Source of the DNA: Pseudomonas poae
Lineage (GTDB): Bacteria; Pseudomonadota; Gammaproteobacteria; Pseudomonadales; Pseudomonadaceae
Direction: 5' to 3'
Assembly: GCA_004000515.1 (NCBI GenBank)
Contig: CP034537.1
Coordinates: forward strand, 1,054,001-1,118,000
DNA: 64,000 bases
Of this stretch, positions 1 to 64,000 are shown one piece after another (positions within the stretch are counted from its first letter, which is position 1; each line of letters begins with the position of its first letter). Both the position numbers and the translations under genes were made by a program. The notes under the pieces are model-generated. The model worked only from the letters and a program-made list of their open reading frames with translations, was not told where the DNA came from and made no database searches.

Positions 1-460
1 ACGAAGGTTTCGTAGGTGCCCTGGACGATGCCTTGGCTGCCGATGTAGATCCAGCTGCCGGCGGTCATCTGGCCGTACATGGCCAGGCCCTTGGCGTCCA
101 GTTCGTTGAAGTGCTCCCAGCTGGCCCAGTGCGGTACCAGGTTGAGTTGGCGATCAGCACGCGTGGAGCGTTGCTGTGGGTCTTGAACACACCGACCGGT
201 TTGCCGGATTGCACCAGCAGGGTTTCGTCGTCATTCAGGTTAGTGAGGCTCTCGACAATTTGGTCGTAGCACTCCCAGTTACGCGCCGCGCGGCCGATGC
301 CACCGTACACCACCAGTTCCTTGGGGTTCTCGGCCACTTGTGGGTCGAGGTTGTTCATCAGCATGCGCAGCGGCGCTTCAGTCAGCCAGCTTTTGGCGGT
401 GAGCTTGTTACCGCGGGCGGCGCGGATTTCAACGTCACGGTATTTTGTAGGCTTGGTCAC
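1..460 (-). CDS. hutU: urocanate hydratase, N-terminal part (cut by window edge, one frameshift)
   Basis: Urocanase hydrates urocanate to imidazolonepropionate, the second step of histidine breakdown in the cytosol. The first ~105 residues match the family closely ([47 protein letters not shown]). GTG start at 458-460 is supported by a GAGGAG ribosome site just upstream. Near 142-143 the frame breaks: after ANS the expected NLVPHWAxWEHF is only readable in another frame. Restoring one A to a short A run (ACTCAAC) repairs it, so a sequencing indel is likely. The C-terminal ~75% lies outside the window. It is the last visible gene of the hutC-hutD-hutU side, but it has its own promoter in the hutD-hutU gap. 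Confidence 0.93.
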
Positions 461-531
461 AGCTAAGACTCCTCGGCGATCGATGCGCGAACATTGATGG
501 TGCGAAGGAGAGTCTTACGCACACATCTTTA

Positions 532-545
532 CTTGTACATACAAG
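532..545. promoter_or_regulatory. HutC operator of hutU
   Basis: CTTGTACATACAAG reads on the other strand as CTTGTATGTACAAG, the HutC recognition sequence I recall from P. putida. It sits immediately downstream of the sigma-54 -12 element, over the expected transcription start, so a bound HutC would block hutU transcription. Confidence 0.8.
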
Positions 546-548
546 CAT

Positions 549-566
549 ATGCAATCAAGCGGCCAA
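549..566 (-). promoter_or_regulatory. sigma-54 promoter of hutU
   Basis: On the minus strand TTGGCCGCTTGATTGCAT has GG and GC separated by exactly 10 bases, with TTGCAT at -12. Hut operons in fluorescent pseudomonads are known to use sigma-54 with CbrB/NtrC activation. The element is about 90 bases upstream of the hutU start and abuts the HutC operator. Confidence 0.75.
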
Positions 567-607
567 CTTGCTGAGGGTGCTGTTGAGATTTTTTTGAAAT
601 CGTGCGC

Positions 608-725
608 AAGCCTTGGAAATTAAGGCTTCAAGGCTTGATGAAATTTCTTACAAGAGAGTTTTACAGCGAGGAAGGTTTGTCACGGCAGCGTGGCTTTGCG
701 CCACGCTGGGGCATTCGGTAACAAA
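608..725 (-). promoter_or_regulatory. possible activator-binding region upstream of hutU
   Basis: Two perfect inverted repeats lie 40-160 bases upstream of the -24 element: AAGCCTT-N7-AAGGCTT (608-628) and CAGCGTGGC-N5-GCCACGCTG (686-708). The second is flanked by TTTGTCAC (676-683) and GTAACAAA (718-725), which resemble CbrB half-sites. The spacing fits sigma-54 enhancers. Assignment to CbrB or NtrC is inference. Confidence 0.35.
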
Positions 726-772
726 TTGGTGCGGAGGCTGGAAACAGATTTTGTGAACACCACAAAGCAAAT

Positions 773-842
773 GTGGGAGCTGGCTTGCCTGCGATAGCAA
801 CGGTGAATTCACCGCCGCTATCGCAGGCAAGCCAGCTCCCAC
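773..842. repeat. paired REP (BIME) between hutU and hutD
   Basis: GTGGGAGCTGGCTTGCCTGC at 773 is repeated as an inverted copy ending at 842, with arms of about 26 bp around a short spacer. This is the 'GCTGGCTTGCCTGCGAT' REP variant of the P. fluorescens group. It ends 5 bases from the hutD stop codon. Confidence 0.9.
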
Positions 843-847
843 AGGTA

Positions 848-1408
848 TTAACCGAGTTGGGTCAGTTCGATGATGCAGCTGCGGCCGCTGACGGAAATAT
901 CCAGCAAGCCAGTGTTACCGTCGATTTGCAGGCAGTCGTGGTGACCGAGCTTGTGCTCCAGCACCTTCACTTCATCCGCCACGCTAAACACCAACACCGT
1001 CTGCGCGGTGCTGAAAAAGCGCTGTTCGCCATCAATCCACTGCAACCGCGCGTGGTAACGCTCAGGCGAATAGATCAGGTTGAAATCGCGAATCGGCCCG
1101 GTGATCAGGCGGCAAGACACTTCACTCTCCCCTTTGAACGCAAACGGCTGCAGCGGTAACAACCCGCGCTGTTCCTCGCCATCGACGGTCAATACCATCC
1201 CCGCGCCTTGGATTACGGTGATCACCCGCTGGTAGCCGGCGAACGTGGAGAAGCCACCCGACTCGGCGATATCAGCAATCGACAGGCGCCAGCCAAAGCC
1301 ATCCAGACCCGCACCAGCGTCACGGGTGATCTCTTCGGTGCTGCCACCGCCGTTTTTCCACGGCATGCGCACGTAGTCAGCGGCGCGCCAGACTTTCACT
1401 TCACTCAT
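848..1408 (-). CDS. hutD: HutD family protein
   Basis: A 186-residue HutD protein, a cupin-like family in Pseudomonas hut operons. It is not an enzyme of the pathway, and it is thought to limit intracellular urocanate and the level of hut expression. Family features include the start MSEVKVWRAADY, MPWKNGGGSTEEI and the IADIAESGGFSTFAGYQR block. I chose the ATG at 1406-1408 because it overlaps the hutC stop codon (ATGA) and fits the family start. A longer in-frame extension upstream lies inside hutC and looks non-coding. The gene is probably translationally coupled to hutC. Confidence 0.93.
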   Translation of the reverse strand: MSEVKVWRAADYVRMPWKNGGGSTEEITRDAGAGLDGFGWRLSIADIAESGGFSTFAGYQRVITVIQGAGMVLTVDGEEQRGLLPLQPFAFKGESEVSCRLITGPIRDFNLIYSPERYHARLQWIDGEQRFFSTAQTVLVFSVADEVKVLEHKLGHHDCLQIDGNTGLLDISVSGRSCIIELTQLG

Positions 1409-2154
1409 TTGCTGAAACGTCCTTCCAGGCTGTGACGGGAACCGGGGTGGATCAAGCGCGCAGCGGTCACCGGCTGGCGGCCGGACCAGGTGCGTCGGCG
1501 AATCAACAGGCACGGTTCGGTGGATTCGATCTGCAGCAGCGCGCACTCGGACGCGTCGGCCAGGATCGCCTCGACCACATGCTCGCCTTCTGTAAGCGGC
1601 GCCACCTGGTTCAAATACGCGTAAGGCGTCTGTTGGGTGAAGTCCTGTTGCAGGTATTCCGGGGCGACCAGGGCGTTGACGAAGCGGTCTTCGATTTGCA
1701 CGGGAATATCGTTTTCGAAGTGCACGATCAACGAGTGGAACACCCGCCCGCCTTCACGCATCTCCAGGGCAACGGCACGTTCGGAACCGGCGGCCTCTTC
1801 GCCCAGGGTAATCACCTTGCACGTGTGCCGATGACCGCGAGAGGCGATCTCATCGGCAATGTTGTGCACTTCGAACAGCGCCGACTGGCTCTTGGGCTCG
1901 GCGACGAAAGTCCCCACGCCCTGCATACGCACCAGCAAACCTTCGGCGGTGAGTTCACGCAGGGCGCGGTTGATGGTCATACGGCTGAAACCCAGCTCGC
2001 TGACCAACTCACTCTCGGAAGGGACACGGTAATGGGGTGGCCAGTTGCCGTTGAGAATCTGCTGGCTGATCATCTGTTTGACGCGGGCATACAAGGGCGC
2101 CGGACTTTCGTCCATGTGGGCAGCCAGCGAAGAGTTGGCGGGCGGAGTCGGCAC
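1405..2154 (-). CDS. hutC: histidine utilisation repressor HutC (GntR family)
   Basis: Transcriptional repressor of the hut genes whose inducer is urocanate. The protein has 249 residues. The N-terminal GntR winged helix (about residues 18-85) contains RVPSESELVSELGFSRMTINRALRELTAEGLL, and the C-terminal part (about 100-240) is a UTRA ligand domain including FHSLIVHFENDIPVQIEDRFVN. GTG start at 2152-2154 is chosen for its AAGGA ribosome site and family length (about 248). It is transcribed away from hutF, and an operator-like TGTATATACA lies in the shared intergenic region, suggesting autoregulation. Confidence 0.94.
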   Translation of the reverse strand: MPTPPANSSLAAHMDESPAPLYARVKQMISQQILNGNWPPHYRVPSESELVSELGFSRMTINRALRELTAEGLLVRMQGVGTFVAEPKSQSALFEVHNIADEIASRGHRHTCKVITLGEEAAGSERAVALEMREGGRVFHSLIVHFENDIPVQIEDRFVNALVAPEYLQQDFTQQTPYAYLNQVAPLTEGEHVVEAILADASECALLQIESTEPCLLIRRRTWSGRQPVTAARLIHPGSRHSLEGRFSK

Positions 2155-2217
2155 GGGGAATCCTTGCAGAGGGAAAAGATGCATAGATTGCCGGAGTTTA
2201 CCGAGCAGGCAAACGTC

Positions 2218-2234
2218 TGTATATGTATATACAA
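2218..2234. promoter_or_regulatory. candidate HutC operator between hutC and hutF
   Basis: TGTATATGTATATACAA contains the palindrome TGTATATACA (2224-2233), close to the HutC core TGTATGTACA. It lies 30 bases before hutF and 64 bases before hutC, so it could serve both divergent genes. Confidence 0.6.
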
Positions 2235-2262
2235 ATAAACACACGACCGGGGTGCCTTGATC

Positions 2263-3627
2263 ATGTCCGCTTTCTTTGCCGAACGCGCACTGCTGCCTAA
2301 TGGATGGGCCAATGATGTACGTCTTGAAGTCAGCGCCGATGGCCTGCTGACAAAGGTTGAGGCCAACGCCAGCTTCGAAGGCGCAGAACGGCTGAGAGGC
2401 CCGGTTTTGGCGGGCATGCCCAACTTGCACTCCCATGCATTTCAGCGCGCCATGGCGGGTTTGGCCGAAGTGGCCGGCAACCCGAATGACAGTTTCTGGA
2501 CCTGGCGCGACCTGATGTACCGCATGGTCGGCAAGATCAACCCAGAGCAACTTCACGTCATCGCCCGTCAGCTGTATATCGAAATGCTCAAGGCCGGCTA
2601 CACCTCGGTGGCAGAGTTTCACTACGTGCATCACGACGTCAGCGGCCAGCCGTATGCCGATCGCACTGAGTTGTCGCGGCAAATCAGCCGGGCTGCCACC
2701 AGCAGCGGTATTGGCCTGACGTTGCTGCCGGTGCTCTATACCCATTCCGGCTTTGGCGGCCAGGCGCCGAATGACGGCCAGCGTCGATTTATCAACAGCA
2801 CTGAGCACTATCTTGACCTGCAGGCGCAGCTGAAATCCATCCTGGCCGCACAACCTGCGCAGCAATTGGGTCTGTGTTTCCACTCCCTGCGCGCCGTGAC
2901 CCCGGAACAAATCCAAGCCGTGCTGGCTGCCAGCGACAAGGCTTGCCCGGTGCATATCCACATCGCCGAACAGCAAAAGGAAGTCGACGATTGCCTGGCC
3001 TGGAGCGGCAAGCGTCCGCTGCAATGGCTGTACGACAACGTTGAAGTCGATGAACGCTGGTGCCTGGTGCATGCCACCCATGCTGATACAGATGAGGTGT
3101 CGCGCATGGCCAAGAGCCGCGCAATTGCCGGTTTGTGCCTGACCACCGAAGCCAACCTGGGCGATGGGATTTTCCCAGCCGTGGACTTCCTGGCGCAGGG
3201 TGGACGCATGGGCATCGGCTCCGACAGCCATGTGTCATTGAGCGTGGTGGAAGAGTTGCGCTGGTTGGAGTACGGCCAGCGGCTGCGGGATCAGCGGCGT
3301 AATCGTTTGTATCGCAGCGATCAGCCGATGGTCGGACGCACGTTGTTTGATGCGGCCCTGGACGGCGGCGCACAGGCGCTGGGGCAAGCGATTGGTCGAT
3401 TGGAAGTGGGCAAACGCGCGGATTGGCTGGTGCTGGACGGCAATGATCCGTACCTGGCAACGGCCACAGAAGATGGAATTCTCAATCGCTGGTTGTTTGC
3501 TGGCGGGGATCGGCAGGTGCGGGATGTGCTGGTGAACGGGAAATGGGTGGTGCGCGATGGGCATCATGCTGGCGAAGAAGAAAGCCGCCGAGCGTTTACC
3601 CAAGTTTTAAGAGATTTGCTGAGCTAA
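2263..3627 (+). CDS. hutF: formimidoylglutamate deiminase
   Basis: HutF hydrolyses N-formimino-L-glutamate to N-formyl-L-glutamate and ammonia, the Pseudomonas branch of histidine degradation. The 454-residue amidohydrolase has the metal-binding NLHSH (His56, His58), a later VHIHIAEQ histidine and the GSDSH aspartate of the TIM-barrel superfamily. ATG at 2263 was chosen over a TTG six bases upstream because the family starts MSAFFAERALLPNGW. No strong ribosome site is visible. It is divergent from hutC and presumably repressed by it. Confidence 0.95.
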   Translation: MSAFFAERALLPNGWANDVRLEVSADGLLTKVEANASFEGAERLRGPVLAGMPNLHSHAFQRAMAGLAEVAGNPNDSFWTWRDLMYRMVGKINPEQLHVIARQLYIEMLKAGYTSVAEFHYVHHDVSGQPYADRTELSRQISRAATSSGIGLTLLPVLYTHSGFGGQAPNDGQRRFINSTEHYLDLQAQLKSILAAQPAQQLGLCFHSLRAVTPEQIQAVLAASDKACPVHIHIAEQQKEVDDCLAWSGKRPLQWLYDNVEVDERWCLVHATHADTDEVSRMAKSRAIAGLCLTTEANLGDGIFPAVDFLAQGGRMGIGSDSHVSLSVVEELRWLEYGQRLRDQRRNRLYRSDQPMVGRTLFDAALDGGAQALGQAIGRLEVGKRADWLVLDGNDPYLATATEDGILNRWLFAGGDRQVRDVLVNGKWVVRDGHHAGEEESRRAFTQVLRDLLS

Positions 3628-3646
3628 CTGGCGACACATAACAAAT

Positions 3647-3733
3647 GTGGGAGCGGGCTTGCTCGCGAATGCGGTGGTTCAGTCAGAACATCTGATACTG
3701 ATACACCGTATTCGCGAGCAAGCCCGCTCCCAC
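3647..3733. repeat. paired REP (BIME) after hutF
   Basis: GTGGGAGCGGGCTTGCTCGC at 3647 and its inverted copy ending at 3733 flank a ~27-base spacer. It lies between the convergent hutF and lipocalin genes and belongs to the 'GCTCGCGAAT' REP variant. Confidence 0.9.
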
Positions 3734-3758
3734 ATTTTGATCGGCGGTAGCCTCAGGT

Positions 3759-4328
3759 TTACTGCGAAGTCTTCGCCATCTCTTTGTCCGACGTACGCCA
3801 GATCAGCCGCGTGGTGTCATACCCCTGTTGCCGCGCCCTGCTCAGCAGGTCTTCGCGGGTGTCGGTGTTGACGGTCGGTGTACGCGACAGGATCCACATG
3901 TAGCGCCGGTTAGGGCTGCCGACAATCGCGGTCTTGTAGTCATCACTGACGTACAACACCCAGTAGTCACCCTTGGCAACGCCCGGCAGAAGCGAGGTAA
4001 ACCAGTTATTGAATTCCACCCAGAGCTTGTCGGTCTTGCCCGGCACTTGCGGGGTGGCGGTACCCTTGGCTTCTTCCCACTTCCATTCGGTCGTCAGGCA
4101 CCGGTTGTACACCGACATGTCGCCATCAGGCAGCAAGGTGTAACGGGCTTCGGACTGTGCGCAGTTGCGCTGGAAGTACATCGGCAATCGGGCCAACTCA
4201 TACCAGGTGCCCTGGTAACGCTTGAGGTTGACGTTGCTCGCTGTCTTGGGTTGCAGATCATCGCCAGAATGGCTGGCGCAGCCCGCCAAAAACAGGCTGG
4301 CGCAAAGGAACAAAACAAAACGCATCAT
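3759..4328 (-). CDS. lipocalin family lipoprotein (Blc-like)
   Basis: Bacterial lipocalin, an outer-membrane-anchored lipoprotein that binds fatty acids or lysophospholipids. The 189-residue protein starts with a lipoprotein signal ending in a lipobox LAGC (Cys17). It has the lipocalin GxW motif in QGTWYELARLP, then NRCLTTEWKWEEAKG, a WVEFNNW segment and YVSDDYKTAIVGSPNRRYMWILSR near the end, all typical of Blc. Start at 4328 has a GGGAG site; a second ATG follows directly. It is transcribed just after a small lipoprotein gene on the same strand, about 30 bases apart, so the two may share a transcript. Confidence 0.9.
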   Translation of the reverse strand: MMRFVLFLCASLFLAGCASHSGDDLQPKTASNVNLKRYQGTWYELARLPMYFQRNCAQSEARYTLLPDGDMSVYNRCLTTEWKWEEAKGTATPQVPGKTDKLWVEFNNWFTSLLPGVAKGDYWVLYVSDDYKTAIVGSPNRRYMWILSRTPTVNTDTREDLLSRARQQGYDTTRLIWRTSDKEMAKTSQ

Positions 4329-4358
4329 TCTTCTTCTCCCGCAGGCTCGCGCCCCGGT

Positions 4359-4613
4359 TTACTTCAGGCCTTGCCCGGAAAACATCAGAACTTTGTCACC
4401 GGCGTATTGCACGCTGATAAAGCTGTTTTTATCGCTCCACGTGCAACTGGACATGCCCAGTGCGCCGGAGCAATCGGTCGGCTTACCCAGCAACGACTCC
4501 ACCTCGGCCTTGGCCATGCCGGCCGACAACTTCGCGTAGTTTTCTTGGTTGACCTTGCTGCACGCGGCCAATAGCACGCAAAAAGCCAGCAGGGAGAGAC
4601 GGCGTAAAGACAT
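4359..4613 (-). CDS. small lipoprotein, DUF3862-like
   Basis: An 84-residue exported protein. The signal MSLRRLSLLAFCVLLAAC ends in a lipobox (LAAC), so it should be a lipoprotein. The mature part has GMAKAEVESLLGKPT, the SmpA/OmlA-like helix-turn motif of DUF3862-type proteins, and a second cysteine pair around DCSGALGMSSC. I picked the ATG at 4611-4613 because a CAGGAG ribosome site precedes it and the signal peptide starts there; a longer upstream frame lacks support. The exact function is unknown. Confidence 0.8.
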   Translation of the reverse strand: MSLRRLSLLAFCVLLAACSKVNQENYAKLSAGMAKAEVESLLGKPTDCSGALGMSSCTWSDKNSFISVQYAGDKVLMFSGQGLK

Positions 4614-4701
4614 GGAAAAGCTCCTGGAGAGACAAGCAGCTGGGGTATCTGCCAGAAGCTTAGAAGGGAAAAGAGGTGTCTGGTTCCCGATGAACAAAAA
4701 C

Positions 4702-4740
4702 AAAAAGCCCCGAAAACGCTGAAACGTTTCGGGGCTTCTT
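4702..4740 (-). terminator. rho-independent terminator of fbp
   Basis: Eleven-base-pair stem AAGCCCCGAAA (4705-4715) with TTTCGGGGCTT (4727-4737), followed on the minus strand by a T-rich tail. It lies about 50 bases past the fbp stop. Confidence 0.85.
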
Positions 4741-4787
4741 TTAAGGTGATCCGGCTCACAACAACGCGGATAACCTATCGCTGCAAT

Positions 4788-5797
4788 TTACTGCTTGTGA
4801 TACGCCGTCACGCGCTCGACTTCTTCCTTCGAACCCAGGAACACCGCCACACGCTGGTGCAGGCCTTCAGGCTGGATGTCGAGGATGCGCTGGTGGCCGT
4901 CGGTGGACGCACCGCCCGCTTGCTCAACCAGGAAGGACATCGGGTTGGCTTCGTACATCAGGCGCAGTTTGCCCGGCTTGGAGGGCTCGCGGCTGTCACG
5001 TGGGTACATGAACAGGCCGCCACGGGTCAGGATACGGTGCACGTCAGCCACCATCGCTGCCACCCAACGCATGTTGAAGTTTTTCTTCAACGGGCCTTCT
5101 TCGCCTGCCATCAACTCGCCGACATAGCGGGTCACCGGCTCTTCCCAATGGCGCTGGTTAGACATGTTGATCGCAAATTCCTGAGTGGACGCAGGAATGG
5201 TGATGTCTTCGTGAGTCAGCACGAAGCTGCCCATCTCGCGGTCCAGGGTGAAGCCTTTGACGCCGTCGCCCAGGGTCAGTACCAGCATGGTCTGAGGGCC
5301 GTAGATCGCGTAACCGGCAGCGACCTGCTCGGTACCTGGCTGCAGGAAGGCCTTTTCGTTCAGCGCTTCGTTCTGGCTCAGGTATTCGTTCGGGCAACGC
5401 AGTACCGAGAAGATGGTACCGACCGGTGCGTTGATGTCGATGTTGGACGAGCCGTCCAGTGGGTCGAACACCAGCAGGTACGCGCCTTTCGGGTATTTGC
5501 CCGGGATCTGGTAGGCATTGTCCATTTCCTCGGACGCCATGCCGGCCAGGTGACCGCCCCATTCGTTGGCTTCGAGCAGGATTTCGTTGGAGATCACGTC
5601 GAGCTTCTTCTGCACTTCGCCCTGCACGTTTTCAGTGCCCATGCTGCCCAGGACACCACCCAGTGCGCCTTTGGACACGGCGTGGCTGATTTCCTGCAAG
5701 CACGCGCCACCACTTCGATAAGGAAGCGCAGATCGGCAGGCGTGTTGTTGCTGCGGGTCTGCTCAATCAAATAGCGACTCAAAGTAACGCGGGACAT
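4788..5797 (-). CDS. fbp: class I fructose-1,6-bisphosphatase (one frameshift)
   Basis: Dephosphorylates fructose 1,6-bisphosphate to fructose 6-phosphate in gluconeogenesis. The product is about 336 residues once the frame is repaired. The metal/substrate motif [10 protein letters not shown] is present, with [14 protein letters not shown] and [33 protein letters not shown] further on. The start ATG at 5795-5797 ([13 protein letters not shown]) follows a GGAG site. Near 5697-5699 one A is missing: RACKEISHAV is split between two frames (TGCAGGAAATC instead of TGCAAGGAAATC). Since the rest is intact, a sequencing indel is likely. Confidence 0.93.
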
Positions 5798-5905
5798 GTA
5801 AGGCTCCGGAGAATGGGGGCTTAAAAACCCGCGCAGTTTAACGCGAGTCGGGGCGTATTTCCTCCTATCAGAGGATTTAAACCCAATAGAGTTCATGGAC
5901 TTTAT

Positions 5906-7255
5906 TTAACGTGCCACCGGCGGCTTGCGCAGCAAACTGTAGGCCATGGCGCCCAATGCCGCCACGCCGAGCAGCAGCACGGCCCAAAGCCCGAGCTTTT
6001 TCCAGTTCGTTCCGGCCTCCACCGCCGCTACAACAGCAGGCGAAGTGAACCCTACCTCCCCGTCTACCTTGGCCAACCCCAATGCGGTGAGACGCTCGGC
6101 TTTGTAGTCCGGAATCAGCGTCGAAAGCGGCAGGTTCGCTGCCTTGGCCGACGCATTCCCCAGCGCGAGGCTGAACGGCGGCTCGCCCCGCGCCAGGAAC
6201 ACCAACTGCGTGGCACGTACGGCAAACCGCAAGGCCGGCGCTTCGATGCCCAGGCCGCCGCCGCGCTCGTCCACCTGCAACTTGAGTTCGGTGACGGTCT
6301 GTCCAGGCAGCTGCAATTGGTCCTGCACCACGTCCCGGCCGTCCTGGGTCAGGCGGTACAGCAAACCATTGCTCAGGGGTTGCCACGCCTGCTTGTCGTC
6401 CCGACGCCCAGACAGCGTGACTGGCGCCAACGTGTTGGGCTGTTTCAGCTCGATACGCAGGCGCTCGATGCTCAGCGCGGCAGGCAACCGCCAACTGTAT
6501 TCCCCCGCCTTGAGCCGTGCGACCGCCAACGGCTGCGACCACACCAACGGCAGCGGCAGGCTGCTGGTGGTGGCGCTCGCCAGTTTGGCCAATGTCAGCA
6601 GTGGCGCCGCCTGGCCTTGCCACACCAGACGCAGGTAACGCGCCGATTGCCCCGGCAGGCTCACGTCGTGCTGCTCCACCCGCTCGTCGGCAAACGACAA
6701 ACGCGCCACTTGCCCATCGCCCCAGGCTTCCCAATGCTGCAGGTCGTTGCTGGCCTCAATGCTGAAACGCTGGAAACCATCCCTCTCATGGCTCCAATCG
6801 AGGGTCAGTTGCTGCAACGGCGCCTTGATCGCACTGGCATCCAGCACCCAACCGCGCAGCACTTGCTGGCCGTTGACCGAGGACGGGCGAATCTCCAGCA
6901 GTGTGCCGTCGGTGGTGGCTTTCATCACCACGCCCGGCAAGGCTTCGTGGGTATCGGCGGCATACAGCGGGAACCACTTCACGTCGGTGACGTTGCGGCT
7001 TTCGGTGCGTTGCGAGGCTTGTCGCGACAACGCATAAGCCTGCGGCTCACCCGCCGCGTTGAATACCCGCACGTCACTGAGATCTGCCTGGCGGGCGTTC
7101 AATTGCACCGCCAATGGCAATTCCAGGCGATACCAGGGGCCGTTGCCACTGATCGCCAAAGGGACGTGAGTCGCGAAATCTGCCGGTGTTTCTTGTGCAT
7201 GCACCGCTGAACACAGGATCCATACGACCAACCCACTCAGACTCACTTTGCCCAT
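5906..7255 (-). CDS. DUF3999 domain exported membrane protein
   Basis: About 449 residues. An N-terminal signal peptide (MGKVSLSGLVVWILCSAVHA) is followed by a long beta-rich periplasmic region and one C-terminal transmembrane helix (LWAVLLLGVAALGAMAYSLL) with a short RKPPVAR tail. This matches the DUF3999 family of unknown function. The ATG at 7253-7255 overlaps the stop of the upstream DUF2339 gene (TGATG), implying translational coupling and a shared role in the envelope. Confidence 0.85.
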   Translation of the reverse strand: MGKVSLSGLVVWILCSAVHAQETPADFATHVPLAISGNGPWYRLELPLAVQLNARQADLSDVRVFNAAGEPQAYALSRQASQRTESRNVTDVKWFPLYAADTHEALPGVVMKATTDGTLLEIRPSSVNGQQVLRGWVLDASAIKAPLQQLTLDWSHERDGFQRFSIEASNDLQHWEAWGDGQVARLSFADERVEQHDVSLPGQSARYLRLVWQGQAAPLLTLAKLASATTSSLPLPLVWSQPLAVARLKAGEYSWRLPAALSIERLRIELKQPNTLAPVTLSGRRDDKQAWQPLSNGLLYRLTQDGRDVVQDQLQLPGQTVTELKLQVDERGGGLGIEAPALRFAVRATQLVFLARGEPPFSLALGNASAKAANLPLSTLIPDYKAERLTALGLAKVDGEVGFTSPAVVAAVEAGTNWKKLGLWAVLLLGVAALGAMAYSLLRKPPVAR

Positions 7256-10200
7256 CAAGAAGGTGCTCCCTCGGTTTCAACGCGCTTGGGCGGCAGCGGT
7301 GCAAAGTAACCCACCACCAGCAACAACCCACCCACCCCAATAAACGACACGATCCGCGCCAACCCGCCACGGTTGCTCAACTCGATAAAGAACAGCTTGG
7401 CCACCACCACGGCAATCAGCGCCGCACCGATCAGCCACACTTCGCGACGGCGACGCAGGTGGCCGCCGATCATCAGGCCGAGGGCGATCAGCGTCCACAC
7501 GATCGACAGGCCGGCTTGCACCAACATCGACTCGAGCAACGCATCCAGCTGAAACGGCACACCGCCCCAATGGTGTGCGGTGCGCATGACCAACGCAGTA
7601 AAGAATGCAAACAACGAAAGCCCCGCCACACCCTGGGCGATCAACTCAGCCTGCGGCCCGCGTTGTGGCGCCACGCTTCGCGACCACAGGTAGATGCCAA
7701 ACAGTGCGAACAACAGGCCCACGTCCAGAGGATTGAGCAGCGGCAGATAAGGCAGCGGCGCAGCCGTACCGTCACTGAAGATAGTTGCCAACCAGAACCA
7801 ACCCAGCATCAATACCGCCAACGGCAACGCTGCGAGTACGCGGTACTCGTGCGGATACGCCGACACCGGCCACGGCCAACGGCGCGGTGTAGCGGCCAGC
7901 ACCAGGTACAGACTCGGCAGAATCGCCCAACCCAGCCAGCGCCAGGCGTTGTATTCGCTCGACAGCATCAGCAGGCCGTAACGCAGCTCCAGTGCCAACA
8001 CGCCGATCAACATCCAGCAGCCCAGTATGTGCGCCGCACCCAGCACCTTGGCGGGCAGCAGCGCCGCCAAACGTCGCAGCGAGACGAAATGCACCCCAAA
8101 CACCGCCAGCCAAGCCAGCCAACCGAACTGCGCGGCCGGGTGGTAGTAAGCGTCCCATGCGCCCAACAGCACCAAACCTGTTGCCGGCATCAGCAATGTA
8201 GCGGCCACCCCCAGAGCCGCCCAGCACAGGCGCAGCGCAAGCACCGTCCAGAGCGCCGCGCTGAGTGCAGCGGCGAGCAACAACAACGTGGTGTGCAACG
8301 TGTAGGGCGCCGAGCCAACCACCTCGCTGACCCAAGCCAGCGCCCACCACGCAACACCCCAGGCCAACAGGGCGTTGGACAAACGGCCACGCGGCAAGCG
8401 CCAGGCGCCCGTCAACGCCGCCAACGCAATGATCAGCGGTGTCCACAGATGGGCCACCGGGTCGAGCAGGAACAGCCCACCGGCGAGCAACTGCACCGCA
8501 ACGCCACAGCGCAACACCGCTTGCGAGCCAATTCGGTGGCCTGCCCACAGCGTCGCAACACCGGCGACCGCCCAACTGATGACACACCCCTGGGTCGACA
8601 GTAGCAGCGGCGCCAGCAAATACGCGCAGCCAAGGCCCAGGGCAGCCAACCAAGGAGCGCCCACGCGCTCCCAATGCCGCGTCTGTTCCGGCACAGCCTT
8701 GTGAACTTGATAAAACGTGAACAGCAGCGCCGCGCCAAGCAGCAAAGCGCTCAACGGCGGACCTTCCAGCAAGGTGTCCTGGCCACTGCGCAACTCACTG
8801 AGGAATGCGAGCAGCGACCCCAGTTGCAGCAACAAGGCGAATATCCGCGCCATCGGTTTGTGCTGGCGCAGGCCCAGCCAAAAAATCCCCGCGCCCTCAA
8901 CGGCCCACGCCGCAGCGGTCCAGCGCGCATCGAGGCCCAACGGAATGGCCAGGCTGGCGAAAATCACGCCAAGGGCCAGGCAGGTTTCCCCCAGTAACGC
9001 AGCGCGACCGCCACTGAGCAATCGGGCCAGCACCATGTAGATAATGCCCAGGCTCAATGCACTGAAGGCGGCGCCGAACTCCAGATGCTGCACCAACGCG
9101 AACTGCAGGCCAAAGCCCACCAGCGGCGGCCCGAACAGCAAGGTGCCGTCGACATAATCGCCCTTGCGCAGTTGCGTCCCCAGGCTGTCGCCCGCGTCCG
9201 CTTCCATCAGCTTGCGCCGGGCATACAACAGGCCAATGCCCAGGTACATCACAAAGAACAGCACCAGGAAGGGCTCGGTGCTCCACAACAATTCCGGTGT
9301 ATAGGCGCGTGCGCCCCAGGCGAAGCCGATGCCAAAGGTACCGACAAAACCGATCACATTGAGCAGGCGCCAGGCCTTGAACCAGGCGATGGCGAGGATG
9401 CCCGCGTTGAGCAACGCAAAGTAGCTGAATAGCGCTACATGACTGCCCGCGCCAGTGGAGGCAAGGATCGGCGCCGCAAAACCGCCGAGCGCCGCCGCGC
9501 AGGCCAGCCCCAGCGCATTCTGGGTAATTGCCAGGATCGCCGAAAACACCGTAACCGCCACCAGTAAACCAAACGCAGCGCTGGGGTCGATCAACGGATG
9601 CAAGCGCATCGCCGCGAACACCGTGAGGTACAGCACAGCGATCCCGGTTCCTTGCAGCATCAACCCATAGTTGCTGTTACGCAGGCGCAGCCACCAACCC
9701 AGGCCCAATAGACCGATGGCCGCCGCCGCCACACCGGCGTAGCGCATTTCAATCGGCACCACCATGCCTTCGGTGGCATAGCGCAGCAGGAACGCCAGGC
9801 CAAGGAATAGCAGCACCACACCGACCCGCAGCACGGTATTGCCGCCCAACAGCCAGTTGCGCGCAGCAGTGAAGGCACGCTCGATCAGGTTGGGGCCACG
9901 AGGGGTGGCAGGTTCTTTGGCAGGGGGCGTCGATGTCCAGGCGTCGTCTGCCAACGGTTGGCTGGCTTCGGCGGTAATGGCAACCGGCGCCAATTCAGCC
10001 GGCAACTCCCAGACAAGGTCGGGGACCTTGGGGGTTGGTGCAGGTTCAAGAATGGGGGATTCGACAATGACACTGCTCGTAGCGACTGGCACTTCCAGTT
10101 GCCGCAAGCGATCACCCAGCGCGATCAGCGCCTTCTGCGTGGTTTCCAGCTGACCTGCTTGCTTGTCCGCCTGAGCCGACAGCTGCGCCAGGCGAATCGC

Positions 10201-10305
10201 CTGGCCAATACCCAGGCCCAGCAGTGCACCGACGCCTGCGTCGCTGAACGACTCATCGAGCGTCCAGCCGAGCGCGAGGCCAATCAGCATGAAAATCCAT
10301 TGCAT
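7255..10305 (-). CDS. DUF2339 polytopic membrane protein
   Basis: A 1016-residue protein. A first membrane helix is followed by a coiled coil (about residues 35-75, LAQLSAQADKQAGQLETTQ), a proline-rich linker, then some 25 hydrophobic segments to the C-terminus. This is the layout of DUF2339 proteins, whose function is not established. It overlaps the downstream DUF3999 gene by 1 base (TGATG), and this pairing is common in Pseudomonas. Start at 10303-10305 (MQWIFMLIGLALGW) is the only sensible one before the first helix. Confidence 0.88.
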   Translation of the reverse strand: MQWIFMLIGLALGWTLDESFSDAGVGALLGLGIGQAIRLAQLSAQADKQAGQLETTQKALIALGDRLRQLEVPVATSSVIVESPILEPAPTPKVPDLVWELPAELAPVAITAEASQPLADDAWTSTPPAKEPATPRGPNLIERAFTAARNWLLGGNTVLRVGVVLLFLGLAFLLRYATEGMVVPIEMRYAGVAAAAIGLLGLGWWLRLRNSNYGLMLQGTGIAVLYLTVFAAMRLHPLIDPSAAFGLLVAVTVFSAILAITQNALGLACAAALGGFAAPILASTGAGSHVALFSYFALLNAGILAIAWFKAWRLLNVIGFVGTFGIGFAWGARAYTPELLWSTEPFLVLFFVMYLGIGLLYARRKLMEADAGDSLGTQLRKGDYVDGTLLFGPPLVGFGLQFALVQHLEFGAAFSALSLGIIYMVLARLLSGGRAALLGETCLALGVIFASLAIPLGLDARWTAAAWAVEGAGIFWLGLRQHKPMARIFALLLQLGSLLAFLSELRSGQDTLLEGPPLSALLLGAALLFTFYQVHKAVPEQTRHWERVGAPWLAALGLGCAYLLAPLLLSTQGCVISWAVAGVATLWAGHRIGSQAVLRCGVAVQLLAGGLFLLDPVAHLWTPLIIALAALTGAWRLPRGRLSNALLAWGVAWWALAWVSEVVGSAPYTLHTTLLLLAAALSAALWTVLALRLCWAALGVAATLLMPATGLVLLGAWDAYYHPAAQFGWLAWLAVFGVHFVSLRRLAALLPAKVLGAAHILGCWMLIGVLALELRYGLLMLSSEYNAWRWLGWAILPSLYLVLAATPRRWPWPVSAYPHEYRVLAALPLAVLMLGWFWLATIFSDGTAAPLPYLPLLNPLDVGLLFALFGIYLWSRSVAPQRGPQAELIAQGVAGLSLFAFFTALVMRTAHHWGGVPFQLDALLESMLVQAGLSIVWTLIALGLMIGGHLRRRREVWLIGAALIAVVVAKLFFIELSNRGGLARIVSFIGVGGLLLVVGYFAPLPPKRVETEGAPS

Positions 10306-10357
10306 GGTCGATATTCCCTAAGCAAACCTGCACTCAGTATATCGACGCAGTACTAAT

Positions 10358-10383
10358 GTGGGAGCGGGCTTCCTCGCTCCCAC
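10358..10383. repeat. compact single REP
   Basis: GTGGGAGCG and CGCTCCCAC form a 9-bp stem around an 8-base loop (10358-10383), in the gap between glycogen phosphorylase and the DUF2339 gene. It is shorter than the paired REPs elsewhere in the window. Confidence 0.8.
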
Positions 10384-10398
10384 AGGGTTTTGTGGTGT

Positions 10399-12849
10399 TT
10401 AGTCGAGCGCTTTCCAGATCTCCGTGGCGTATTCGCGGATGGTCCGGTCCGAACTGAACCAGCCCATCCGGGCCGTATTGAGCACCGCCGAACGCCACCA
10501 GGCCTTCGAATCGTGCCAATGCCTTTCGACCGCCGCCTGGGCGTCCCAGTAGGAGTCGAAATCGGCACACACCAGGAACCGGTCGTAGTCGACCAACCCG
10601 TCGATCAGCCCCACATATCGACCAGGATCATCCGGCGAGAACACCCCGCCTCGGATCGCTTGCAGCACATCGTTGAGGCGATGGGACGCGGCAATTTCCG
10701 GCCCGGCGTTGAATTCGCCGGCGTGTTTGCGGGCTTCCACCTGCTGTGCGCTGAGGCCGAAGATAAACATATGCTCGGCACCGACGCGCTCGTGCATCTC
10801 CACGTTGGCGCCGTCCATGGTGCCGATGGTCAGCGCACCGTTGAGGCCGAACTTCATGTTGCTGGTGCCCGAGGCTTCAAAGCCGGCGGTGGAGATCTGC
10901 TCCGACAAATCCGCGGCCGGAATGATGCTTTCCGCCAAACTGACGTTGTAGTTGGGCAGGAACACCACCTTGAGCAGGCCGCGAACGGTCGGGTCGTTGT
11001 TGACGGTACGGGCGATGTCGTTGGTCAGCTTGATGATCAACTTGGCCTGGTGATAACTGGCTGCCGCCTTGCCCGAGAAGATCTTCACGCGCGGCACCCA
11101 GTCGGTGCCCGGCTCGGCTCGGATCGCCTGGTACAGCGCCACGGTATGCATCAGGTTGAGCAACTGCCGCTTGTATTCGTGGATTCGTTTGACCTGCACG
11201 TCGAACATCGCCGCCGGGTTCACCGAAATGCCCAGGCGCTCGTGAATAATGTCTGCCAGTGCACGCTTACTGTGCAGGCGCTGTTCGGCGAAGGCTTTGC
11301 GGAACGCCGGTTTTTCGGCGAACGGTTCCAATTCGACCAAGCGCTGCTCGGGCGTGTCGAGGATGTCCGGCCCCAGGGCCTCCACCAGCATCTCGGTGAG
11401 CTTGGGGTTGGCCTGGTACAACCAGCGGCGGAAGGTAATGCCGTTGGTTTTGTTGTTGATACGTTCCGGGTAGAGCTTGTGCAGTTCGGAGAACACCGTG
11501 CTGCGCATCAATTGGGTGTGCAAGCCGGATACGCCGTTGACGCTATGGGACCCAAGGAACGCCAGGTTGCCCATGCGTACGCGGCGGCCGTTGTCTTCTT
11601 CGATCAGCGACACCGCGCGCAGCACATCAAAATCGTGGATGCCTTTGGCGCGTAGCGAATCGATATGCTGGGCGTTGATCAGGTAGATGATCTGCATGTG
11701 CCGGGGCAACATGCGTTCCATCAGACCGACAGGCCAGGTTTCCAATGCCTCGGGCAGCAGGGTGTGGTTGGTGTAGGACAGGGTTTCGACGGTGACGTCC
11801 CACGCCGCTTCCCACGGAATATCGTGCAGGTCCACCAGTTGGCGCATCAACTCAGCCACAGCGATGGACGGATGGGTGTCGTTGAGCTGGATCGCGGCGT
11901 GTTCGCCAAGGCTCAGCACGGAGCCGTGCATGTTTTTGTGGCGGCGCAGCAAGTCTTGCAGGGAGGCGGCGACGAAGAAGTATTCCTGGCGCAGACGCAG
12001 TTCCTGCCCCGCTTCGGTGCTGTCTGCAGGGTAAAGCACTCGGGAGATGCTTTCAGCGCGAGCCACTTCGGCAACGGCGCCCAAATGGTCACCGGCGTTG
12101 AAGCGCTCCAAGTGCAGGTCTTCCACCGCTCGCGCACGCCACAGGCGCAAGGTGTTGACGCTGGCGCCACGCCAGCCGACCACCGGGGTGTCGTAGGCAA
12201 CCGCGCGTACAGTTTCGTTGGGCGTCCATACCTGGATCATCTTGCCGGAAGCGTCCGCTTTGGTTTCGACGCTGCCGCCAAAGCCAATCGGGTAGATCAC
12301 CTCGGCCCGCTCGAACTCCCAAGGGTTGCCGAAATCCAGCCAGCGTTCGGTCTGTTCCTGCTGCCAGCCATCGACGATCGCCTGGCGAAACAGACCATGT
12401 TCATAACGAATGCCGTAGCCGTGGCCAGCAATGCCCAAGGTCGACATGCTTTCCATAAAGCACGCCGCCAGACGACCCAGGCCACCGTTGCCCAGCGCCG
12501 CGTCGGGCTCCAACAGGCGGATGCGCTCCAGGTCGACGCCCAATTCCGACAACGCTTCACGAGCGATCTCCAACACGCCGAGGTTGCTCAGGCTGTCGTA
12601 GAGCAAGCGCCCAATGAGGAACTCCAGGGAAAGGTAATAAACCCGCTTCTGGCCTTTGCGGTAGATGCGCCGGGTGTGGTCCATCCAGTGATCGACCATC
12701 TGGTCGCGCGCGGCCAGGGCAATCGCTTCGAACCAGTCGTGGTCGAAGGCGTGATCCGGGTCCTTGCCCACCGCGTAGGTGAGTTTGGTCAAGACAGCAT
12801 CGCGAAATGCGGCTACCTCTGCTTCTCGTGCAAGCGGTTCCTGAGACAT
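10399..12849 (-). CDS. glgP: glycogen/starch/alpha-glucan phosphorylase
   Basis: Releases glucose 1-phosphate from alpha-1,4-glucans using pyridoxal phosphate. Its 816 residues are the normal family length. The PLP-lysine signature EASGTSNMKFGLNGA is intact, as are GNGGLGRLAACFMES, DTHPSIAVAELMR and the AASYHQAKLIIKLTNDIA region. Start ATG at 12847-12849. It stands alone here, not with other glg genes, which suggests separate control. An alternative name would be malP; the sequence alone does not decide substrate preference. Confidence 0.93.
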   Translation of the reverse strand: MSQEPLAREAEVAAFRDAVLTKLTYAVGKDPDHAFDHDWFEAIALAARDQMVDHWMDHTRRIYRKGQKRVYYLSLEFLIGRLLYDSLSNLGVLEIAREALSELGVDLERIRLLEPDAALGNGGLGRLAACFMESMSTLGIAGHGYGIRYEHGLFRQAIVDGWQQEQTERWLDFGNPWEFERAEVIYPIGFGGSVETKADASGKMIQVWTPNETVRAVAYDTPVVGWRGASVNTLRLWRARAVEDLHLERFNAGDHLGAVAEVARAESISRVLYPADSTEAGQELRLRQEYFFVAASLQDLLRRHKNMHGSVLSLGEHAAIQLNDTHPSIAVAELMRQLVDLHDIPWEAAWDVTVETLSYTNHTLLPEALETWPVGLMERMLPRHMQIIYLINAQHIDSLRAKGIHDFDVLRAVSLIEEDNGRRVRMGNLAFLGSHSVNGVSGLHTQLMRSTVFSELHKLYPERINNKTNGITFRRWLYQANPKLTEMLVEALGPDILDTPEQRLVELEPFAEKPAFRKAFAEQRLHSKRALADIIHERLGISVNPAAMFDVQVKRIHEYKRQLLNLMHTVALYQAIRAEPGTDWVPRVKIFSGKAAASYHQAKLIIKLTNDIARTVNNDPTVRGLLKVVFLPNYNVSLAESIIPAADLSEQISTAGFEASGTSNMKFGLNGALTIGTMDGANVEMHERVGAEHMFIFGLSAQQVEARKHAGEFNAGPEIAASHRLNDVLQAIRGGVFSPDDPGRYVGLIDGLVDYDRFLVCADFDSYWDAQAAVERHWHDSKAWWRSAVLNTARMGWFSSDRTIREYATEIWKALD

Positions 12850-13089
12850 CGATGCGACCTCGGGCGAGAGTGAAGGAGTTGCTAGAGCCTAGTCGGTCTG
12901 ACAGACGGTAGACGCTCTGGTTCGGCACTTTTTTAACGCATTTACCTTTGTGAGATTTTTGATGCATTGGCCGTGCCTGCTTTTGCTGCCCGCACGCCTT
13001 CTGGCTGAAACCCACAAAATATTGTTCAAAAAATCACCAATCCCGGTATGATCGCGCGCCCGGATACAGCCCCACCTTTTGGAACCCTG

Positions 13090-13524
13090 ATGAAGCCTCA
13101 ACTGATCGCCGCCGCGGAACTCGACCGACTTGAAACGTGGCAGAAATATTCCGCGCATATGTGCGGTGGCTGCGTGTCCAGCTGCTGCACGCTGCCGGTC
13201 GAAGTGAAGATCAAGGACCTGATCCGCATCGGCATCGTCGATGAGTTCGAGCGCGGCGACCCGCCGAAGAACATCGCCAAGCGGTTGCAGAAGGAAGGCA
13301 TCGTCGAGCGCTTCAATTCCAAGTCCGAGATTTTTACCCTGCAGCGCATGAGCAACAACGACTGCCTGTACCTGGATCGTAAGACGCGCTTCTGCACTAT
13401 TTATGACAAGCGCCCGGACACGTGCCGCAACCACCCGAAAATCGGGCCGCGGCCGGGGTATTGCGCGTATAAGCCGAAGGAAGTGGTGCGCGAGACCAAG
13501 TTCAAGACCCTCGATAAGTTTTGA
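13090..13524 (+). CDS. YkgJ family cysteine-cluster protein
   Basis: A 144-residue protein with the putative zinc/iron-chelating cluster of the YkgJ family: CGGCVSSCC near residue 26, a further Cys in NDCLYL, and CTIYDKRPDTCRNHP near residue 105. I chose ATG 13090 (MKPQLIAAAELDRL); an earlier in-frame ATG at 13048 would add 14 residues without family support. Function is unproven, probably metal binding. It is divergent from the phosphorylase gene. Confidence 0.85.
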   Translation: MKPQLIAAAELDRLETWQKYSAHMCGGCVSSCCTLPVEVKIKDLIRIGIVDEFERGDPPKNIAKRLQKEGIVERFNSKSEIFTLQRMSNNDCLYLDRKTRFCTIYDKRPDTCRNHPKIGPRPGYCAYKPKEVVRETKFKTLDKF

Positions 13525-13550
13525 TCCAGATTCTTTGGTGACTGTGCTGG

Positions 13551-13623
13551 CCTCATCGCAGGCAAGCCAGCTCCCACACTTGGAATGCATTCCCCTGTGG
13601 GAGCGGGCTTGCCCGCGATGAGG
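13551..13623. repeat. paired REP (BIME) between ykgJ-type gene and typA
   Basis: CCTCATCGCAGGCAAGCCAG (13551) pairs with the copy ending CCCGCGATGAGG at 13623. The two arms are imperfect: one carries GCTGGCTTGCC and the other GCGGGCTTGCC, so two REP variants are paired. Confidence 0.88.
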
Positions 13624-13654
13624 CCGGCACAAACAACACACAAATTGCAGGCAC

Positions 13655-13690
13655 AAAAACGCCCCCGGCCTTTCGACCGGGGGCGTTTTT
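13655..13690 (-). terminator. terminator of typA
   Basis: AAAAACGCCCCCGG and CCGGGGGCGTTTTT form a 14-bp stem with flanking A and T runs, 18 bases past the typA stop. It can work in both directions. Confidence 0.9.
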
Positions 13691-13708
13691 CATTCAGCCT
13701 GAGTTAAC

Positions 13709-15528
13709 TCAGTTCTTGGCTTTCTTGGCAGCGCGGGTACGCTCGCCTTCGTCCAGGATCTTCTTACGCAGGCGGATCGACTTAGGCGTAACTTCGCACA
13801 GCTCGTCGTCCTGGATGAATTCCAGGGCCTGTTCCAGGGTGAAGCGAACAGGTGGAACCAGAGCGATGGTTTCGTCTTTGCCCGAAGCACGCATGTTGTC
13901 GAGCTTCTTGCCTTTGGTTGGGTTGACGCCCATGTCGTTGTCACGGCTGTTCAGACCAACGATCTGACCGTTGTAGATCTCTTGACCGTGTTCAACGAAC
14001 AGCTTGCCACGCGCCTGGAGGGTTTCCAGGGAGTAGGTCAGCGCCTTGCCGGTTTCTACCGATACCAGAACACCGTTCTGACGGCCGGACATGTCGCCGG
14101 ACTTCATGGTGTCGTAGCGATCGAAGATCGAGGTCAGGATGCCAGCACCGTTGGTCAGGGTCAGGAACTGGTTACGGAAACCGATCAGACCACGAGCAGG
14201 GATGTTGTATTCCAGACGCACACGGCCTTTGCCATCCGGCACCATGTTGGTCAGGTCGCCTTTACGCAGACCCATCTCTTCCATCACCTTGCCCTGGGAT
14301 TCTTCCGGGGTGTCGATGGTGACGTTTTCGAACGGTTCCTGCTTCACGCCGTCAACCTGACGGATGATCACTTCTGGACGACCAACGCCCATTTCGAAGC
14401 CTTCGCGACGCATGGTTTCGATCAGTACCGAGAGGTGCAGCTCACCACGGCCGGAAACCTTGAACTTGTCAGCCGAGTCGCCTTCTTCAACGCGCAGAGC
14501 AACGTTGTACAGCAGCTCTTTGTCCAGACGCTCCTTGATGTTACGGGAGGTCACGAACTTGCCTTCTTTACCGCAGAAAGGCGAGTCGTTTACCTGGAAG
14601 GTCATGGAAACGGTTGGCTCGTCAACGGTCAGAGGCTTCATCGCCTCGACGGTGTCCGGGTGGCACAGGGTGTCGGAGATGAACAGCGAGTCCATACCGC
14701 TGATGCACACGATGTCGCCAGCAGCAGCTTCTTCAACGTCTACACGGTGCAGACCGTGGTGACCCATCAGTTTCAGGATACGACCGTTACGCTTCTTGCC
14801 GTCGGCGCCGATAGCGACAACCGGGGTGTTCGGCTTGACGCGACCACGAGCGATACGGCCAACGCCGATAACACCCAGGAAGCTGTTGTAGTCCAGTGCG
14901 GAGATTTGCATCTGGAACGCGCCATCACGGTCAACAGCCGGTGCTGGTACGTTGTCGACGATCGACTGGTACAGCGGGGTCATGTCTTCAGCCATGTCGG
15001 TGTGGTCCAGACCGGCAATGCCGTTCAGGGCCGAGGCGTAGACGACTTTGAAGTCCAGCTGTTCTTCGGTAGCACCCAGGTTGTCGAACAGGTCGAAGAT
15101 CTGGTCCAGAACCCAGTCCGGACGCGCGCCTGGACGGTCAACCTTGTTGATGCACACGATCGGACGCAGGCCGGCTTCGAAAGCCTTCTTGGTCACGAAA
15201 CGGGTTTGCGGCATAGGGCCGTCTTGGGCATCAACCAGCAGCAGAACGGAGTCAACCATCGACATTACGCGTTCTACTTCGCCGCCGAAGTCGGCGTGGC
15301 CCGGGTGTCCACGATGTTGATGTGGTAGCCGTTCCAGTTGATAGCGGTGTTTTTTGCCAGGATGGTAATACCGCGCTCTTTTTCCTGGTCGTTGGAGTCC
15401 ATCACGCGCTCGTCGTTGAGCTCGTTGCGCTCCAGGGTGCCGGATTGACGCAGGAGTTTGTCTACCAGGGTGGTTTTACCATGGTCAACGTGAGCAATGA
15501 TGGCGATGTTACGTAGATTTTCGATCAC
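13709..15528 (-). CDS. typA: ribosome-associated translational GTPase TypA/BipA (one frameshift)
   Basis: Ribosome-binding GTPase of the EF-G/LepA superfamily needed for ribosome assembly and stress tolerance; about 606 residues after repair. The N-terminal part shows the P-loop AHVDHGKTT, the switch [13 protein letters not shown] and the start of [12 protein letters not shown]. The G4 motif NKVD ([10 protein letters not shown]) and the C-terminal [15 protein letters not shown] typical of BipA lie in the longer frame. The break is at 15303-15305, where CCCC of the DTPG codons is read as CCC, so [12 protein letters not shown] is lost from the first frame. Start ATG 15526-15528. Confidence 0.93.
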
Positions 15529-15667
15529 TTGTGTATCTCGATCAGAGGATTCGGTGTGCTGACAGGTCGTGGCAGCGATTAACAGTAGAGTCAGGCCTTG
15601 CCGTTACAGCTTGACGGCAGAGTCGGGGGGCCGGTGACGCAGGCCACAGGCAAACAGCCCCGGGCTC

Positions 15668-17122
15668 TTAGCTCGGTCGATAAACGCGCACATTGGCATG
15701 CCCCTCACTGAGCAAATGGTGGGCATGCAGGCGACTCATCACGCCTTTGTCGCAATACAGCAGGTACTGACGGCTGTTATCCAGTTCCTTGAAACGCGCG
15801 TTCAATGCATAAAACGGCAGCGTTTGTACGTCGATGCCAGCGATTTCCAGCGGCTCTTCTTCAGCGGCATCCGGGTGACGGATGTCGACGACGATCTGGC
15901 CGGCCAGGGCTTCGCTGACTTCTTCGATCTTCACATCCTGGCCCAGTTCGTCGATCACGCGATCGATCGGGACCAGCTTGGCGTTCTCGAGCGCACGCTC
16001 CAGAATCGCCATGTCGAATTCTTTCTCTTCATGCTCCACGCGGTGACGCTTGGCGTGGGTCTTGGGGTTCACCGAAATGACCCCGCAGTACTCAGGCATG
16101 TGCTTGGCAAAGTCGGCGGTGCCGATTTCTTCTGCCAGGTCGATGATGTCCTGCTTGTGGCTGGCGATCAGCGGGCGCAGCACCAGTTTCTCGGTGACGC
16201 AATCGATGATCGACAGGTTGGGCAGCGTCTGGCTGGACACCTGGGAGATCGCTTCACCGGTCACCAGTGCGTCGATCTGCAGGCGGTCGGCAATCTGCGA
16301 CGCAGCGCGCAACATCATACGCTTCAATACTACGCCCATATGACCGTTATCGACTTTGCCGAGGATTTCGCCCAGCACTTCCTCGAACGGTACGCTTACA
16401 AATAGCACGCGTTGGGAGCTGCCGTATTTCTTCCAGATAAAGTGCGCAACTTCCATCACGCCCAATTCGTGTGCACGCCCGCCCAGATTAAAGAAGCAGA
16501 AGTGGCTCATCAGGCCGCGACGCATGATCTGGTAGGCCGCCACCGTGGAATCGAAACCGCCGGACATGAGGACCAGGGTCTGTTCCAGGGCACCCAGCGG
16601 GTAGCCGCCGATGCTGCTGTGCTGGCTGTGGATCACAAACAACCGTTGGTCGCGAATTTCCATGCGCACTTCAATTTGCGGTGCTTTCAGGGAAATTCCA
16701 GCTGCGCCGCACTCGCGACGAAGCTTGCTGCCGACGTATTTCTCGACGTCCATGGAGCTGAAGGTGTGCTTGCCGGCACGCTTGCAGCGTACCGAAAAAA
16801 TCTTGCCTTCGAGCTCACTGCCGTAGTGCTGTTTGCACTTCTCGGTGATGTCGTCGAAGTCGCCCAGCGGGTACTCGTCTACCTGCAGGAAATGCGCAAT
16901 GCCCGGCATGCAGCTCAGGCGCTCGGTCATGTCCTTCAAGGCTTTGGCGTCGGTAATGCGGGTTTCCAGCTCGAGGTTGTCCCACACGCCGTTCACCACC
17001 ACAGCCGGGTCCAGGTCTCGGAGCACGGCACGGATGTTCTTGGCCAATTGACGGATGAAACGCGTCCGTACCGGTCGGCTTTTGATGGTGATCTCGGGGA
17101 AGACTTTAACGATTAATTTCAT
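15668..17122 (-). CDS. thiI: tRNA 4-thiouridine synthase ThiI with rhodanese domain
   Basis: Thiolates U8 of tRNA and supplies sulfur for the thiamine thiazole. The 484 residues have an N-terminal ferredoxin-like/THUMP region (about 1-165), the PP-loop ATP motif SGGFDST (about 185), and a C-terminal rhodanese-like domain with the persulfide cysteine in YLLYCDKG. I chose the ATG at 17120-17122 ([15 protein letters not shown]); the frame extends upstream without family similarity. It is 139 bases upstream of typA on the same strand and divergent from glnA. Confidence 0.95.
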
Positions 17123-17219
17123 GGAAACAGCGCGCGCCGGGCCTGCTGAAAAAGGGGGGCGCGGATTATAGCGGAAATCGCTCAAGGTTTAACCAGTTAA
17201 TATGCAAAGGACTGATCGC

Positions 17220-17265
17220 GCACTAAAGTGGGGCATTTTCACGAATTCACGCCACATTGCGGTGC
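17220..17265 (+). promoter_or_regulatory. candidate NtrC sites upstream of glnA
   Basis: GCACTAAAGTGGGGC (17220-17234) and GCCACATTGCGGTGC (17251-17265) each approximate the NtrC pattern GCAC-N7-GTGC with one or two mismatches. They lie 75-120 bases upstream of the sigma-54 element, which is normal enhancer spacing. Confidence 0.45.
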
Positions 17266-17338
17266 GCCATTTTCACGCTTTTGTCGCATTGCACCTTTAT
17301 AGGGGCGTTTTTGCACCAAAAAACCCATGTTGGCGCAC

Positions 17339-17354
17339 TGGCATGCAATTTGCT
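17339..17354 (+). promoter_or_regulatory. sigma-54 promoter of glnA
   Basis: TGGCATGCAATTTGCT has GG and GC separated by 10 bases and a TTTGCT -12 box, about 100 bases before the glnA start. The 334-base gap between thiI and glnA holds this element, candidate NtrC sites and no gene. Confidence 0.8.
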
Positions 17355-17456
17355 CTCTTGTGAGGCAGGTTGCCATGGCGGAGTATCCGCGCCGGCATCA
17401 CCCACATTCTAAGGGCTAACTCCACTACCCCAGCCCGAAGCCACCCGGAGGACACT

Positions 17457-18862
17457 ATGTCGAAGTCGGTTCAACTCATCAAAGATCATGACGTTAAATG
17501 GATTGATCTGCGCTTCACGGACACCAAAGGCACTCAGCACCACGTGACCATGCCGGCTCGCGACGCGCTGGATGATGCTTTCTTCGAAGAAGGCAAAATG
17601 TTCGACGGCTCCTCCATCGCTGGCTGGAAAGGCATCGAAGCCTCCGACATGATCCTGATGCCGGACGACAGCACTGCCGTACTGGACCCGTTCACCGAAG
17701 AGCCAACCCTGATCCTGGTCTGCGACGTGATCGAGCCTTCGACCATGCAAGGCTACGACCGCGACCCACGTGCGATCGCCAAGCGTGCCGAGGAATACCT
17801 GAAGTCCACCGGTATCGGTGACACCGTATTCGTAGGTCCAGAACCAGAATTCTTCATCTTTGACCAAGTGAAGTTCAAGTCCGACATCTCCGGTTCCATG
17901 TTCAAGATCTACTCCGAACAAGGTTCGTGGATGTCCGACCAGGACGTGGAAGGCGGCAACCATGGCCACCGTCCAGGCATCAAAGGTGGTTACTTCCCAG
18001 TTCCGCCGTTCGACCACGACCACGAAATCCGTACCTCCATGTGCAACGCCATGGAAGACATGGGCCTGGTCATCGAAGTGCACCACCACGAAGTGGCCAC
18101 TGCCGGTCAGAACGAAATCGGTGTGAAGTTCAACACCCTGGTTGCCAAGGCTGACGAAGTTCAAACCCTGAAGTACTGCGTACACAACACTGCCGTTGCC
18201 TACGGCCGTACCGCTACCTTCATGCCTAAGCCTCTGTACGGCGATAACGGTTCGGGTATGCACGTTCACCTGTCCATCGCCAAAGATGGCAAGAACACCT
18301 TCGCTGGCGAAGGTTATGCCGGCCTGTCCGACACCGCCCTGTACTTCATCGGCGGTATCATCAAGCACGGTAAGGCCCTGAACGGCTTCACCAACCCGTC
18401 GACCAACTCCTACAAGCGTCTGGTTCCAGGTTTCGAAGCACCAGTAATGCTGGCCTACTCGGCTCGCAACCGTTCCGCCTCGATCCGTATTCCTTACGTG
18501 TCCAGCCCTCGCGCTCGCCGTATCGAAGCACGCTTCCCGGATCCAGCAGCCAACCCGTACCTGGCCTTCGCTGCCCTGGTAATGGCCGGCCTGGACGGTA
18601 TCCAGAACAAGATCCACCCTGGCGATGCCGCCGACAAAAACTTGTACGACCTGCCGCCTGAAGAGGCCAAAGAGATCCCACAAGTGTGCGGCAGCCTGAA
18701 AGAAGCCCTGGAAGAGCTGGACAAGGGCCGTGCGTTCCTGACCAAAGGCGGCGTGTTCAGCGACGACTTCATCGACGCTACATCGGCCTGAAAAGCGAAG
18801 AAGAAATCAAGGTTCGCACCTTCGTACACCCACTGGAATACGAGCTGTACTACAGCTGCTGA
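17457..18862 (+). CDS. glnA: glutamine synthetase type I (one frameshift near the C-terminus)
   Basis: Makes glutamine from glutamate, ammonia and ATP; the central nitrogen assimilation enzyme, a dodecamer in the cytosol. About 468 residues when repaired. Visible motifs are [32 protein letters not shown], the ATP-binding [11 protein letters not shown] and [14 protein letters not shown]. At 18778-18779 one T is missing (GACGCTACATC for DAYIGL), so the last ~27 residues, including the adenylylation tyrosine region HPLEYELYY, are in a different frame. The real end is the TGA at 18860-18862. Start ATG 17457 has a GGAGGA site. Driven by the sigma-54 promoter upstream. Confidence 0.95.
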
Positions 18863-18892
18863 TCCGGTAGCGCTGCTTAACGTGGCGTGATG

Positions 18893-18920
18893 AAAAGACC
18901 TCCTTCGGGAGGTCTTTTTT
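18893..18920 (+). terminator. terminator of glnA
   Basis: AAGACCTCC and GGAGGTCTT form a 9-bp stem with a TTCG tetraloop followed by a T run, about 30 bases after the true glnA stop. Confidence 0.92.
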
Positions 18921-19007
18921 TGCCTGGGATTTGTCAGATGGCTGCTTGGTGGTCGAGTATCCGGCTGACGCCGCTGTAGGCCTGCAAACCCCACAAGGAG
19001 ATCTCCA

Positions 19008-19544
19008 TTGAAATATAGACTTTTGTTCGCTCTGCTATTCGTCTGTGCCGGCGCATCCGCTGCGCCCCCCACCCTCGAGCCTCTGCTCAACAGCATCGCC
19101 GAACGCCTGGCCATTGCCGACCAGGTCGCCCTGAGCAAATGGGACAGCAAAAAGCCTGTAGAGGACAAAAAGCGCGAACAAGAGGTCATCGCCAGCGTTG
19201 TCGCCCAGGCACCGAGCTACAAGCTGACGCCTGCCGCCGTCGAACAATTCTTTTCGGCGCAGATCGAGGCGAACAAATTGGTGCAATACACCCACCTGTC
19301 CGACTGGCAGCTTCAAGGCAAGGCGCCAGACGACAAGCGCCCTGACCTGGTCAAGCAAATTCGCCCGCAACTGGATCAACTGCAAAAACGCCTGCTGCAG
19401 CAACTGGCCGACTTCTCCCCTCAGCGCGCCGACCCACAGTGCCCGCAATGGTTGGCTCAGGCAGTGCATGAACCGCTGAATGACCCCATGCGCCAACTGG
19501 CGATGATTCGTGCCACTGCAGAGTTGTGTACTCGCCCTACTTGA
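19008..19544 (+). CDS. secreted chorismate mutase (AroQ gamma type)
   Basis: Converts chorismate to prephenate. The 178-residue protein begins with a signal peptide (MKYRLLFALLFVCAGASA-AP), which places it in the periplasm, as in the *AroQ class. The first helix of the mutase fold is LLNSIAERLAIADQVALSKWDSKKPVEDKKRE, followed by QFFSAQIEANKLVQYTHLSDWQ, with the catalytic Arg/Lys pattern of the family. The start codon is TTG (19008-19010), chosen because an AAGGAG site sits 7 bases ahead and the signal peptide begins there. It follows the glnA terminator and so should have its own promoter. Confidence 0.85.
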   Translation: MKYRLLFALLFVCAGASAAPPTLEPLLNSIAERLAIADQVALSKWDSKKPVEDKKREQEVIASVVAQAPSYKLTPAAVEQFFSAQIEANKLVQYTHLSDWQLQGKAPDDKRPDLVKQIRPQLDQLQKRLLQQLADFSPQRADPQCPQWLAQAVHEPLNDPMRQLAMIRATAELCTRPT

Positions 19545-19620
19545 TTCGAAGCACCGTCCTGCATCCAGCCCCCATCGGTAGAGATAGCCTGACCAGCCAC
19601 TTACCGATCAGGATGGAACC

Positions 19621-20045
19621 ATGGACACCCACAAGTGCTTGATTGCAACAGCGATGGGCTTGTCGTTAATGGGTTGCGGCACCCAGCCAAAGGACGCTGC
19701 ACACATCGAAAAGAGGTATTGCTCGAACACAGTGAGTCGTGGGATGGCGTGCCTTACAGAGCCTATCCCTCCGGCCCACCGCAACTCACGCTGTTACGCC
19801 TCAAGATCCCTGCTCACACGCAATTGCCATGGCACACTCACCCGATGCCGAACGCCGCCTACATCGTTTCCGGGGAACTGACGGTTCAAACCCGTAAAAG
19901 CGGAGTGACTCGCACCTTGAAACAAGGGCAAACCCTCGCCGAAATGGTGAGCACCGAACACCGCGGCTTCACCGGAAACTCTGCCGTAGAGCTTCTGGTC
20001 TTTTACGCAGGTACATCTGGCATGCCGCTGTCCGAACACCATTGA
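19621..20045 (+). CDS. cupin-domain lipoprotein (one frameshift)
   Basis: About 141 residues after repair. The first frame gives a lipoprotein signal (MDTHKCLIATAMGLSLMGC) with lipobox LMGC. The second gives a small cupin domain with the metal-binding LPWHTHPMPNAAYIVSGELTV and a later ELLVFY strand. The two frames join near 19706-19711, where a run of five A in IEKEVLLE is read as four. Cupins of this size often bind a metal ion, but the substrate is unknown. ATG 19621 has an AGGATGG site. Confidence 0.75.
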
Positions 20046-20117
20046 CCCTCCCCACGGGTCGTTTCCAGTACGCCCTGAAAACGATTCGCGCACTTCCTGA
20101 ACAACCCTCACAAAACC

Positions 20118-20132
20118 GCACTATATTGGTGC
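20118..20132 (+). promoter_or_regulatory. NtrC-binding site upstream of glnLG
   Basis: GCACTATATTGGTGC is, as I recall, identical to a strong NtrC site of the E. coli glnA promoter and fits GCAC-N7-GTGC exactly. It lies about 130 bases before the sigma-54 -24 element of glnL, a normal enhancer distance. Confidence 0.85.
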
Positions 20133-20219
20133 GATAGGCTGCACCCTACCCACCTGTCCAGCCCATTTTGGTTCGAAACTTCCCGAGCAAGCTGGCAGAA
20201 CGCCACAGTTTCGCGCCTA

Positions 20220-20240
20220 AAACCCCCATTTCAGGGGTTT
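20220..20240. terminator. hairpin upstream of the glnL promoter
   Basis: AAACCCC and GGGGTTT form a 7-bp stem (20220-20226, 20234-20240) just before the sigma-54 element, followed by CGCGCTTCTTTT. It may end transcripts coming from the cupin gene. A similar hairpin precedes the sigma-54 promoter of the repeat RNA. Confidence 0.45.
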
Positions 20241-20259
20241 CGCGCTTCTTTTCGGATCC

Positions 20260-20276
20260 TTGGTTTGGTTTTTGCA
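20260..20276 (+). promoter_or_regulatory. sigma-54 promoter of glnLG
   Basis: TTGGTTTGGTTTTTGCA has GG (20262-20263) and GC (20274-20275) separated by 10 bases. It is 57 bases before the glnL start and downstream of the NtrC site, consistent with NtrC autoregulation. Confidence 0.75.
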
Positions 20277-20332
20277 TTTTCCTTGTATCAGCGTGTGCCT
20301 CAAGCCCGCGCCTTGCTCCAAAAGAGGTCCTG

Positions 20333-21418
20333 ATGACCATCAGCGATGCACTGCACCGTTTGTTACTCGACAACCTGACCACCGCGACCATCCTGCTCAA
20401 CGACGACCTGCGTCTTGAGTACATGAACCCGGCGGCGGAGATGCTCCTGGCCATCAGCGGCCAGCGCAGCCATGGGCAGTTCATCAGCGAATTGTTCACC
20501 GAGTCGGCCGAAGCGTTGAGCTCGTTGCGCCAGGCGGTGGAGCAGGCACACCCGTTCACCAAGCGCGAAGCGATGCTCACCGCCCTCACCGGCCAGACGC
20601 TGACCGTCGACTACGCCGTGACCCCGATCCTGAGCAACGGCGCCACCCTGCTACTGCTCGAAGTGCACCCACGTGATCGCTTGCTGCGTATCACCAAGGA
20701 AGAGGCGCAGCTGTCCAAGCAGGAGACCAGCAAGATGCTGGTGCGCGGCCTCGCCCACGAGATCAAGAACCCGCTGGGCGGCATTCGTGGCGCAGCGCAG
20801 CTGCTGGCCCGTGAACTGCCGGAAGAGCACCTCAAGGACTACACCAACGTCATCATCGAAGAAGCCGACCGCCTGCGTAATCTGGTGGACCGCATGCTCG
20901 GCTCCAACAAGCTGCCGTCCCTGGCAATGACCAACGTGCACGAAGTGCTGGAGCGCGTTTGCCAATTGGTCGAGGCCGAAAGCCAAGGTTGCATCAACCT
21001 GGTGCGCGACTACGACCCGAGCATTCCCGACGTACTGATCGATCGTGAACAGATGATCCAGGCGGTGCTCAACATCGTGCGCAACGCCATGCAGGCCATC
21101 AGCAGCCAGAACGAGCTGCGCCTGGGCCGCATCAGCCTGCGCACGCGCGCCCTGCGCCAGTTCACCATCGGCCATGTGCGCCATCGCCTGGTGACCAAGG
21201 TCGAGATCATCGACAACGGCCCGGGCATTCCTGCGGAACTCCAGGAAACCATCTTCTTTCCCATGGTCAGTGGCCGCCCGGACGGTACCGGGCTGGGCCT
21301 GGCCATTACCCAGAACATCATCAGCCAGCATCAGGGCCTGATCGAATGTGAGAGCCATCCTGGCCACACCACCTTCTCGATCTTTCTGCCACTGGAACAA
21401 GGAGCCCCATCGACATGA
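20333..21418 (+). CDS. glnL: nitrogen regulation sensor kinase NtrB
   Basis: Histidine kinase/phosphatase that controls NtrC in response to nitrogen status via PII. The 361 residues contain an N-terminal PAS domain (about 10-110), the phospho-acceptor GLAHEIKNPLGG (His142), and a C-terminal ATPase with the N box IVRNAMQA, G1 IDNGPGIP and G2 DGTGLGLAIT. It is soluble with no membrane helix. Start ATG 20333 with an AGAGG site. Its stop overlaps the glnG start (ATGA). Confidence 0.95.
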   Translation: MTISDALHRLLLDNLTTATILLNDDLRLEYMNPAAEMLLAISGQRSHGQFISELFTESAEALSSLRQAVEQAHPFTKREAMLTALTGQTLTVDYAVTPILSNGATLLLLEVHPRDRLLRITKEEAQLSKQETSKMLVRGLAHEIKNPLGGIRGAAQLLARELPEEHLKDYTNVIIEEADRLRNLVDRMLGSNKLPSLAMTNVHEVLERVCQLVEAESQGCINLVRDYDPSIPDVLIDREQMIQAVLNIVRNAMQAISSQNELRLGRISLRTRALRQFTIGHVRHRLVTKVEIIDNGPGIPAELQETIFFPMVSGRPDGTGLGLAITQNIISQHQGLIECESHPGHTTFSIFLPLEQGAPST

Positions 21419-22850
21419 GCCGTAGTGAAACTGTCTGGATCGTCGATGACGACCGTTCTATCCGCTGGGTCCTCGAGAAAGCCTTGCAACAGGAAGGCAT
21501 GACCACCCAGAGCTTCGACAGCGCCGACGGCGTGATGAGCCGCCTGGCGCGCCAGCAGCCGGACGTAATCATCTCCGACATCCGCATGCCCGGTGCCAGT
21601 GGCCTGGACCTGTTGGCCCGCATTCGTGAGCAGCACCCGCGCCTGCCGGTGATCATCATGACCGCGCACTCGGACCTGGACAGCGCTGTCGCGTCTTACC
21701 AGGGCGGTGCGTTCGAATACCTGCCCAAGCCGTTCGACGTGGACGAGGCGGTGGCGCTGGTCAAGCGCGCCAACCAGCACGCCCAGGAACAGCAGAGCCA
21801 GGAAGCGCCACCGACCCTGACCCGCACCCCGGAAATCATCGGCGAAGCGCCGGCGATGCAGGAAGTGTTTCGCGCCATCGGGCGCTTGAGCCACTCCAAC
21901 ATCACCGTGCTGATCAACGGTGAGTCGGGCACGGGTAAAGAGTTGGTGGCCCACGCCCTGCACCGTCACAGCCCACGGGCGGCCTCGCCGTTTATCGCGC
22001 TGAACATGGCGGCGATTCCAAAGGACTTGATGGAGTCCGAGCTGTTCGGCCATGAAAGGGCGCCTTCACCGGTGCGGCCAACTTGCGTCGCGGGCGTTTT
22101 GAGCAAGCTGACGGCGGCACCTTGTTCCTTGATGAAATCGGCGACATGCCGGCCGACACCCAGACCCGCCTGCTGCGGGTACTGGCGGACGGTGAGTTCT
22201 ATCGCGTCGGCGGGCACACCCCGGTCAAGGTTGACGTGCGCATCATTGCGGCGACGCACCAGAACCTGGAAACCCTGGTGCACGCGGGCAAGTTCCGTGA
22301 GGACTTGTTCCACCGCCTCAACGTGATCCGCATCCACATCCCGCGCATGTCGGACCGCCGCGAAGACATCCCGACCCTGGCCCGCCACTTCCTCAGCCGC
22401 GCCGCCCAGGAGCTGGCCGTCGAGCCGAAGCTGCTGAAAAGCGAAACCGAGGAATACCTGAAGAACCTGCCGTGGCCCGGCAACGTGCGCCAGCTGGAGA
22501 ACACCTGCCGCTGGATCACCGTCATGGCGTCCGGTCGCGAAGTGCACATCAGCGACCTGCCGCCTGAACTGCTGAGCCTGCCGCAGGACTCGGCCCCGGT
22601 GACCAACTGGGAGCAGGCGCTGCGCCAATGGGCCGACCAGGCCCTGGCTCGCGGCCAGTCGAACCTGCTGGATAGCGCCGTGCCGGCGTTCGAGCGGATC
22701 ATGATCGAGACTGCCTTGAAGCACACCGCCGGCCGCCGTCGCGATGCTGCGGTGTTGCTGGGTTGGGGGCGTAATACCCTGACGCGCAAGATCAAGGAGC
22801 TGGGGATGAAGGTGGATGGTGGGGATGATGACGAGGGTGATGAAAGCTAA
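21415..22850 (+). CDS. glnG: nitrogen regulator NtrC (one frameshift)
   Basis: Sigma-54-dependent enhancer-binding protein, about 478 residues after repair. A receiver domain with phospho-acceptor Asp55 ([10 protein letters not shown]) is followed by an AAA+ domain with Walker A GESGTGKE, then [12 protein letters not shown] and RDDI-type segments, and a Fis-type helix-turn-helix at the end ([26 protein letters not shown]). The frame breaks at 22055-22058, right at the GAFTGA loop that contacts sigma-54: CATGAAAGGGCG should read CATGAAAAGGGCG. Losing that loop would abolish activation, so this is probably a sequencing indel. Start overlaps the glnL stop. Confidence 0.94.
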
Positions 22851-22876
22851 ATCCCCAGATCCACTGAAGATCTACT

Positions 22877-22964
22877 GTGGGAGCGGGCTTGCCCGCGATG
22901 GCGGAGTGTCAGTCGCCGAATAAGTCGACTGATGCTCCGCCATCGCAGGCAAGCCAGCTCCCAC
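22877..22964. repeat. paired REP (BIME) after glnG
   Basis: GTGGGAGCGGGCTTGCCCGC (22877) and an inverted copy CATCGCAGGCAAGCCAGCTC-CCAC ending at 22964. The two arms belong to different variants (GCGGGC and GCTGGC), as at 13.55 kb. Confidence 0.88.
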
Positions 22965-23086
22965 AGTTGTTTTGTTTAAAACCACAGGCCGTGCACCGCT
23001 TGAATGCACCATGAACCGGCATCGGGCACGGTTTCATCGCCCACAATGCAGGCCCGCTTGAAAGAAACCTAAAAGCCAAAACCACC

Positions 23087-23109
23087 AAAGCCCCGCATTC
23101 CGGGGCTTT
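23087..23109 (+). terminator. hairpin between glnG and the repeat RNA
   Basis: AAAGCCCCG and CGGGGCTTT form a perfect 9-bp stem with loop CATTC. The tail is only moderately T-rich. It probably ends glnLG transcripts before the next sigma-54 promoter. Confidence 0.55.
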
Positions 23110-23148
23110 GCGCTTTATAAAGATATTTTTTAGCGTAACCAGACAACT

Positions 23149-23165
23149 CTGGCACGCGCCCTGCA
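23149..23165 (+). promoter_or_regulatory. sigma-54 promoter of the repeat RNA
   Basis: CTGGCACGCGCCCTGCA contains TGGCAC and TGCA with GG and GC separated by 10 bases, the best consensus match in the window. A start near 23175 would run straight into the hairpin repeats. Possible NtrC half-sites (GTGCACC at 22991, TGCACCAT at 23005) lie about 150 bases upstream. Confidence 0.8.
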
Positions 23166-23174
23166 ATAACCCCT

Positions 23175-23475
23175 GTACAACCCAGTTTCGGGGACCTTGG
23201 TACAGGCAGGCCGAGAATCCCCTCTTTACATCCGGGGTGCTTGATGCGAACCGCGTCGCGCTCCATACCGCTTTGGGGAACCTTGGTACAGGCAGGCCGG
23301 GGATTCCCTCTTTAACACCGAAGCCCTTGCGGCTTCACGCCGTTTTGGGAGCCCTGGTACAGGCAGGCCGGGAACTCCCTTCTTTACACCCGGGGCTTAT
23401 GTGGCTCAGCGCCCATAGCTCCAACCCGTTTTGGGGACCTTGGTACAGGCAGGCCGGGGATTCCCTCTTTATTGC
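23175..23475 (+). ncRNA. nrsZ: NrsZ-like nitrogen-regulated small RNA with four hairpin repeats
   Basis: No protein frame fits this stretch, but it holds four copies of a ~45-base unit: 23183-23230, 23269-23318, 23340-23389 and 23425-23471. All share the core GGTACAGGCAGGCCG (starting at 23199, 23285, 23356 and 23442, i.e. spaced 86, 71 and 86 bases). Each unit can fold with GGGGA or GGGA on the left pairing with TTCCC or TCCC on the right, leaving the core in the loop, and each ends in CTCTTTA or TTCTTTA. A sigma-54 promoter sits immediately upstream. P. aeruginosa NrsZ, as I recall, is an RpoN/NtrC-dependent processed RNA with repeated stem-loops located right after ntrC. The position, promoter and design match; the homology call is inference. 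The last repeat could double as the terminator. Confidence 0.75.
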
Positions 23476-23909
23476 TCTTGGAGATGGATCTCCAGCCGCC
23501 AACGGCCTTCGGCCTTCTCGCCCCTCCACTCCCCGCGCAATGGCCGAGCCGCCACCAGGTTCAGCAGCAAGCCGCCATCGGTCTTGCGGATGCGCCAATT
23601 CACATCCTTGTCATTGACCTTGAGCTGCCCACTGGCCGCTTTGCCCTGGGCGTCGAACAGCAGCGCCACGGTGCCGTCGATATGCTCGCCGTGCAGCTTG
23701 GGTTCGCTGTTGAACCACACCACCACACCGTCCGCCGCTGTATCCACCTGCTGCAGCTCGATGGGGTCCGGGGTGGTGAGGCGGCCAATCATCAGGCCCA
23801 CCATCACGCCGACAATCGCCAAAGAGCCCATGACCTTCGGCATTAGCTTCGGTCTTGGGTCCTCTTCGGGGGTAGAATGCAGCGCATCTTTACCTTCGGA
23901 GCCGTGCAT
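23469..23909 (-). CDS. hypothetical membrane-anchored protein
   Basis: 146 residues with a charged N-terminus, one transmembrane helix at about residues 28-45 (GSLAIVGVMVGLMIGRL) and a C-terminal soluble part (VVVWFNSEPKLHGEHIDGTVALLFDAQGK) probably outside the membrane. I do not recognise a family. The ATG at 23907-23909 interlocks with the divergent trmL start through a shared CATG; an ATG at 23841-23843 (MPKVMGSLAIV) is a plausible alternative. Its stop codon overlaps the end of the fourth repeat of the small RNA, so the two transcripts converge and overlap. Confidence 0.6.
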   Translation of the reverse strand: MHGSEGKDALHSTPEEDPRPKLMPKVMGSLAIVGVMVGLMIGRLTTPDPIELQQVDTAADGVVVWFNSEPKLHGEHIDGTVALLFDAQGKAASGQLKVNDKDVNWRIRKTDGGLLLNLVAARPLRGEWRGEKAEGRWRLEIHLQEQ

Positions 23910-24363
23910 GTTTCACGTCATCCTTTTTCAACCAGAAATTCCGCCGAATACCGGCAACGTTATCAGGCTGTGCGCCAACAGTGGCTGCCACCTGCATTTG
24001 ATCGAACCCCTGGGCTTCGACATGGACGACAAGCGCCTGCGTCGCGCCGGGCTGGACTACCACGAGTACGCCACGCTCAAGCGCCACCCCGACCTGGCCA
24101 GCTGCCTGGAAAGCCTGGGGCATCCGCGGCTGTTTGCGTTCACCACCAAGGGTTCGCAGCCGTTTCATGATGTCAGCTTCGCAGAGGGCGATGCCTTCCT
24201 GTTTGGCCCCGAGAGTCGCGGCCTGCCGGCGGAGGTGCTGGATGCCCTGCCTGATGGCCATCGCCTGCGCTTGCCGATGCGCGAAGGGTGCCGCAGCTTG
24301 AACCTGTCCAACACCGTGGCGGTTGCCGTCTACGAAGGCTGGCGCCAACTGGGCTTTAAATAA
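23908..24363 (+). CDS. trmL: tRNA (cytidine/uridine-34 2'-O)-methyltransferase
   Basis: SPOUT-class methyltransferase that modifies the wobble base of tRNA-Leu. The 151 residues cover the whole fold: MFHVILFQPEIPPNTGNVIRLCAN at the start, LFGPESRGLPAEVL in the SAM-binding knot, and the C-terminal LRLPMREGCRSLNLSNTVAVAVYEGWRQ. Start ATG 23908 has a GGAG site. It is divergent from the membrane protein gene. Confidence 0.95.
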   Translation: MFHVILFQPEIPPNTGNVIRLCANSGCHLHLIEPLGFDMDDKRLRRAGLDYHEYATLKRHPDLASCLESLGHPRLFAFTTKGSQPFHDVSFAEGDAFLFGPESRGLPAEVLDALPDGHRLRLPMREGCRSLNLSNTVAVAVYEGWRQLGFK

Positions 24364-24378
24364 CACCGCAGAACAAAT

Positions 24379-24489
24379 GTGAGAGCGGGCTTTGAGCTGG
24401 CTTGCCTGCGATACGAGCACCGGTGTGTCTGTCACACCGCAGTGATGCTATCGCAGGCAAGCCAGCTCCCACAGCAAGCCCGCTCCCAC
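24379..24489. repeat. nested composite REP between trmL and secB
   Basis: An outer GTGAGAGCGGGCTT (24379) pairs with AAGCCCGCTCCCAC (ending 24489). Inside it, GAGCTGGCTTGCCTGCGAT and ATCGCAGGCAAGCCAGCTC form a second pair. Two REP variants are thus nested rather than side by side. Confidence 0.85.
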
Positions 24490-24506
24490 ATTTTTACCGT
24501 GTCGAC

Positions 24507-24986
24507 TTACTGAACGGTCGACGAACCTTCCTGTTGCATGCGCTGCAGCTCTTGAGCGTACAGGGCATCGAAGTTCACCGGAGCCAGCATCAGCGCTGGG
24601 AACGAGCCACGGGTGACCAGGCTGTCCAGGGTCTCACGGGCATACGGGAACAGGATGTTCGGGCAGAACGCGCCCAGGGTGTGGCTCATGGACGCTTCGT
24701 CCAGGCCCTGGATCAGGAAGATACCGGCCTGTTGCACTTCAGCAATGAAGGCGACTTCTTCACCGTTCTTGACGGTGACCGACAGGGTCAGCACGACTTC
24801 GTGGAAGTCACCTTCCAGCGGCTTTTGACGAGTGTTCAGGTCCAGCGCAACGCTTGGGGTCCATTCCTGGCGGAAGATGGCCGGGCTTTTCGGCGCTTCA
24901 AACGACAGGTCACGCACGTAGATGCGCTGCAGCGAAAACTGTGGGCCTTGGTCTTGCGCAGCTTCGGTGTTCTGTTGGTCAGTCAT
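24507..24986 (-). CDS. secB: protein-export chaperone SecB
   Basis: Tetrameric cytosolic chaperone that keeps preproteins unfolded and hands them to SecA. 159 residues, normal length. Conserved blocks are [47 protein letters not shown] and the C-terminal [36 protein letters not shown]. It lies in the same direction after grxC and the rhodanese gene (gaps of 34 and 1 bases), a probable operon known in many gamma-proteobacteria. Confidence 0.96.
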
Positions 24987-25020
24987 CGCAGATCCTTGTG
25001 ATCTTGGGGTCTTTTAGGGG

Positions 25021-25272
25021 TTAGGCGAGCAGCGCATCAAGCTTACCGGCGCGCTCCAGGGCAAACAGGTCGTCGCAACCACCGATGTGCTTGGCACCGA
25101 TCCAGATCTGCGGCACGGACGTGCACCCCGCCTTCTGGGCCATTTCGGCGCGCACCTGGGGTTTGCCATCGACCTTGATCTCTTCGAAGGCAACGCCCTT
25201 TTTCTCAAGCAGGGCCTTGGCCCGCATGCAGTAAGGGCACCAATCGCTGGAGTACACGACAACCTGGCTCAT
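25021..25272 (-). CDS. grxC: glutaredoxin 3
   Basis: Small glutathione-dependent thiol oxidoreductase, 83 residues. The active site CPYC is in SSDWCPYCMRAKALLEKKGV, the cis-proline motif is TSVPQIWIG, and GGCDDL follows. It lies between the rhodanese-like gene and secB. Confidence 0.95.
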   Translation of the reverse strand: MSQVVVYSSDWCPYCMRAKALLEKKGVAFEEIKVDGKPQVRAEMAQKAGCTSVPQIWIGAKHIGGCDDLFALERAGKLDALLA

Positions 25273-25273
25273 A

Positions 25274-25687
25274 TCACTTCACCAGCGGGAGGTTATCGGC
25301 CTTCCAGCTGCCGATACCGCCGGACAGCTTGGCGGCGGTGAAACCGGTCTTGAGCATTTCGCGGGCGTGGGTGCCGGCGTGCTGGCCTTGGGCGTCGACC
25401 AGGATGATGGTCTTGGCTTTGTATTTTTCCAGCTCGGCCAGGCGCGCGATCAGCTTGTCCTGTGGAATGTTCAGGGCACCGACGATGTGGCCGGCGGCGA
25501 ATTCCTTGGCCGGGCGGATATCGACAACCACGGCTTCGTCCTTGTTGACCAGCGCGGTCAGCTCCGCCGTGCTCAGGCTGCGGCCACCGCGGCTCAGCTC
25601 GTGAGCGATCAGCAGTGCCAGCAGGATGACGAAGGCACCCACAAGCAGGTAGTGGGCAGTGGCAAATGCAATCAGGTGATCAACCAT
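25274..25687 (-). CDS. membrane-anchored rhodanese-like protein without catalytic cysteine
   Basis: About 137 residues: an N-terminal membrane helix (YLLVGAFVILLALLIAHEL), then a rhodanese fold with VVVDIRPAKEFAAGHIVGALNIPQ. The loop that normally carries the persulfide cysteine reads IILVDAQGQHAGTHA, so Asp replaces Cys. The protein is therefore unlikely to be a sulfurtransferase and may be a binding or structural member. ATG 25685-25687 was chosen over a TTG just before it. It ends 1 base before the grxC start. Confidence 0.85.
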   Translation of the reverse strand: MVDHLIAFATAHYLLVGAFVILLALLIAHELSRGGRSLSTAELTALVNKDEAVVVDIRPAKEFAAGHIVGALNIPQDKLIARLAELEKYKAKTIILVDAQGQHAGTHAREMLKTGFTAAKLSGGIGSWKADNLPLVK

Positions 25688-25835
25688 CAAGGAGGTTCCA
25701 GGGCGTTAAAATGGCGGTAAGTATACACAGCCGCCATGGGGGCCAACCCCGTAAAGCGGTGACGTGGTCGGAACTTCGCTTTAAACTGCCACTCCCTTTT
25801 CAATTGTCTTCCTTATTAGCGCCGCGAGAGGATCT

Positions 25836-27362
25836 ATGACTACTACGCCTAAACCTTTGGTCCTGATAATTCTCGATGGCTTCGGACACAGTGAAAGCCA
25901 CCATGACAACGCGGTGTACGCGGCCAAGAAGCCGGTCCTCGACCGCCTGACCGCTACCGTCCCCAACGGCCTGATCTCCGGTTCCGGCATGGACGTAGGG
26001 CTGCCGGACGGCCAGATGGGCAACTCGGAAGTCGGCCACATGAACCTGGGCGCCGGACGAGTGGTCTATCAAGACTTCACTCGCGTGACCAAAGCGATCC
26101 GTGATGGTGAGTTCTTCGAGAACCCGACCATCTGCGCCGCAGTCGATAAAGCCGTGGCCGCCGGCAAGGCCGTGCACTTCATGGGCCTGCTGTCGGACGG
26201 TGGCGTACACAGCCACCAGGACCACTTGGTCGCCATGGCCGAACTGGCGTTCAAGCGCGGCGCCGACAAAATCTACCTGCACGCCTTCCTCGACGGTCGC
26301 GACACTCCGCCGAAAAGCGCGCAATCGTCCATCGAATTGCTGGACGCCACCTTCGCCGCACTGGGCAAAGGCCGCATCGCCAGCCTGGTCGGCCGTTATT
26401 TCGCCATGGACCGCGACAACCGCTGGGACCGCGTGTCCCAGGCCTACAACCTGATTGTCGACGGTCAGGCTGAATTCCACGCTGCCACCGCCCAGGAAGG
26501 CCTGGAAGCCGCCTACGCCCGTGGCGAGAGCGACGAGTTCGTCAAAGCCACCACCATCGGCGAGCCGGTGAAAGTGGAAGACGGCGACGCCGTGGTGTTC
26601 ATGAACTTCCGCGCCGACCGCGCCCGCGAGCTCAGCCGCGTATTTGTCGAAGACGGCTTCAAAGAGTTCGAACGCGCACGCCAGCCAAAGGTGCAGTACG
26701 TCGGCCTGACCCAATACGCCGCCAGCATTCCAGCGCCTGCCGCCTTCGCACCGGGCAGCCTGGAAAACGTGCTGGGCGACTACCTGGCCAAGAACGGCAA
26801 GACCCAACTGCGCATCGCCGAAACCGAAAAATACGCACACGTGACCTTCTTCTTCTCCGGTGGCCGTGAAGAACCGTTCCCGGGCGAAGAGCGCATCCTG
26901 ATTCCATCGCCAAAAGTCGCCACCTACGACCTGCAGCCGGAAATGAGCGCGCCGGAAGTCACCGACAAGATCGTCGACGCCATTGAGCACCAGCGTTATG
27001 ACGTGATCGTGGTCAACTACGCCAACGGTGACATGGTCGGCCACAGCGGCAACCTGGAAGCCGCGACCAAGGCCGTGGAATGCCTGGACACATGCGTAGG
27101 CCGCATCGTAGAGGCGCTGGAAAAAGTTGGCGGCGAAGCGCTGATCACTGCTGACCATGGCAACTGCGAACAAATGTCCGATGAGTCCACCGGTCAGGCC
27201 CATACTGCGCACACGACCGAGCCGGTGCCGTTCATCTATGTCGGCAAGCGTGATTTGAAAGTGCGCGAAGGCGGCGTGCTGGCGGACGTGGCGCCGACCA
27301 TGCTGAAGCTGATGGGGCTGGAGAAGCCAGTGGAGATGACCGGCACTTCGATTCTGGTCTGA
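25836..27362 (+). CDS. gpmI: 2,3-bisphosphoglycerate-independent phosphoglycerate mutase
   Basis: Interconverts 3- and 2-phosphoglycerate in glycolysis, using two metal ions. 508 residues, normal length. The nucleophile is Ser64 in [39 protein letters not shown], the metal-binding [13 protein letters not shown] and [10 protein letters not shown] are all present. Start ATG 25836 follows a GAGAGGA site. It is divergent from the secB operon. Confidence 0.96.
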
Positions 27363-27386
27363 TCCAAAGCGCACCACAAAACCAGT

Positions 27387-27474
27387 GTGGGAGCGGGCTT
27401 GCTCGCGAATGCGGTAGTTCAGCCGATATTTTCGGCGACTGACACACCGCATTCGCGAGCAAGCCCGCTCCCAC
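27387..27474. repeat. paired REP (BIME) after gpmI
   Basis: GTGGGAGCGGGCTTGCTCGC at 27387 and its inverted copy ending at 27474, 'GCTCGCGAAT' variant, in the gpmI/envC gap. Confidence 0.9.
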
Positions 27475-27620
27475 ATTTGTTTTGCACAGCTTTCAGAGAT
27501 GTCTTTTAGCCATACCCTCGCCACTCGGCAGCTATCTTGCCCCCAGCCCGAATTGGGCGTTTTTTTGCCGCAGTTGGCGGGCATACTAGGCCGTCCATTT
27601 CCCTGGTGTCGCCCGCCTCT

Positions 27621-28913
27621 ATGCTTCGCGCCTTGATTACCCTCGCTCTTGTCTGCCTGCTCCAACCGGCGTTTGCCGATGAGCGCGCACAAACCCAACA
27701 ACAGTTGGACGCTACGCGTCAGGACATTACCGAGCTGAAAAAACTGCTCGGCAAGCTCCAGGAAGAGAAATCCGGGGTGCAGAAAGACCTGCGCGGCACG
27801 GAAACCGAGATGGGCAAGCTGGAGAAGCAGGTCCAGGAGCTGCAAAAGAATTAAAGAAGAGCGAGTCGGAACTGGAGCGACTCGACGCTGAGAAAAAAAA
27901 ACTCCAGAGCGCACGCGTTGAACAGCAACGCCTGATCGCGATCCAGGCTCGCGCCGCCTACCAGAGCGGCCGCCAGGAATACCTCAAGCTGCTGCTCAAC
28001 CAGCAGAACCCGGAAAAATTCGCCCGCACCCTCACTTACTACGACTACCTGAGCAAGGCTCGCCTGGAGCAATTGAAAAGCTTCAACGAGACGCTGCGCC
28101 AGTTGGTCAATGTCGAGCAGGAAATCGCCAACCAGCAATCGCAGCTGGAAGACCAGAAAACCGCCCTCAACGCCCAGCGTGACGAACTGGACAAGGTGCG
28201 CAAGGAACGCCAACTGGCCCTGGCCAAGCTCAATGACGACGTAAAGGCCCGTGACGCCAAGCTGCAGGCCCGCGAGCAAGACCAGGCCGACCTGGCCAAA
28301 GTGCTCAAGACCATCGAAGAAACCCTGGCTCGCCAGGCACGTGAGGCCGAAGAAGCGCGGCAAAAGCGCTGATCGCCCAGCAGGAGGCCGAAAAAAAGCG
28401 CCAGCGTGAGGCCGAACTGGCAGCCACCTCGGACGCCCCGGCACCGCGTAAACCGGCGCATGCAGCCCCTGGCCCGCTGGTTTCCAGTGCCGGCGAGAAC
28501 TTCGGCGGCCCTTTGCTTCAGCACGCGGCAAACTTCCATGGCCAGTTGATGGTCGATTACTGGCACGCTTTGGGGAAACCCGTGGCGATGACACCCGTGC
28601 GAAATGGGATGGCGTGATGATCAGCGCCTCCGCCGGCAGCCAGGTGCATGCCGTTCATGGTGGGCGCGTGGTGTTTGCCGATTGGTTGCGGGGCGCCGGT
28701 TTGTTGGTGATTCTTGACCACGGTAATGGCTATTTGAGCCTTTACGGCCACAATCAGACTTTACTCAAGTCGGCAGGTGATGTTGTAAAAGCCGGTGAAT
28801 CCATCTCCACTGTCGGTAACAGTGGTGGCCAGGACACCCCGGCGCTGTACTTCGCTATTCGTCAGCAGGGTCGCCCGAGCGATCCTGCACAATGGTGCCG
28901 TTCCCAAGGATAG
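27621..28913 (+). CDS. EnvC-like murein hydrolase activator, M23 domain (three frameshifts)
   Basis: Periplasmic activator of cell-division amidases; about 430 residues after repair. A signal peptide (MLRALITLALVCLLQPAFA) is followed by a long coiled coil (QLDATRQDITELKKLLGKLQEE and beyond) and a C-terminal LytM/M23 domain (GVMISASAGSQVHAVHGGRVVFADW, ILDHGNGYLSLYGHN). The M23 metal ligands appear degenerate, as in EnvC. Frames change at about 27843 (CAAAAGAATTAAAG), 28361 (GGCAAAAGCGC) and 28510 (GGCCCTTTGC); each is fixed by one extra base in a homopolymer. Located between gpmI and ctpA, as usual in Pseudomonas. Confidence 0.88.
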
Positions 28914-28943
28914 GGCCGCATCTACATTAGGAGTTCGTTCGAC

Positions 28944-30260
28944 ATGCTGCATTTGTCCCGCCTCACTTCGCTGGCCCTGACCATCGCCCTGGTGATCGGT
29001 GCGCCGCTGGCGTTTGCCGACCAGGCCGCCCCAGCCGCACCCGCTGCGAGCGCCGCGACCACCAAGGCGCCGCTGCCGCTGGACGAGCTGCGCACCTTTG
29101 CCGAGGTCATGGACCGCATCAAGGCCGCGTATGTCGAACCCGTAGACGACAAGACCCTGCTGGAGAATGCCATCAAGGGCATGCTCAGCAACCTTGATCC
29201 GCACTCCGCCTACCTGGGCCCGGAAGATTTCGCCGAGCTGCAGGAAAGCACGAGCGGTGAATTCGGCGGCTTGGGCATCGAAGTCGGCTCCGAGGACGGC
29301 AACGTCAAGGTCGTATCACCCATCGACGACACCCCAGCGTCTAAGGCCGGTATTCAGGCCGGCGACTTTATCGTCAAGATCAATGGCCAGCCAACGCGCG
29401 GCCAGACCATGACCGAAGCCGTCGACAAGATGCGCGGCAAGATCGGCCAAAAAATCACCCTGACCCTAGTACGCGACGGCGGCACGCCGTTCGACGTGAC
29501 GCTGACCCGCGCGACCATCACGGTCAAGAGCGTGAAGAGCCAGTTGCTGGAGTCCGGCTACGGCTACATCCGTATTACCCAATTCCAGGTCAAGACCGGC
29601 GACGAAGTGGCCAAGGCCCTGGCCAAGCTGCGTAAAGACAACGGCAAGAAGCTTAACGGCATCGTGCTGGACCTGCGTAACAACCCAGGCGGCGTGCTGC
29701 AGGCAGCGGTGGAAGTGGTCGATCACTTCATTACCAAAGGCCTGATCGTGTACACCAAGGGCCGTATCGCCAACTCCGAGCTGCGGTTCTCGGCCACCGG
29801 CAACGACCTCAGCGAAGGCGTGCCACTGGCCGTGCTGATCAACGGCGGCAGCGCCTCGGCGTCGGAAATCGTCGCCGGCGCCCTGCAAGACCAGAAGCGC
29901 GGCGTGCTGATGGGCACCACCAGCTTCGGTAAAGGCTCGGTGCAAACCGTGTTGCCGCTGAACAATGATCGCGCGCTGAAAATCACCACGGCGCTGTACT
30001 ACACGCCAAACGGCCGCTCGATCCAGGCCCAGGGCATCGTGCCGGACATCGAAGTGCGCAAGGCCAAGATCACCAGCGAGTCCGATGGCGAGTACTACAA
30101 AGAGGCGGACCTGCAAGGTCACCTGGGCAATGGCAACGGCGGTGCCGACCAGCCAACCGGCAGCGGCACCAAAGCCAAGCCGATGCCGCAGGACGATGAC
30201 TATCAACTGGCCCAGGCGCTGAGCCTGCTCAAGGGCTTGAGCATTACTCGCAGCCGTTGA
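28944..30260 (+). CDS. ctpA: S41 family carboxy-terminal processing protease
   Basis: Periplasmic serine protease that trims C-termini and degrades peptidoglycan hydrolases. 438 residues. Signal peptide to about residue 28, then a PDZ domain (about 95-175, GGLGIEVGSEDG, ASKAGIQAGDFIVKING). The Ser/Lys dyad is in NGGSASASEIVAGAL and GTTSFGKGSVQTV. It follows envC by 30 bases and is directly followed by the deacetylase gene, so all three probably form an operon. Confidence 0.94.
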   Translation: MLHLSRLTSLALTIALVIGAPLAFADQAAPAAPAASAATTKAPLPLDELRTFAEVMDRIKAAYVEPVDDKTLLENAIKGMLSNLDPHSAYLGPEDFAELQESTSGEFGGLGIEVGSEDGNVKVVSPIDDTPASKAGIQAGDFIVKINGQPTRGQTMTEAVDKMRGKIGQKITLTLVRDGGTPFDVTLTRATITVKSVKSQLLESGYGYIRITQFQVKTGDEVAKALAKLRKDNGKKLNGIVLDLRNNPGGVLQAAVEVVDHFITKGLIVYTKGRIANSELRFSATGNDLSEGVPLAVLINGGSASASEIVAGALQDQKRGVLMGTTSFGKGSVQTVLPLNNDRALKITTALYYTPNGRSIQAQGIVPDIEVRKAKITSESDGEYYKEADLQGHLGNGNGGADQPTGSGTKAKPMPQDDDYQLAQALSLLKGLSITRSR

Positions 30261-30261
30261 T

Positions 30262-31046
30262 ATGCGTTTTGCCCTGATCATCGCTGTGCTTTGCAGCCTG
30301 GCAGGGGTCGCCCACGCGGCCCCTGCCGGCGAACCTCATAAAGCCTACCTGACCCTCATCATCGACGACCTCGGGCAAAACCTGCCTCGGGATCGTCGCG
30401 TGTTGGCCCTGCCTGGTCCTGTGACCACGGCGATCATGCCCGACACCCCCACGCCGCCGAGTTTGCCCGCGAAGCCCACAAGGCCGGCAAGATCGTGATC
30501 CTGCACATGCCCATGGACCCGGCCACCGGCCCGTTTGCCTGGCACCCCGACCTGCCCATCGAAGAACTCGGCAAACGCCTGGAAGCCGCCTTCAAGGCCG
30601 TGCCCTACACCGCCGGCATCAACAATCATATGGGCAGCCGCATGACCGCCCAGCCGCAAGCGATGGCCTGGCTGATGGCCGAACTGCAGCGACGCAACAA
30701 GTTTTTCGTCGACAGCCGCACCAGCGCGCAGACCGTCGCGGCGGCCGAAGCCCAGAAGATCGGGTTGGCCCATGTCTCGCGGGATGTGTTCCTCGATGAC
30801 GAACGCACCGAAGCCGCCATCACCACCCAATTGCAGACAGCAATCAAGTTGGCCCATAAGCAAGGTTCGGCGGTGATGATCGGTCACCCTTATCCACAGA
30901 CGCTGGCGGTGCTCGAACGTGAATTGCCCAAGCTCAAGGCCCAGGGCGTCGACTGGATTGATATCAAGTTGATGATCAGCGTGCGCAGCAATCAGGCGAT
31001 GGCTGCACATGGAAAAAACGGCACCTACGTGCCCGCGCACAGATAG
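30262..31046 (+). CDS. divergent polysaccharide deacetylase family protein (one frameshift)
   Basis: YibQ-like periplasmic protein of about 261 residues with a signal peptide (MRFALIIAVLCSLAGVAHA). Family blocks are LTLIIDDLGQN, ILHMPMDP, GINNHMGSRMT, FFVDSRTSA and VMIGHPYPQT. The first aspartate pair and the NNHMGS histidine are kept, but it is not known to be catalytically active. The frame breaks at 30444-30449 where six C (ACCCCCCAC for TPH) are read as five. It starts 1 base after the ctpA stop. Confidence 0.88.
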
Positions 31047-31109
31047 ATACCGCTCGGCCCCGCACGCACTGCTCGATAGTTGAAGCTCCAATCAACTGGA
31101 GAGCCCTCC

Positions 31110-32399
31110 ATGAAGCCTTTGCAATATAAAGATCTGCTAATCAGCTTTACCAGCGAGTTTCTGCCTGTGTGGAGCGACAAGACATCTGGTGCGCACAAAG
31201 CCGTCGGTCTCTGGCGCCCCAGCTCAGCATCCAATGCACTGATTTCGTTTTTTCCCCTGGGGGATGTTGCGGTCGACCACTATCGCAATATCAACAATCG
31301 CAAAGTCGTTGCAGTGGTCAGCGACGTCAACAACATTGATGGTACCGCCCTGCGCCCACCGCTCGATTATCAGTTGGTGTGGCACGATAAAGGATCGGGC
31401 GCACGAAACGACGCGTCCATTTGGCGTCCAGTGCCGCCAGAAGGCTATGTCGCGATGGGGCTGGTGCACGGCGTGGATTACGACAAACCCTCGACCCAGG
31501 CCGTGCGCTGTGTTCGCGAAGACCTGGTCGTGGCCTCCCAGGTCGGTAAGCTGCTATGGGATGACAAGGGCAGCGGCTCTGACAACGATTTGAGTATCTG
31601 GTCTGTTAATGCGCCCGATGCATCCGCCGGCGAGCTCTATCTGGCCCCCGGCACGTTCGTTGGCACTGACAGCTACTCCAAAAGGGCCTTGTCACCTATT
31701 CGCTGCGCCTGGAACTGACCGCGCAATTCAACCCGCTCCCCCACCGCCCGCCCTCACCGGGCACGAAAGCCCGGCGCCGGATGAAACCACGTCCACGTCC
31801 CATGTCTGCGAACTGCCCTGGTTCTGCGTAAAAGACCCCGAATTGGCGGCGATCGAACAGCTGCAATCGTCGCCGGTTTACAGGCTTGAGCGCACGGATC
31901 GTCATCTTTTGCAGGCTTTGGGCACAACACAGAGGCGACCAGCCAGCCTTTCATGTGGACAGCCACCAAAGGCGAAGCGGGATGGAACGCCTGGGCCCTG
32001 ACGGCTAACACGAGCATTGACCTGTATAAAGAGTGGCCCGCGCGCGCGAATGCCTTCGAGTTGAGCTTCTCGGCACATCTGGATCGGAACTTCACCCACA
32101 CCCAACGTACTGCGAAAGGCTGGACACAATCTTCGCCGCTGGAAATCATCACTTACGTCCCGCCAAAGAAAGCCGTGGCGGCGTACTTGATACAGAGTGA
32201 GTTCCGTCTGCTGCGCCAGGACGACAGCCAAGTGTCGGGCACGGTGATCTATACCAATGGCGACCAGGTGTATATGAGCGAATCCCCCGAAGCCAAACCA
32301 TTGCCGGAAGAGATGCCCGCCCTCCAGCAAGCGCCTCCAGCAGAACCTGAGCTAGAGGTATCCGGCCATGATCCGATCGACGACACCCTCGCCCCGTAA
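31110..32399 (+). CDS. Vps62-related protein (three frameshifts)
   Basis: About 430 residues after repair. The N-terminal half (to 31680) shows the repeated beta-strand pattern of Vps62/DUF946 proteins: VWSDKTSGAHKAVGLWRP, VWHDKGSGARNDASIWRP and LWDDKGSGSDNDLSIWSV. The second half continues with DETTSTSHVCELPWFCVKDP and FMWTATKGEAGWNAWALTA, ending at 32397-32399. Frame changes at about 31679 (AAAAGGG), 31737 (CTCCCCCAC) and 31921 (GGGCACAAC) are each repaired by one base. Function is unknown. ATG 31110 follows a GGAGAG site. The tail overlaps the convergent binding-protein gene by 48 bases. Confidence 0.7.
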
Positions 32400-33107
32400 C
32401 TGATCAAGTGCCGCCTGAAGCTTGGCGACCACTTCATCGGGCACGTCTTTGTTCAGGGCCAGGTACAGCTGGGCGCTGTTGAAACGTAAGACAGTTTTCA
32501 GTTGGGTCACCCCGACCTGGCGGGCCAGGTAACGGCCCGCCGGATCACCGGTAGCCCACAAGTCGATCTGGCCATCCACCAGCTTTTGCGCGTTGTCCTG
32601 GTCACGCAGCGCAACAATCGGGTTGAGCCCCTGCTTCTCCAAGGTCTCGGCGATGGCATCGCCCTTATAGGCACCGATCTTGTAGCGCCGTGCTTGCTCA
32701 AGGTCGGCCAACTCGATCTTGCTGTCGGCTTTCGCCAGCATCACCCAATCGTCCGGGCCGATGGGGCCAACCCATTTGAACAGCGCCTCCCGGTCAGGCA
32801 GGCGCGCCATCACGAATACGCCGTAGCCGGGTTTTTCCAGGGCGAGCTTGTAGATGCGCTCCCAAGGGAAACGCAGGGTTAGGTTGTAGGAGATGCCGGC
32901 GCGCTTGAAGGTCTCGCGCACGATGTCCACGGCGATGCCTTCGATGTTCTCTTCTTTGGCGAAGTTCTTGCCGTTTTTCGCCATGTTGTACGGCGGGAAG
33001 TTTTCCGTCAGCAACACCAGGGCGGTGCCGGACGGTTCCTCAGCGTGGGCCGAACCCACCAGGAGGATGGACGTACTGGCGAGGGCAAGCAGCAAGTGTT
33101 TGAACAT
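32352..33107 (-). CDS. periplasmic amino-acid-binding-type protein
   Basis: 251-residue solute-binding fold of family 3. Signal peptide MFKHLLLALASTSILLVGSAHA, then ALVLLTENFPPYNMAK, IEGIAVDIVRETFKRAGISYNLTLRFPW, and a C-terminal LNKDVPDEVVAKLQAALDQLRGEGVVDRI helix. No transporter genes are adjacent, so it may be an orphan sensor or binding protein. The ATG at 33105-33107 was chosen because the signal peptide begins there; a 17-residue upstream extension is not hydrophobic. It follows hisF on the same strand (66-base gap). Confidence 0.85.
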   Translation of the reverse strand: MFKHLLLALASTSILLVGSAHAEEPSGTALVLLTENFPPYNMAKNGKNFAKEENIEGIAVDIVRETFKRAGISYNLTLRFPWERIYKLALEKPGYGVFVMARLPDREALFKWVGPIGPDDWVMLAKADSKIELADLEQARRYKIGAYKGDAIAETLEKQGLNPIVALRDQDNAQKLVDGQIDLWATGDPAGRYLARQVGVTQLKTVLRFNSAQLYLALNKDVPDEVVAKLQAALDQLRGEGVVDRIMAGYL

Positions 33108-33173
33108 GAAGGTTACCGAAATCCATGGCAAGCGCAGAGAGTGCCCCGCGCCTGCCATGGTGTCCAGCAGCGT

Positions 33174-33944
33174 TTAGCGAACGACGATACCGCGCGCGGC
33201 CATGTAGGCCTTGGCCTCGGGAACGGTGTATTCGCCAAAGTGGAAAATACTCGCCGCCAGCACTGCACTGGCGTGGCCTTCGATCACGCCGTCGGCCAGG
33301 TGTTGCAGGTTGCCGACGCCACCCGAGGCGATCACCGGAATGCCCAGTGCATCACTGATGGCGCGGGTCACGCCGAGGTCGAAGCCGTTTTTCATGCCGT
33401 CCTGGTCCATGCTGGTCAGCAGGATTTCACCGGCGCCCAGGCCTTCCATCTTCATCGCCCACTCCACCGCGTCGAGGCCGGTCGGCTTGCGACCGCCGTG
33501 GGTGAAGATTTCCCAGCGCGGGGTTTCGCCCGGGCCGGAAACCTTCTTGGCGTCGATGGCCACCACGATGCATTGCGAGCCAAAGTGCTGCGCGGCCTCG
33601 CCGACAAACTCCGGGTTGAACACGGCGGCGGTGTTGATCGAAACCTTGTCCGCGCCGGCATTGAGCAGGTTGCGGATGTCTTGCACGGTGCGCACGCCAC
33701 CGCCCACGGTCAGCGGGATAAAGACCTGGCTGGCCATGCGCTCCACGGTATGCAATGTGGTGTCGCGGCCGTCGACGCTGGCGGTGATGTCGAGGAAGGT
33801 AATCTCGTCGGCACCCTGCTCATCGTAGCGACGGGCAATTTCCACCGGGTCGCCGGCGTCGCGGATGTTCTCGAACTTGACGCCCTTGACCACGCGACCG
33901 TTGTCGACGTCCAGGCAAGGGATGATGCGTTTGGCCAGCGCCAT
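33174..33944 (-). CDS. hisF: imidazole glycerol phosphate synthase cyclase subunit
   Basis: Forms imidazole glycerol phosphate and AICAR from PRFAR using ammonia from HisH. 256-residue TIM barrel with catalytic Asp11 ([10 protein letters not shown]) and the second aspartate in IVVAIDAKK, plus the phosphate-binding loops VGGGVR and ASGGVGN. Last gene of the his operon in this window, 9 bases after hisA. Confidence 0.96.
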
Positions 33945-33953
33945 GGTCAGTCC

Positions 33954-34690
33954 TCAGCCGTTGTAGGCGTCGCAGTAAGCCTGGGCTTCGGCAACGTCCA
34001 GGGTACCTTCGTAGATCGCACGACCGGTGATGGCGCCGATGATGCCCGGCGCCTTGGCGTCCAGCAGCGACTTGATGTCACCCAGGTTGTGGATACCACC
34101 GGATGCAATCACCGGGATCCTGGTAGCCGCCGCCAACGCAGCGGTGAACGGTACGTTGCAGCCCTGCATCATGCCGTCTTTGGCAATGTCGGTATAAACG
34201 ATGGCAGACACGCCGTCGGCTTCGAACTGCTTGGCCAGGTCGATCACCTGCACGGTGCTGATTTCGGCCCAGCCGTCGGTGGCGACGAAACCGTCCTTGG
34301 CGTCCAGGCCAACGATGACCTTGCCAGGGAACGCGCGGCACGCTTCGGCGACAAAGGCCGGGTCTTTCACCGCCTTGGTGCCGATGATCACGTAGCTCAC
34401 GCCTGCCTTGACGTAGTGCTCGATGGTTTCCAGCGAGCGAATACCGCCGCCGATCTGGATCGGCAGGTTCGGTAACGCTTGGCGATGGCGGTAACCACCT
34501 CGCCGTTGACCGGTTGGCCTTCGAAGGCGCCGTTCAAGTCCACCAGATGCAGGCGACGGCAGCCTCCTTCTACCCATTTGGCAGCCATGCTAACCGGGTC
34601 ATCGGAGAACACGGTGGAGTCTTCCATGCGGCCTTGGCGCAGACGTACGCAGGCGCCGTCCTTGAGATCGATAGCGGGGATAATCAGCAT
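33954..34690 (-). CDS. hisA: ProFAR isomerase HisA (one frameshift)
   Basis: Isomerises ProFAR to PRFAR, a TIM barrel of about 245 residues after repair. The N-terminal frame has [20 protein letters not shown] (catalytic Asp8) and [15 protein letters not shown]. The second has [19 protein letters not shown]-type [14 protein letters not shown] and [13 protein letters not shown]. The join is at 34471-34472: TACCCGAAC (YPN of KRYPNLPIQ) is read as TACCGAAC, one C short. Confidence 0.94.
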
Positions 34691-34729
34691 CTGGCAAACC
34701 TTATTCGATATTCAGCAATGCTTGGGAAA

Positions 34730-34987
34730 TCAGGGTTTCTCAAGCGACCACAAGTCGCTTTCGATGCTTTCGAACCTTTCTTTAAGGAGCGTCTGCGTGT
34801 CGAAAATCGCCTTGTTGTAATAGTGCGGAGCAACTTCGGTGGTGAACAGTTCGAGGATCTCGGCGACCTCGAACGAACCCAGCTTCAGCTCGAAGCGATC
34901 TTCCATGAAACGCTTGATCTTGAGGGTAGCCTCACTCTCCTGTTCGGGCGTGAGGTTCAAGACCGGCAACTTCGGCTTGCGGCTCAT
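34730..34987 (-). CDS. DUF2164 family protein
   Basis: 85 residues: LNLTPEQESEATLKIKRFMEDRFELKLGSFEVAEILELFTTEVAPHYYNKAI is the DUF2164 signature. Function unknown. It sits inside the his operon between hisH (immediately upstream) and hisA (39 bases downstream), an arrangement I recall from other Pseudomonas. Confidence 0.88.
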   Translation of the reverse strand: MSRKPKLPVLNLTPEQESEATLKIKRFMEDRFELKLGSFEVAEILELFTTEVAPHYYNKAIFDTQTLLKERFESIESDLWSLEKP

Positions 34988-35626
34988 TTACCAGCGCCCA
35001 TCCCAGGCGGCGAAGTTCTGCAGCAATTGCAGGCCATGGGTATGGCTCTTCTCCGGATGGAACTGCACGGCAAAGCGCGAACCTTCGGCCAGCGCGGCGG
35101 CGAAGTCGACGCCGTAGTGCCCGCCACCCACCACCTGGCCCGGCTTACCGGCGGCGATGTAGTAGCTGTGCACGAAGTAGAAACGCGCCATGTCCGGCAC
35201 GTCGTGCCACAGCGGGTGATCCACGGTCTGGCGCACTTCGTTCCAGCCCATGTGCGGGACTTTCAGGTGTTCGCCGTCCTCGTGCAGGTCCTTGCCGAAG
35301 AACTTCACCTGGCCCGGGAACAGGCCGATGCAGTCGACACCGTCGTTCTCTTCACTGCTGTCGAGCAAGGCTTGCATGCCCACGCAGATGCCGAGAAACG
35401 GACGGTCCTGGCTGACCTCGCGCACCAGGCTGTCAAAGCCCAGGCGGCGGATCTCGGCCATGCAATCGCGAATCGCGCCGACGCCGGGGAATACCACCCG
35501 GTCAGCTTCGCGAATCACCTGTGCATCGCTGGTGATCAGCACCTTGCCGGCACCTACGTGTTCGAGGGCCTTGGCCACCGAGTGCAGGTTACCCATGCCG
35601 TAATCGATAACCGCGACCGTCTGCAT
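34988..35626 (-). CDS. hisH: imidazole glycerol phosphate synthase glutamine amidotransferase
   Basis: Glutaminase subunit that feeds ammonia to HisF. 212 residues. Class I amidotransferase motifs: oxyanion PGVG, nucleophile Cys in [11 protein letters not shown], and the His-Glu pair in [12 protein letters not shown]. Its ATG (35624-35626) overlaps the hisB stop (TAATG), so translation is coupled. Confidence 0.96.
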
Positions 35627-36219
35627 TACAGGACGCCCTTGGTCGAAGGCATCTGCCCGGCCATGCGGTCATCGAGCTCAACCGCCATGCGCAGTGCGCG
35701 GCCGAAAGCCTTGAACACGGTTTCGATCTGGTGGTGGGTGTTGGTGCCGCGCAGGTTGTCGATGTGCAGGCTGACAAGCGCGTGGTTGACGAAACCCTGG
35801 AAAAATTCCTGGAACAGGTCGACGTCAAAGCCGCCCACGGTGGCGCGGGTGTACGGCACGTGCATCTGCAGGCCTGGGCGGCCGGAGAAGTCGATGACCA
35901 CACGCGACAGCGCTTCGTCCAGTGGGACATAGGCGTGGCCGTAGCGACGGATGCCTTTTTTGTCGCCGATGGCCTTGGCAAACGCCTGACCGAGGGTGAT
36001 ACCGACATCCTCCACGGTGTGGTGGTCGTCGATATGCAGGTCGCCCTTGCTGACGATATCCAGGTCGATCAGCCCGTGACGGGCGATCTGGTCCAGCATG
36101 TGCTCAAGAAAAGGTACACCGATATCAAATCGGGCCTTTCCGGTGCCATCCAGGTTGATCGAGGCTTTGATCTGGGTTTCCAGAGTGTCGCGCTCGACGG
36201 ACGCCTTACGTTCGGCCAT
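35626..36219 (-). CDS. hisB: imidazoleglycerol-phosphate dehydratase
   Basis: Monofunctional IGPD enzyme of 197 residues. Metal-binding histidines in [23 protein letters not shown]-type [11 protein letters not shown] and [10 protein letters not shown] are all present. The ATG at 36217-36219 is spaced 6 bases from a GGAG site; a GTG one codon earlier is too close to it. First gene of the his operon here. Confidence 0.95.
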
Positions 36220-36257
36220 CACCAGCTCCGCAAAATCATTGGGCGAAAAAGGCAGCC

Positions 36258-36263
36258 ATTATA
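36258..36263 (-). promoter_or_regulatory. -10 element for the his operon
   Basis: On the minus strand a perfect TATAAT lies about 40 bases before hisB, in the 220-base gap to the MASE1 gene. The -35 (TTTCTG at 17-base spacing) is weak. Confidence 0.5.
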
Positions 36264-36439
36264 GGGGCGCGGGCGCCAAACAGAAACATCGAAGGGGATA
36301 AGACTGATGGAGTGCCGGTGTTAGACATGTGCATACAACCAGACGCTCCAGGATGGTGCACGCCAAACAATTACCCGGAACCCCATGACGGCTTCGCTGT
36401 ACCATAAACTCAACGTCTAAACCTGATGAATACTGAACC

Positions 36440-37696
36440 GTGACGATACCGAACGCCTTACGGCGCACTGGCGTGCTTTTCCTGTGGGCCCTGGTCTACT
36501 ACGTGTCCGGCGTTGCTTCGCTGGCCTTTGAAGATCCCGTCTCGAACATGGCGATTATCTGGTTCCCGGCCGGCGTTTCGGTGTCGGCGTTCCTGAGTTC
36601 CCAGCGCAACCACTGGCCGATGCTGTTCGTGGCGCTGCTGGCCGCAAGAGTGCTGCTGGGCGAACACGGGTGGCATGCCTTGTTGCCCACCCTCGCGTTT
36701 TCAGCAGTGGCGCTGGCGGGTTCGGTGGCCATCGCCTGGCTGGTGCGCCACTTCGCGCGGCGGGGCGATGACGTGCATGCCATCGTCTTGTGGCTGTTGG
36801 CAACGGTAGCGGTGTGTGGCGCCCAGGCGCTGATCAGGAAAACCTGGTTGTTACTGGCCGGGGAGGCTTCGCAACACACGTTCCTGAGCAACTGGATGTC
36901 CGGCGTCAACGGCGTGTTCTTCGCGACGGTGGTGGTGATGAACGTGCTGAACAGCAACCTGCGCGACTTCCCCACCTCGGCGCGGGAAAAAGCCGCCGGC
37001 GGCCTGTGCCTTCTGCTTCTGGCACTGAACACCTGGTACATCTTCGGGGCCCCGCCGGGTTGGCTCACCAGCATCCTGGACACCGACGCCGGTGCGGCGG
37101 TGTATTTCCTCCTGGCGTGCCTGCCCATCGCGCTGACGCTCGCGGTCTGCGTGGCCTGGCGCAGTCCCGGCGGCTCCCTGGCGCTGCTGGTGCTGGGCAG
37201 CATCGTGGTCAATTACACCGACCAGAAGACCGGCCCGTTCTATGTGCCCGGCCTGCTGGAAGGCGAGCCTTTGTTGTTGGCGCAAAGTTACCTGTCGATC
37301 ACCGCGCTGCTGGTGGTAGCCGTGCGCCTGATGACCCAATCCAACAAGCCCTACGACCCGGAAACCGGGCGGCTGCCGGGTGAAGGCGTGATGTACCAAC
37401 TGCACCCCGGCACGGGCGAGATTCTGTGGGATGACAACCTGGCGACGTTGCTGGACGTTGGCACGCTGCCGATGAACACCGTGCAGCACGTGCTGAACCG
37501 TGTGCACCCGGAAGATCGCGACAAGCTCGAACGCCATTGGTCTGCGGACGTCGGCCTGCGTGCGTCGTCGCTGGCCTTTCGCATCGACAAGGGCAACGGT
37601 GACTGGCTCACCCTCTACGACCAGAGCCCCGGTGCCCTTAGGGATGCGACGGGACAAGTGATTGTCGGCAACTGGCAAACCAGCCGTTATTCCTGA
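36440..37696 (+). CDS. MASE1 sensor membrane protein without output domain
   Basis: 418 residues. The first ~300 form eight or so membrane helices with MASE1 features (YYVSGVASLAFEDPVSNMAIIWFPAGVSVSAFL, then FFATVVVMNVLNSNLRD). The last ~100 look like a PAS-like fold (GEILWDDNLATLLDVGTLP, VHPEDRDKLERHW, FRIDKGNGDWLTLYDQ). No GGDEF, EAL or histidine kinase domain follows; the protein stops after the PAS-like part. GTG start (36440) is the earliest plausible codon; no strong ribosome site is seen. Next to it, 44 bases on, is the HdeD/peptidase-like gene, so the two may work together. Confidence 0.75.
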   Translation: MTIPNALRRTGVLFLWALVYYVSGVASLAFEDPVSNMAIIWFPAGVSVSAFLSSQRNHWPMLFVALLAARVLLGEHGWHALLPTLAFSAVALAGSVAIAWLVRHFARRGDDVHAIVLWLLATVAVCGAQALIRKTWLLLAGEASQHTFLSNWMSGVNGVFFATVVVMNVLNSNLRDFPTSAREKAAGGLCLLLLALNTWYIFGAPPGWLTSILDTDAGAAVYFLLACLPIALTLAVCVAWRSPGGSLALLVLGSIVVNYTDQKTGPFYVPGLLEGEPLLLAQSYLSITALLVVAVRLMTQSNKPYDPETGRLPGEGVMYQLHPGTGEILWDDNLATLLDVGTLPMNTVQHVLNRVHPEDRDKLERHWSADVGLRASSLAFRIDKGNGDWLTLYDQSPGALRDATGQVIVGNWQTSRYS

Positions 37697-37740
37697 TTTT
37701 TTATCGTTGGCAATTCGCGTTTACCTGTACGAGTGTGTTC

Positions 37741-39078
37741 ATGATTCAGATTGCTTTACTGCTGTTCGGCGTTGAATTCGTCCGTTCCAAATTCTGGTTT
37801 CTCGGACTGGTCGGCATCGTCTGGGGCGCGCTGGGCCTGGGCGTCATGATCGACGGGCTGGATGGCGAGTTGTACTTCCCGCTGCGCGCGTTCGGGCTGC
37901 TGTTGCTGCTGGAAAGCATTGTGACCCTGAGCGTGGCGTCCAGCGGCGTCGGCACGCAACGCGCGGTGCTGTTCTTCAAGGGCGGCATCTGCTTTTTCGT
38001 GGCGGTGCTGATCCTGGCCGACAAGGTCTACAGCAACCTGCTGCTGGCGATCATCTTTGGCTTTACCTACTTTGTGATCGGCTTGCTGGCGATCACTTCG
38101 GCCTGGGTGGTGCGGTTTCCACGCTGGCGTTGGGCGCTGCTGAGCGGTGGCGTGCAGGTGGTGTTCGCCGTGCTGCTGGTGAGCCCCTACCCGATCAGCA
38201 ACAGCGCAACCGTGTCGTTTTTCCTCGGGGCACTGATGATTGTCAGCGGCTTGAATACCGTGCGTATCGCTCGTCGCGTACAGCGCTTGCGCCACGGCAC
38301 CTCGACCTTTGAATTGCTGGCGCCCCGAGACCTGTTGTCGGACTTCAAAAGCAGCCCCCGAAGAACCACAGCCGGAACAGCCCGAGCCAGAGGCACCTGG
38401 CAACGACCCTCTGGTGGTGCATATCTGGACACCAGAAGGCACGGCCAGCGCGGCCACAATCCCCCGCCCGATCATCAATCGCTACATTGCCGCGGTGGAT
38501 GCGCAGGGTGTGATTTCAACCGGTCACGCGGCCATTGAGCTGTCGCCATCGGTGTATTTGAGCCTGTACCCGGTCGCCGACATCGACCGTTCACCGTCGG
38601 AGTTCTTCCGCATCCTCAAGGCGACCCGCAACAACGACGTGCCTGGGACCTTCCTGCCGGACTACGCCACCGAAGTGGCCAACTGGTGCGATTCGGACCG
38701 CAAGATCGTGTTCCACCAGTACAGCCGCAAGGCCTTGGTCGAGTTCTCGAACAACTATCGTCGGCAAGCCACCTACAACCTGACCTACCGCAACTGCTCA
38801 AGCAGCGTGGCATTTGCCCTGGAAGCGTCGATGGATGGGGTGTTGTCGGAACGGTCGCGACGTTGGCGTTCGGTGCTGCAGACCCTGCTCATGCCTGAGC
38901 TGTGGATTGCCGCGCAAGTGCGCAAGCGCGCAATGACGATGGCCTGGACGCCCGGTTTGGTGATGGATTACGCACGCGCCCTGCGGGTGATCGTGCACCA
39001 GTGCCACGGCCATGGTTCCAGCGGATCCCATGGCGTGGCGCTTCCAGCAAGCCCTTGCCAGACAAGAAGCAGGACTAG
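37741..39078 (+). CDS. HdeD-like membrane protein fused to a cysteine-peptidase-like domain (two frameshifts)
   Basis: About 446 residues when repaired. The N-terminal part (to residue ~195) has six membrane helices in the DUF308/HdeD pattern (FWFLGLVGIVWGALGLGVMIDG, ATVSFFLGALMIVSGLNTVRIARRV). After a Pro/Glu linker comes a soluble domain with ISTGHAAIELSP and TYNLTYRNCSSSVAFALE, a His then Cys order that suggests a circularly permuted NlpC/P60 or DUF4105-like peptidase. Frames change near 38356-38360 (CAGCCCCCGAAG) and 38997 (GCACCAGTGCC), both one-base losses in C runs. True stop is TAG 39076-39078. The function call is inference. Confidence 0.65.
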
Positions 39079-39085
39079 TACCGGG

Positions 39086-39108
39086 GCCTCTCACAATGCG
39101 TGAGAGGC
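39086..39108. terminator. hairpin between convergent genes
   Basis: GCCTCTCAC and GTGAGAGGC form a perfect 9-bp stem with a 5-base loop in the 38-base gap between the HdeD-like gene and the MFS gene. There is no long T run, so terminator strength is uncertain. Confidence 0.6.
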
Positions 39109-39116
39109 TCTGTGTA

Positions 39117-40778
39117 TCAGTGGAACAGTACCGCGGTTTTTTGCAGGGTCACCCACACACCCCACGCCAACGGAATACCGACCACCAGCCAGGCGGCAAT
39201 TGCCAATGGCACGCTACCGGAAGCCGCTTTCCACTCCAGCGAAGTGGTGGCGTCAGCCCCTTTGTCATGACCCAGCGCTTGCTCAGCCGCCAGTTCGGCG
39301 TCGGTCATGAAGTACTTGTCGGCTACCGGACGCACCAGCAAGTTGCAGATGAAACCCAGCACCAGCAGGCCGGCGAGGATATACAAGGTGATGTCGTAAG
39401 CGGCAGCGCGTTCAACGCCGATGCTCAGTTGATATTCACGCAGGTAGTTCACCAATACCGGGCCCAATACACCCGCAGCCGCCCAAGCGGTGAGCAGGCG
39501 ACCGTGGATCGCGCCCACCATCTGCGTGCCGAACAGGTCGGCCAGGTACGCCGGCACGGTCGCAAAACCACCGCCGTACATCGACAGGATGATGCAGAAC
39601 GCCGCCACGAACAGCGAAACGTTGCCCAGGTGGCCAAGGTTCGGGATCAGCGCGTACAGGGCAAAACCCAGGGCAAAGAACACAAAGTAAGTGTTTTTAC
39701 GGCCCAGGTAGTCGGAGAACGACGCCCAGAAGAACCGGCCACCGATGTTGAACAGGCTCAGCAACCCAGTGAAGCCCGCAGCGATAGCCGCGATGGAGGC
39801 CAATTGACCGGCATCCAGTTGACCGAACGGCACATCCACACCCAGCAACTTGCCGCCGAATACTTCCTGCAGCAGCGGCGAAGCCATGCCGAGGATGCCA
39901 ATACCGGCAGATACGTTCAGGCACAGCACCAGCCAGACCAGGCGGAATTGCGGGGTTTTCCACGCCACATTCACGTGGACGTGACGGTGGGTGATCATCG
40001 CGTTGCTGGCTTTTTTCGCCGGCGCGGTCCAGCCCTCAGGCTTCCAACCGGTTGGCGGAACACGATAGGACAGTGCGCCGCCGATCATGAACACGAAGTA
40101 GATCGCGGCCATCACCAGGAAGCTCTGCCACACGCCTACGCTGGTTGGCGTAGCGAAGTGGCCCATCAATGCCGCTGCCAACGGGGCGCCTACCATCGCG
40201 CCGCCGCCGAAGCCCATGATCGCCATGCCGGTAGCCATGCCGCGCTTGTCCGGGAACCACTTGATCAGGGTCGACACGGGCGAGATATAGCCCAGGCCCA
40301 GGCCGATACCGCCAATGACCCCGGAGCCGATCCACATCAGCCAGATCTGGTGGGTATAGATGCCCAACGCCGAGATCAACAGACCGCCACACCAGCACAA
40401 TGCCGATACAACGCCAGCCTTACGCGGCCCGGCATGTTCCAGCCAACCGCCCCAGATCGCTGCCGAGCAGCCCAGGAAGATGAAGAACAGGGTGTAGATC
40501 CAGCCCAGCATGGAGATGGGCCAGTCGCATTGGGACGAGAAGACTTGTGCGATGAAGCTCATGTCCGGCGCGCAGGCGACCGGCTTGGTGACGCCCAGTG
40601 CCTTGGACAGCGGCAGCCAGAACACCGAGAAACCGTAGGCCATGCCGATGCACAGGTGGATGGCCAGCGCGGCCGGTGGAACCAGCCAGCGGTTGAACCC
40701 GGGCTTGGCGATAATGCGTTCCTTGGACAGGAAAGCAGGCTGCGCGGCAGTTGAAGCTGCCGCAGTGCTAGTGCTCAT
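39117..40778 (-). CDS. OFA-type MFS transporter
   Basis: 553 residues with about 12 membrane helices. AYGFSVFWLPLSKALG, GWIYTLFFIFLGCSAAIWGGWLEHAGPRK and the motif KWFPDKRGMATGMAIMGFGGGAMV are typical of the oxalate/formate antiporter (OFA) subfamily. In pseudomonads these are usually uptake carriers for monocarboxylates; the substrate cannot be told from sequence. An insert of about 50 residues lies between helices 6 and 7 (GWTAPAKKASNAMITHRHVHVNVAWKTPQF). Start ATG 40776-40778. Confidence 0.88.
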   Translation of the reverse strand: MSTSTAAASTAAQPAFLSKERIIAKPGFNRWLVPPAALAIHLCIGMAYGFSVFWLPLSKALGVTKPVACAPDMSFIAQVFSSQCDWPISMLGWIYTLFFIFLGCSAAIWGGWLEHAGPRKAGVVSALCWCGGLLISALGIYTHQIWLMWIGSGVIGGIGLGLGYISPVSTLIKWFPDKRGMATGMAIMGFGGGAMVGAPLAAALMGHFATPTSVGVWQSFLVMAAIYFVFMIGGALSYRVPPTGWKPEGWTAPAKKASNAMITHRHVHVNVAWKTPQFRLVWLVLCLNVSAGIGILGMASPLLQEVFGGKLLGVDVPFGQLDAGQLASIAAIAAGFTGLLSLFNIGGRFFWASFSDYLGRKNTYFVFFALGFALYALIPNLGHLGNVSLFVAAFCIILSMYGGGFATVPAYLADLFGTQMVGAIHGRLLTAWAAAGVLGPVLVNYLREYQLSIGVERAAAYDITLYILAGLLVLGFICNLLVRPVADKYFMTDAELAAEQALGHDKGADATTSLEWKAASGSVPLAIAAWLVVGIPLAWGVWVTLQKTAVLFH

Positions 40779-41103
40779 TGGTGTTTCCCCCAGTTGTTAG
40801 TATGTGTCCGTCAGGCGCTCTCTCCCTCGGCCTTGCACGCAGAGCGTTGGCCGTTGTTTTGAGTAAAGCTCCATTTGAGCGCGACGCTATGTCGCAGAAG
40901 GCAGACGAACCGGCGCAGATTAGCACCTGCGGATGACAGAAAAACCAAACTGATATCACCTTTTTCGGAATATCTGTTTTGTTTGACGCCAAATTCCCGT
41001 TTTGCTGGGGCTGGATACAATGTAACGATCTGCGAACTGACGTACGGTTAGCGGCGTTATACTCTGCGGCTAAATTTTGAAATCGACATACAAGGACTCG
41101 CCC
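40779..41103. promoter_or_regulatory. divergent promoter region, MFS gene and asmA
   Basis: No gene in this 325-base gap. Toward asmA there is TATACT (41058-41063) with CTGACG upstream as a possible -35 at 15-base spacing. Stretches of AT-rich sequence near 40930-41000 probably serve the MFS gene. Confidence 0.4.
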
Positions 41104-43311
41104 ATGAAAGCGTTCGGCAAAATCCTGGGTCTGGTACTTCTCGGGCTGTTGCTGATCATTGTGGCTCTGGGCTTTGCCCTGACCCATCTCTTCGATCCCA
41201 ACGACTATAAAGACGAGATTCGCCAGATTGCCCGCGACAAGGCCCACATCGAGCTGACGCTCAATGGCGACATCGGCTGGAGCCTGTTTCCCTGGCTCGG
41301 CCTGGAGCTGCACGAAGCCAGCGTGGCGACCCTGACCAATCCAACCCAACCGTTCGCCGACCTGCAGATGCTCGGCCTGTCGGTCCGCGTGCTGCCGCTG
41401 CTGCGCCGTGAAGTGCAGATGAGCGACGTGCGCGTCGAGGGCCTGAACCTGCGCCTCAACCGCGACAAGCAAGGCCATGGCAACTGGGAGGACATCGGCA
41501 AGAACGTGACCCAGACGTCTGCCGGCACTCCCGCCACGGTGGAACAACCGGCCGACGAGCCTGAAAAACCATCCAAGCCGATTCGCCTGGACATCGACAG
41601 CCTGACCATCAACAACGCCCGCGTTGAATACAACGACGAGCAGACCGGCAAGCAGTTCAGCGCCGAAAGCATTCAGTTGAGCGCTGGCGCCGTGCACGAA
41701 GGCGCCAGCATTCCGGTAAAACTCACCGCCTTCTTCGGCAGCAACCAGCCGGTGATGCGCATCAAGACCGAGCTCAACGGTAACCTGCGCATCCAGCGCG
41801 CCCTCAAGCGCTACCAGTTCGAAGACATGAAGATCACCGGCGAAGCCACGGGCGAGCCGCTGCAAGGCAAGACCGTGAGCTTCTCCACCCAAGGCCAGTT
41901 GCTGGTGGACCAAGCGGCGAATATCGCCGAGTGGACCAACCTGAAACTCTCGGCCAACCAACTGCGTGCCTTGGGCGAATTGAAGGTCAACAACCTGGAC
42001 AAGACCCCGCAATTCAGCGGCGCCCTGTCCATCGCCCAGTTTGACCTGGCCAAGTTCCTCGACAGCGTTGGCCATCCGCTGCCGCCCATGGCCGAAGGCA
42101 GCCTGAGCAAGGTCGAGCTGGTCAGCCGCCTCACCGGCACGCCGACCAGCGCGGCCTTTGAAGACTTGAACCTGAAACTCGACGGCAGCACCTTCACGGG
42201 TCGCCTCGCCGTGGACGACTTTGCCAAGCAGTCGCTGCGAGTCCAGCTCAAGGGCGACACCTTCAACGCTGACAACTACCTGCCGGCCAAGTCCGAATCC
42301 GCCAAGGGCGCGGCCGCCGCACGTCAGGCCGAAGTCCAGAACAGCGAGGCTGGCGCCATGGCCGCCGGTGGCACCACCCCGCTGCCGGATGCCCCGACCA
42401 AAGGCGCCTGGAGCACCGACAAACTGTTGCCATTGCCTCGCCTGCGCACGCTGGACGTGAACGCCGACCTCTCCTTCGGCCAACTGACCTTGAGCAAGTT
42501 GCCAATCCAGAACGCTGCGCTGAAAGCGTCCGGCATTGATGGCCAGCTCAAGCTCGACACCCTCAGCGGCGGTCTTTACAACGGTACTTTCCAGGCTAAC
42601 GGCAACCTCGACGTGCGCCAGGATATTCCCGTGCTGGCGCTGCAAACCCACATCAAGCAAGTGCCGGTCGAACGGATCCTGCAAGCCCAAGGGCAAACGC
42701 CGCCAGTGAAGGGCCAGATCACCCTCGACAGCAATCTCAGCGGCCGTGGCAACAGCCAAAAAGCCCTGATCGACAGCCTCAACGGCACTGCCAGCTTTGT
42801 GATCAATAACGGCGTGCTGCTCAACGCCAACCTCGAACAGCAACTGTGCACCGGTATCGCCCTGCTCAACCGCAAGACCTTGAGCACCACGCCGCAGGGC
42901 AAGGACACGCCATTCCAGGAGTTGAAGGGCAACCTGACCTTCCGTAACGGCGTAGCCAGCAACCCGGACCTTAAAGTGCGCATCCCAGGGCTGACGGTAA
43001 ACGGCAACGGTGACGTCGACCTGCGCGTGCTGGGCATGGATTACCGCGTCGGCATCATCGTCGAAGGTGACCAGCGCGACGTACCGGACCCTGCCTGCCA
43101 AGTAGGCTCCAACTTCCAGAACATCGAAGTCCCGCTGCGCTGTCGCGGCCCGCTGGAGCTGGGTGCAAAGGCGTGCCGCCTGGACAAGGACGGCCTGAGC
43201 CAAGTGGCGATCAAGGCTGCTGGCAACAAGCTCAGCGAGAAGCTGGAAGAGAAACTCGACAAGGTTAATCCACAACTCAAAGATGCTTTGAAAGGCCTGT
43301 TCAAGCGATGA
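41104..43311 (+). CDS. AsmA family protein
   Basis: 735 residues. One N-terminal membrane helix (ILGLVLLGLLLIIVALGFALTHLF) anchors a large periplasmic beta-rich body. The N-terminal DPNDYKDEIRQIARDKAHIELTLNGDIGWSLFPWLGLEL and the C-terminal TLDSNLSGRGNSQKALIDSLNGTASFVINNGVL are AsmA signatures. Members are thought to help lipid transport or outer membrane assembly. ATG 41104 chosen at the helix; a frame nine codons longer lacks support. Overlaps mutY (ATGA). Confidence 0.9.
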   Translation: MKAFGKILGLVLLGLLLIIVALGFALTHLFDPNDYKDEIRQIARDKAHIELTLNGDIGWSLFPWLGLELHEASVATLTNPTQPFADLQMLGLSVRVLPLLRREVQMSDVRVEGLNLRLNRDKQGHGNWEDIGKNVTQTSAGTPATVEQPADEPEKPSKPIRLDIDSLTINNARVEYNDEQTGKQFSAESIQLSAGAVHEGASIPVKLTAFFGSNQPVMRIKTELNGNLRIQRALKRYQFEDMKITGEATGEPLQGKTVSFSTQGQLLVDQAANIAEWTNLKLSANQLRALGELKVNNLDKTPQFSGALSIAQFDLAKFLDSVGHPLPPMAEGSLSKVELVSRLTGTPTSAAFEDLNLKLDGSTFTGRLAVDDFAKQSLRVQLKGDTFNADNYLPAKSESAKGAAAARQAEVQNSEAGAMAAGGTTPLPDAPTKGAWSTDKLLPLPRLRTLDVNADLSFGQLTLSKLPIQNAALKASGIDGQLKLDTLSGGLYNGTFQANGNLDVRQDIPVLALQTHIKQVPVERILQAQGQTPPVKGQITLDSNLSGRGNSQKALIDSLNGTASFVINNGVLLNANLEQQLCTGIALLNRKTLSTTPQGKDTPFQELKGNLTFRNGVASNPDLKVRIPGLTVNGNGDVDLRVLGMDYRVGIIVEGDQRDVPDPACQVGSNFQNIEVPLRCRGPLELGAKACRLDKDGLSQVAIKAAGNKLSEKLEEKLDKVNPQLKDALKGLFKR

Positions 43312-44375
43312 GAAACGAGCAGTTTTCAACGGCGGTACTGGACTGGTACGACCGCCACGGTCGCCATGACCTGCCCTGGCAACAGGGCATCACGCCCTAC
43401 CGGGTGTGGGTCTCGGAGATCATGCTGCAACAGACCCAGGTGAGCACCGTGCTCAATTACTTCGACCGGTTCATGGCCTCCTTGCCGACGGTCGAAGCCC
43501 TGGCCGCCGCGCCCGAAGATGAAGTACTGCACCTGTGGACGGGCCTGGGTTATTACACCCGGGCGCGCAACCTGCAGAAGACCGCGAAAATTGTCGTGGC
43601 CGAGTACGGCGGCGAATTTCCCAGGGATGTGGAAAAGCTCACCGAATTGCCAGGCATTGGCCTGTCCACCGCCGGCGCAATCGCCAGCCTGAGCATGGGC
43701 CTGCGCGCACCGATCCTCGACGGCAACGTCAAGCGCGTGCTGGCACGCTTTACCGCCCAGGAGGGCTACCCGGGCGAACCCAAGGTTGCCAAGCAGCTGT
43801 GGGCGACCGCAGATCGCTTCACGCCACACGACCGCGTCAACGCCTACACCCAGGCGATGATGGACATGGGCGCCACCCTCTGCACCCGCAGCAAACCCAG
43901 CTGCCTGCTGTGCCCGCTGGAAAAAGGCTGCGAAGCCCACATGCTCGGCCTGGAGACACGCTACCCCATCCCCAAGCCGCGCAAGACCATCCCCCAGAAG
44001 CGCACGCTGATGCCCATGCTGGCGAATGCCGAGGGCGCGATCCTGCTTTACCGCCGCCCATCGACAGGGCTATGGGGTGGACTGTGGAGCTTGCCGGAAT
44101 TGGACGACCTGCAAGACCTGGAACACCTCGCCCACCAGCACGCATTGGAACTGGGCAAGCAACAGGAGCTGCCGGGGTTGATCCACACCTTCAGCCATTT
44201 CCAACTGGCGATCGAACCCTGGCTGGTCCAGGTCGAGGAATCCGCCCATCACGTGGCCGAGGCCGACTGGCTCTGGTATAACCTCGCCACCCCGCCGCGC
44301 CTGGGCCTTGCCGCCCCGGTAAAAAAACTGCTGAAGCGCGCGGCCGACGTATTGAATGCAGGAGTGTCGTCATGA
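43308..44375 (+). CDS. mutY: A/G-specific adenine glycosylase MutY
   Basis: Removes adenine mispaired with 8-oxoguanine. 355 residues. The helix-hairpin-helix [15 protein letters not shown], the iron-sulfur ligands C-X6-C-X2-C-X5-C in [17 protein letters not shown], and a C-terminal NUDIX-like MutT domain ([12 protein letters not shown]) are all seen. Start overlaps the asmA stop and its own stop overlaps yggX. Confidence 0.96.
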
Positions 44376-44644
44376 CCCGCACCGTAATGTGCCGCAAGTA
44401 CAAAGAAGAACTGCCAGCCTTGGAGCGCCCTCCGTATCCGGGCGCCAAGGGCCAGGACATCTACGACCACGTCTCTGCCAAAGCCTGGGCCGACTGGCTG
44501 AAACACCAGACCCTGCTGATCAACGAAAAACGCCTGAACATGATGAACGCCGAAGACCGCAAATATTTGGCAGGCGAGATGGACAAGTTCTTTTCCGGCG
44601 AGGATTACGCCAAGGCCGACGGTTACGTGCCGCCTGCTCAATAA
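44372..44644 (+). CDS. yggX: YggX oxidative-damage protection protein
   Basis: 90-residue small protein linked to Fe-S cluster protection and iron trafficking. Family blocks are [41 protein letters not shown] and [18 protein letters not shown]. Its ATG (44372) overlaps the mutY stop. The mutY-yggX pair is standard in gamma-proteobacteria. Confidence 0.96.
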
Positions 44645-44708
44645 TTGATCAAAAACCGGGGTCGGCACGTAAGCGACGGTAATAATTAAATATTTTTTGA
44701 AACCTTGC

Positions 44709-44737
44709 TTGACGACCCCCTGAAAAACCCGTTTAAT
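44709..44737 (+). promoter_or_regulatory. sigma-70 promoter of tRNA-Phe
   Basis: TTGACG (44709-44714) and TTTAAT (44732-44737) are separated by 17 bases and lie 10 bases before the tRNA. The -35 is one base off consensus. Confidence 0.8.
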
Positions 44738-44747
44738 GCGCCCCGTT

Positions 44748-44823
44748 GCCCAGATAGCTCAGTCGGTAGAGCAGGGGATTGAAAATCCCCGTGTCGGCGG
44801 TTCGATTCCGTCTCTGGGCACCA
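44748..44823 (+). tRNA. tRNA-Phe (GAA)
   Basis: A 76-base cloverleaf: acceptor GCCCAGA/TCTGGGC, D-arm with AGCTC, anticodon stem GGGGA/TCCCC with loop TTGAAAA (anticodon GAA at 44781-44783), T-arm GGTTCGATTCC and encoded CCA. Confidence 0.97.
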
Positions 44824-44863
44824 CTAATTAGTTTTAGGTGGTGCCAGCGCCATCTGAAACACA

Positions 44864-44889
44864 CAAAAAACCCGCCTAGTGCGGGTTTT
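44864..44889 (+). terminator. terminator after tRNA-Phe
   Basis: AAAACCCGC and GCGGGTTTT form a stem with loop CTAGT, flanked by an A run and T-rich tail. Confidence 0.85.
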
Positions 44890-44954
44890 GTTGGCTGCGA
44901 TTTATTGAGCCGCGCCAGGGTGACTGTCATCACCCCATCGCCGGCCCTAGCCCG

Positions 44955-46561
44955 TCACTTCAGCAAAAACACCATCAACGGATTGTCATTCAACCGCCCA
45001 CTGAATACCGGCACCTGATGCTCCAGCGGCGTCCCCACCAGCAACGCCGTCTCCTTGCGCGCCACGATCACCCATGCAGGCCTTGGCAACGTGGCCAACC
45101 GCTGAACCTCGCTGCCCCCGACAAACAGCGGCTGCTCGTCGTGATCCAGGTTCATCATGTAACGCACCGCCCAAGTGTCCCGGCCGAGATTGACGAACAC
45201 CAGCGGTCCCGGCTGCGTGACACGCAGTGCCTCAACATGGCCAACGAAGGTGCGGGTGTCGAATTGCAGGTCCTTGGCAGGGTCGACCACCGTCACCAAC
45301 ACCAGCCATTGCGCAACCAATGCGACAGCGCTGAGCCAGACCAGTCGACCTACACGGCGCCAGGCGATGACGGCCGTCACTTGCAGAATCAACAGGGCGC
45401 CGATCAACAACGGCAACGAAACGTCCGGCCAGTAACCGTGCTTTTGCCACCCGTGCCGACAGACAAAGACTACAACCACGCACAACGCCGGCAGCGCCGC
45501 GACAAGCCACTCGTAACACCGACGCACGCCAACGAGCCAGTTTTGCGCCTGGAGCAGCCCATAGGCGGCGACAGCGGCAAACAGCGGCACCATCGGCAGG
45601 ATGTAATAGGCACGCTTGAAGTGCGGTACCGACAACCCGAGCAAAATCATCAAGCCACAGGCGCCGAGCCGCACCACCATCTGCACGTCTTCATTCACGA
45701 ACCGCTCCGACCAGCGATGGCGCAGCGCGATCAACGTGGCCAGCGCCAGAGGCACCACCGGGAAGTAACGGTACACACTCAGCTGGAAGTAGAAATAGAA
45801 CGGCTCGCCGCTTTCATCGAGGCGCCCACCGACTTGCATCTTGAACACCTCGTCGGCAAAAGCATCGCCACCGCTGATTCGCGCCAGCTTCACCAGCAGC
45901 CACCAGCACGCCGCCAACAGCAGCAGGCCGACCACGCCATGGATCAGCACCTGCTTGACCCGCTGCCCCGGACGGCTCAGCGCCCAGTACACGCACACAA
46001 CACCACAGACCTCGATCAGCCCCAACGGCCCACGAATCGCGAACCCCAGGATGAACAATGGGAACACGGCCAACTGGCGCAGCCGAGACCCCAGGCGCTC
46101 GCCTGTGTGCAACAGGTAGAAACTGCCTACGCATAGCAGCGACACCATCTGATCCAGGCACACCGAGCGCGACTTATCGAGCAACTGCGCGGTGAGCAGC
46201 GTCAGCAGCACCGTCAGCAGCGCCCACTGGCGACTCAAAGGGACCAGCAAGCGGTAGATCAGCGCGACAACCCCAGCGGACGCGAGGGCCGTGGGCAGGA
46301 CATTAGCCAGATGATTGGGCGCACCGAACAATCGGGCAAAGACAAAACTGAAGAAGGTCGCGGTACCAGGATAGTCCGCGTAAGACTGCCCATAGGTAGT
46401 GGGGAAAAGCTCGCGCCATGGCGAAACATTTCTTGCAGGAACAGCGCCCATCGCCCGTCAAACCCCTGGGGCTGCTGATCCCAGATACCCAAGGTGAACA
46501 ACAACAAAGCAATCAGGAAAATGCCCAGGGACTCCAGGCGAAAGCGGTTGCGGTGATCCAT
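44955..46561 (-). CDS. GT39/ArnT-like glycosyltransferase (one frameshift)
   Basis: About 535 residues after repair, a polytopic membrane glycosyltransferase that would use a lipid-linked sugar donor. The N-terminal frame gives MDHRNRFRLESLGIFLIALLLF and the acidic motif FDGRWALFLQEMFRHG of the first periplasmic loop. The second frame gives LFPTTYGQSYADYPGTATFFSFVFARLFG and then ten or more helices to VFLLK. The join is near 46417-46424 (CATGGCGCGAG), one base missing. It stands alone, so the target is unknown. Start ATG 46559-46561. Confidence 0.8.
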
Positions 46562-46648
46562 CGATAGACCTGTCAGGTAAGGGGCGCCGACTCATGGTGC
46601 CGAACGCATCCCTGAATAGCGCCTGAACAAACCCGAACAATCCTGGGT

Positions 46649-47614
46649 TTACCGACCTGCGGGCCACACCAGTGCCGGGATTAGACGGATGTAGAGTAGC
46701 TCGCCAATCAGTTCTACAAGGGTCTGCAGGATCACCGCCGTGGCAGCCAAGCCGCGCACCTCTTCCGGCAACGCCAACGCCAAGGGCAGCACCACCAGCG
46801 AATTGCGGGTCGACGCGCTGAACGTCACTGCCCGCGCGGTCGCCGCTGGCAACGCAAACACGCGCGAAGCCAACATTCCCATCAACGGTGCCAACACCAG
46901 AAAGCCCACATAAACCGGGATCACCGGCACCAGCAAACTGATATCACGCACCACTGAAGTAATCTGCGAGCCGATCACCACGAGAAGCACCAGCGCCATG
47001 GCCGGTACCGGCAACCAGGCCCAGGCGTTGTTCCATGCGCCAACAATCGCCGATTTTTTCGCCAGCGATGTGGTCAGCACCGCCAGAACCATCGGCACCA
47101 CAATCAACAACAGGAGCGCTTCTACAAACGGCCCCGCCACCACCACAACGTCCGATTGCGCCCCCAGCATCAACCCCAGGTACACCGGCAAAAGCGCCAA
47201 CTGCAACAACAGCAACACCGGCGTCGCTGCCAGCATCAAGCGCGAATCGCCCTTACCGATATGGGTAAACACCACCACGTAATCGATACACGGCGTCAGC
47301 AGCACCAGCAACGCCCCGACTAGCAACGCCGGGCGCTCCACCAGGCCACGGGTCAACGCCCACACCAGCAACGGCACCAGGATGAAGTTGGCCAGTAGCA
47401 ACGCCGACAGGAAACGCTTGTTGCCCAAGCCTTGGCGTAGCTCCAGAAAGGGGATTTGCAGGAACATCGCGTACATCAGCACTGCGATGGCGGGGGTGAC
47501 CAGTACGTTGAGGCCGTGGGCCAATGAGGGTGCGAGCAGGCCGAAGATGATCGCCAACAGGACGACGACGAAGTAGAGGGGGATCTGGTTGTGTTCGAGG
47601 GTGTCGCGAGTCAT
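46649..47614 (-). CDS. ACR3/bile-acid symporter-family membrane transporter
   Basis: 321 residues with ten helices of the BASS fold: ALLVGALLVLLTPCIDYVVVFTHIGKGDSRLML holds the conserved TPC/D region, and FSASTRNSLVVLPLAL the second crossover motif. Homologues are labelled arsenic resistance (ACR3-like) proteins, but no arsR or arsC is nearby, so arsenite export is uncertain. Start ATG 47612-47614. Confidence 0.8.
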   Translation of the reverse strand: MTRDTLEHNQIPLYFVVVLLAIIFGLLAPSLAHGLNVLVTPAIAVLMYAMFLQIPFLELRQGLGNKRFLSALLLANFILVPLLVWALTRGLVERPALLVGALLVLLTPCIDYVVVFTHIGKGDSRLMLAATPVLLLLQLALLPVYLGLMLGAQSDVVVVAGPFVEALLLLIVVPMVLAVLTTSLAKKSAIVGAWNNAWAWLPVPAMALVLLVVIGSQITSVVRDISLLVPVIPVYVGFLVLAPLMGMLASRVFALPAATARAVTFSASTRNSLVVLPLALALPEEVRGLAATAVILQTLVELIGELLYIRLIPALVWPAGR

Positions 47615-47698
47615 TGGATCGCTCAGACGGGTCGCAAAAGCGCAAGGCTATGCGTCTACAGGGTCAAGGTCGAACGATTATGGAGTAGATCGCCTGTC

Positions 47699-47890
47699 AG
47701 GGGTATTCCTGGCGGGCGTGTAAAACAGTCAGTATTTCGACCCAATCCGTTATTCGATACACCACCAGGTAGTTAGGGTGCACAACAATCCCGAGTACCC
47801 GGAATACGCCCCATACGATACAAATACGGATGATCAGGAAGAGTCGTTGTCGCAGCCTCGATGGCTTCGTTCAACTCGCATCGGTCGTTT
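47699..47890 (-). pseudogene. ParE/RelE-type toxin remnant
   Basis: Directly after the antitoxin stop the minus strand encodes LNEAIEAATTTLPDHPYLYRMGRIPGTR, then in a second frame IVVHPNYLVVYRITDWVEILTVLHARQEYP with a stop at 47699. This is the C-terminal two thirds of a ParE-like toxin. The usual first ~25-30 residues are absent, although an MRVE-type start lies inside the antitoxin tail with a repeated GTTGAA, suggesting an internal deletion. The second break is one missing base in CGGGATT. The toxin is thus probably inactive, unless both defects are sequencing faults. Confidence 0.6.
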
Positions 47891-48062
47891 TTCGCCTTGA
47901 CTCAATCAGAGCACGCATCTCGGCCATAACCTGCTCATGCGGGATATTCGGACGCGGATCATCAATAGACGCCTGCACCTTGGCACGAACCCAGCGATCA
48001 TAGCTGGCGGCCTGCTCTTCTATTTCAAACGCTGAAACGATGGGCGAGAGTGGGATACTCAT
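47871..48062 (-). CDS. type II antitoxin-like protein
   Basis: 63 residues: MSIPLSPIVSAFEIEEQAASYDRWVRAKVQASIDDPRPNIPHEQVMAEMRALIESRRK, the pattern of the short antitoxins that accompany ParE/RelE toxins. ATG 48060-48062 has a GGAGG site. Just downstream is a damaged toxin gene, so it is now an orphan antitoxin as read. Confidence 0.8.
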   Translation of the reverse strand: MSIPLSPIVSAFEIEEQAASYDRWVRAKVQASIDDPRPNIPHEQVMAEMRALIESRRKTTDAS

Positions 48063-48175
48063 AGAGACCTCCGTAATGGGCGCCGCAGAGTAGTGAACCC
48101 ACCGAAGCGCACACAAGTGCTGGCAAACTGGGCAACTGTTACTAAAAAATAAAAACGAATACAGGCCGAGAAACA

Positions 48176-49123
48176 ATGAACTTGAACGACGCGCCCACCA
48201 GAATGCCTGCCTCCACACCCACGCTCATTCAAAGCGAACCCTTCGAGGAGCCTGCCAGCGACGGCCACCCCATCGGCGGCTTCACCTGGCGCCACGTGCG
48301 CACCGACGTTGAACGCCCGGTGGTGATCATCAACGCCGCTACCTCCCTACGCTGCCGCTATTACTCGCGCTTCTCCGATTACCTGTTCGCCAACGGCCTT
48401 GATGTGATCACCTACGATTACCGCGGCATCGGCGAATCCCGTCACGGCTCGCTACGGGGCTTCAAAGCCTCATGGTCGGATTGGGGCGTGCTGGATTTCG
48501 AGGCGATCGTGCAGCGGGCACAGCGGGAGTTTCCAGGGCAACCCATTGATGTGGTCGGCCATAGCTTCGGTGGCTGCGCGGCCGGGCTGGGTGCATCGGG
48601 CGCGGTGATTCGGCGGATCGTGACGGTGGGCGCGCAGTTTGCGTACTGGCGAGACTACGAGGCGAAGAGCCGCTGGCGCATGTTTGCAAAATGGCATGTG
48701 GTAATGCCGCTGGTAACCGCCCTGTGCGGCTACTTTCCCGGCAAGCGCCTGGGCTGGCTGGAAGACACGCCAGCAGGCGTGGTGCGGGACTGGAGCACGC
48801 CAACACCCCGCTATGAAACCCGGCCCAGCGGGCGGAGCTTGGGTGAACTGCCCTTCAGTCGAGTGAAGGCACAGTTGCTGGCTATCAGCATTACCGATGA
48901 TCCCTTTGGGACCGTGGCAGCCACCGAGCGATTACTGAGTTACTTCGACGGTAGCGAACGCACCCATCTGAGGATCGCACCTGAGGACATCGATGAAATA
49001 GAAGTCGGACATTTCGCTTTTTTTCGTAGCGAGTATCAGGACCGGTTGTGGCTGATTGCGCTTAATTGGCTTAAACAAGGCGAATTGGCGCCCAATACAC
49101 CAGGTCGACAGCTAAAGAACTAA
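48176..49123 (+). CDS. alpha/beta hydrolase
   Basis: 315 residues. The nucleophile elbow is GHSFGG with the oxyanion region VIINAATSLRCRYYSRF and the strand ITYDYRGIGESRHGS. The acid and histidine are probably in ITDDPFG and VGHFAFF. It belongs to the family of serine hydrolases annotated only as alpha/beta fold; the substrate is unknown. It is divergent from the antitoxin gene. Confidence 0.85.
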   Translation: MNLNDAPTRMPASTPTLIQSEPFEEPASDGHPIGGFTWRHVRTDVERPVVIINAATSLRCRYYSRFSDYLFANGLDVITYDYRGIGESRHGSLRGFKASWSDWGVLDFEAIVQRAQREFPGQPIDVVGHSFGGCAAGLGASGAVIRRIVTVGAQFAYWRDYEAKSRWRMFAKWHVVMPLVTALCGYFPGKRLGWLEDTPAGVVRDWSTPTPRYETRPSGRSLGELPFSRVKAQLLAISITDDPFGTVAATERLLSYFDGSERTHLRIAPEDIDEIEVGHFAFFRSEYQDRLWLIALNWLKQGELAPNTPGRQLKN

Positions 49124-49234
49124 TTTACTTCGGTGAAAGTTCCATATTTCGTACGAGATAGCACCTACCTACAAAGATGCCTGAGACCGTATCTACTGAG
49201 ATTCTTACGCGCCCAACAGCTTAAGAAGAACCTC

Positions 49235-50346
49235 ATGAGTAAGTCTCCGACACCTTCTTTCAACGACCCGCTGCTATCCCCCTTGCTCACCAACCTGACG
49301 GAACTCATACACGCGGCACGTCAACAGGCGTTACGTACCGTAGATACGATTCAGGTCCTAACCTGCTGGCAGATTGGCCGCCATATTGTCGAGTTTGAGC
49401 AACAGGGCAGTGCCCGCGCAAAATATGCCAAAAGACTTCTGCCCTCCTTGGCCGGCGAGCTCACAAAACGGTATGGACGAGGATTCGACGCGACAAACTT
49501 ACGACATATGCGCGGCTTCTTCCTCGCATTCCCAATATACGACGCAGTGCGTCGCGAATTGAGCTGGACTCACTACCGTACGCTCCTGCGGGTGGAAAAC
49601 GCCCACGCGCGGGATTGGTACATGAATGAATCCGCCATTCAAAACTGGAGCACCAGAGCCTTGGAGCGCCAAATCGGCACACTTTACTATGAGCGATTAC
49701 TCGCCAGCCAAGATCGCACCGCAGTCAAAGAGGAGGCGCAAGCCAAACTCACCGGCCTGAAACAGACCCCGAGAGAATTCGTTCGTGACCCTGTTGTCCT
49801 GGAGTTCTTGGGCTTGCCCGGCGCGGGCACGTTACTGGAAAGCGATATCGAAAGCGCATTGATCAAACAATTACAAAGTTTTCTGCTGGAGCTGGGCAAG
49901 GGATTCGCTTTTGTCGCACGACAACAACGCATCAGTACTGAGAGTAAGGACTACTACCTTGATTTAGTGTTCTACAACTACCTCCTCAAGTGCTTCGTAA
50001 TATTCGATATAAAGCGCGGAGAACTCACTCATCAGGACATTGGGCAGATGGACATGTACGTGCGTATGTACGATGACATGAAATGCGGCCCGGAAGACGG
50101 CCCAACAGTTGGGATTATTCTGTGCGCTCAAAAGATGCTTCAGTGGTGCGCTACTCAATATTGGAAGGCAACGAACAGCTATTTGCCAGCAAATACAAAT
50201 TGGTTCTCCCCAGTGAAGAAGAACTACGCGCCGAACTGGAACTGCTGGCGGAACGCACCATTCGAGAGACCCCACCACAGAACCCCTTGGAATTTCCCCC
50301 AACCTGCGCTTCAATACCCCACCCAGATCCTGAATCAAGGACGTGA
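49235..50346 (+). CDS. YhcG/DUF1016 PD-(D/E)XK nuclease-like protein (one frameshift)
   Basis: About 370 residues after repair. The N-terminal DUF1016 region has LLTNLTELIHAARQQALRTVDTIQVLTCWQIGRHIVEFEQ and LRHMRGFFLAFP. The C-terminal nuclease fold shows DYYLDLVFYNYLLKCFVIFDIKRGELTHQDIGQMDMYVR, with the catalytic D/E-X-K pattern. The frame breaks at 50127-50132 (GCTCAAAAGATG, one A short). The correct end is SIPHPDPESRT at 50344-50346, not the longer read-through into the next gene. ATG 49235 chosen for the AAGAAG site and family start. YhcG proteins often sit in variable islands. Confidence 0.85.
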
Positions 50347-50350
50347 GCCC

Positions 50351-50764
50351 ATGGCCTCGCCGAACAAGCAGCAAAAACGCGCCCAGCGCGCAAAGACCAA
50401 GGCCAAGCAGAACCGCACCCAACGCGCCGTCGCGACTAAGCCGGATGCATTTGCAGGCGATGACAGCCGTATTGATCTTGAGTCAGTGGATTTGACCGAA
50501 TTGTTCGTCGAGATGCGCGCTGCGGGCGAGACCAGCCAGCAGGCGTTGTGCGCGGCGTTCCTGTCGCACCCGTTGCTGGCGTTGGTGCTGGAGCAGGAAG
50601 GCGAAGAAGAAGCCACCGACTTTATCCTGGCGGCACTGATCGAATATCGGCAGTGGGCCACGGACAGCGATGATGAAGCGGCCGCCCTGGCGTGGATTGA
50701 GTCGCCGCAGTTCCAAGCGGATTACGTTGCGGCGTCCCAGGCGCTGGCCAGCTCAGAGGACTGA
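50351..50764 (+). CDS. hypothetical basic/acidic protein
   Basis: 137 residues. The first ~30 are very rich in Lys and Arg (KQQKRAQRAKTKAKQNR), the rest acidic and helical (LESVDLTELFVEMRAAGETSQQALCAAFLSHPLLALVLEQEGEEEATDFILAAL). The basic tail suggests nucleic acid or ribosome contact. I recognise no named family, though similar genes seem common in Pseudomonas. An AAGGA site precedes ATG 50351. It begins 4 bases after the repaired YhcG stop. Confidence 0.75.
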   Translation: MASPNKQQKRAQRAKTKAKQNRTQRAVATKPDAFAGDDSRIDLESVDLTELFVEMRAAGETSQQALCAAFLSHPLLALVLEQEGEEEATDFILAALIEYRQWATDSDDEAAALAWIESPQFQADYVAASQALASSED

Positions 50765-50777
50765 CCCAGAACCCAAT

Positions 50778-50864
50778 GTGGGAGCGGGCTTGCTCGCGAA
50801 TGCGGTGTGTCAGCCGGCTTATTCAGTGACTGACACTCCGTATTCGCGAGCAAGCCCGCTCCCA
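50778..50864. repeat. paired REP (BIME) between convergent genes
   Basis: GTGGGAGCGGGCTTGCTCGC at 50778 and the inverted copy ending at 50864. It lies between the basic protein gene and the permease gene; the trailing T run may aid termination. Confidence 0.9.
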
Positions 50865-50881
50865 TTTTTTACCGCGCTGCG

Positions 50882-52273
50882 TCAGTTAAGTACCGCTGCG
50901 CCTACTTTCTGGGCTTTGCGGCGGCTCGATACCATCAAGCCCGCCACCACCACCAACAAGCTCAGGATACCGGTCGCGATAATCTCGACCCGGTGCGCTT
51001 CCTGGAACAGCATGATGGTCAGCGTACCGACGATAAACACCATCACCGCGTACGTCAGGCCCGGGAACAGCCACATCTTGAACACGATCTTCTCACCCGC
51101 CGCCGTGCGCTTCTGGCGCATGCGCAGTTGCGACACCGCGATTACCAGATACACCAGCAGCGCGATAGCGCCGGAGCTGGCCAACAGGAATTCGAATACC
51201 GCCGCAGGTGCCACGTAGTTGGCGAACACCGCCAGGAACGCCGCGCCAGTCGACAGCAACACTGCCCAGTAAGGCGTACCGCTCTTGTTGGTGCGCTTGG
51301 CCACAGCCGGCGCGTCACCGCGACGACCCAGCGAGAACAACATGCGCGACGCGGTGTACAGCGCCGAGTTCAGGCAGCTGGTTACGGCAACCAATACCAC
51401 CAGGTCGACGATCAGCTTGGCGTTCGGGATGCCCATGCGCTCCAGCACGGTCTGGTAGGAACCTACGGCCGCCAGGGTCGGATCGTTCCACGGCACCAGG
51501 GATACCACGATGAAGATCGACAGCAGGTAGAACAAACCAATCCGCCAGATCACCGAGTTGGTGGCCTTGGTGATTTGCTGGCCTGGGTTTTTCGACTCAG
51601 CGGCAGCGATGGTGACGATCTCGGTGCCCATGAAAGAGAACATGGTGGTCAGGATCGCTGCCAAGACCGCGCCCATGCCGTTGGGCATGAAGCCTTGGGT
51701 GTCGAACAGGTGAGAAACGCCGCTGACTTGGCTGGTAGGCAGGAAGCCGAAAATCGCCGTCAGCCCGAGGATCACAAAACCTACGATCGCCACTACCTTG
51801 ATCAGTGCAAACCAGAACTCGAACTCGCCGTAGTTCTTCACGCTGAACAGGTTGGTTGCCGTCAGCAACAGAGTAATGACCAAGGTAAACGCCCAGATGG
51901 CCACATCAGGGAACCAGGCATGCAGGATGGTTGCGGCTGCGTTGGCTTCCAATGGAATCACCAGCACCCAAAACCACCAGTACAACCAACCAATGGTGAA
52001 ACCTGCCCAGTGACCAATCGCACGGTCGGCGTAGGTGGAAAACGAACCGGTGTCCGGCGACGCCACGGCCATCTCGGCCAGCATGCGCATCACCAGTACC
52101 ACCAGCGTGCCCGCAGCGGCATACGCCAGCAGTACGGCCGGCCCGGCGGCAGCAATCGCGTGGCCGGAGCCAACAAACAAACCGGCACCAATAACGCCGG
52201 CAATCGACAGCATGGTGACGTGACGCGGTTTGAGCCCCTGTTCGAGGTCATTGGAGCTTTGCGTACTACTCAT
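50882..52273 (-). CDS. GABA/amino acid permease (APC family)
   Basis: 463 residues with 12 membrane helices. MLSIAGVIGAGLFVGSG, the conserved GTEIVTIAAAESKNPGQ and RMLFSLGRRGDAP fit the AAT subfamily, most like GABA permease (GabP). The ATG at 52271-52273 follows an AAGGTG site; the frame extends another 55 codons upstream with no membrane or family pattern. No catabolic genes sit next to it. Confidence 0.88.
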   Translation of the reverse strand: MSSTQSSNDLEQGLKPRHVTMLSIAGVIGAGLFVGSGHAIAAAGPAVLLAYAAAGTLVVLVMRMLAEMAVASPDTGSFSTYADRAIGHWAGFTIGWLYWWFWVLVIPLEANAAATILHAWFPDVAIWAFTLVITLLLTATNLFSVKNYGEFEFWFALIKVVAIVGFVILGLTAIFGFLPTSQVSGVSHLFDTQGFMPNGMGAVLAAILTTMFSFMGTEIVTIAAAESKNPGQQITKATNSVIWRIGLFYLLSIFIVVSLVPWNDPTLAAVGSYQTVLERMGIPNAKLIVDLVVLVAVTSCLNSALYTASRMLFSLGRRGDAPAVAKRTNKSGTPYWAVLLSTGAAFLAVFANYVAPAAVFEFLLASSGAIALLVYLVIAVSQLRMRQKRTAAGEKIVFKMWLFPGLTYAVMVFIVGTLTIMLFQEAHRVEIIATGILSLLVVVAGLMVSSRRKAQKVGAAVLN

Positions 52274-52826
52274 TGACACACCTTTACGAGGAATTGCGAA
52301 AACGGTCGGCCCAGCCCGGGATCTTTCTCGTGAAAAGAAACCAACAGAGCGTTCTTTATTTTTTACGCAAGATTTGCGCCAAAATGTTACAGACTCCCGA
52401 TTGACGCGGGCTGCAGCGCGATTCAATAGTTCATGCAAGTCATTGAGATTACTGGCATTCCGCTATAGCGTTACCGAGCGACTCACTTTCAGGACGAATA
52501 AACGCACCAAAAACACACACAAAAGTGCGTGACGCCCCATATAAGGGCTGATATGCACCGTTTGCCCGATTGACCCTTCCAACACCCGGCCAAAGCTGGC
52601 ACCATCGCGCCCTTTTTTACGCGAAGCCTGCGGTTTTCCGGGTTGAAACGGTTGTTCGGTTGTTGATGGCGCGACACGCTGCTGTGCCGATGCGACACCC
52701 TGCCGCACACCGCCCGTTTACCGCCCGCCGCGCTGTTGGCTGTCATATAAACGCTGTGCTAGCTTGGCGCCTCGCCAGGAAGGCGGCCCAACAGCAGGAT
52801 CGCAACGAACACAATGAGGACCCCAC
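52274..52826. other. 553-base gap between permease and ABC ATPase genes
   Basis: No convincing gene. The half near 52480-52600 is AT-richer than its surroundings. The half before the ATPase gene is GC-rich and includes CATATAAAC near 52744, a possible -10 region. Both flanking genes read outward, so promoters for each must lie here. Confidence 0.5.
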
Positions 52827-53600
52827 ATGGCCGAGGCCACGCCCGCGCTTGAAATTCGCAACTTGCATAAACGCTATGGTGAGCTGGAGGTACTCAAAGG
52901 TATCTCGCTGACCGCTCGCGACGGCGATGTGATCTCGATCCTGGGTTCCTCCGGTTCCGGCAAGTCCACCTTCCTGCGCTGCATCAACCTGCTGGAAAAC
53001 CCGCACCAGGGCCAGATCCTGGTGGCCGGCGAAGAACTCAAGCTCAAGGCCGCCAAGAACGGCGAGCTGATGGCCGCCGACGGCAAGCAGATCAATCGCC
53101 TGCGCAGCGAAATCGGTTTTGTGTTTCAAAACTTTAACCTGTGGCCGCACATGAGCATCCTCGACAACATCATCGAGGCCCCTCGTCGTGTGCTCGGCCA
53201 AAGCAAAGCCGAAGCCATAGAAGTGGCCGAAGCCCTGCTGGCCAAGGTCGGCATCAGTGACAAGCGCCACGCCTACCCCGCGCAATTGTCCGGCGGCCAG
53301 CAGCAACGTGCTGCCATCGCGCGCACCCTGGCGATGCAGCCCAAGGTCATCCTGTTCGATGAGCCCACTTCGGCCCTTGACCCGGAAATGGTTCAGGAAG
53401 TACTTAATGTGATCCGCGCGCTGGCCGAAGAAGGCCGCACCATGCTGCTGGTCACTCATGAAATGGGCTTCGCCCGCCAAGTGTCCAGTGAAGTGGTGTT
53501 CCTGCACCAGGGCCTGGTCGAAGAGCAAGGATCGCCACAGCAGGTGTTTGAAAACCCGCTTTCGGCGCGCTGCAAACAATTCATGTCCAGCAACCGCTAA
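52827..53600 (+). CDS. hisP: basic amino acid ABC transporter ATP-binding protein
   Basis: 257-residue HisP/ArtP-type ATPase. Walker [11 protein letters not shown] loop [12 protein letters not shown], signature [16 protein letters not shown], Walker [15 protein letters not shown] and the H-loop VTHEMGFAR. Start ATG 52827. It heads an operon with the binding protein and permease gene; substrates of this family are histidine, arginine, lysine or ornithine. Confidence 0.92.
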
Positions 53601-53613
53601 CGGAGCAACATGC

Positions 53614-54366
53614 ATGCAGAACTATAAAAAATTCCTTCTGGCTGCGGCCGTCTCGATGGCGTTCAGCGCCACGGCCATGGCAGAAACCTTGAAAATGGGG
53701 ATCGAAGCGGCCTACCCGCCGTTCAACAATAAAGACGCCAGCGGCAACGTCGTCGGCTTCGACAAAGACATCGGCGACGCCCTGTGCGCCAAGATGAAAG
53801 TCGAGAAGTGCGAAGTGTATGTGTCCGACTGGGATGGCATCATCCCGGCCCTGAACGCCAAGAAGTTCGACTTCCTGGTGTCCTCGCTTTCCATCACCGA
53901 TGAGCGCAAGCAGGCTGTCGATTTCACCGACCCGTACTACTCCAACAAGCTGCAGTTCATCGCGCCTAAAGCCACCAAGGACTTCAAGACCGACGCTGCC
54001 TACCTCAAAGGCAAAGTTATCGGTGCCCAGCGCGCAACGCTGGCCGGCACTTACCTGGAAGACAAGCTGCCTGAAACCGAAGCCAAGCTGTATGACACCC
54101 AGGAAAACGCCTACCTCGACCTGACCTCCGGCCGCCTCGATGGCATGCTGGCCGACAAGTACGTGCAGTACGAATGGCTCAAGAGCAAAGACGGTTCGGC
54201 CTACGAGTTCAAAGGCGACCCGGTTGTAGAAAGCGACAAGATCGGTATCGCCGTACGCAAGGGCGACCCACTGCGCGAGCGCCTGAACAAAGCCCTGGCA
54301 GAGATCAAGGCAGACGGCACCTACAAGAAGATCAACGACAAGTACTTCCCTTTCAGCATCGAATGA
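53614..54366 (+). CDS. basic amino acid ABC transporter binding protein
   Basis: 250-residue periplasmic protein. Signal peptide MQNYKKFLLAAAVSMAFSATAMA, then TLKMGIEAAYPPFNNKDASGNVVGFDKDIGDALCAKM and the ligand-contacting SLSITDERKQAVDFTDPYY. This matches the HisJ/ArgT family. ATG 53614 was chosen over 53610, which runs into a stop. Confidence 0.92.
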   Translation: MQNYKKFLLAAAVSMAFSATAMAETLKMGIEAAYPPFNNKDASGNVVGFDKDIGDALCAKMKVEKCEVYVSDWDGIIPALNAKKFDFLVSSLSITDERKQAVDFTDPYYSNKLQFIAPKATKDFKTDAAYLKGKVIGAQRATLAGTYLEDKLPETEAKLYDTQENAYLDLTSGRLDGMLADKYVQYEWLKSKDGSAYEFKGDPVVESDKIGIAVRKGDPLRERLNKALAEIKADGTYKKINDKYFPFSIE

Positions 54367-54438
54367 TCTGAACGGTATGCCCGGCGCGCTCACTTGAGCG
54401 CGTCGGCTTTACAATGCCTGCCGCGATATGAAAACACC

Positions 54439-55863
54439 ATGAATTTCGATCTCTACGGATTCGGCCCGGCGCTTGCCGCTGGCGCGCTGATGACCGTCAA
54501 ACTGGCGCTCACGGCCCTGTGCCTGGGGCTGGTGCTCGGCCTTGCCGGCGCCTTAGCCAAGACGTCCCCGTACAAGCCGTTGCAATGGCTTGGCGGTGCT
54601 TATTCGACCATCGTTCGCGGCATTCCCGAATTGCTGTGGGTGCTGCTGATTTATTTCGGCACGGTCAACCTGATGCGGGCCCTCGGTGAGTTCTTCGGCA
54701 ACCCCGACCTTTCCCTTAGCGCCTTTGCCGCCGGGGTGATCGCCCTGGGCCTGTGCTTTGGCGCCTACGCCACGGAAGTATTCCGTGGCGCGATCCTCGC
54801 CATTCCCAAGGGCCACCGCGAAGCCGGTGTGGCGCTGGGGCTGTCGAAGTTTCGGATTTTCACCCGCTTGATCATGCCGCAAATGTGGCGCATCGCCCTG
54901 CCGGGCCTGGGCAACCTGTTCATGATCTTGATGAAGGACACCGCGCTGGTTTCGGTGATCGGCCTGGAAGAAATCATGCGCCACGCGCAGATCGGCGTAA
55001 CGGTCACCAAGCAACCGTTCACCTTCTTCATGGTCGCGGCCTTCATGTACCTGGGCCTTACCGTATTGGCCATGACCGGTATGCACTTCCTGGAAAAACG
55101 CGCCGCCCGCGGCTTTGCAAGGAAGCACCCAATGAGCGGCGACTACAGCTGGCTGGCGCATTTCGACCTGGGCCTGAACTGGGCCGTGATCATCAAATGG
55201 CTGCCCAAACTGGCCCAGGGCGCGACCCTGACCCTGGAACTGGTAGCCATCGCCGTGATCGCCGGCCTGCTGCTGGCGATTCCGCTGGGCATCGCCCGCT
55301 CCTCGCGCCGCTGGTATGTCAGCGCGCTGCCTTACGCCTACATCTTCTTTTTCCGCGGCACGCCACTGCTGGTGCAGTTGTTCCTGGTCTATTACGGCCT
55401 GGCGCAATTTGACGCCGTGCGCGAGAGCTTCATGTGGCCGTATCTGCGCGATCCGTTCTGGTGTGCCACCGCCACCATGACCCTGCACACCGCCGCCTAC
55501 ATCGCCGAGATCCTGCGCGGCGCCATCCAGGCCATTCCGCCGGGTGAGATCGAAGCCGCACGCGCCCTGGGCATGTCCAAGCCCAAGACGCTGTTCTACA
55601 TCATCCTGCCCCGCGCCTCACGCATCGGCCTGCCGGCGTACAGCAACGAAGTGATCCTGATGCTCAAGGCCAGCGCCCTGGCCAGTACCGTAACGCTGCT
55701 GGAATTGACCGGCATGGCGCGCACGATCATTGCCCGCACCTACTTGCCGGTGGAGATCTTCTTCGCCGCCGGGCTGTTCTACCTGCTGATGGCCTACATC
55801 CTGGTACGCGGCTTCAAATTGCTGGAACGCTGGCTGCGTGTCGATGCATGCCAGGGACGTTAG
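54439..55863 (+). CDS. ABC transporter permeases HisQ and HisM read as one frame
   Basis: As read, one 474-residue polypeptide contains two complete BPD-type permease domains. The first (about 1-228, ATEVFRGAILAIPKGHREAGVALGL) is HisQ-like; the second (from MSGDYSWLAHFDLGLNW at 55132, EILRGAIQAIPPGEIEAARALGM) is HisM-like. Each has five or so helices and its own EAA loop. The family normally has two separate genes. The second ATG has a strong AAGGA ribosome site at 55119-55123 and its sequence CAATGAGC contains an ATGA, so an original 4-base gene overlap, altered by one base, is likely. Otherwise it is a genuine fusion. Confidence 0.85.
   Translation: MNFDLYGFGPALAAGALMTVKLALTALCLGLVLGLAGALAKTSPYKPLQWLGGAYSTIVRGIPELLWVLLIYFGTVNLMRALGEFFGNPDLSLSAFAAGVIALGLCFGAYATEVFRGAILAIPKGHREAGVALGLSKFRIFTRLIMPQMWRIALPGLGNLFMILMKDTALVSVIGLEEIMRHAQIGVTVTKQPFTFFMVAAFMYLGLTVLAMTGMHFLEKRAARGFARKHPMSGDYSWLAHFDLGLNWAVIIKWLPKLAQGATLTLELVAIAVIAGLLLAIPLGIARSSRRWYVSALPYAYIFFFRGTPLLVQLFLVYYGLAQFDAVRESFMWPYLRDPFWCATATMTLHTAAYIAEILRGAIQAIPPGEIEAARALGMSKPKTLFYIILPRASRIGLPAYSNEVILMLKASALASTVTLLELTGMARTIIARTYLPVEIFFAAGLFYLLMAYILVRGFKLLERWLRVDACQGR
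55119..55134 (+). promoter_or_regulatory. internal ribosome site and start of HisM
   Basis: AAGGA (55119-55123) eight bases before ATG 55132. Its strength suggests that the HisM half is translated on its own. Confidence 0.6.
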
Positions 55864-57029
55864 AGCGCGCTTCGAGGCGCTGGATGAGTTTCTGATCGAG
55901 CACCAAGGGCTGTGGAAACCACGGCCCTTTACTCATCTTCAACTCGCCTGGGAATCCCAACATCCCGAGCTTGCACACTGGTTGCGCCAACGCTCGTTGG
56001 ATGACGCCGAAACCAGCCACAACACCCCGTATGACCTGCCGGCCCCCGCGCCTTTCCCACAGCTTGCCGCGCAGGCTCGCCAGCTCAGTGCTGTTGATAA
56101 GTTACCGACCCAGCCCCTGGCACCCGCTCGCCATCGCTTGAATGTTGATGTACCTGGCCGCAAGTGGCAGCAGATCGAAGCCTTCGGCGCCGCGCTGCAG
56201 TTTGCGCAAACACCCACACTGGCTGGACTGGTGCGCTGGCAAAGGCCACCTCGGTCGGCGCCTGCTACAAACAGGGCAACAACTCACCTGCCTGGAATAT
56301 GACCCAGCGCTGATCGCCGCAGGCCAAACCTTAAGCAACCACCACGGCCTAGCGGTAACCCACCGCTTGCAAGACGTGATGGGCGATGTGGCGATCAGCC
56401 CCGAGCACACTCCCGTTGCTCTGCACGCCTGTGGCGACCTGCATGTGCGCCTGCTACAACTGGCCAGTGCGGCCGGCTGCAAACAACTGGCGTTGGCACC
56501 GTGCTGCTACAACCGCATCAGCGCAGACGCCTACCAGGCACTGTCCAGCGCAGGCCGCGCCTCAGCCTTGCAACTGTCGGTGGATGACCTGGGCCTGCCA
56601 CTGAGTGAAACCGTCACCGCCGGCAACCGGGTGCGCCTGCAACGGGACACTTCCATGGCACGACGCCTGGGTTTTGACCGACTGCAACGCCAACTGCGCC
56701 AGTGCGATGAGTACCTGCCCACACCGTCCCTGCCCGCCAGTTGGCTGGACAAACCCTATTCTGACTACTGCCGCGAGCTGGCAAGCCTCAAAGGGTTATC
56801 CACAGGTGAACAGGATTGGGTAGCGCTGGAGGCGTACGGCTGGCGTCGCCTGGCCGAAGTCAGGAACCTGGAATTGCTGCGTGGTCTGTTTCGGCGCCCG
56901 CTGGAGTTATGGCTGGTACTGGATCGGGCGTTATATCTGACCGAAAGCGGCTACAAGGTCGAGATAGGCAGCTTTTGCGAACCGGCATTGACGCCGCGCA
57001 ACCTGATGGTGCTTGCCGAGCGCGATTAA
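55844..57029 (+). CDS. Methyltransf_32-type SAM methyltransferase (one frameshift)
   Basis: About 395 residues after repair. The N-terminal part (MHARDVRARFEALDEFLIEHQGLWKPRPF) leads into a SAM-binding core split between frames: WLDWCAGKGHLGRRLLQ, LEYDPALIAAGQ and LHACGDLHVRLLQ, then APCCYNRISADAY, which resembles the CCY-type motif of METTL25/RRNAD1-like enzymes. The substrate is unknown. The frame breaks near 56208-56215 (AAACACCCACACTGG), one base short. Start at ATG 55844 overlaps the permease end; GTG 55838 is an alternative. Confidence 0.75.
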
Positions 57030-57268
57030 GGGGCAAAATTGTCGCAGGGCGGCCTGTGGATAACTCTGTTGATGAATTCTTGACGGGGCCTGTAATCATC
57101 TACGCTACCGAACAAGAGCCAGGCTGGTCATTTTTGTTCACGCCATAAAACACCCGTAAAACAGGCAGTTGCGAGGTGATGAGAACGGCTCCACAAAATG
57201 GCCGTTTCGTGACAGCCGCATCCAACCGATTGTGCATAAGCATCTGTCGTTAAGCATCTATACGCGCC

Positions 57269-58201
57269 TTACGCGCGGTTTTTCGGCGCCTTCAACAGCC
57301 GGCAAAGGTCGTTGATATCGTCAGTGGCCAAACTCATCACGCGGCTGTCCAACGGGTCAGTGCCAAAGGCCAGGGCTTCGCTGATCGCCATATCGCGATG
57401 CACTTCCAGCGGCGCGCTCTCCAATCGCTGTGTGAACGCCTCGACCATGTCCAGGTTGAAGGCATTGCTGTCATCCAACTGGTTGATCACAAAGTGCACG
57501 CGCGGCGGATACTCACGCCCAAGGTGTGGCGCCAGCATTGCCTCCAGTTGGTCCAGGGTACCCAGTGAGGCTGCATCGGCCTGCGCGACGACCACCACCA
57601 CATCGGCCACGCTCAGCGCTTGTTGGCTGTACACGTTATTGCCGGCGGGGGTGTCGATGATCAGCGTGTGGCGTTCAGTCAGGCCCAAGGTCGAAAGGCG
57701 TTGCGCCAGCCAATTCGAATCACGCTTAAGCCAGCGCTGCAGGTTTTCGCGCTGCTGGGTATCGGTATCGCCAAAGGGGATCACCTGGCAGCCGGCAAAC
57801 CCGGCCTGCTGGATCAGGTTCCACTGTGCATTCTGCAAGCTAGTGCGACCAATGCCCGGCAAGCTAGCGCTGACGCCGAAGTGATGGCGCAAGGCGTTCT
57901 GCGGGTCCAGGTCCAGTGCCACGACGGTTTCGCCTTGTCGCTGCAAACCGCTGCTCAAGGCAGTGGCCAACGTACTACGACCGACGCCGCCATTGACCGA
58001 CACCAGCGCCACCACTTTCGGGCGCGATGTTACGGCATCCACTGGCAGCGTATGTTCATTGGCACTGGGGATTTGTGAAGGAAACGGGGTGCCGTCATCG
58101 ACGGGAATGCTGCCAAAAAAGTGCAGCCGTGCATTCAGCCCTTGGGCATCTCGAGTGACGTTCTTGCCGAACAGCACCAAAAGCTCATCAGTGAAGCTCA
58201 T
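57269..58201 (-). CDS. BcsQ/WssJ-like MinD-type ATPase
   Basis: 310-residue ParA/MinD-family ATPase of the cellulose-biosynthesis type (BcsQ/YhjQ; WssA and WssJ in SBW25). An N-terminal ~70-residue extension precedes the deviant Walker A NGGVGRSTLATAL, then ALDLDPQNALRHHFG, the LIIDTPAG strand and FVINQLDDSNAFN. BcsQ acts in localising or assembling the cellulose synthase at the pole. No bcsA/B/C/Z genes occur in the window. ATG 58199-58201 has a GGGAG site. It is paralogous to the next gene. Confidence 0.82.
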   Translation of the reverse strand: MSFTDELLVLFGKNVTRDAQGLNARLHFFGSIPVDDGTPFPSQIPSANEHTLPVDAVTSRPKVVALVSVNGGVGRSTLATALSSGLQRQGETVVALDLDPQNALRHHFGVSASLPGIGRTSLQNAQWNLIQQAGFAGCQVIPFGDTDTQQRENLQRWLKRDSNWLAQRLSTLGLTERHTLIIDTPAGNNVYSQQALSVADVVVVVAQADAASLGTLDQLEAMLAPHLGREYPPRVHFVINQLDDSNAFNLDMVEAFTQRLESAPLEVHRDMAISEALAFGTDPLDSRVMSLATDDINDLCRLLKAPKNRA

Positions 58202-58317
58202 TACCCAAACTCCCACACGACGCGGCTTAAAGACGTGAAGGGTCGGCAAGGAGAAGGCTTACCGCAGGTCTTTTTGTAGGCGTCTCTGTGGAAGCATTCT
58301 GTGACAATGCAGGCAAT

Positions 58318-58339
58318 GTGTCATTATTTTGATGATATT
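58318..58339. repeat. copy 1 of a promoter-region repeat
   Basis: GTGTCATTATTTTGATGAT recurs almost unchanged at 59422, in both cases ahead of a BcsQ-like gene on the same strand. This implies that the two genes arose by duplication including their upstream DNA. Confidence 0.6.
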
Positions 58340-58408
58340 GCTGTACGTTTTTTAGACAAGCGGCGAGTCGTCAATTTAATGACCAAAAACCCTCAGCCAT
58401 AGGTATTT

Positions 58409-59358
58409 TTAATCAATTCGCCGAAGCAGCGTGCGGCACAACGCATTGATGTCCTGGCAACCGATGCTATTGATGGCAGGGTCCAGCGGATCGCGACCGT
58501 AGGCTTGGGCTTCATTGAACGACGGATCGCGGCGGATCGTGCCCAACAACGCATCGCCCAGGCGCAGCTTGAACACCTCAACCATGTCCTGGCTGAAGTG
58601 ATGGGCCTCGTCCAACTGGTTGATCACATAAAACCGGTGGGGCGATTTGGCGTGCATCAGGTACGGCGAAAGGAAACTATCGGCCTGAGCCAAGCTACGA
58701 AACGACGCGACGTCGGGCTGCACCAACACCAACACAACATCGGCGACGGACATCGCTTGGCTCAGGAACACGCTGTCACCCGCCGGCACGTCGATGACCA
58801 CCGTATCCTGGCCATTAAGCCCGAACCCCGACAAACGCTTGGCCAGAAACTCGCCATCCTGGCCCAGCCAGCGGTTCAGGCTTTGCCGTTGCACGGAGTC
58901 GGTTTTACCAAACGCGACCAAGCGACAACCCGCAAAACCCCGAACAGGTAACGCCGCCCACGCTTGATGAAGCAGGCTCGTCGCCCCGATTCCGGGCACG
59001 TCGGCGGCCTGGCACGCGTGATGGCGCAGCGCATTTTGCGGGTCCAGCTCCAGGGCAAGCGCAGGATGCCCCTGGCGCTGCAGACTACTGGCAATCGCCG
59101 CCGTCAGCGTGGTGCGCCCCACCGCCTTTAGCCGACACCACCACCACAACCCTGGGCGCAGATTGATCCGAGTACACCTGCCCATGGGGCCCCTCTACCA
59201 ATTCAGGCGGATGCAAAAGGCCCGTTGCGCCCAGCTTTAAATCGTCGAGCAAACGCTGCAGGGGGAGGCGACGTCGGCTCGCCCAGACCCGATGGATCAA
59301 CAGGAGGGTTGGCAGCCAGCGCGTTGTATAACTTTGAAATGTCATGCTCACGATTCAA
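58409..59358 (-). CDS. BcsQ/WssA-like MinD-type ATPase, frame broken twice
   Basis: About 316 residues if repaired. TTG start 59356-59358 with a strong GGAGG site gives MNREHDISKLYNALAANPPVDPSGLGEP, an N-terminal segment of BcsR-like flavour about as long as that of the neighbouring paralogue. Near 59205 the frame stops (51 codons) and continues in another as ELVEGPHGQ...RVVVVVSAKGG. At 59124-59130 it shifts again inside the P-loop, where KGGVGRTT needs two more bases (GGTGGGG, probably GGTGTGGGG). The rest is intact: LELDPQNALRHH, VVIDVPAGDS, YVINQLDEAHHF. Unlike other breaks here, these are not single-base losses, so real decay is possible. Confidence 0.72.
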
Positions 59359-59698
59359 TGCCTGCCCTCCTTTTCAATCGACGGGAAAAGAAGACGCGCA
59401 TTGTGTGATATCAGATTGGCAGTGTCAGTATTTTGATGATTTACGATAATTAGTTTCAGATGAACGGCATTTAGTCATTTTTATGGCTTATTGCTTTATC
59501 CTAACAAATCAAACAGTTAACTAAACTTAACGACCAATCCCTTCCATTTTCGCCGAACTCGCCTCACTTCGTATCTGCATGTAGCCGCATTACAGACACA
59601 AACAATACGAAACAAAACCCACCCCCCACGACACAGACCAGATACCTCTCAGGCGCTCAATAGCCCCACACCCACTATTGCCCCCCGAGGACATCGCC
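59359..59698. promoter_or_regulatory. AT-rich divergent promoter region
   Basis: The 340-base gap between the BcsQ-like gene and the DUF2790 gene has no gene. It holds the second copy of the GTGTCAGTATTTTGATGAT repeat (59422-59440) and an AT-rich tract near 59430-59530, well below the base composition of the neighbours. Confidence 0.5.
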
Positions 59699-59926
59699 AT
59701 GAACCCCAACAACTGGAACATCTTCATCGCCGCCAGTCTTCTGGCCCTCACCTTCAACGCCCAAGCCAGCGCGAAGCCGGATATCCAACGCGTACTGTCG
59801 ACAGTCGAAGACAGCAGCGCCGCCTGCGGCGTGGTGAACGCACACATGACCTACCTGGATTCCCACGGGCAAAAACAAGTGCTGGACTACAGCAAATTCG
59901 CCAGCAATTGCGCCGACGGCAGCTAA
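59699..59926 (+). CDS. DUF2790 family exported protein
   Basis: 75 residues. Signal peptide MNPNNWNIFIAASLLALTFNAQASA, then a short domain with CGVVNAHMTYLDSHGQKQVLDYSKFASNC, the DUF2790 pattern with two cysteines probably disulfide-bonded in the periplasm. Such small proteins are numerous in Pseudomonas and of unknown function. ATG 59699 follows a CGAGGA site. Confidence 0.85.
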   Translation: MNPNNWNIFIAASLLALTFNAQASAKPDIQRVLSTVEDSSAACGVVNAHMTYLDSHGQKQVLDYSKFASNCADGS

Positions 59927-60007
59927 TGAAAACGCCCGCATTTCAGGCGAAAACCCGAGCGCCGTGAAAAAACCTGTCATTTCGCAAAAATAGTCAGAAT
60001 TCAGGGG

Positions 60008-60035
60008 TTTACAGAACCTCGCCAATCGCTATAAT
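60008..60035 (+). promoter_or_regulatory. promoter of tRNA-Thr
   Basis: TTTACA (60008-60013) and a perfect TATAAT (60030-60035) with a 16-base spacer, 14 bases before the tRNA. Confidence 0.8.
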
Positions 60036-60049
60036 CGTCGCCCTAACAC

Positions 60050-60125
<76 letters not shown>

Positions 60126-60136
60126 TACGCAGCATC

Positions 60137-60168
60137 AAAAAAGGCTCACCGCAAGGTGGCCTTTTGTT
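60137..60168 (+). terminator. terminator after tRNA-Thr
   Basis: AAGGCTCACC and GGTGGCCTTTT pair around a GCAA loop with a T-rich tail, flanked by an A run on the left. Confidence 0.75.
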
Positions 60169-60368
60169 TTCCCATTTTCATCATTCCCTTCACACCAGCA
60201 TCCAAATGCCGCGTGCCACTCCAACTCCCTTCACTAGCCACTCACAAGCGCTAACGAACCGCGTCAACAAGTGATATCAAAAGGGTGGCATTTTTGTATC
60301 TCGGCTAGCTATTCTCTATCCGATTTGGCGAGCGCCCCGCTCGCTGTCACAAGGACGAGTAGACGCTG

Positions 60369-60677
60369 ATGAGCATTGCGCAACACGAACTGAAAGAGAT
60401 GAATCAACTGCTGGAAAGCGGCGTTAACATCTCAGAAATCGCAATGAAGTACCCCAGCTATGAATACTGGGAAATCTACGGAAGCGTGAAAGACTTCAGC
60501 TTGCTCGGTAAAAAACGGATCATCACCAACCGCCTTAACACCCTGCGCAATAGCGCCACCAAGGCAGAGCGCTCGGAATTGATTGATGAAATCGACACTC
60601 TGATTACCGAAATGTACAACCTGACTAAAAGTAACGGAAAAAAGCTGGTGGACATCAGTAAGGTTCTGAATCGCTGA
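60369..60677 (+). CDS. hypothetical helical protein
   Basis: 102 residues, mostly helix: MSIAQHELKEMNQLLESGVNISEIAMKYPS, then a heptad-like segment ATKAERSELIDEIDTLITEMYNLTKSNGKKL. The first part could be a helix-turn-helix. Codon usage is less GC-biased than the neighbours (many AAA, ATC, AAT). No family recognised. It lies between tRNA-Thr and an element scar, so it may have been acquired. Confidence 0.6.
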   Translation: MSIAQHELKEMNQLLESGVNISEIAMKYPSYEYWEIYGSVKDFSLLGKKRIITNRLNTLRNSATKAERSELIDEIDTLITEMYNLTKSNGKKLVDISKVLNR

Positions 60678-61394
60678 TTGCCCGAAAACTGTTGAAGCCA
60701 GGCGTAGTGTGGAAAACGCCCACAGAGATGTAGCTTTGACAGCAACCCAGGTAGCCAGAACCTTTAAGGCTACGCCACACCGTGGTGGTTCTCCCAAAGT
60801 ACGATTAGCGACCGGCGGCTCGCACGGTCACAGCGATGTGGTGGATGCCTACTTCTACCAGAGTGCCCACTGCGGCAACTCACACCCCTTCATAGCTGCC
60901 TTGCAGCAACCTATCCGCTTGGCCATTTCCTTGCGCCAACCCGCGCCGGTCTCTTTCTTCTGGAAAGAGACCGGCGCTCCAACAGCTGCTGCAGCCCATC
61001 TCGTACAAGGCTTTGCGGCATTCCTCCTTGTGACAATCGGCGTGACAAACACCGAAGTCACCAGCAACAGCGATGCAGATGATGGTGCCGCAGCCCAGGG
61101 AATGGACTGCTCCTGACTGACAGTCAGGCACGCCCCGGTCACCGCATCACTGCCTTCACCCAACTCAGGATCTCGCAGCGTTGGTTTCGTCAGCCAGTGC
61201 AGCCTCCACCCGCCCACTTCTTTGGAAGTGTTCAGGAGGCCAGATCATGAGATGCCCAAGCTACCGCTCGTAAAGAGCCGCCAGTTCCGCGTTAGTGGAC
61301 AACCCTCACAGGTCGCAGGGGCCTTGATCCCTGATAACACTCAACATTCTTGGCGGGATGACGTGGGAAGGTTTCAAAGGTTAGGAGTTTGATC
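60678..61394. other. element-derived DNA with no clear gene
   Basis: A 717-base stretch between the hypothetical gene and the integrase start. Both strands have open frames over 80 codons (for example 60855-61217 minus and 60709-61116 plus), but none shows a ribosome site with a family pattern. The part just before 61395 reads like the leader of the integrase gene. I regard it as leftover mobile-element sequence. Confidence 0.45.
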
Positions 61395-61503
61395 ATGGCA
61401 TTGGTTGGCAGACGGGACGGGCGGAACTTTGGGTATGGACGGCAACTGAGTTATGCCGGGCCACAGGCGCTACGTGATCTGTTTGGCGGAGGGCATTATG
61501 GGC
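61395..61503 (+). pseudogene. N-terminal fragment of an element integrase
   Basis: ATG 61395, with a TTAGGAG site, starts MALVGRRDGRNFGYGRQLSYAGPQALRDLFGGGHYG. I recall this as the beginning of integrase-domain proteins of Pseudomonas integrative elements. After about 36 codons the similarity stops and a different gene tail begins. Confidence 0.55.
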
Positions 61504-61704
61504 GTGCTCTGGCTACCGACGTACATGGCCAACACGTCGGTGGCAAAAGGCGAGCTGGTGCGGCTGTTCAAGGACTCGCAACTGGAGGTGATGCCGATGT
61601 TCGTGGGCTACGCGCCCAATTGTCACATCAGTTTCAAGTTGCGAGTGTTCATCGACTGGATCGTCGAGTTGATGGCGGGGTATGGAGCGCAAATCGCGCA
61701 TTGA
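61500..61704 (+). pseudogene. C-terminal fragment of a LysR-type regulator
   Basis: GVLWLPTYMANTSVAKGELVRLFKDSQLEVMPMFVGYAPNCHISFKLRVFIDWIVELM matches the end of LysR effector-binding domains (WLPxYxV, G-LV-L, VR-FIDW). The helix-turn-helix and most of the protein are missing. It is joined to the integrase start near 61498-61507. Confidence 0.7.
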
Positions 61705-61746
61705 CGGCAGAGGGGAGCATCGGCGACGTCTCCCCTCCGATCCGCG

Positions 61747-64000
61747 CTACGCTTTCGGCTGGCAGATGTAGTTGCCGCTTCGCAGGAAGGTTTCATGCTT
61801 GTTCGGCGAGTAGACGCTCAAGGTGCCCTGCTCGTTGGCCGCGAAGTGCTTCCAATTGCCTTCTTCGAGTACCAGTTCCGCAAAGTTTTCTCCTGTCTGG
61901 CTCACGTAGAGCGCCTCTCGCCCCCAGCGTGTCGTAAACAGACTGACATCTCGTAGATGGGCGCTGGCACTGATGCGAATGTCTTTGGATTGAAGCTTCC
62001 ACTCATAGCCTTTGTCGGACGTCATGACACGATCCGAGTAGAAACACATCACAGTCTGTCCCATACGCGTGATGAGCGGTGCATCGTAGCTGTCGTCTTC
62101 GCTCGCCCAGGTGCAGGTTCGCCAGCCTTTACCGGCAACGTAATAGCTGACGAACGAGGCCGCGTTGTTCTTCTTCTTCAGTGACTTGAATACCCAGTTG
62201 TACTTGCAGAATGCAAGTAAGCTGCTTCCATCGGGCAGCGGCTGGATGCTTTCTACTTCGATTCCCTCCGAGAAGTTCGGTGCGTCTTCCCAGCGCAGCC
62301 ATGGGCCGTCGAGGTCGGCGGTGCAGAAGATGGCGACCTCGTCGTAGCTGCCGGTCTTTGTAGAGTCGAAAATCAGCCCTTTTTCGACGTAGGAGTACTC
62401 CTTGCGCTCCTTGAATCTCCATAGCCACAGGCCGTTGAACCGGATGACCTCTTCAGTTCGGGTGAACTCCCAGCCCTGCGCATCCGGGAAACGGGTCTGT
62501 TTCCAGTTCTGCGCATCGCGGGAGTAATAGAACCCGTCGTTGTAACCCGCTATGGCAATCCATATTCCACCCACGAAATACAGCTGGGAGATGGCGGGGG
62601 CGTTGTCGGTGGCGCTGAGACGCACGTTCTGCCAGTGCTCTCGATCCAGGCTGCGATACACACGGTTGTCGTGGTCGACGATCAACCACGTGATGCCATC
62701 GGTCTTGATGTACTGGATTTTCTCGGGGTCGCAGGGAGGGTGCTGTACCTGACCCCACTCGATGCTGAACAAATGATCCCGGTCATCTTTTTCGATGACG
62801 ACCGACTGTTTGGCCAGCTTTTCCTGCTGTTCCTGATGAAGTCGCTCGGCACGCTGCTTTGCTTTGCGCTCAACCACGGACTCGTCGAATCGACCTTCCA
62901 TGAATTGCGCGAGCTGTTCGGCCACGTCCGCACAGGCATTTGAAAAGGCACCGAGTGTGTCGTCGAGCTGGCGTTCGAAGTGATTGAACTGGTCGTACCA
63001 GTCTCCGTTAGCTGCGGAGTTGTCCAACTCGAAATCGGCATAGCCGGATTCGTCCTTGAAGGAGATCGCGGGCAGGCCCCAGCGCGCCAGCATGCGATTA
63101 CCCTGGTTCAGCGTGCTGGAATGTCCGGAGATGAACTCGCTGATTTTCTTGCGCATCTCGTTCAGCGAGGACAGGCAGGAACCACGGCCAAGAGTGTAAG
63201 CCGTTCCCTCCACTTTGCTGCTGACCTTGCTCAGGAACGAGTCGTCCCATGCTTCCATGAAGAACGAATAATCAGAGGCTTTCAGGGACGCTTTCGTCAG
63301 ATCGAACGAAAGACTGCTGGCCTCATGACCGACCGTGCGCAGTCTGGCGCGAGCCTCGGTGAAGGTCTGCTCAAAACGCAGCTCGCGGTAACGAACGATG
63401 TTTTTCCAGCCGTTGGTCTGCTGCTGCAACTTCTCGGCAGCCGCAAGCACGTGCTCTTCATCCTGTTCGGTACTGATCACCAGCCCACGGGCGAAGTTTT
63501 CCTTGAACTGTGCGGGCTTGAGCGCGTTCAGGATACGCAGAACATGAGGACCTTCGATCTGTTTCTGGCACAGCGTCAGCAGGTAGAACGCATCGAGTAG
63601 CCAGGTGTAGGTCTTGTCGTCGCCTTTGAGCAGATCCTGCAGGATCGGCAAGTAGTCCTGAACCTTGCGGGGGTTGTCCGCCAGTACTGCGATTTCAATT
63701 GGCACCTGCGGGCACCCGGCCTTGTGCGCCAGCAACTCGAGAAACTCCCGGCCCTGTCTGTTCAATGACGCCGAGTTCTCGATGCACAGAGCGAACAGCA
63801 ACAGGTAGTTGTGTCGGGCGTCAAGATCGTCAATGGTGTCGAAGAAGGTGTGGGAGTGGATGTCCGGCAACGACGACACCAGTGCAACCGGCTCGGCTTG
63901 GGCATCTTCGACGGGTTCGTCGGGCAAGGCGTTAAGACCGTGCTGATCCTTGTAAATCTCCAGAGTCAGCAGGCTGCCGCCGATGATTTCCTCTATCAGG
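61747..64000 (-). CDS. large uncharacterised protein, C-terminal part (continues past window)
   Basis: The frame is open from the stop at 61747 to the window edge (about 750 residues seen); a TTG at 63927 lies within it but is probably internal. Three regions: about 130 residues of helices near the visible N-terminus (LLLFALCIENSASLNRQGREFLELLAHKAG, loosely like TerB-type bundles); a long helical/coiled-coil middle (ERKAKQRAERLHQEQQEKLAKQ); and a C-terminal ~330-residue beta-repeat part with YYSRDAQNWKQTRF and VYRSLDREHWQNV, like sialidase/BNR propeller blades. No signal peptide or catalytic motif is seen. Function unknown. Confidence 0.65.
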   Translation of the reverse strand, partial: LIEEIIGGSLLTLEIYKDQHGLNALPDEPVEDAQAEPVALVSSLPDIHSHTFFDTIDDLDARHNYLLLFALCIENSASLNRQGREFLELLAHKAGCPQVPIEIAVLADNPRKVQDYLPILQDLLKGDDKTYTWLLDAFYLLTLCQKQIEGPHVLRILNALKPAQFKENFARGLVISTEQDEEHVLAAAEKLQQQTNGWKNIVRYRELRFEQTFTEARARLRTVGHEASSLSFDLTKASLKASDYSFFMEAWDDSFLSKVSSKVEGTAYTLGRGSCLSSLNEMRKKISEFISGHSSTLNQGNRMLARWGLPAISFKDESGYADFELDNSAANGDWYDQFNHFERQLDDTLGAFSNACADVAEQLAQFMEGRFDESVVERKAKQRAERLHQEQQEKLAKQSVVIEKDDRDHLFSIEWGQVQHPPCDPEKIQYIKTDGITWLIVDHDNRVYRSLDREHWQNVRLSATDNAPAISQLYFVGGIWIAIAGYNDGFYYSRDAQNWKQTRFPDAQGWEFTRTEEVIRFNGLWLWRFKERKEYSYVEKGLIFDSTKTGSYDEVAIFCTADLDGPWLRWEDAPNFSEGIEVESIQPLPDGSSLLAFCKYNWVFKSLKKKNNAASFVSYYVAGKGWRTCTWASEDDSYDAPLITRMGQTVMCFYSDRVMTSDKGYEWKLQSKDIRISASAHLRDVSLFTTRWGREALYVSQTGENFAELVLEEGNWKHFAANEQGTLSVYSPNKHETFLRSGNYICQPKA

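Follow-up and report, generated by a model that had tools for sequence, protein, structure and literature searches.

What kind of RNA is encoded by the four near-identical hairpins that follow ntrC in Pseudomonas poae, and what might their repetition mean? The question was raised by a stretch of 64,000 nucleotides of contig CP034537.1 (the window), in which a first-pass annotation had described four repeat units directly after glnLG (ntrBC) and had likened them to NrsZ, the nitrogen-responsive small RNA of Pseudomonas. NrsZ of P. aeruginosa PAO1 was reportedly described by Wenner et al. in 2014.

The portions of the literature on which we drew describe P. aeruginosa NrsZ as an RNA of ~226 nt that depends on NtrBC and RpoN and is processed, with abundant species of ~40 and ~140 nt (PMC8395346, PMC9308961, PMC6321483). 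Its first 60 nt, with the first stem-loop, are given there as enough for activity, and the RNA is said to act on, or activate, rhlA mRNA, with ACAGGCAG as its conserved motif (PMC8395346, PMC9308961). In the corresponding part of another paper NrsZ is among the Hfq-enriched RNAs, the difference between conditions being not significant (PMC6890931). NrsZ is only cited in what we drew on of PMC7291925 and goes unmentioned in the part used of PMC9170634. The same portions of the NrsZ literature do not give the unit number in other species, and we make no claim that it is absent from print.

Results

A four-hairpin NrsZ downstream of ntrC

The RNA gene in the window looks like NrsZ in a version with four hairpins. 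A covariance search with the NrsZ model of Rfam (RF02695) gave two matches back to back in the window (86.8 and 84.7 bits, gathering score 76.9), the full-length matches covering 23179-23335 and 23336-23498; the best placement in the whole genome scored 138.7 bits. The proposed identity is thus upheld by scores above the gathering score, and the proposed place by the position of ntrC, whose stop codon ends at 22850, with the first loop 351 nt further on. The loop also lies downstream of ntrC in P. bananamidigenes, Pseudomonas sp. RIT623, P. lundensis, P. putida GM4FR and P. entomophila.

To follow single hairpins we used R1, a model of one hairpin made from 136 distinct units. In the 7.5-Mb genome R1 found exactly the four window units (E 1.8e-12 to 4.7e-11) and no further copies outside the array, the next-best match having 18.5 bits and E 1.2; this gap excludes chance. 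The 10-mer GTACAGGCAG occurs 21 times in the genome, four of them in the array, and the 17 others compare with 7 for the reversed control. Across the genus, RF02695 matched 148 of 149 genomes and exceeded its cut-off in 100 of the 149; the sole genome without NrsZ, by RF02695 or R1, was a draft of about 80 contigs (G037). RF02695 matched in 8/194 genomes of the order sample (3/96 genera, the window's genus included), and R1 in 102 of 148 genomes and 13 of 19 genera of the family sample. An exact ACAGGCAG was present somewhere in 12 of 74 other gamma- and betaproteobacterial ntrC loci (L029-L102); in these 74 loci no two copies lay close together and none lay within 500 nt after the ntrC match, and a Pseudomonadaceae MAG locus (L027) was likewise without such a copy. 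Taken together, these results indicate that nrsZ in the window is real, well conserved and a member of a family already known.

The glnG/ntrC frame itself is interrupted in the window assembly (ORFs 21415-22326 and 22083-22850). Among the long array loci, 31 gave an ntrC match that could be used, and in 30 of these the frame is open to the locus end, the window being the exception; the break could reflect either faulty assembly or a genuine loss. If it is real, NrsZ is likely not induced in this strain and the RNA may be silent. Two inverted repeats nearby (22875-22966 and 24398-24464), which we take to be REP-like, draw sub-threshold microRNA matches in Rfam.

Layout of the array

The features of the locus are collected in Table 1. 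The array region spans 23190-23474, and its four loops begin at a spacing of 86, 71 and 86 nt. Each unit hairpin has GGGA/TCCC-type outer arms, an inner stem of six to seven pairs and the loop ACAGGCAG, and four copies of GTACAGGCAGGCC lie within 23200-23455. The units, their spacing and their arms were seen as the first-pass annotation had described them, and R1 finds all four.

Table 1. Features of the nrsZ locus in the window
Feature	Positions	Strand	Remarks
Conserved 38-bp element, TGCACC-N7-TGCACC...	22992..23029	+	Footprint in alignment of 16 relatives
Terminator-like hairpin AAAGCCCCGCATTCCGGGGCTTT, between ntrC and promoter	23087..23115	+	Nearly unchanged in 16-relative alignment
Sigma-54 promoter TGGCACG-N4-CTGCA, TGGCACGCGCCCTGCA	23150..23165	+	Sequence scoring; near-consensus
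Predicted nrsZ transcript, ~300 nt	23176..23474	+	Both ends inferred: promoter; last hairpin with U-rich tail
Unit 1 hairpin	23190..23222	+	Loop 23202-23209; R1 E 2.1e-11
U-rich link and spacer hairpin 1	23223..23275	+	dG -18.5, z -2.1; in consensus fold, 7 relatives
Unit 2 hairpin	23276..23308	+	Loop 23288-23295; R1 E 1.2e-11
U-rich link and spacer hairpin 2	23309..23346	+	dG -9.0, z -2.1; in consensus fold, 7 relatives
Unit 3 hairpin	23347..23379	+	Loop 23359-23366; R1 E 4.7e-11
U-rich link and spacer hairpin 3	23380..23432	+	dG -16.5, z -2.7; in consensus fold, 7 relatives
Unit 4 hairpin and terminal TCTTTATT tail	23433..23474	+	Loop 23445-23452; R1 E 1.8e-12
Convergent gene, function unassigned	23469-23909	-	Stop codon 23469-23471 inside nrsZ terminal U-rich tail

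Folded as a whole, the 306-nt window RNA is not exceptionally stable (z -0.99; 12 of 100 shuffled versions did equally well), and in its best single-sequence fold unit 1 is paired with unit 4. Across seven four-unit relatives, the consensus fold contains four unit hairpins, three spacer hairpins and a closing pairing of the ends. These seven nearest relatives are 96% alike and showed zero pairs changed on both sides, because the sequences are too similar. Peptide-coding repeats were considered and rejected, the spacings being even over the three frames (82, 75 and 73 of 230).

Selection on stem and loop

Stem covariation across related genomes, which the first-pass annotation had set as a test on which its proposal could fail, was present: among the 136 distinct units, 6 of 12 stem pairs had changed on both sides. 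The cells with such changes numbered 42, compared to 13.6 in shuffled alignments, and 91.1% of stem cells were paired (88.0% shuffled, 32-70% in slid controls). In the second pair from the loop, for example, G-C is replaced by A-U in 19 of the 136 sequences. The number of stem pair types, a less telling measure, was 20 compared to 18.1 shuffled and was reached by 41 of 500 shuffles, and two stem pairs were unpaired in 58 and 63 of the 136 units.

As the units had been collected by their exact loop, the constancy of the loop depends on a relaxed loop search. A single true variant loop emerged from it, at three loci of a sister genus, and no one-mismatch loop units were seen in the main genus; the other extra matches either differed from the loop at two or three positions or fell outside the array, and were judged by eye to be chance. 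As read from these alignments, the stem covaries while the loop ACAGGCAG stays fixed.

Spacers between the units

The first-pass annotation had held that the sequence between the units is unrelated and that only the hairpin is under selection. The former part stood: the three window spacers are mutually 50-62% identical, compared to 52% for shuffled sequences. The latter part does not follow, since each spacer folds into a hairpin and is conserved at the same index, the window spacers being 85-98% identical to same-index spacers in four relatives. Of the 198 spacers between units at least 66 nt apart, 195 reach a folding energy of -7 kcal/mol or better and 174 have z <= -1.5. At a spacing of 57-64 nt these numbers fall to 0/25 and 1/25, showing that the spacer hairpin is confined to some lineages; arrays with a spacing of 43-44 nt have almost no spacer. 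Nine neighbouring loci supplied 41 distinct spacers; in their alignment, half of the ten pairs had changed on both sides, and the outermost pair failed in 26 of 41. Judged by folding and covariation, the spacer hairpin is real and under selection in the arrays that have it, and dispensable for NrsZ.

Promoter and upstream element

The near-consensus sigma-54 promoter that had been noticed before the first unit was confirmed by sequence, 300 bp beyond ntrC, and its GG/GC core is common to all 139 array loci; a strict sigma-54 pattern misses four of these (L138, L212, L214 and L218), all of which scoring recovers. No strict match to the sigma-54 type, the only promoter type scanned, lay between units in the array loci. 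With the 12-nt distance customary for sigma-54 starts, transcription is predicted to begin at about 23176.

Further upstream, a 38-bp element stands out from diverged sequence in an alignment of 16 chosen relatives. A consensus drawn from these same 16 relatives and scored on all 139 loci was found within 16 mismatches of 38 in 91/139 loci, compared to 5/139 base-shuffled stretches. The element ends 120 bp before the sigma-54 promoter in the window, 121-122 bp before it in the alignment rows shown and 61-62 bp in some others; in loci with a leader longer by 14 nt the figure is 135-136 bp, by arithmetic the same distance from the promoter. The exact tandem half-site TGCACC-N7-TGCACC has one occurrence in the genome, at nrsZ, and with at most one mismatch it occurs 61 times (32 for the reversed control). 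The NtrC palindrome, with at most two mismatches, was present in 13/139 loci compared to 8/139 shuffled, an unconvincing excess, and its best match in the window has four mismatches. The 38-bp element is a candidate NtrC binding region, differing from that palindrome.

The 3' end and its convergent gene

A convergent gene was found in 122 loci, and in 111 of them its stop codon is placed 24-26 nt beyond the first base of the last loop; since this stop lies inside the terminal tail, the tail is under two constraints. The mean longest T run was 3.13 (n=190) in inner units 66-93 nt from the next unit. For last or single units it was 3.94 where the tail holds the convergent stop (n=111), 4.09 in a second group (n=11) and 4.0 in 17 loci lacking any convergent gene that was found, all 17 of which have four T in a row. 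The contrast is weaker than these runs suggest. Mean total T was 7.65 in the tails of last units with the convergent stop and 5.0 in the 17 last units without a convergent gene; inner tails had 4.08 at a spacing of 66-93 nt, near the 5.0 of those 17 last units, and 6.52 at a spacing of 57-64 nt, where they often end in CTCTTTTATT. In the window, the T run of the last tail is three long, shorter by one than in six aligned relatives, and for this reason we can only infer that transcription terminates at the window's last hairpin.

Unit number across genomes

The comparison of repeat number across genomes that had been suggested for this array was run on 139 array loci, comprising 135 of the main genus (of 148 matching), three of genus g3 and one of genus g2. 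These hold 369 exact units, with between one and eight in each genome. The numbers of genomes with one, two, three, four, five, six, seven and eight units are 32, 28, 54, 14, 7, 1, 2 and 1, respectively. The 13 weakest-matching genus genomes were left out and probably have a single unit, so that the single-unit share is understated. Each of the three g3 loci holds one extra unit, with the loop CCAGGCAG, outside the exact count. That 32 of 139 genomes have one exact unit indicates that a single unit can be enough.

On a coarse tree of 122 loci, built from short sequences, rooted at the midpoint and read without regard to support values, unit number required 38 parsimony changes, compared to a mean of 67 and a least value of 59 in 50 label shuffles. 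Unit number is thus inherited, and with 38 changes it is nevertheless labile. The window's tree neighbours repeat its kind of array (86/69/86, 86/71/86 and 86/69/84), and other genomes in the neighbourhood have two, three or five units.

Search for targets of the loop

We searched 119 genomes with the pattern GCCTGCCTGTACN{0,30}ATG, a weak test in that it takes a 12-nt perfect complement and ATG only. Among the matches listed, the pattern occurred in 92/119 genomes compared to 7 hits in all for the reversed control, and the matches include the nrsZ array itself read on the other strand. We examined 30 loci from the matches listed: the array accounts for 8 and the interior of long reading frames for 19, and 3 were assigned to neither (L276, L279 and L285); no recurring 5' leader with the loop complement was seen among these 30. 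Four matches fall in the window genome, two of them in the array.

Of the 19 in-frame matches, 2 lie in a cytochrome-like frame and 8 in one conserved membrane-protein frame with a perfect 12-nt loop complement (L275, L277, L280, L289, L294, L297, L299 and L304), which we take to be NuoN-like. The NuoN-like match is absent from the window genome, and this complement can be explained by protein sequence and codon use. At L276 (G078), and also in G063, the loop complement is followed by AGGGGATG and then by an open frame of 108 codons.

Discussion

We consider it probable that the nrsZ transcript is processed, that it pairs with other RNA via its loops and that more units give more active fragments. 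Under nitrogen limitation, phosphorylated NtrC and sigma-54 RNA polymerase would transcribe ~300 nt from about 23176. Each unit would be a self-contained module, in which a covarying stem presents the fixed loop ACAGGCAG and is followed by a short U-rich single strand; the U-rich links would be cut, and the released unit fragments would pair via their loop with RNA containing CUGCCUGU. Several units would yield more active fragments per transcript, so that unit number may set the dose, and the last hairpin with its U-rich tail would end transcription. From the predicted start to the end of the TCTTT link of unit 1 is 52 nt, a distance that would fit a unit-1 fragment and favours module release and base pairing. 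Our confidence in this mechanism is slightly lowered because the window's last tail is shorter and because the contrast between tails is partly that of the convergent stop codon.

The repeated loops might instead bind and titrate an RNA-binding protein, as RsmY and RsmZ do with RsmA, and a fixed loop on a varying stem in 1 to 8 copies would also be expected of such a protein-binding array. RsmY and RsmZ likewise have repeated stem-loops with a constant loop motif, and the NrsZ loop, taken together with the bases that close it, is similar to the SELEX consensus of CsrA. However, RsmA needs GGA in the hairpin loop, and GGA is absent from ACAGGCAG, the loop of all four nrsZ units; the sigma-54 promoter is a further difference from RsmY and RsmZ. 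A single exact unit, as in 32/139 genomes, would also make a poor sponge. Titration by a multi-copy loop, which the first-pass annotation had suggested, found no support here; the reviews, in the portions used, instead report action on rhlA mRNA, exerted in P. aeruginosa by a 60-nt fragment (PMC8395346, PMC9308961), and we regard a protein sponge as improbable.

Much the same low probability attaches to a ladder of attenuators, in which each unit would be a leaky terminator and product lengths would be set by termination and not by cutting. The units are indeed GC-rich hairpins followed by a short T run, and at a spacing of 57-64 nt 11 of 25 inner tails read CTCTTTTATT, which is also the most frequent tail of last units. 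At 66-93 nt, the window's type, inner tails nevertheless have a short T run and then ACA or AACA (mean T 4.08 compared to 7.65 for last units with the convergent stop in the tail), and processing is what the consulted portions report for P. aeruginosa (PMC8395346, PMC9308961). Unit number could also be neutral, tandem copies coming and going by recombination while only the presence of at least one unit matters. The 38 changes on the 122-locus tree and the existence of single-unit genomes (32/139) speak for this, whereas the main genus has no one-mismatch unit, an observation that quick deletion or homogenisation could also explain; on balance we think neutrality unlikely, if still worth serious consideration.

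Among known systems the window's RNA stands nearest to NrsZ of PAO1, with which it shares the position after ntrC, the sigma-54 promoter, the ACAGGCAG hairpins and the RF02695 match; it differs in having four units and a predicted ~300 nt, compared to ~226 nt in the consulted portions of the reviews. Nostoc NsiR1, according to the part used of PMC9045159, is also a tandemly repeated small RNA of nitrogen stress with units of ~60 nt. Its copies have their own promoters, unlike the nrsZ units, which have no sigma-54 match between them, and we claim no sequence relation.

What this study contributes is the unit counts, the lineage pattern of the spacer hairpins, the tail shared with a stop codon and the upstream element, for which no priority is claimed. 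The review literature, in the portions on which we drew, describes P. aeruginosa NrsZ through rhlA and names no genus-wide partner. Tentatively, and with more doubt than conviction, we suggest that NrsZ is a cassette RNA that evolves its strength by gain and loss of entire hairpins inside a single transcript, with every loop under selection, and that rhlA is not its ancestral, genus-wide partner, this being instead some conserved RNA or protein, as yet undiscovered, by which ACAGGCAG is recognised. A loop unchanged across the genus, on covarying stems and in 1 to 8 copies, implies a widely shared partner, and the natural variants in unit number make it possible to test dose directly in a single regulatory RNA.
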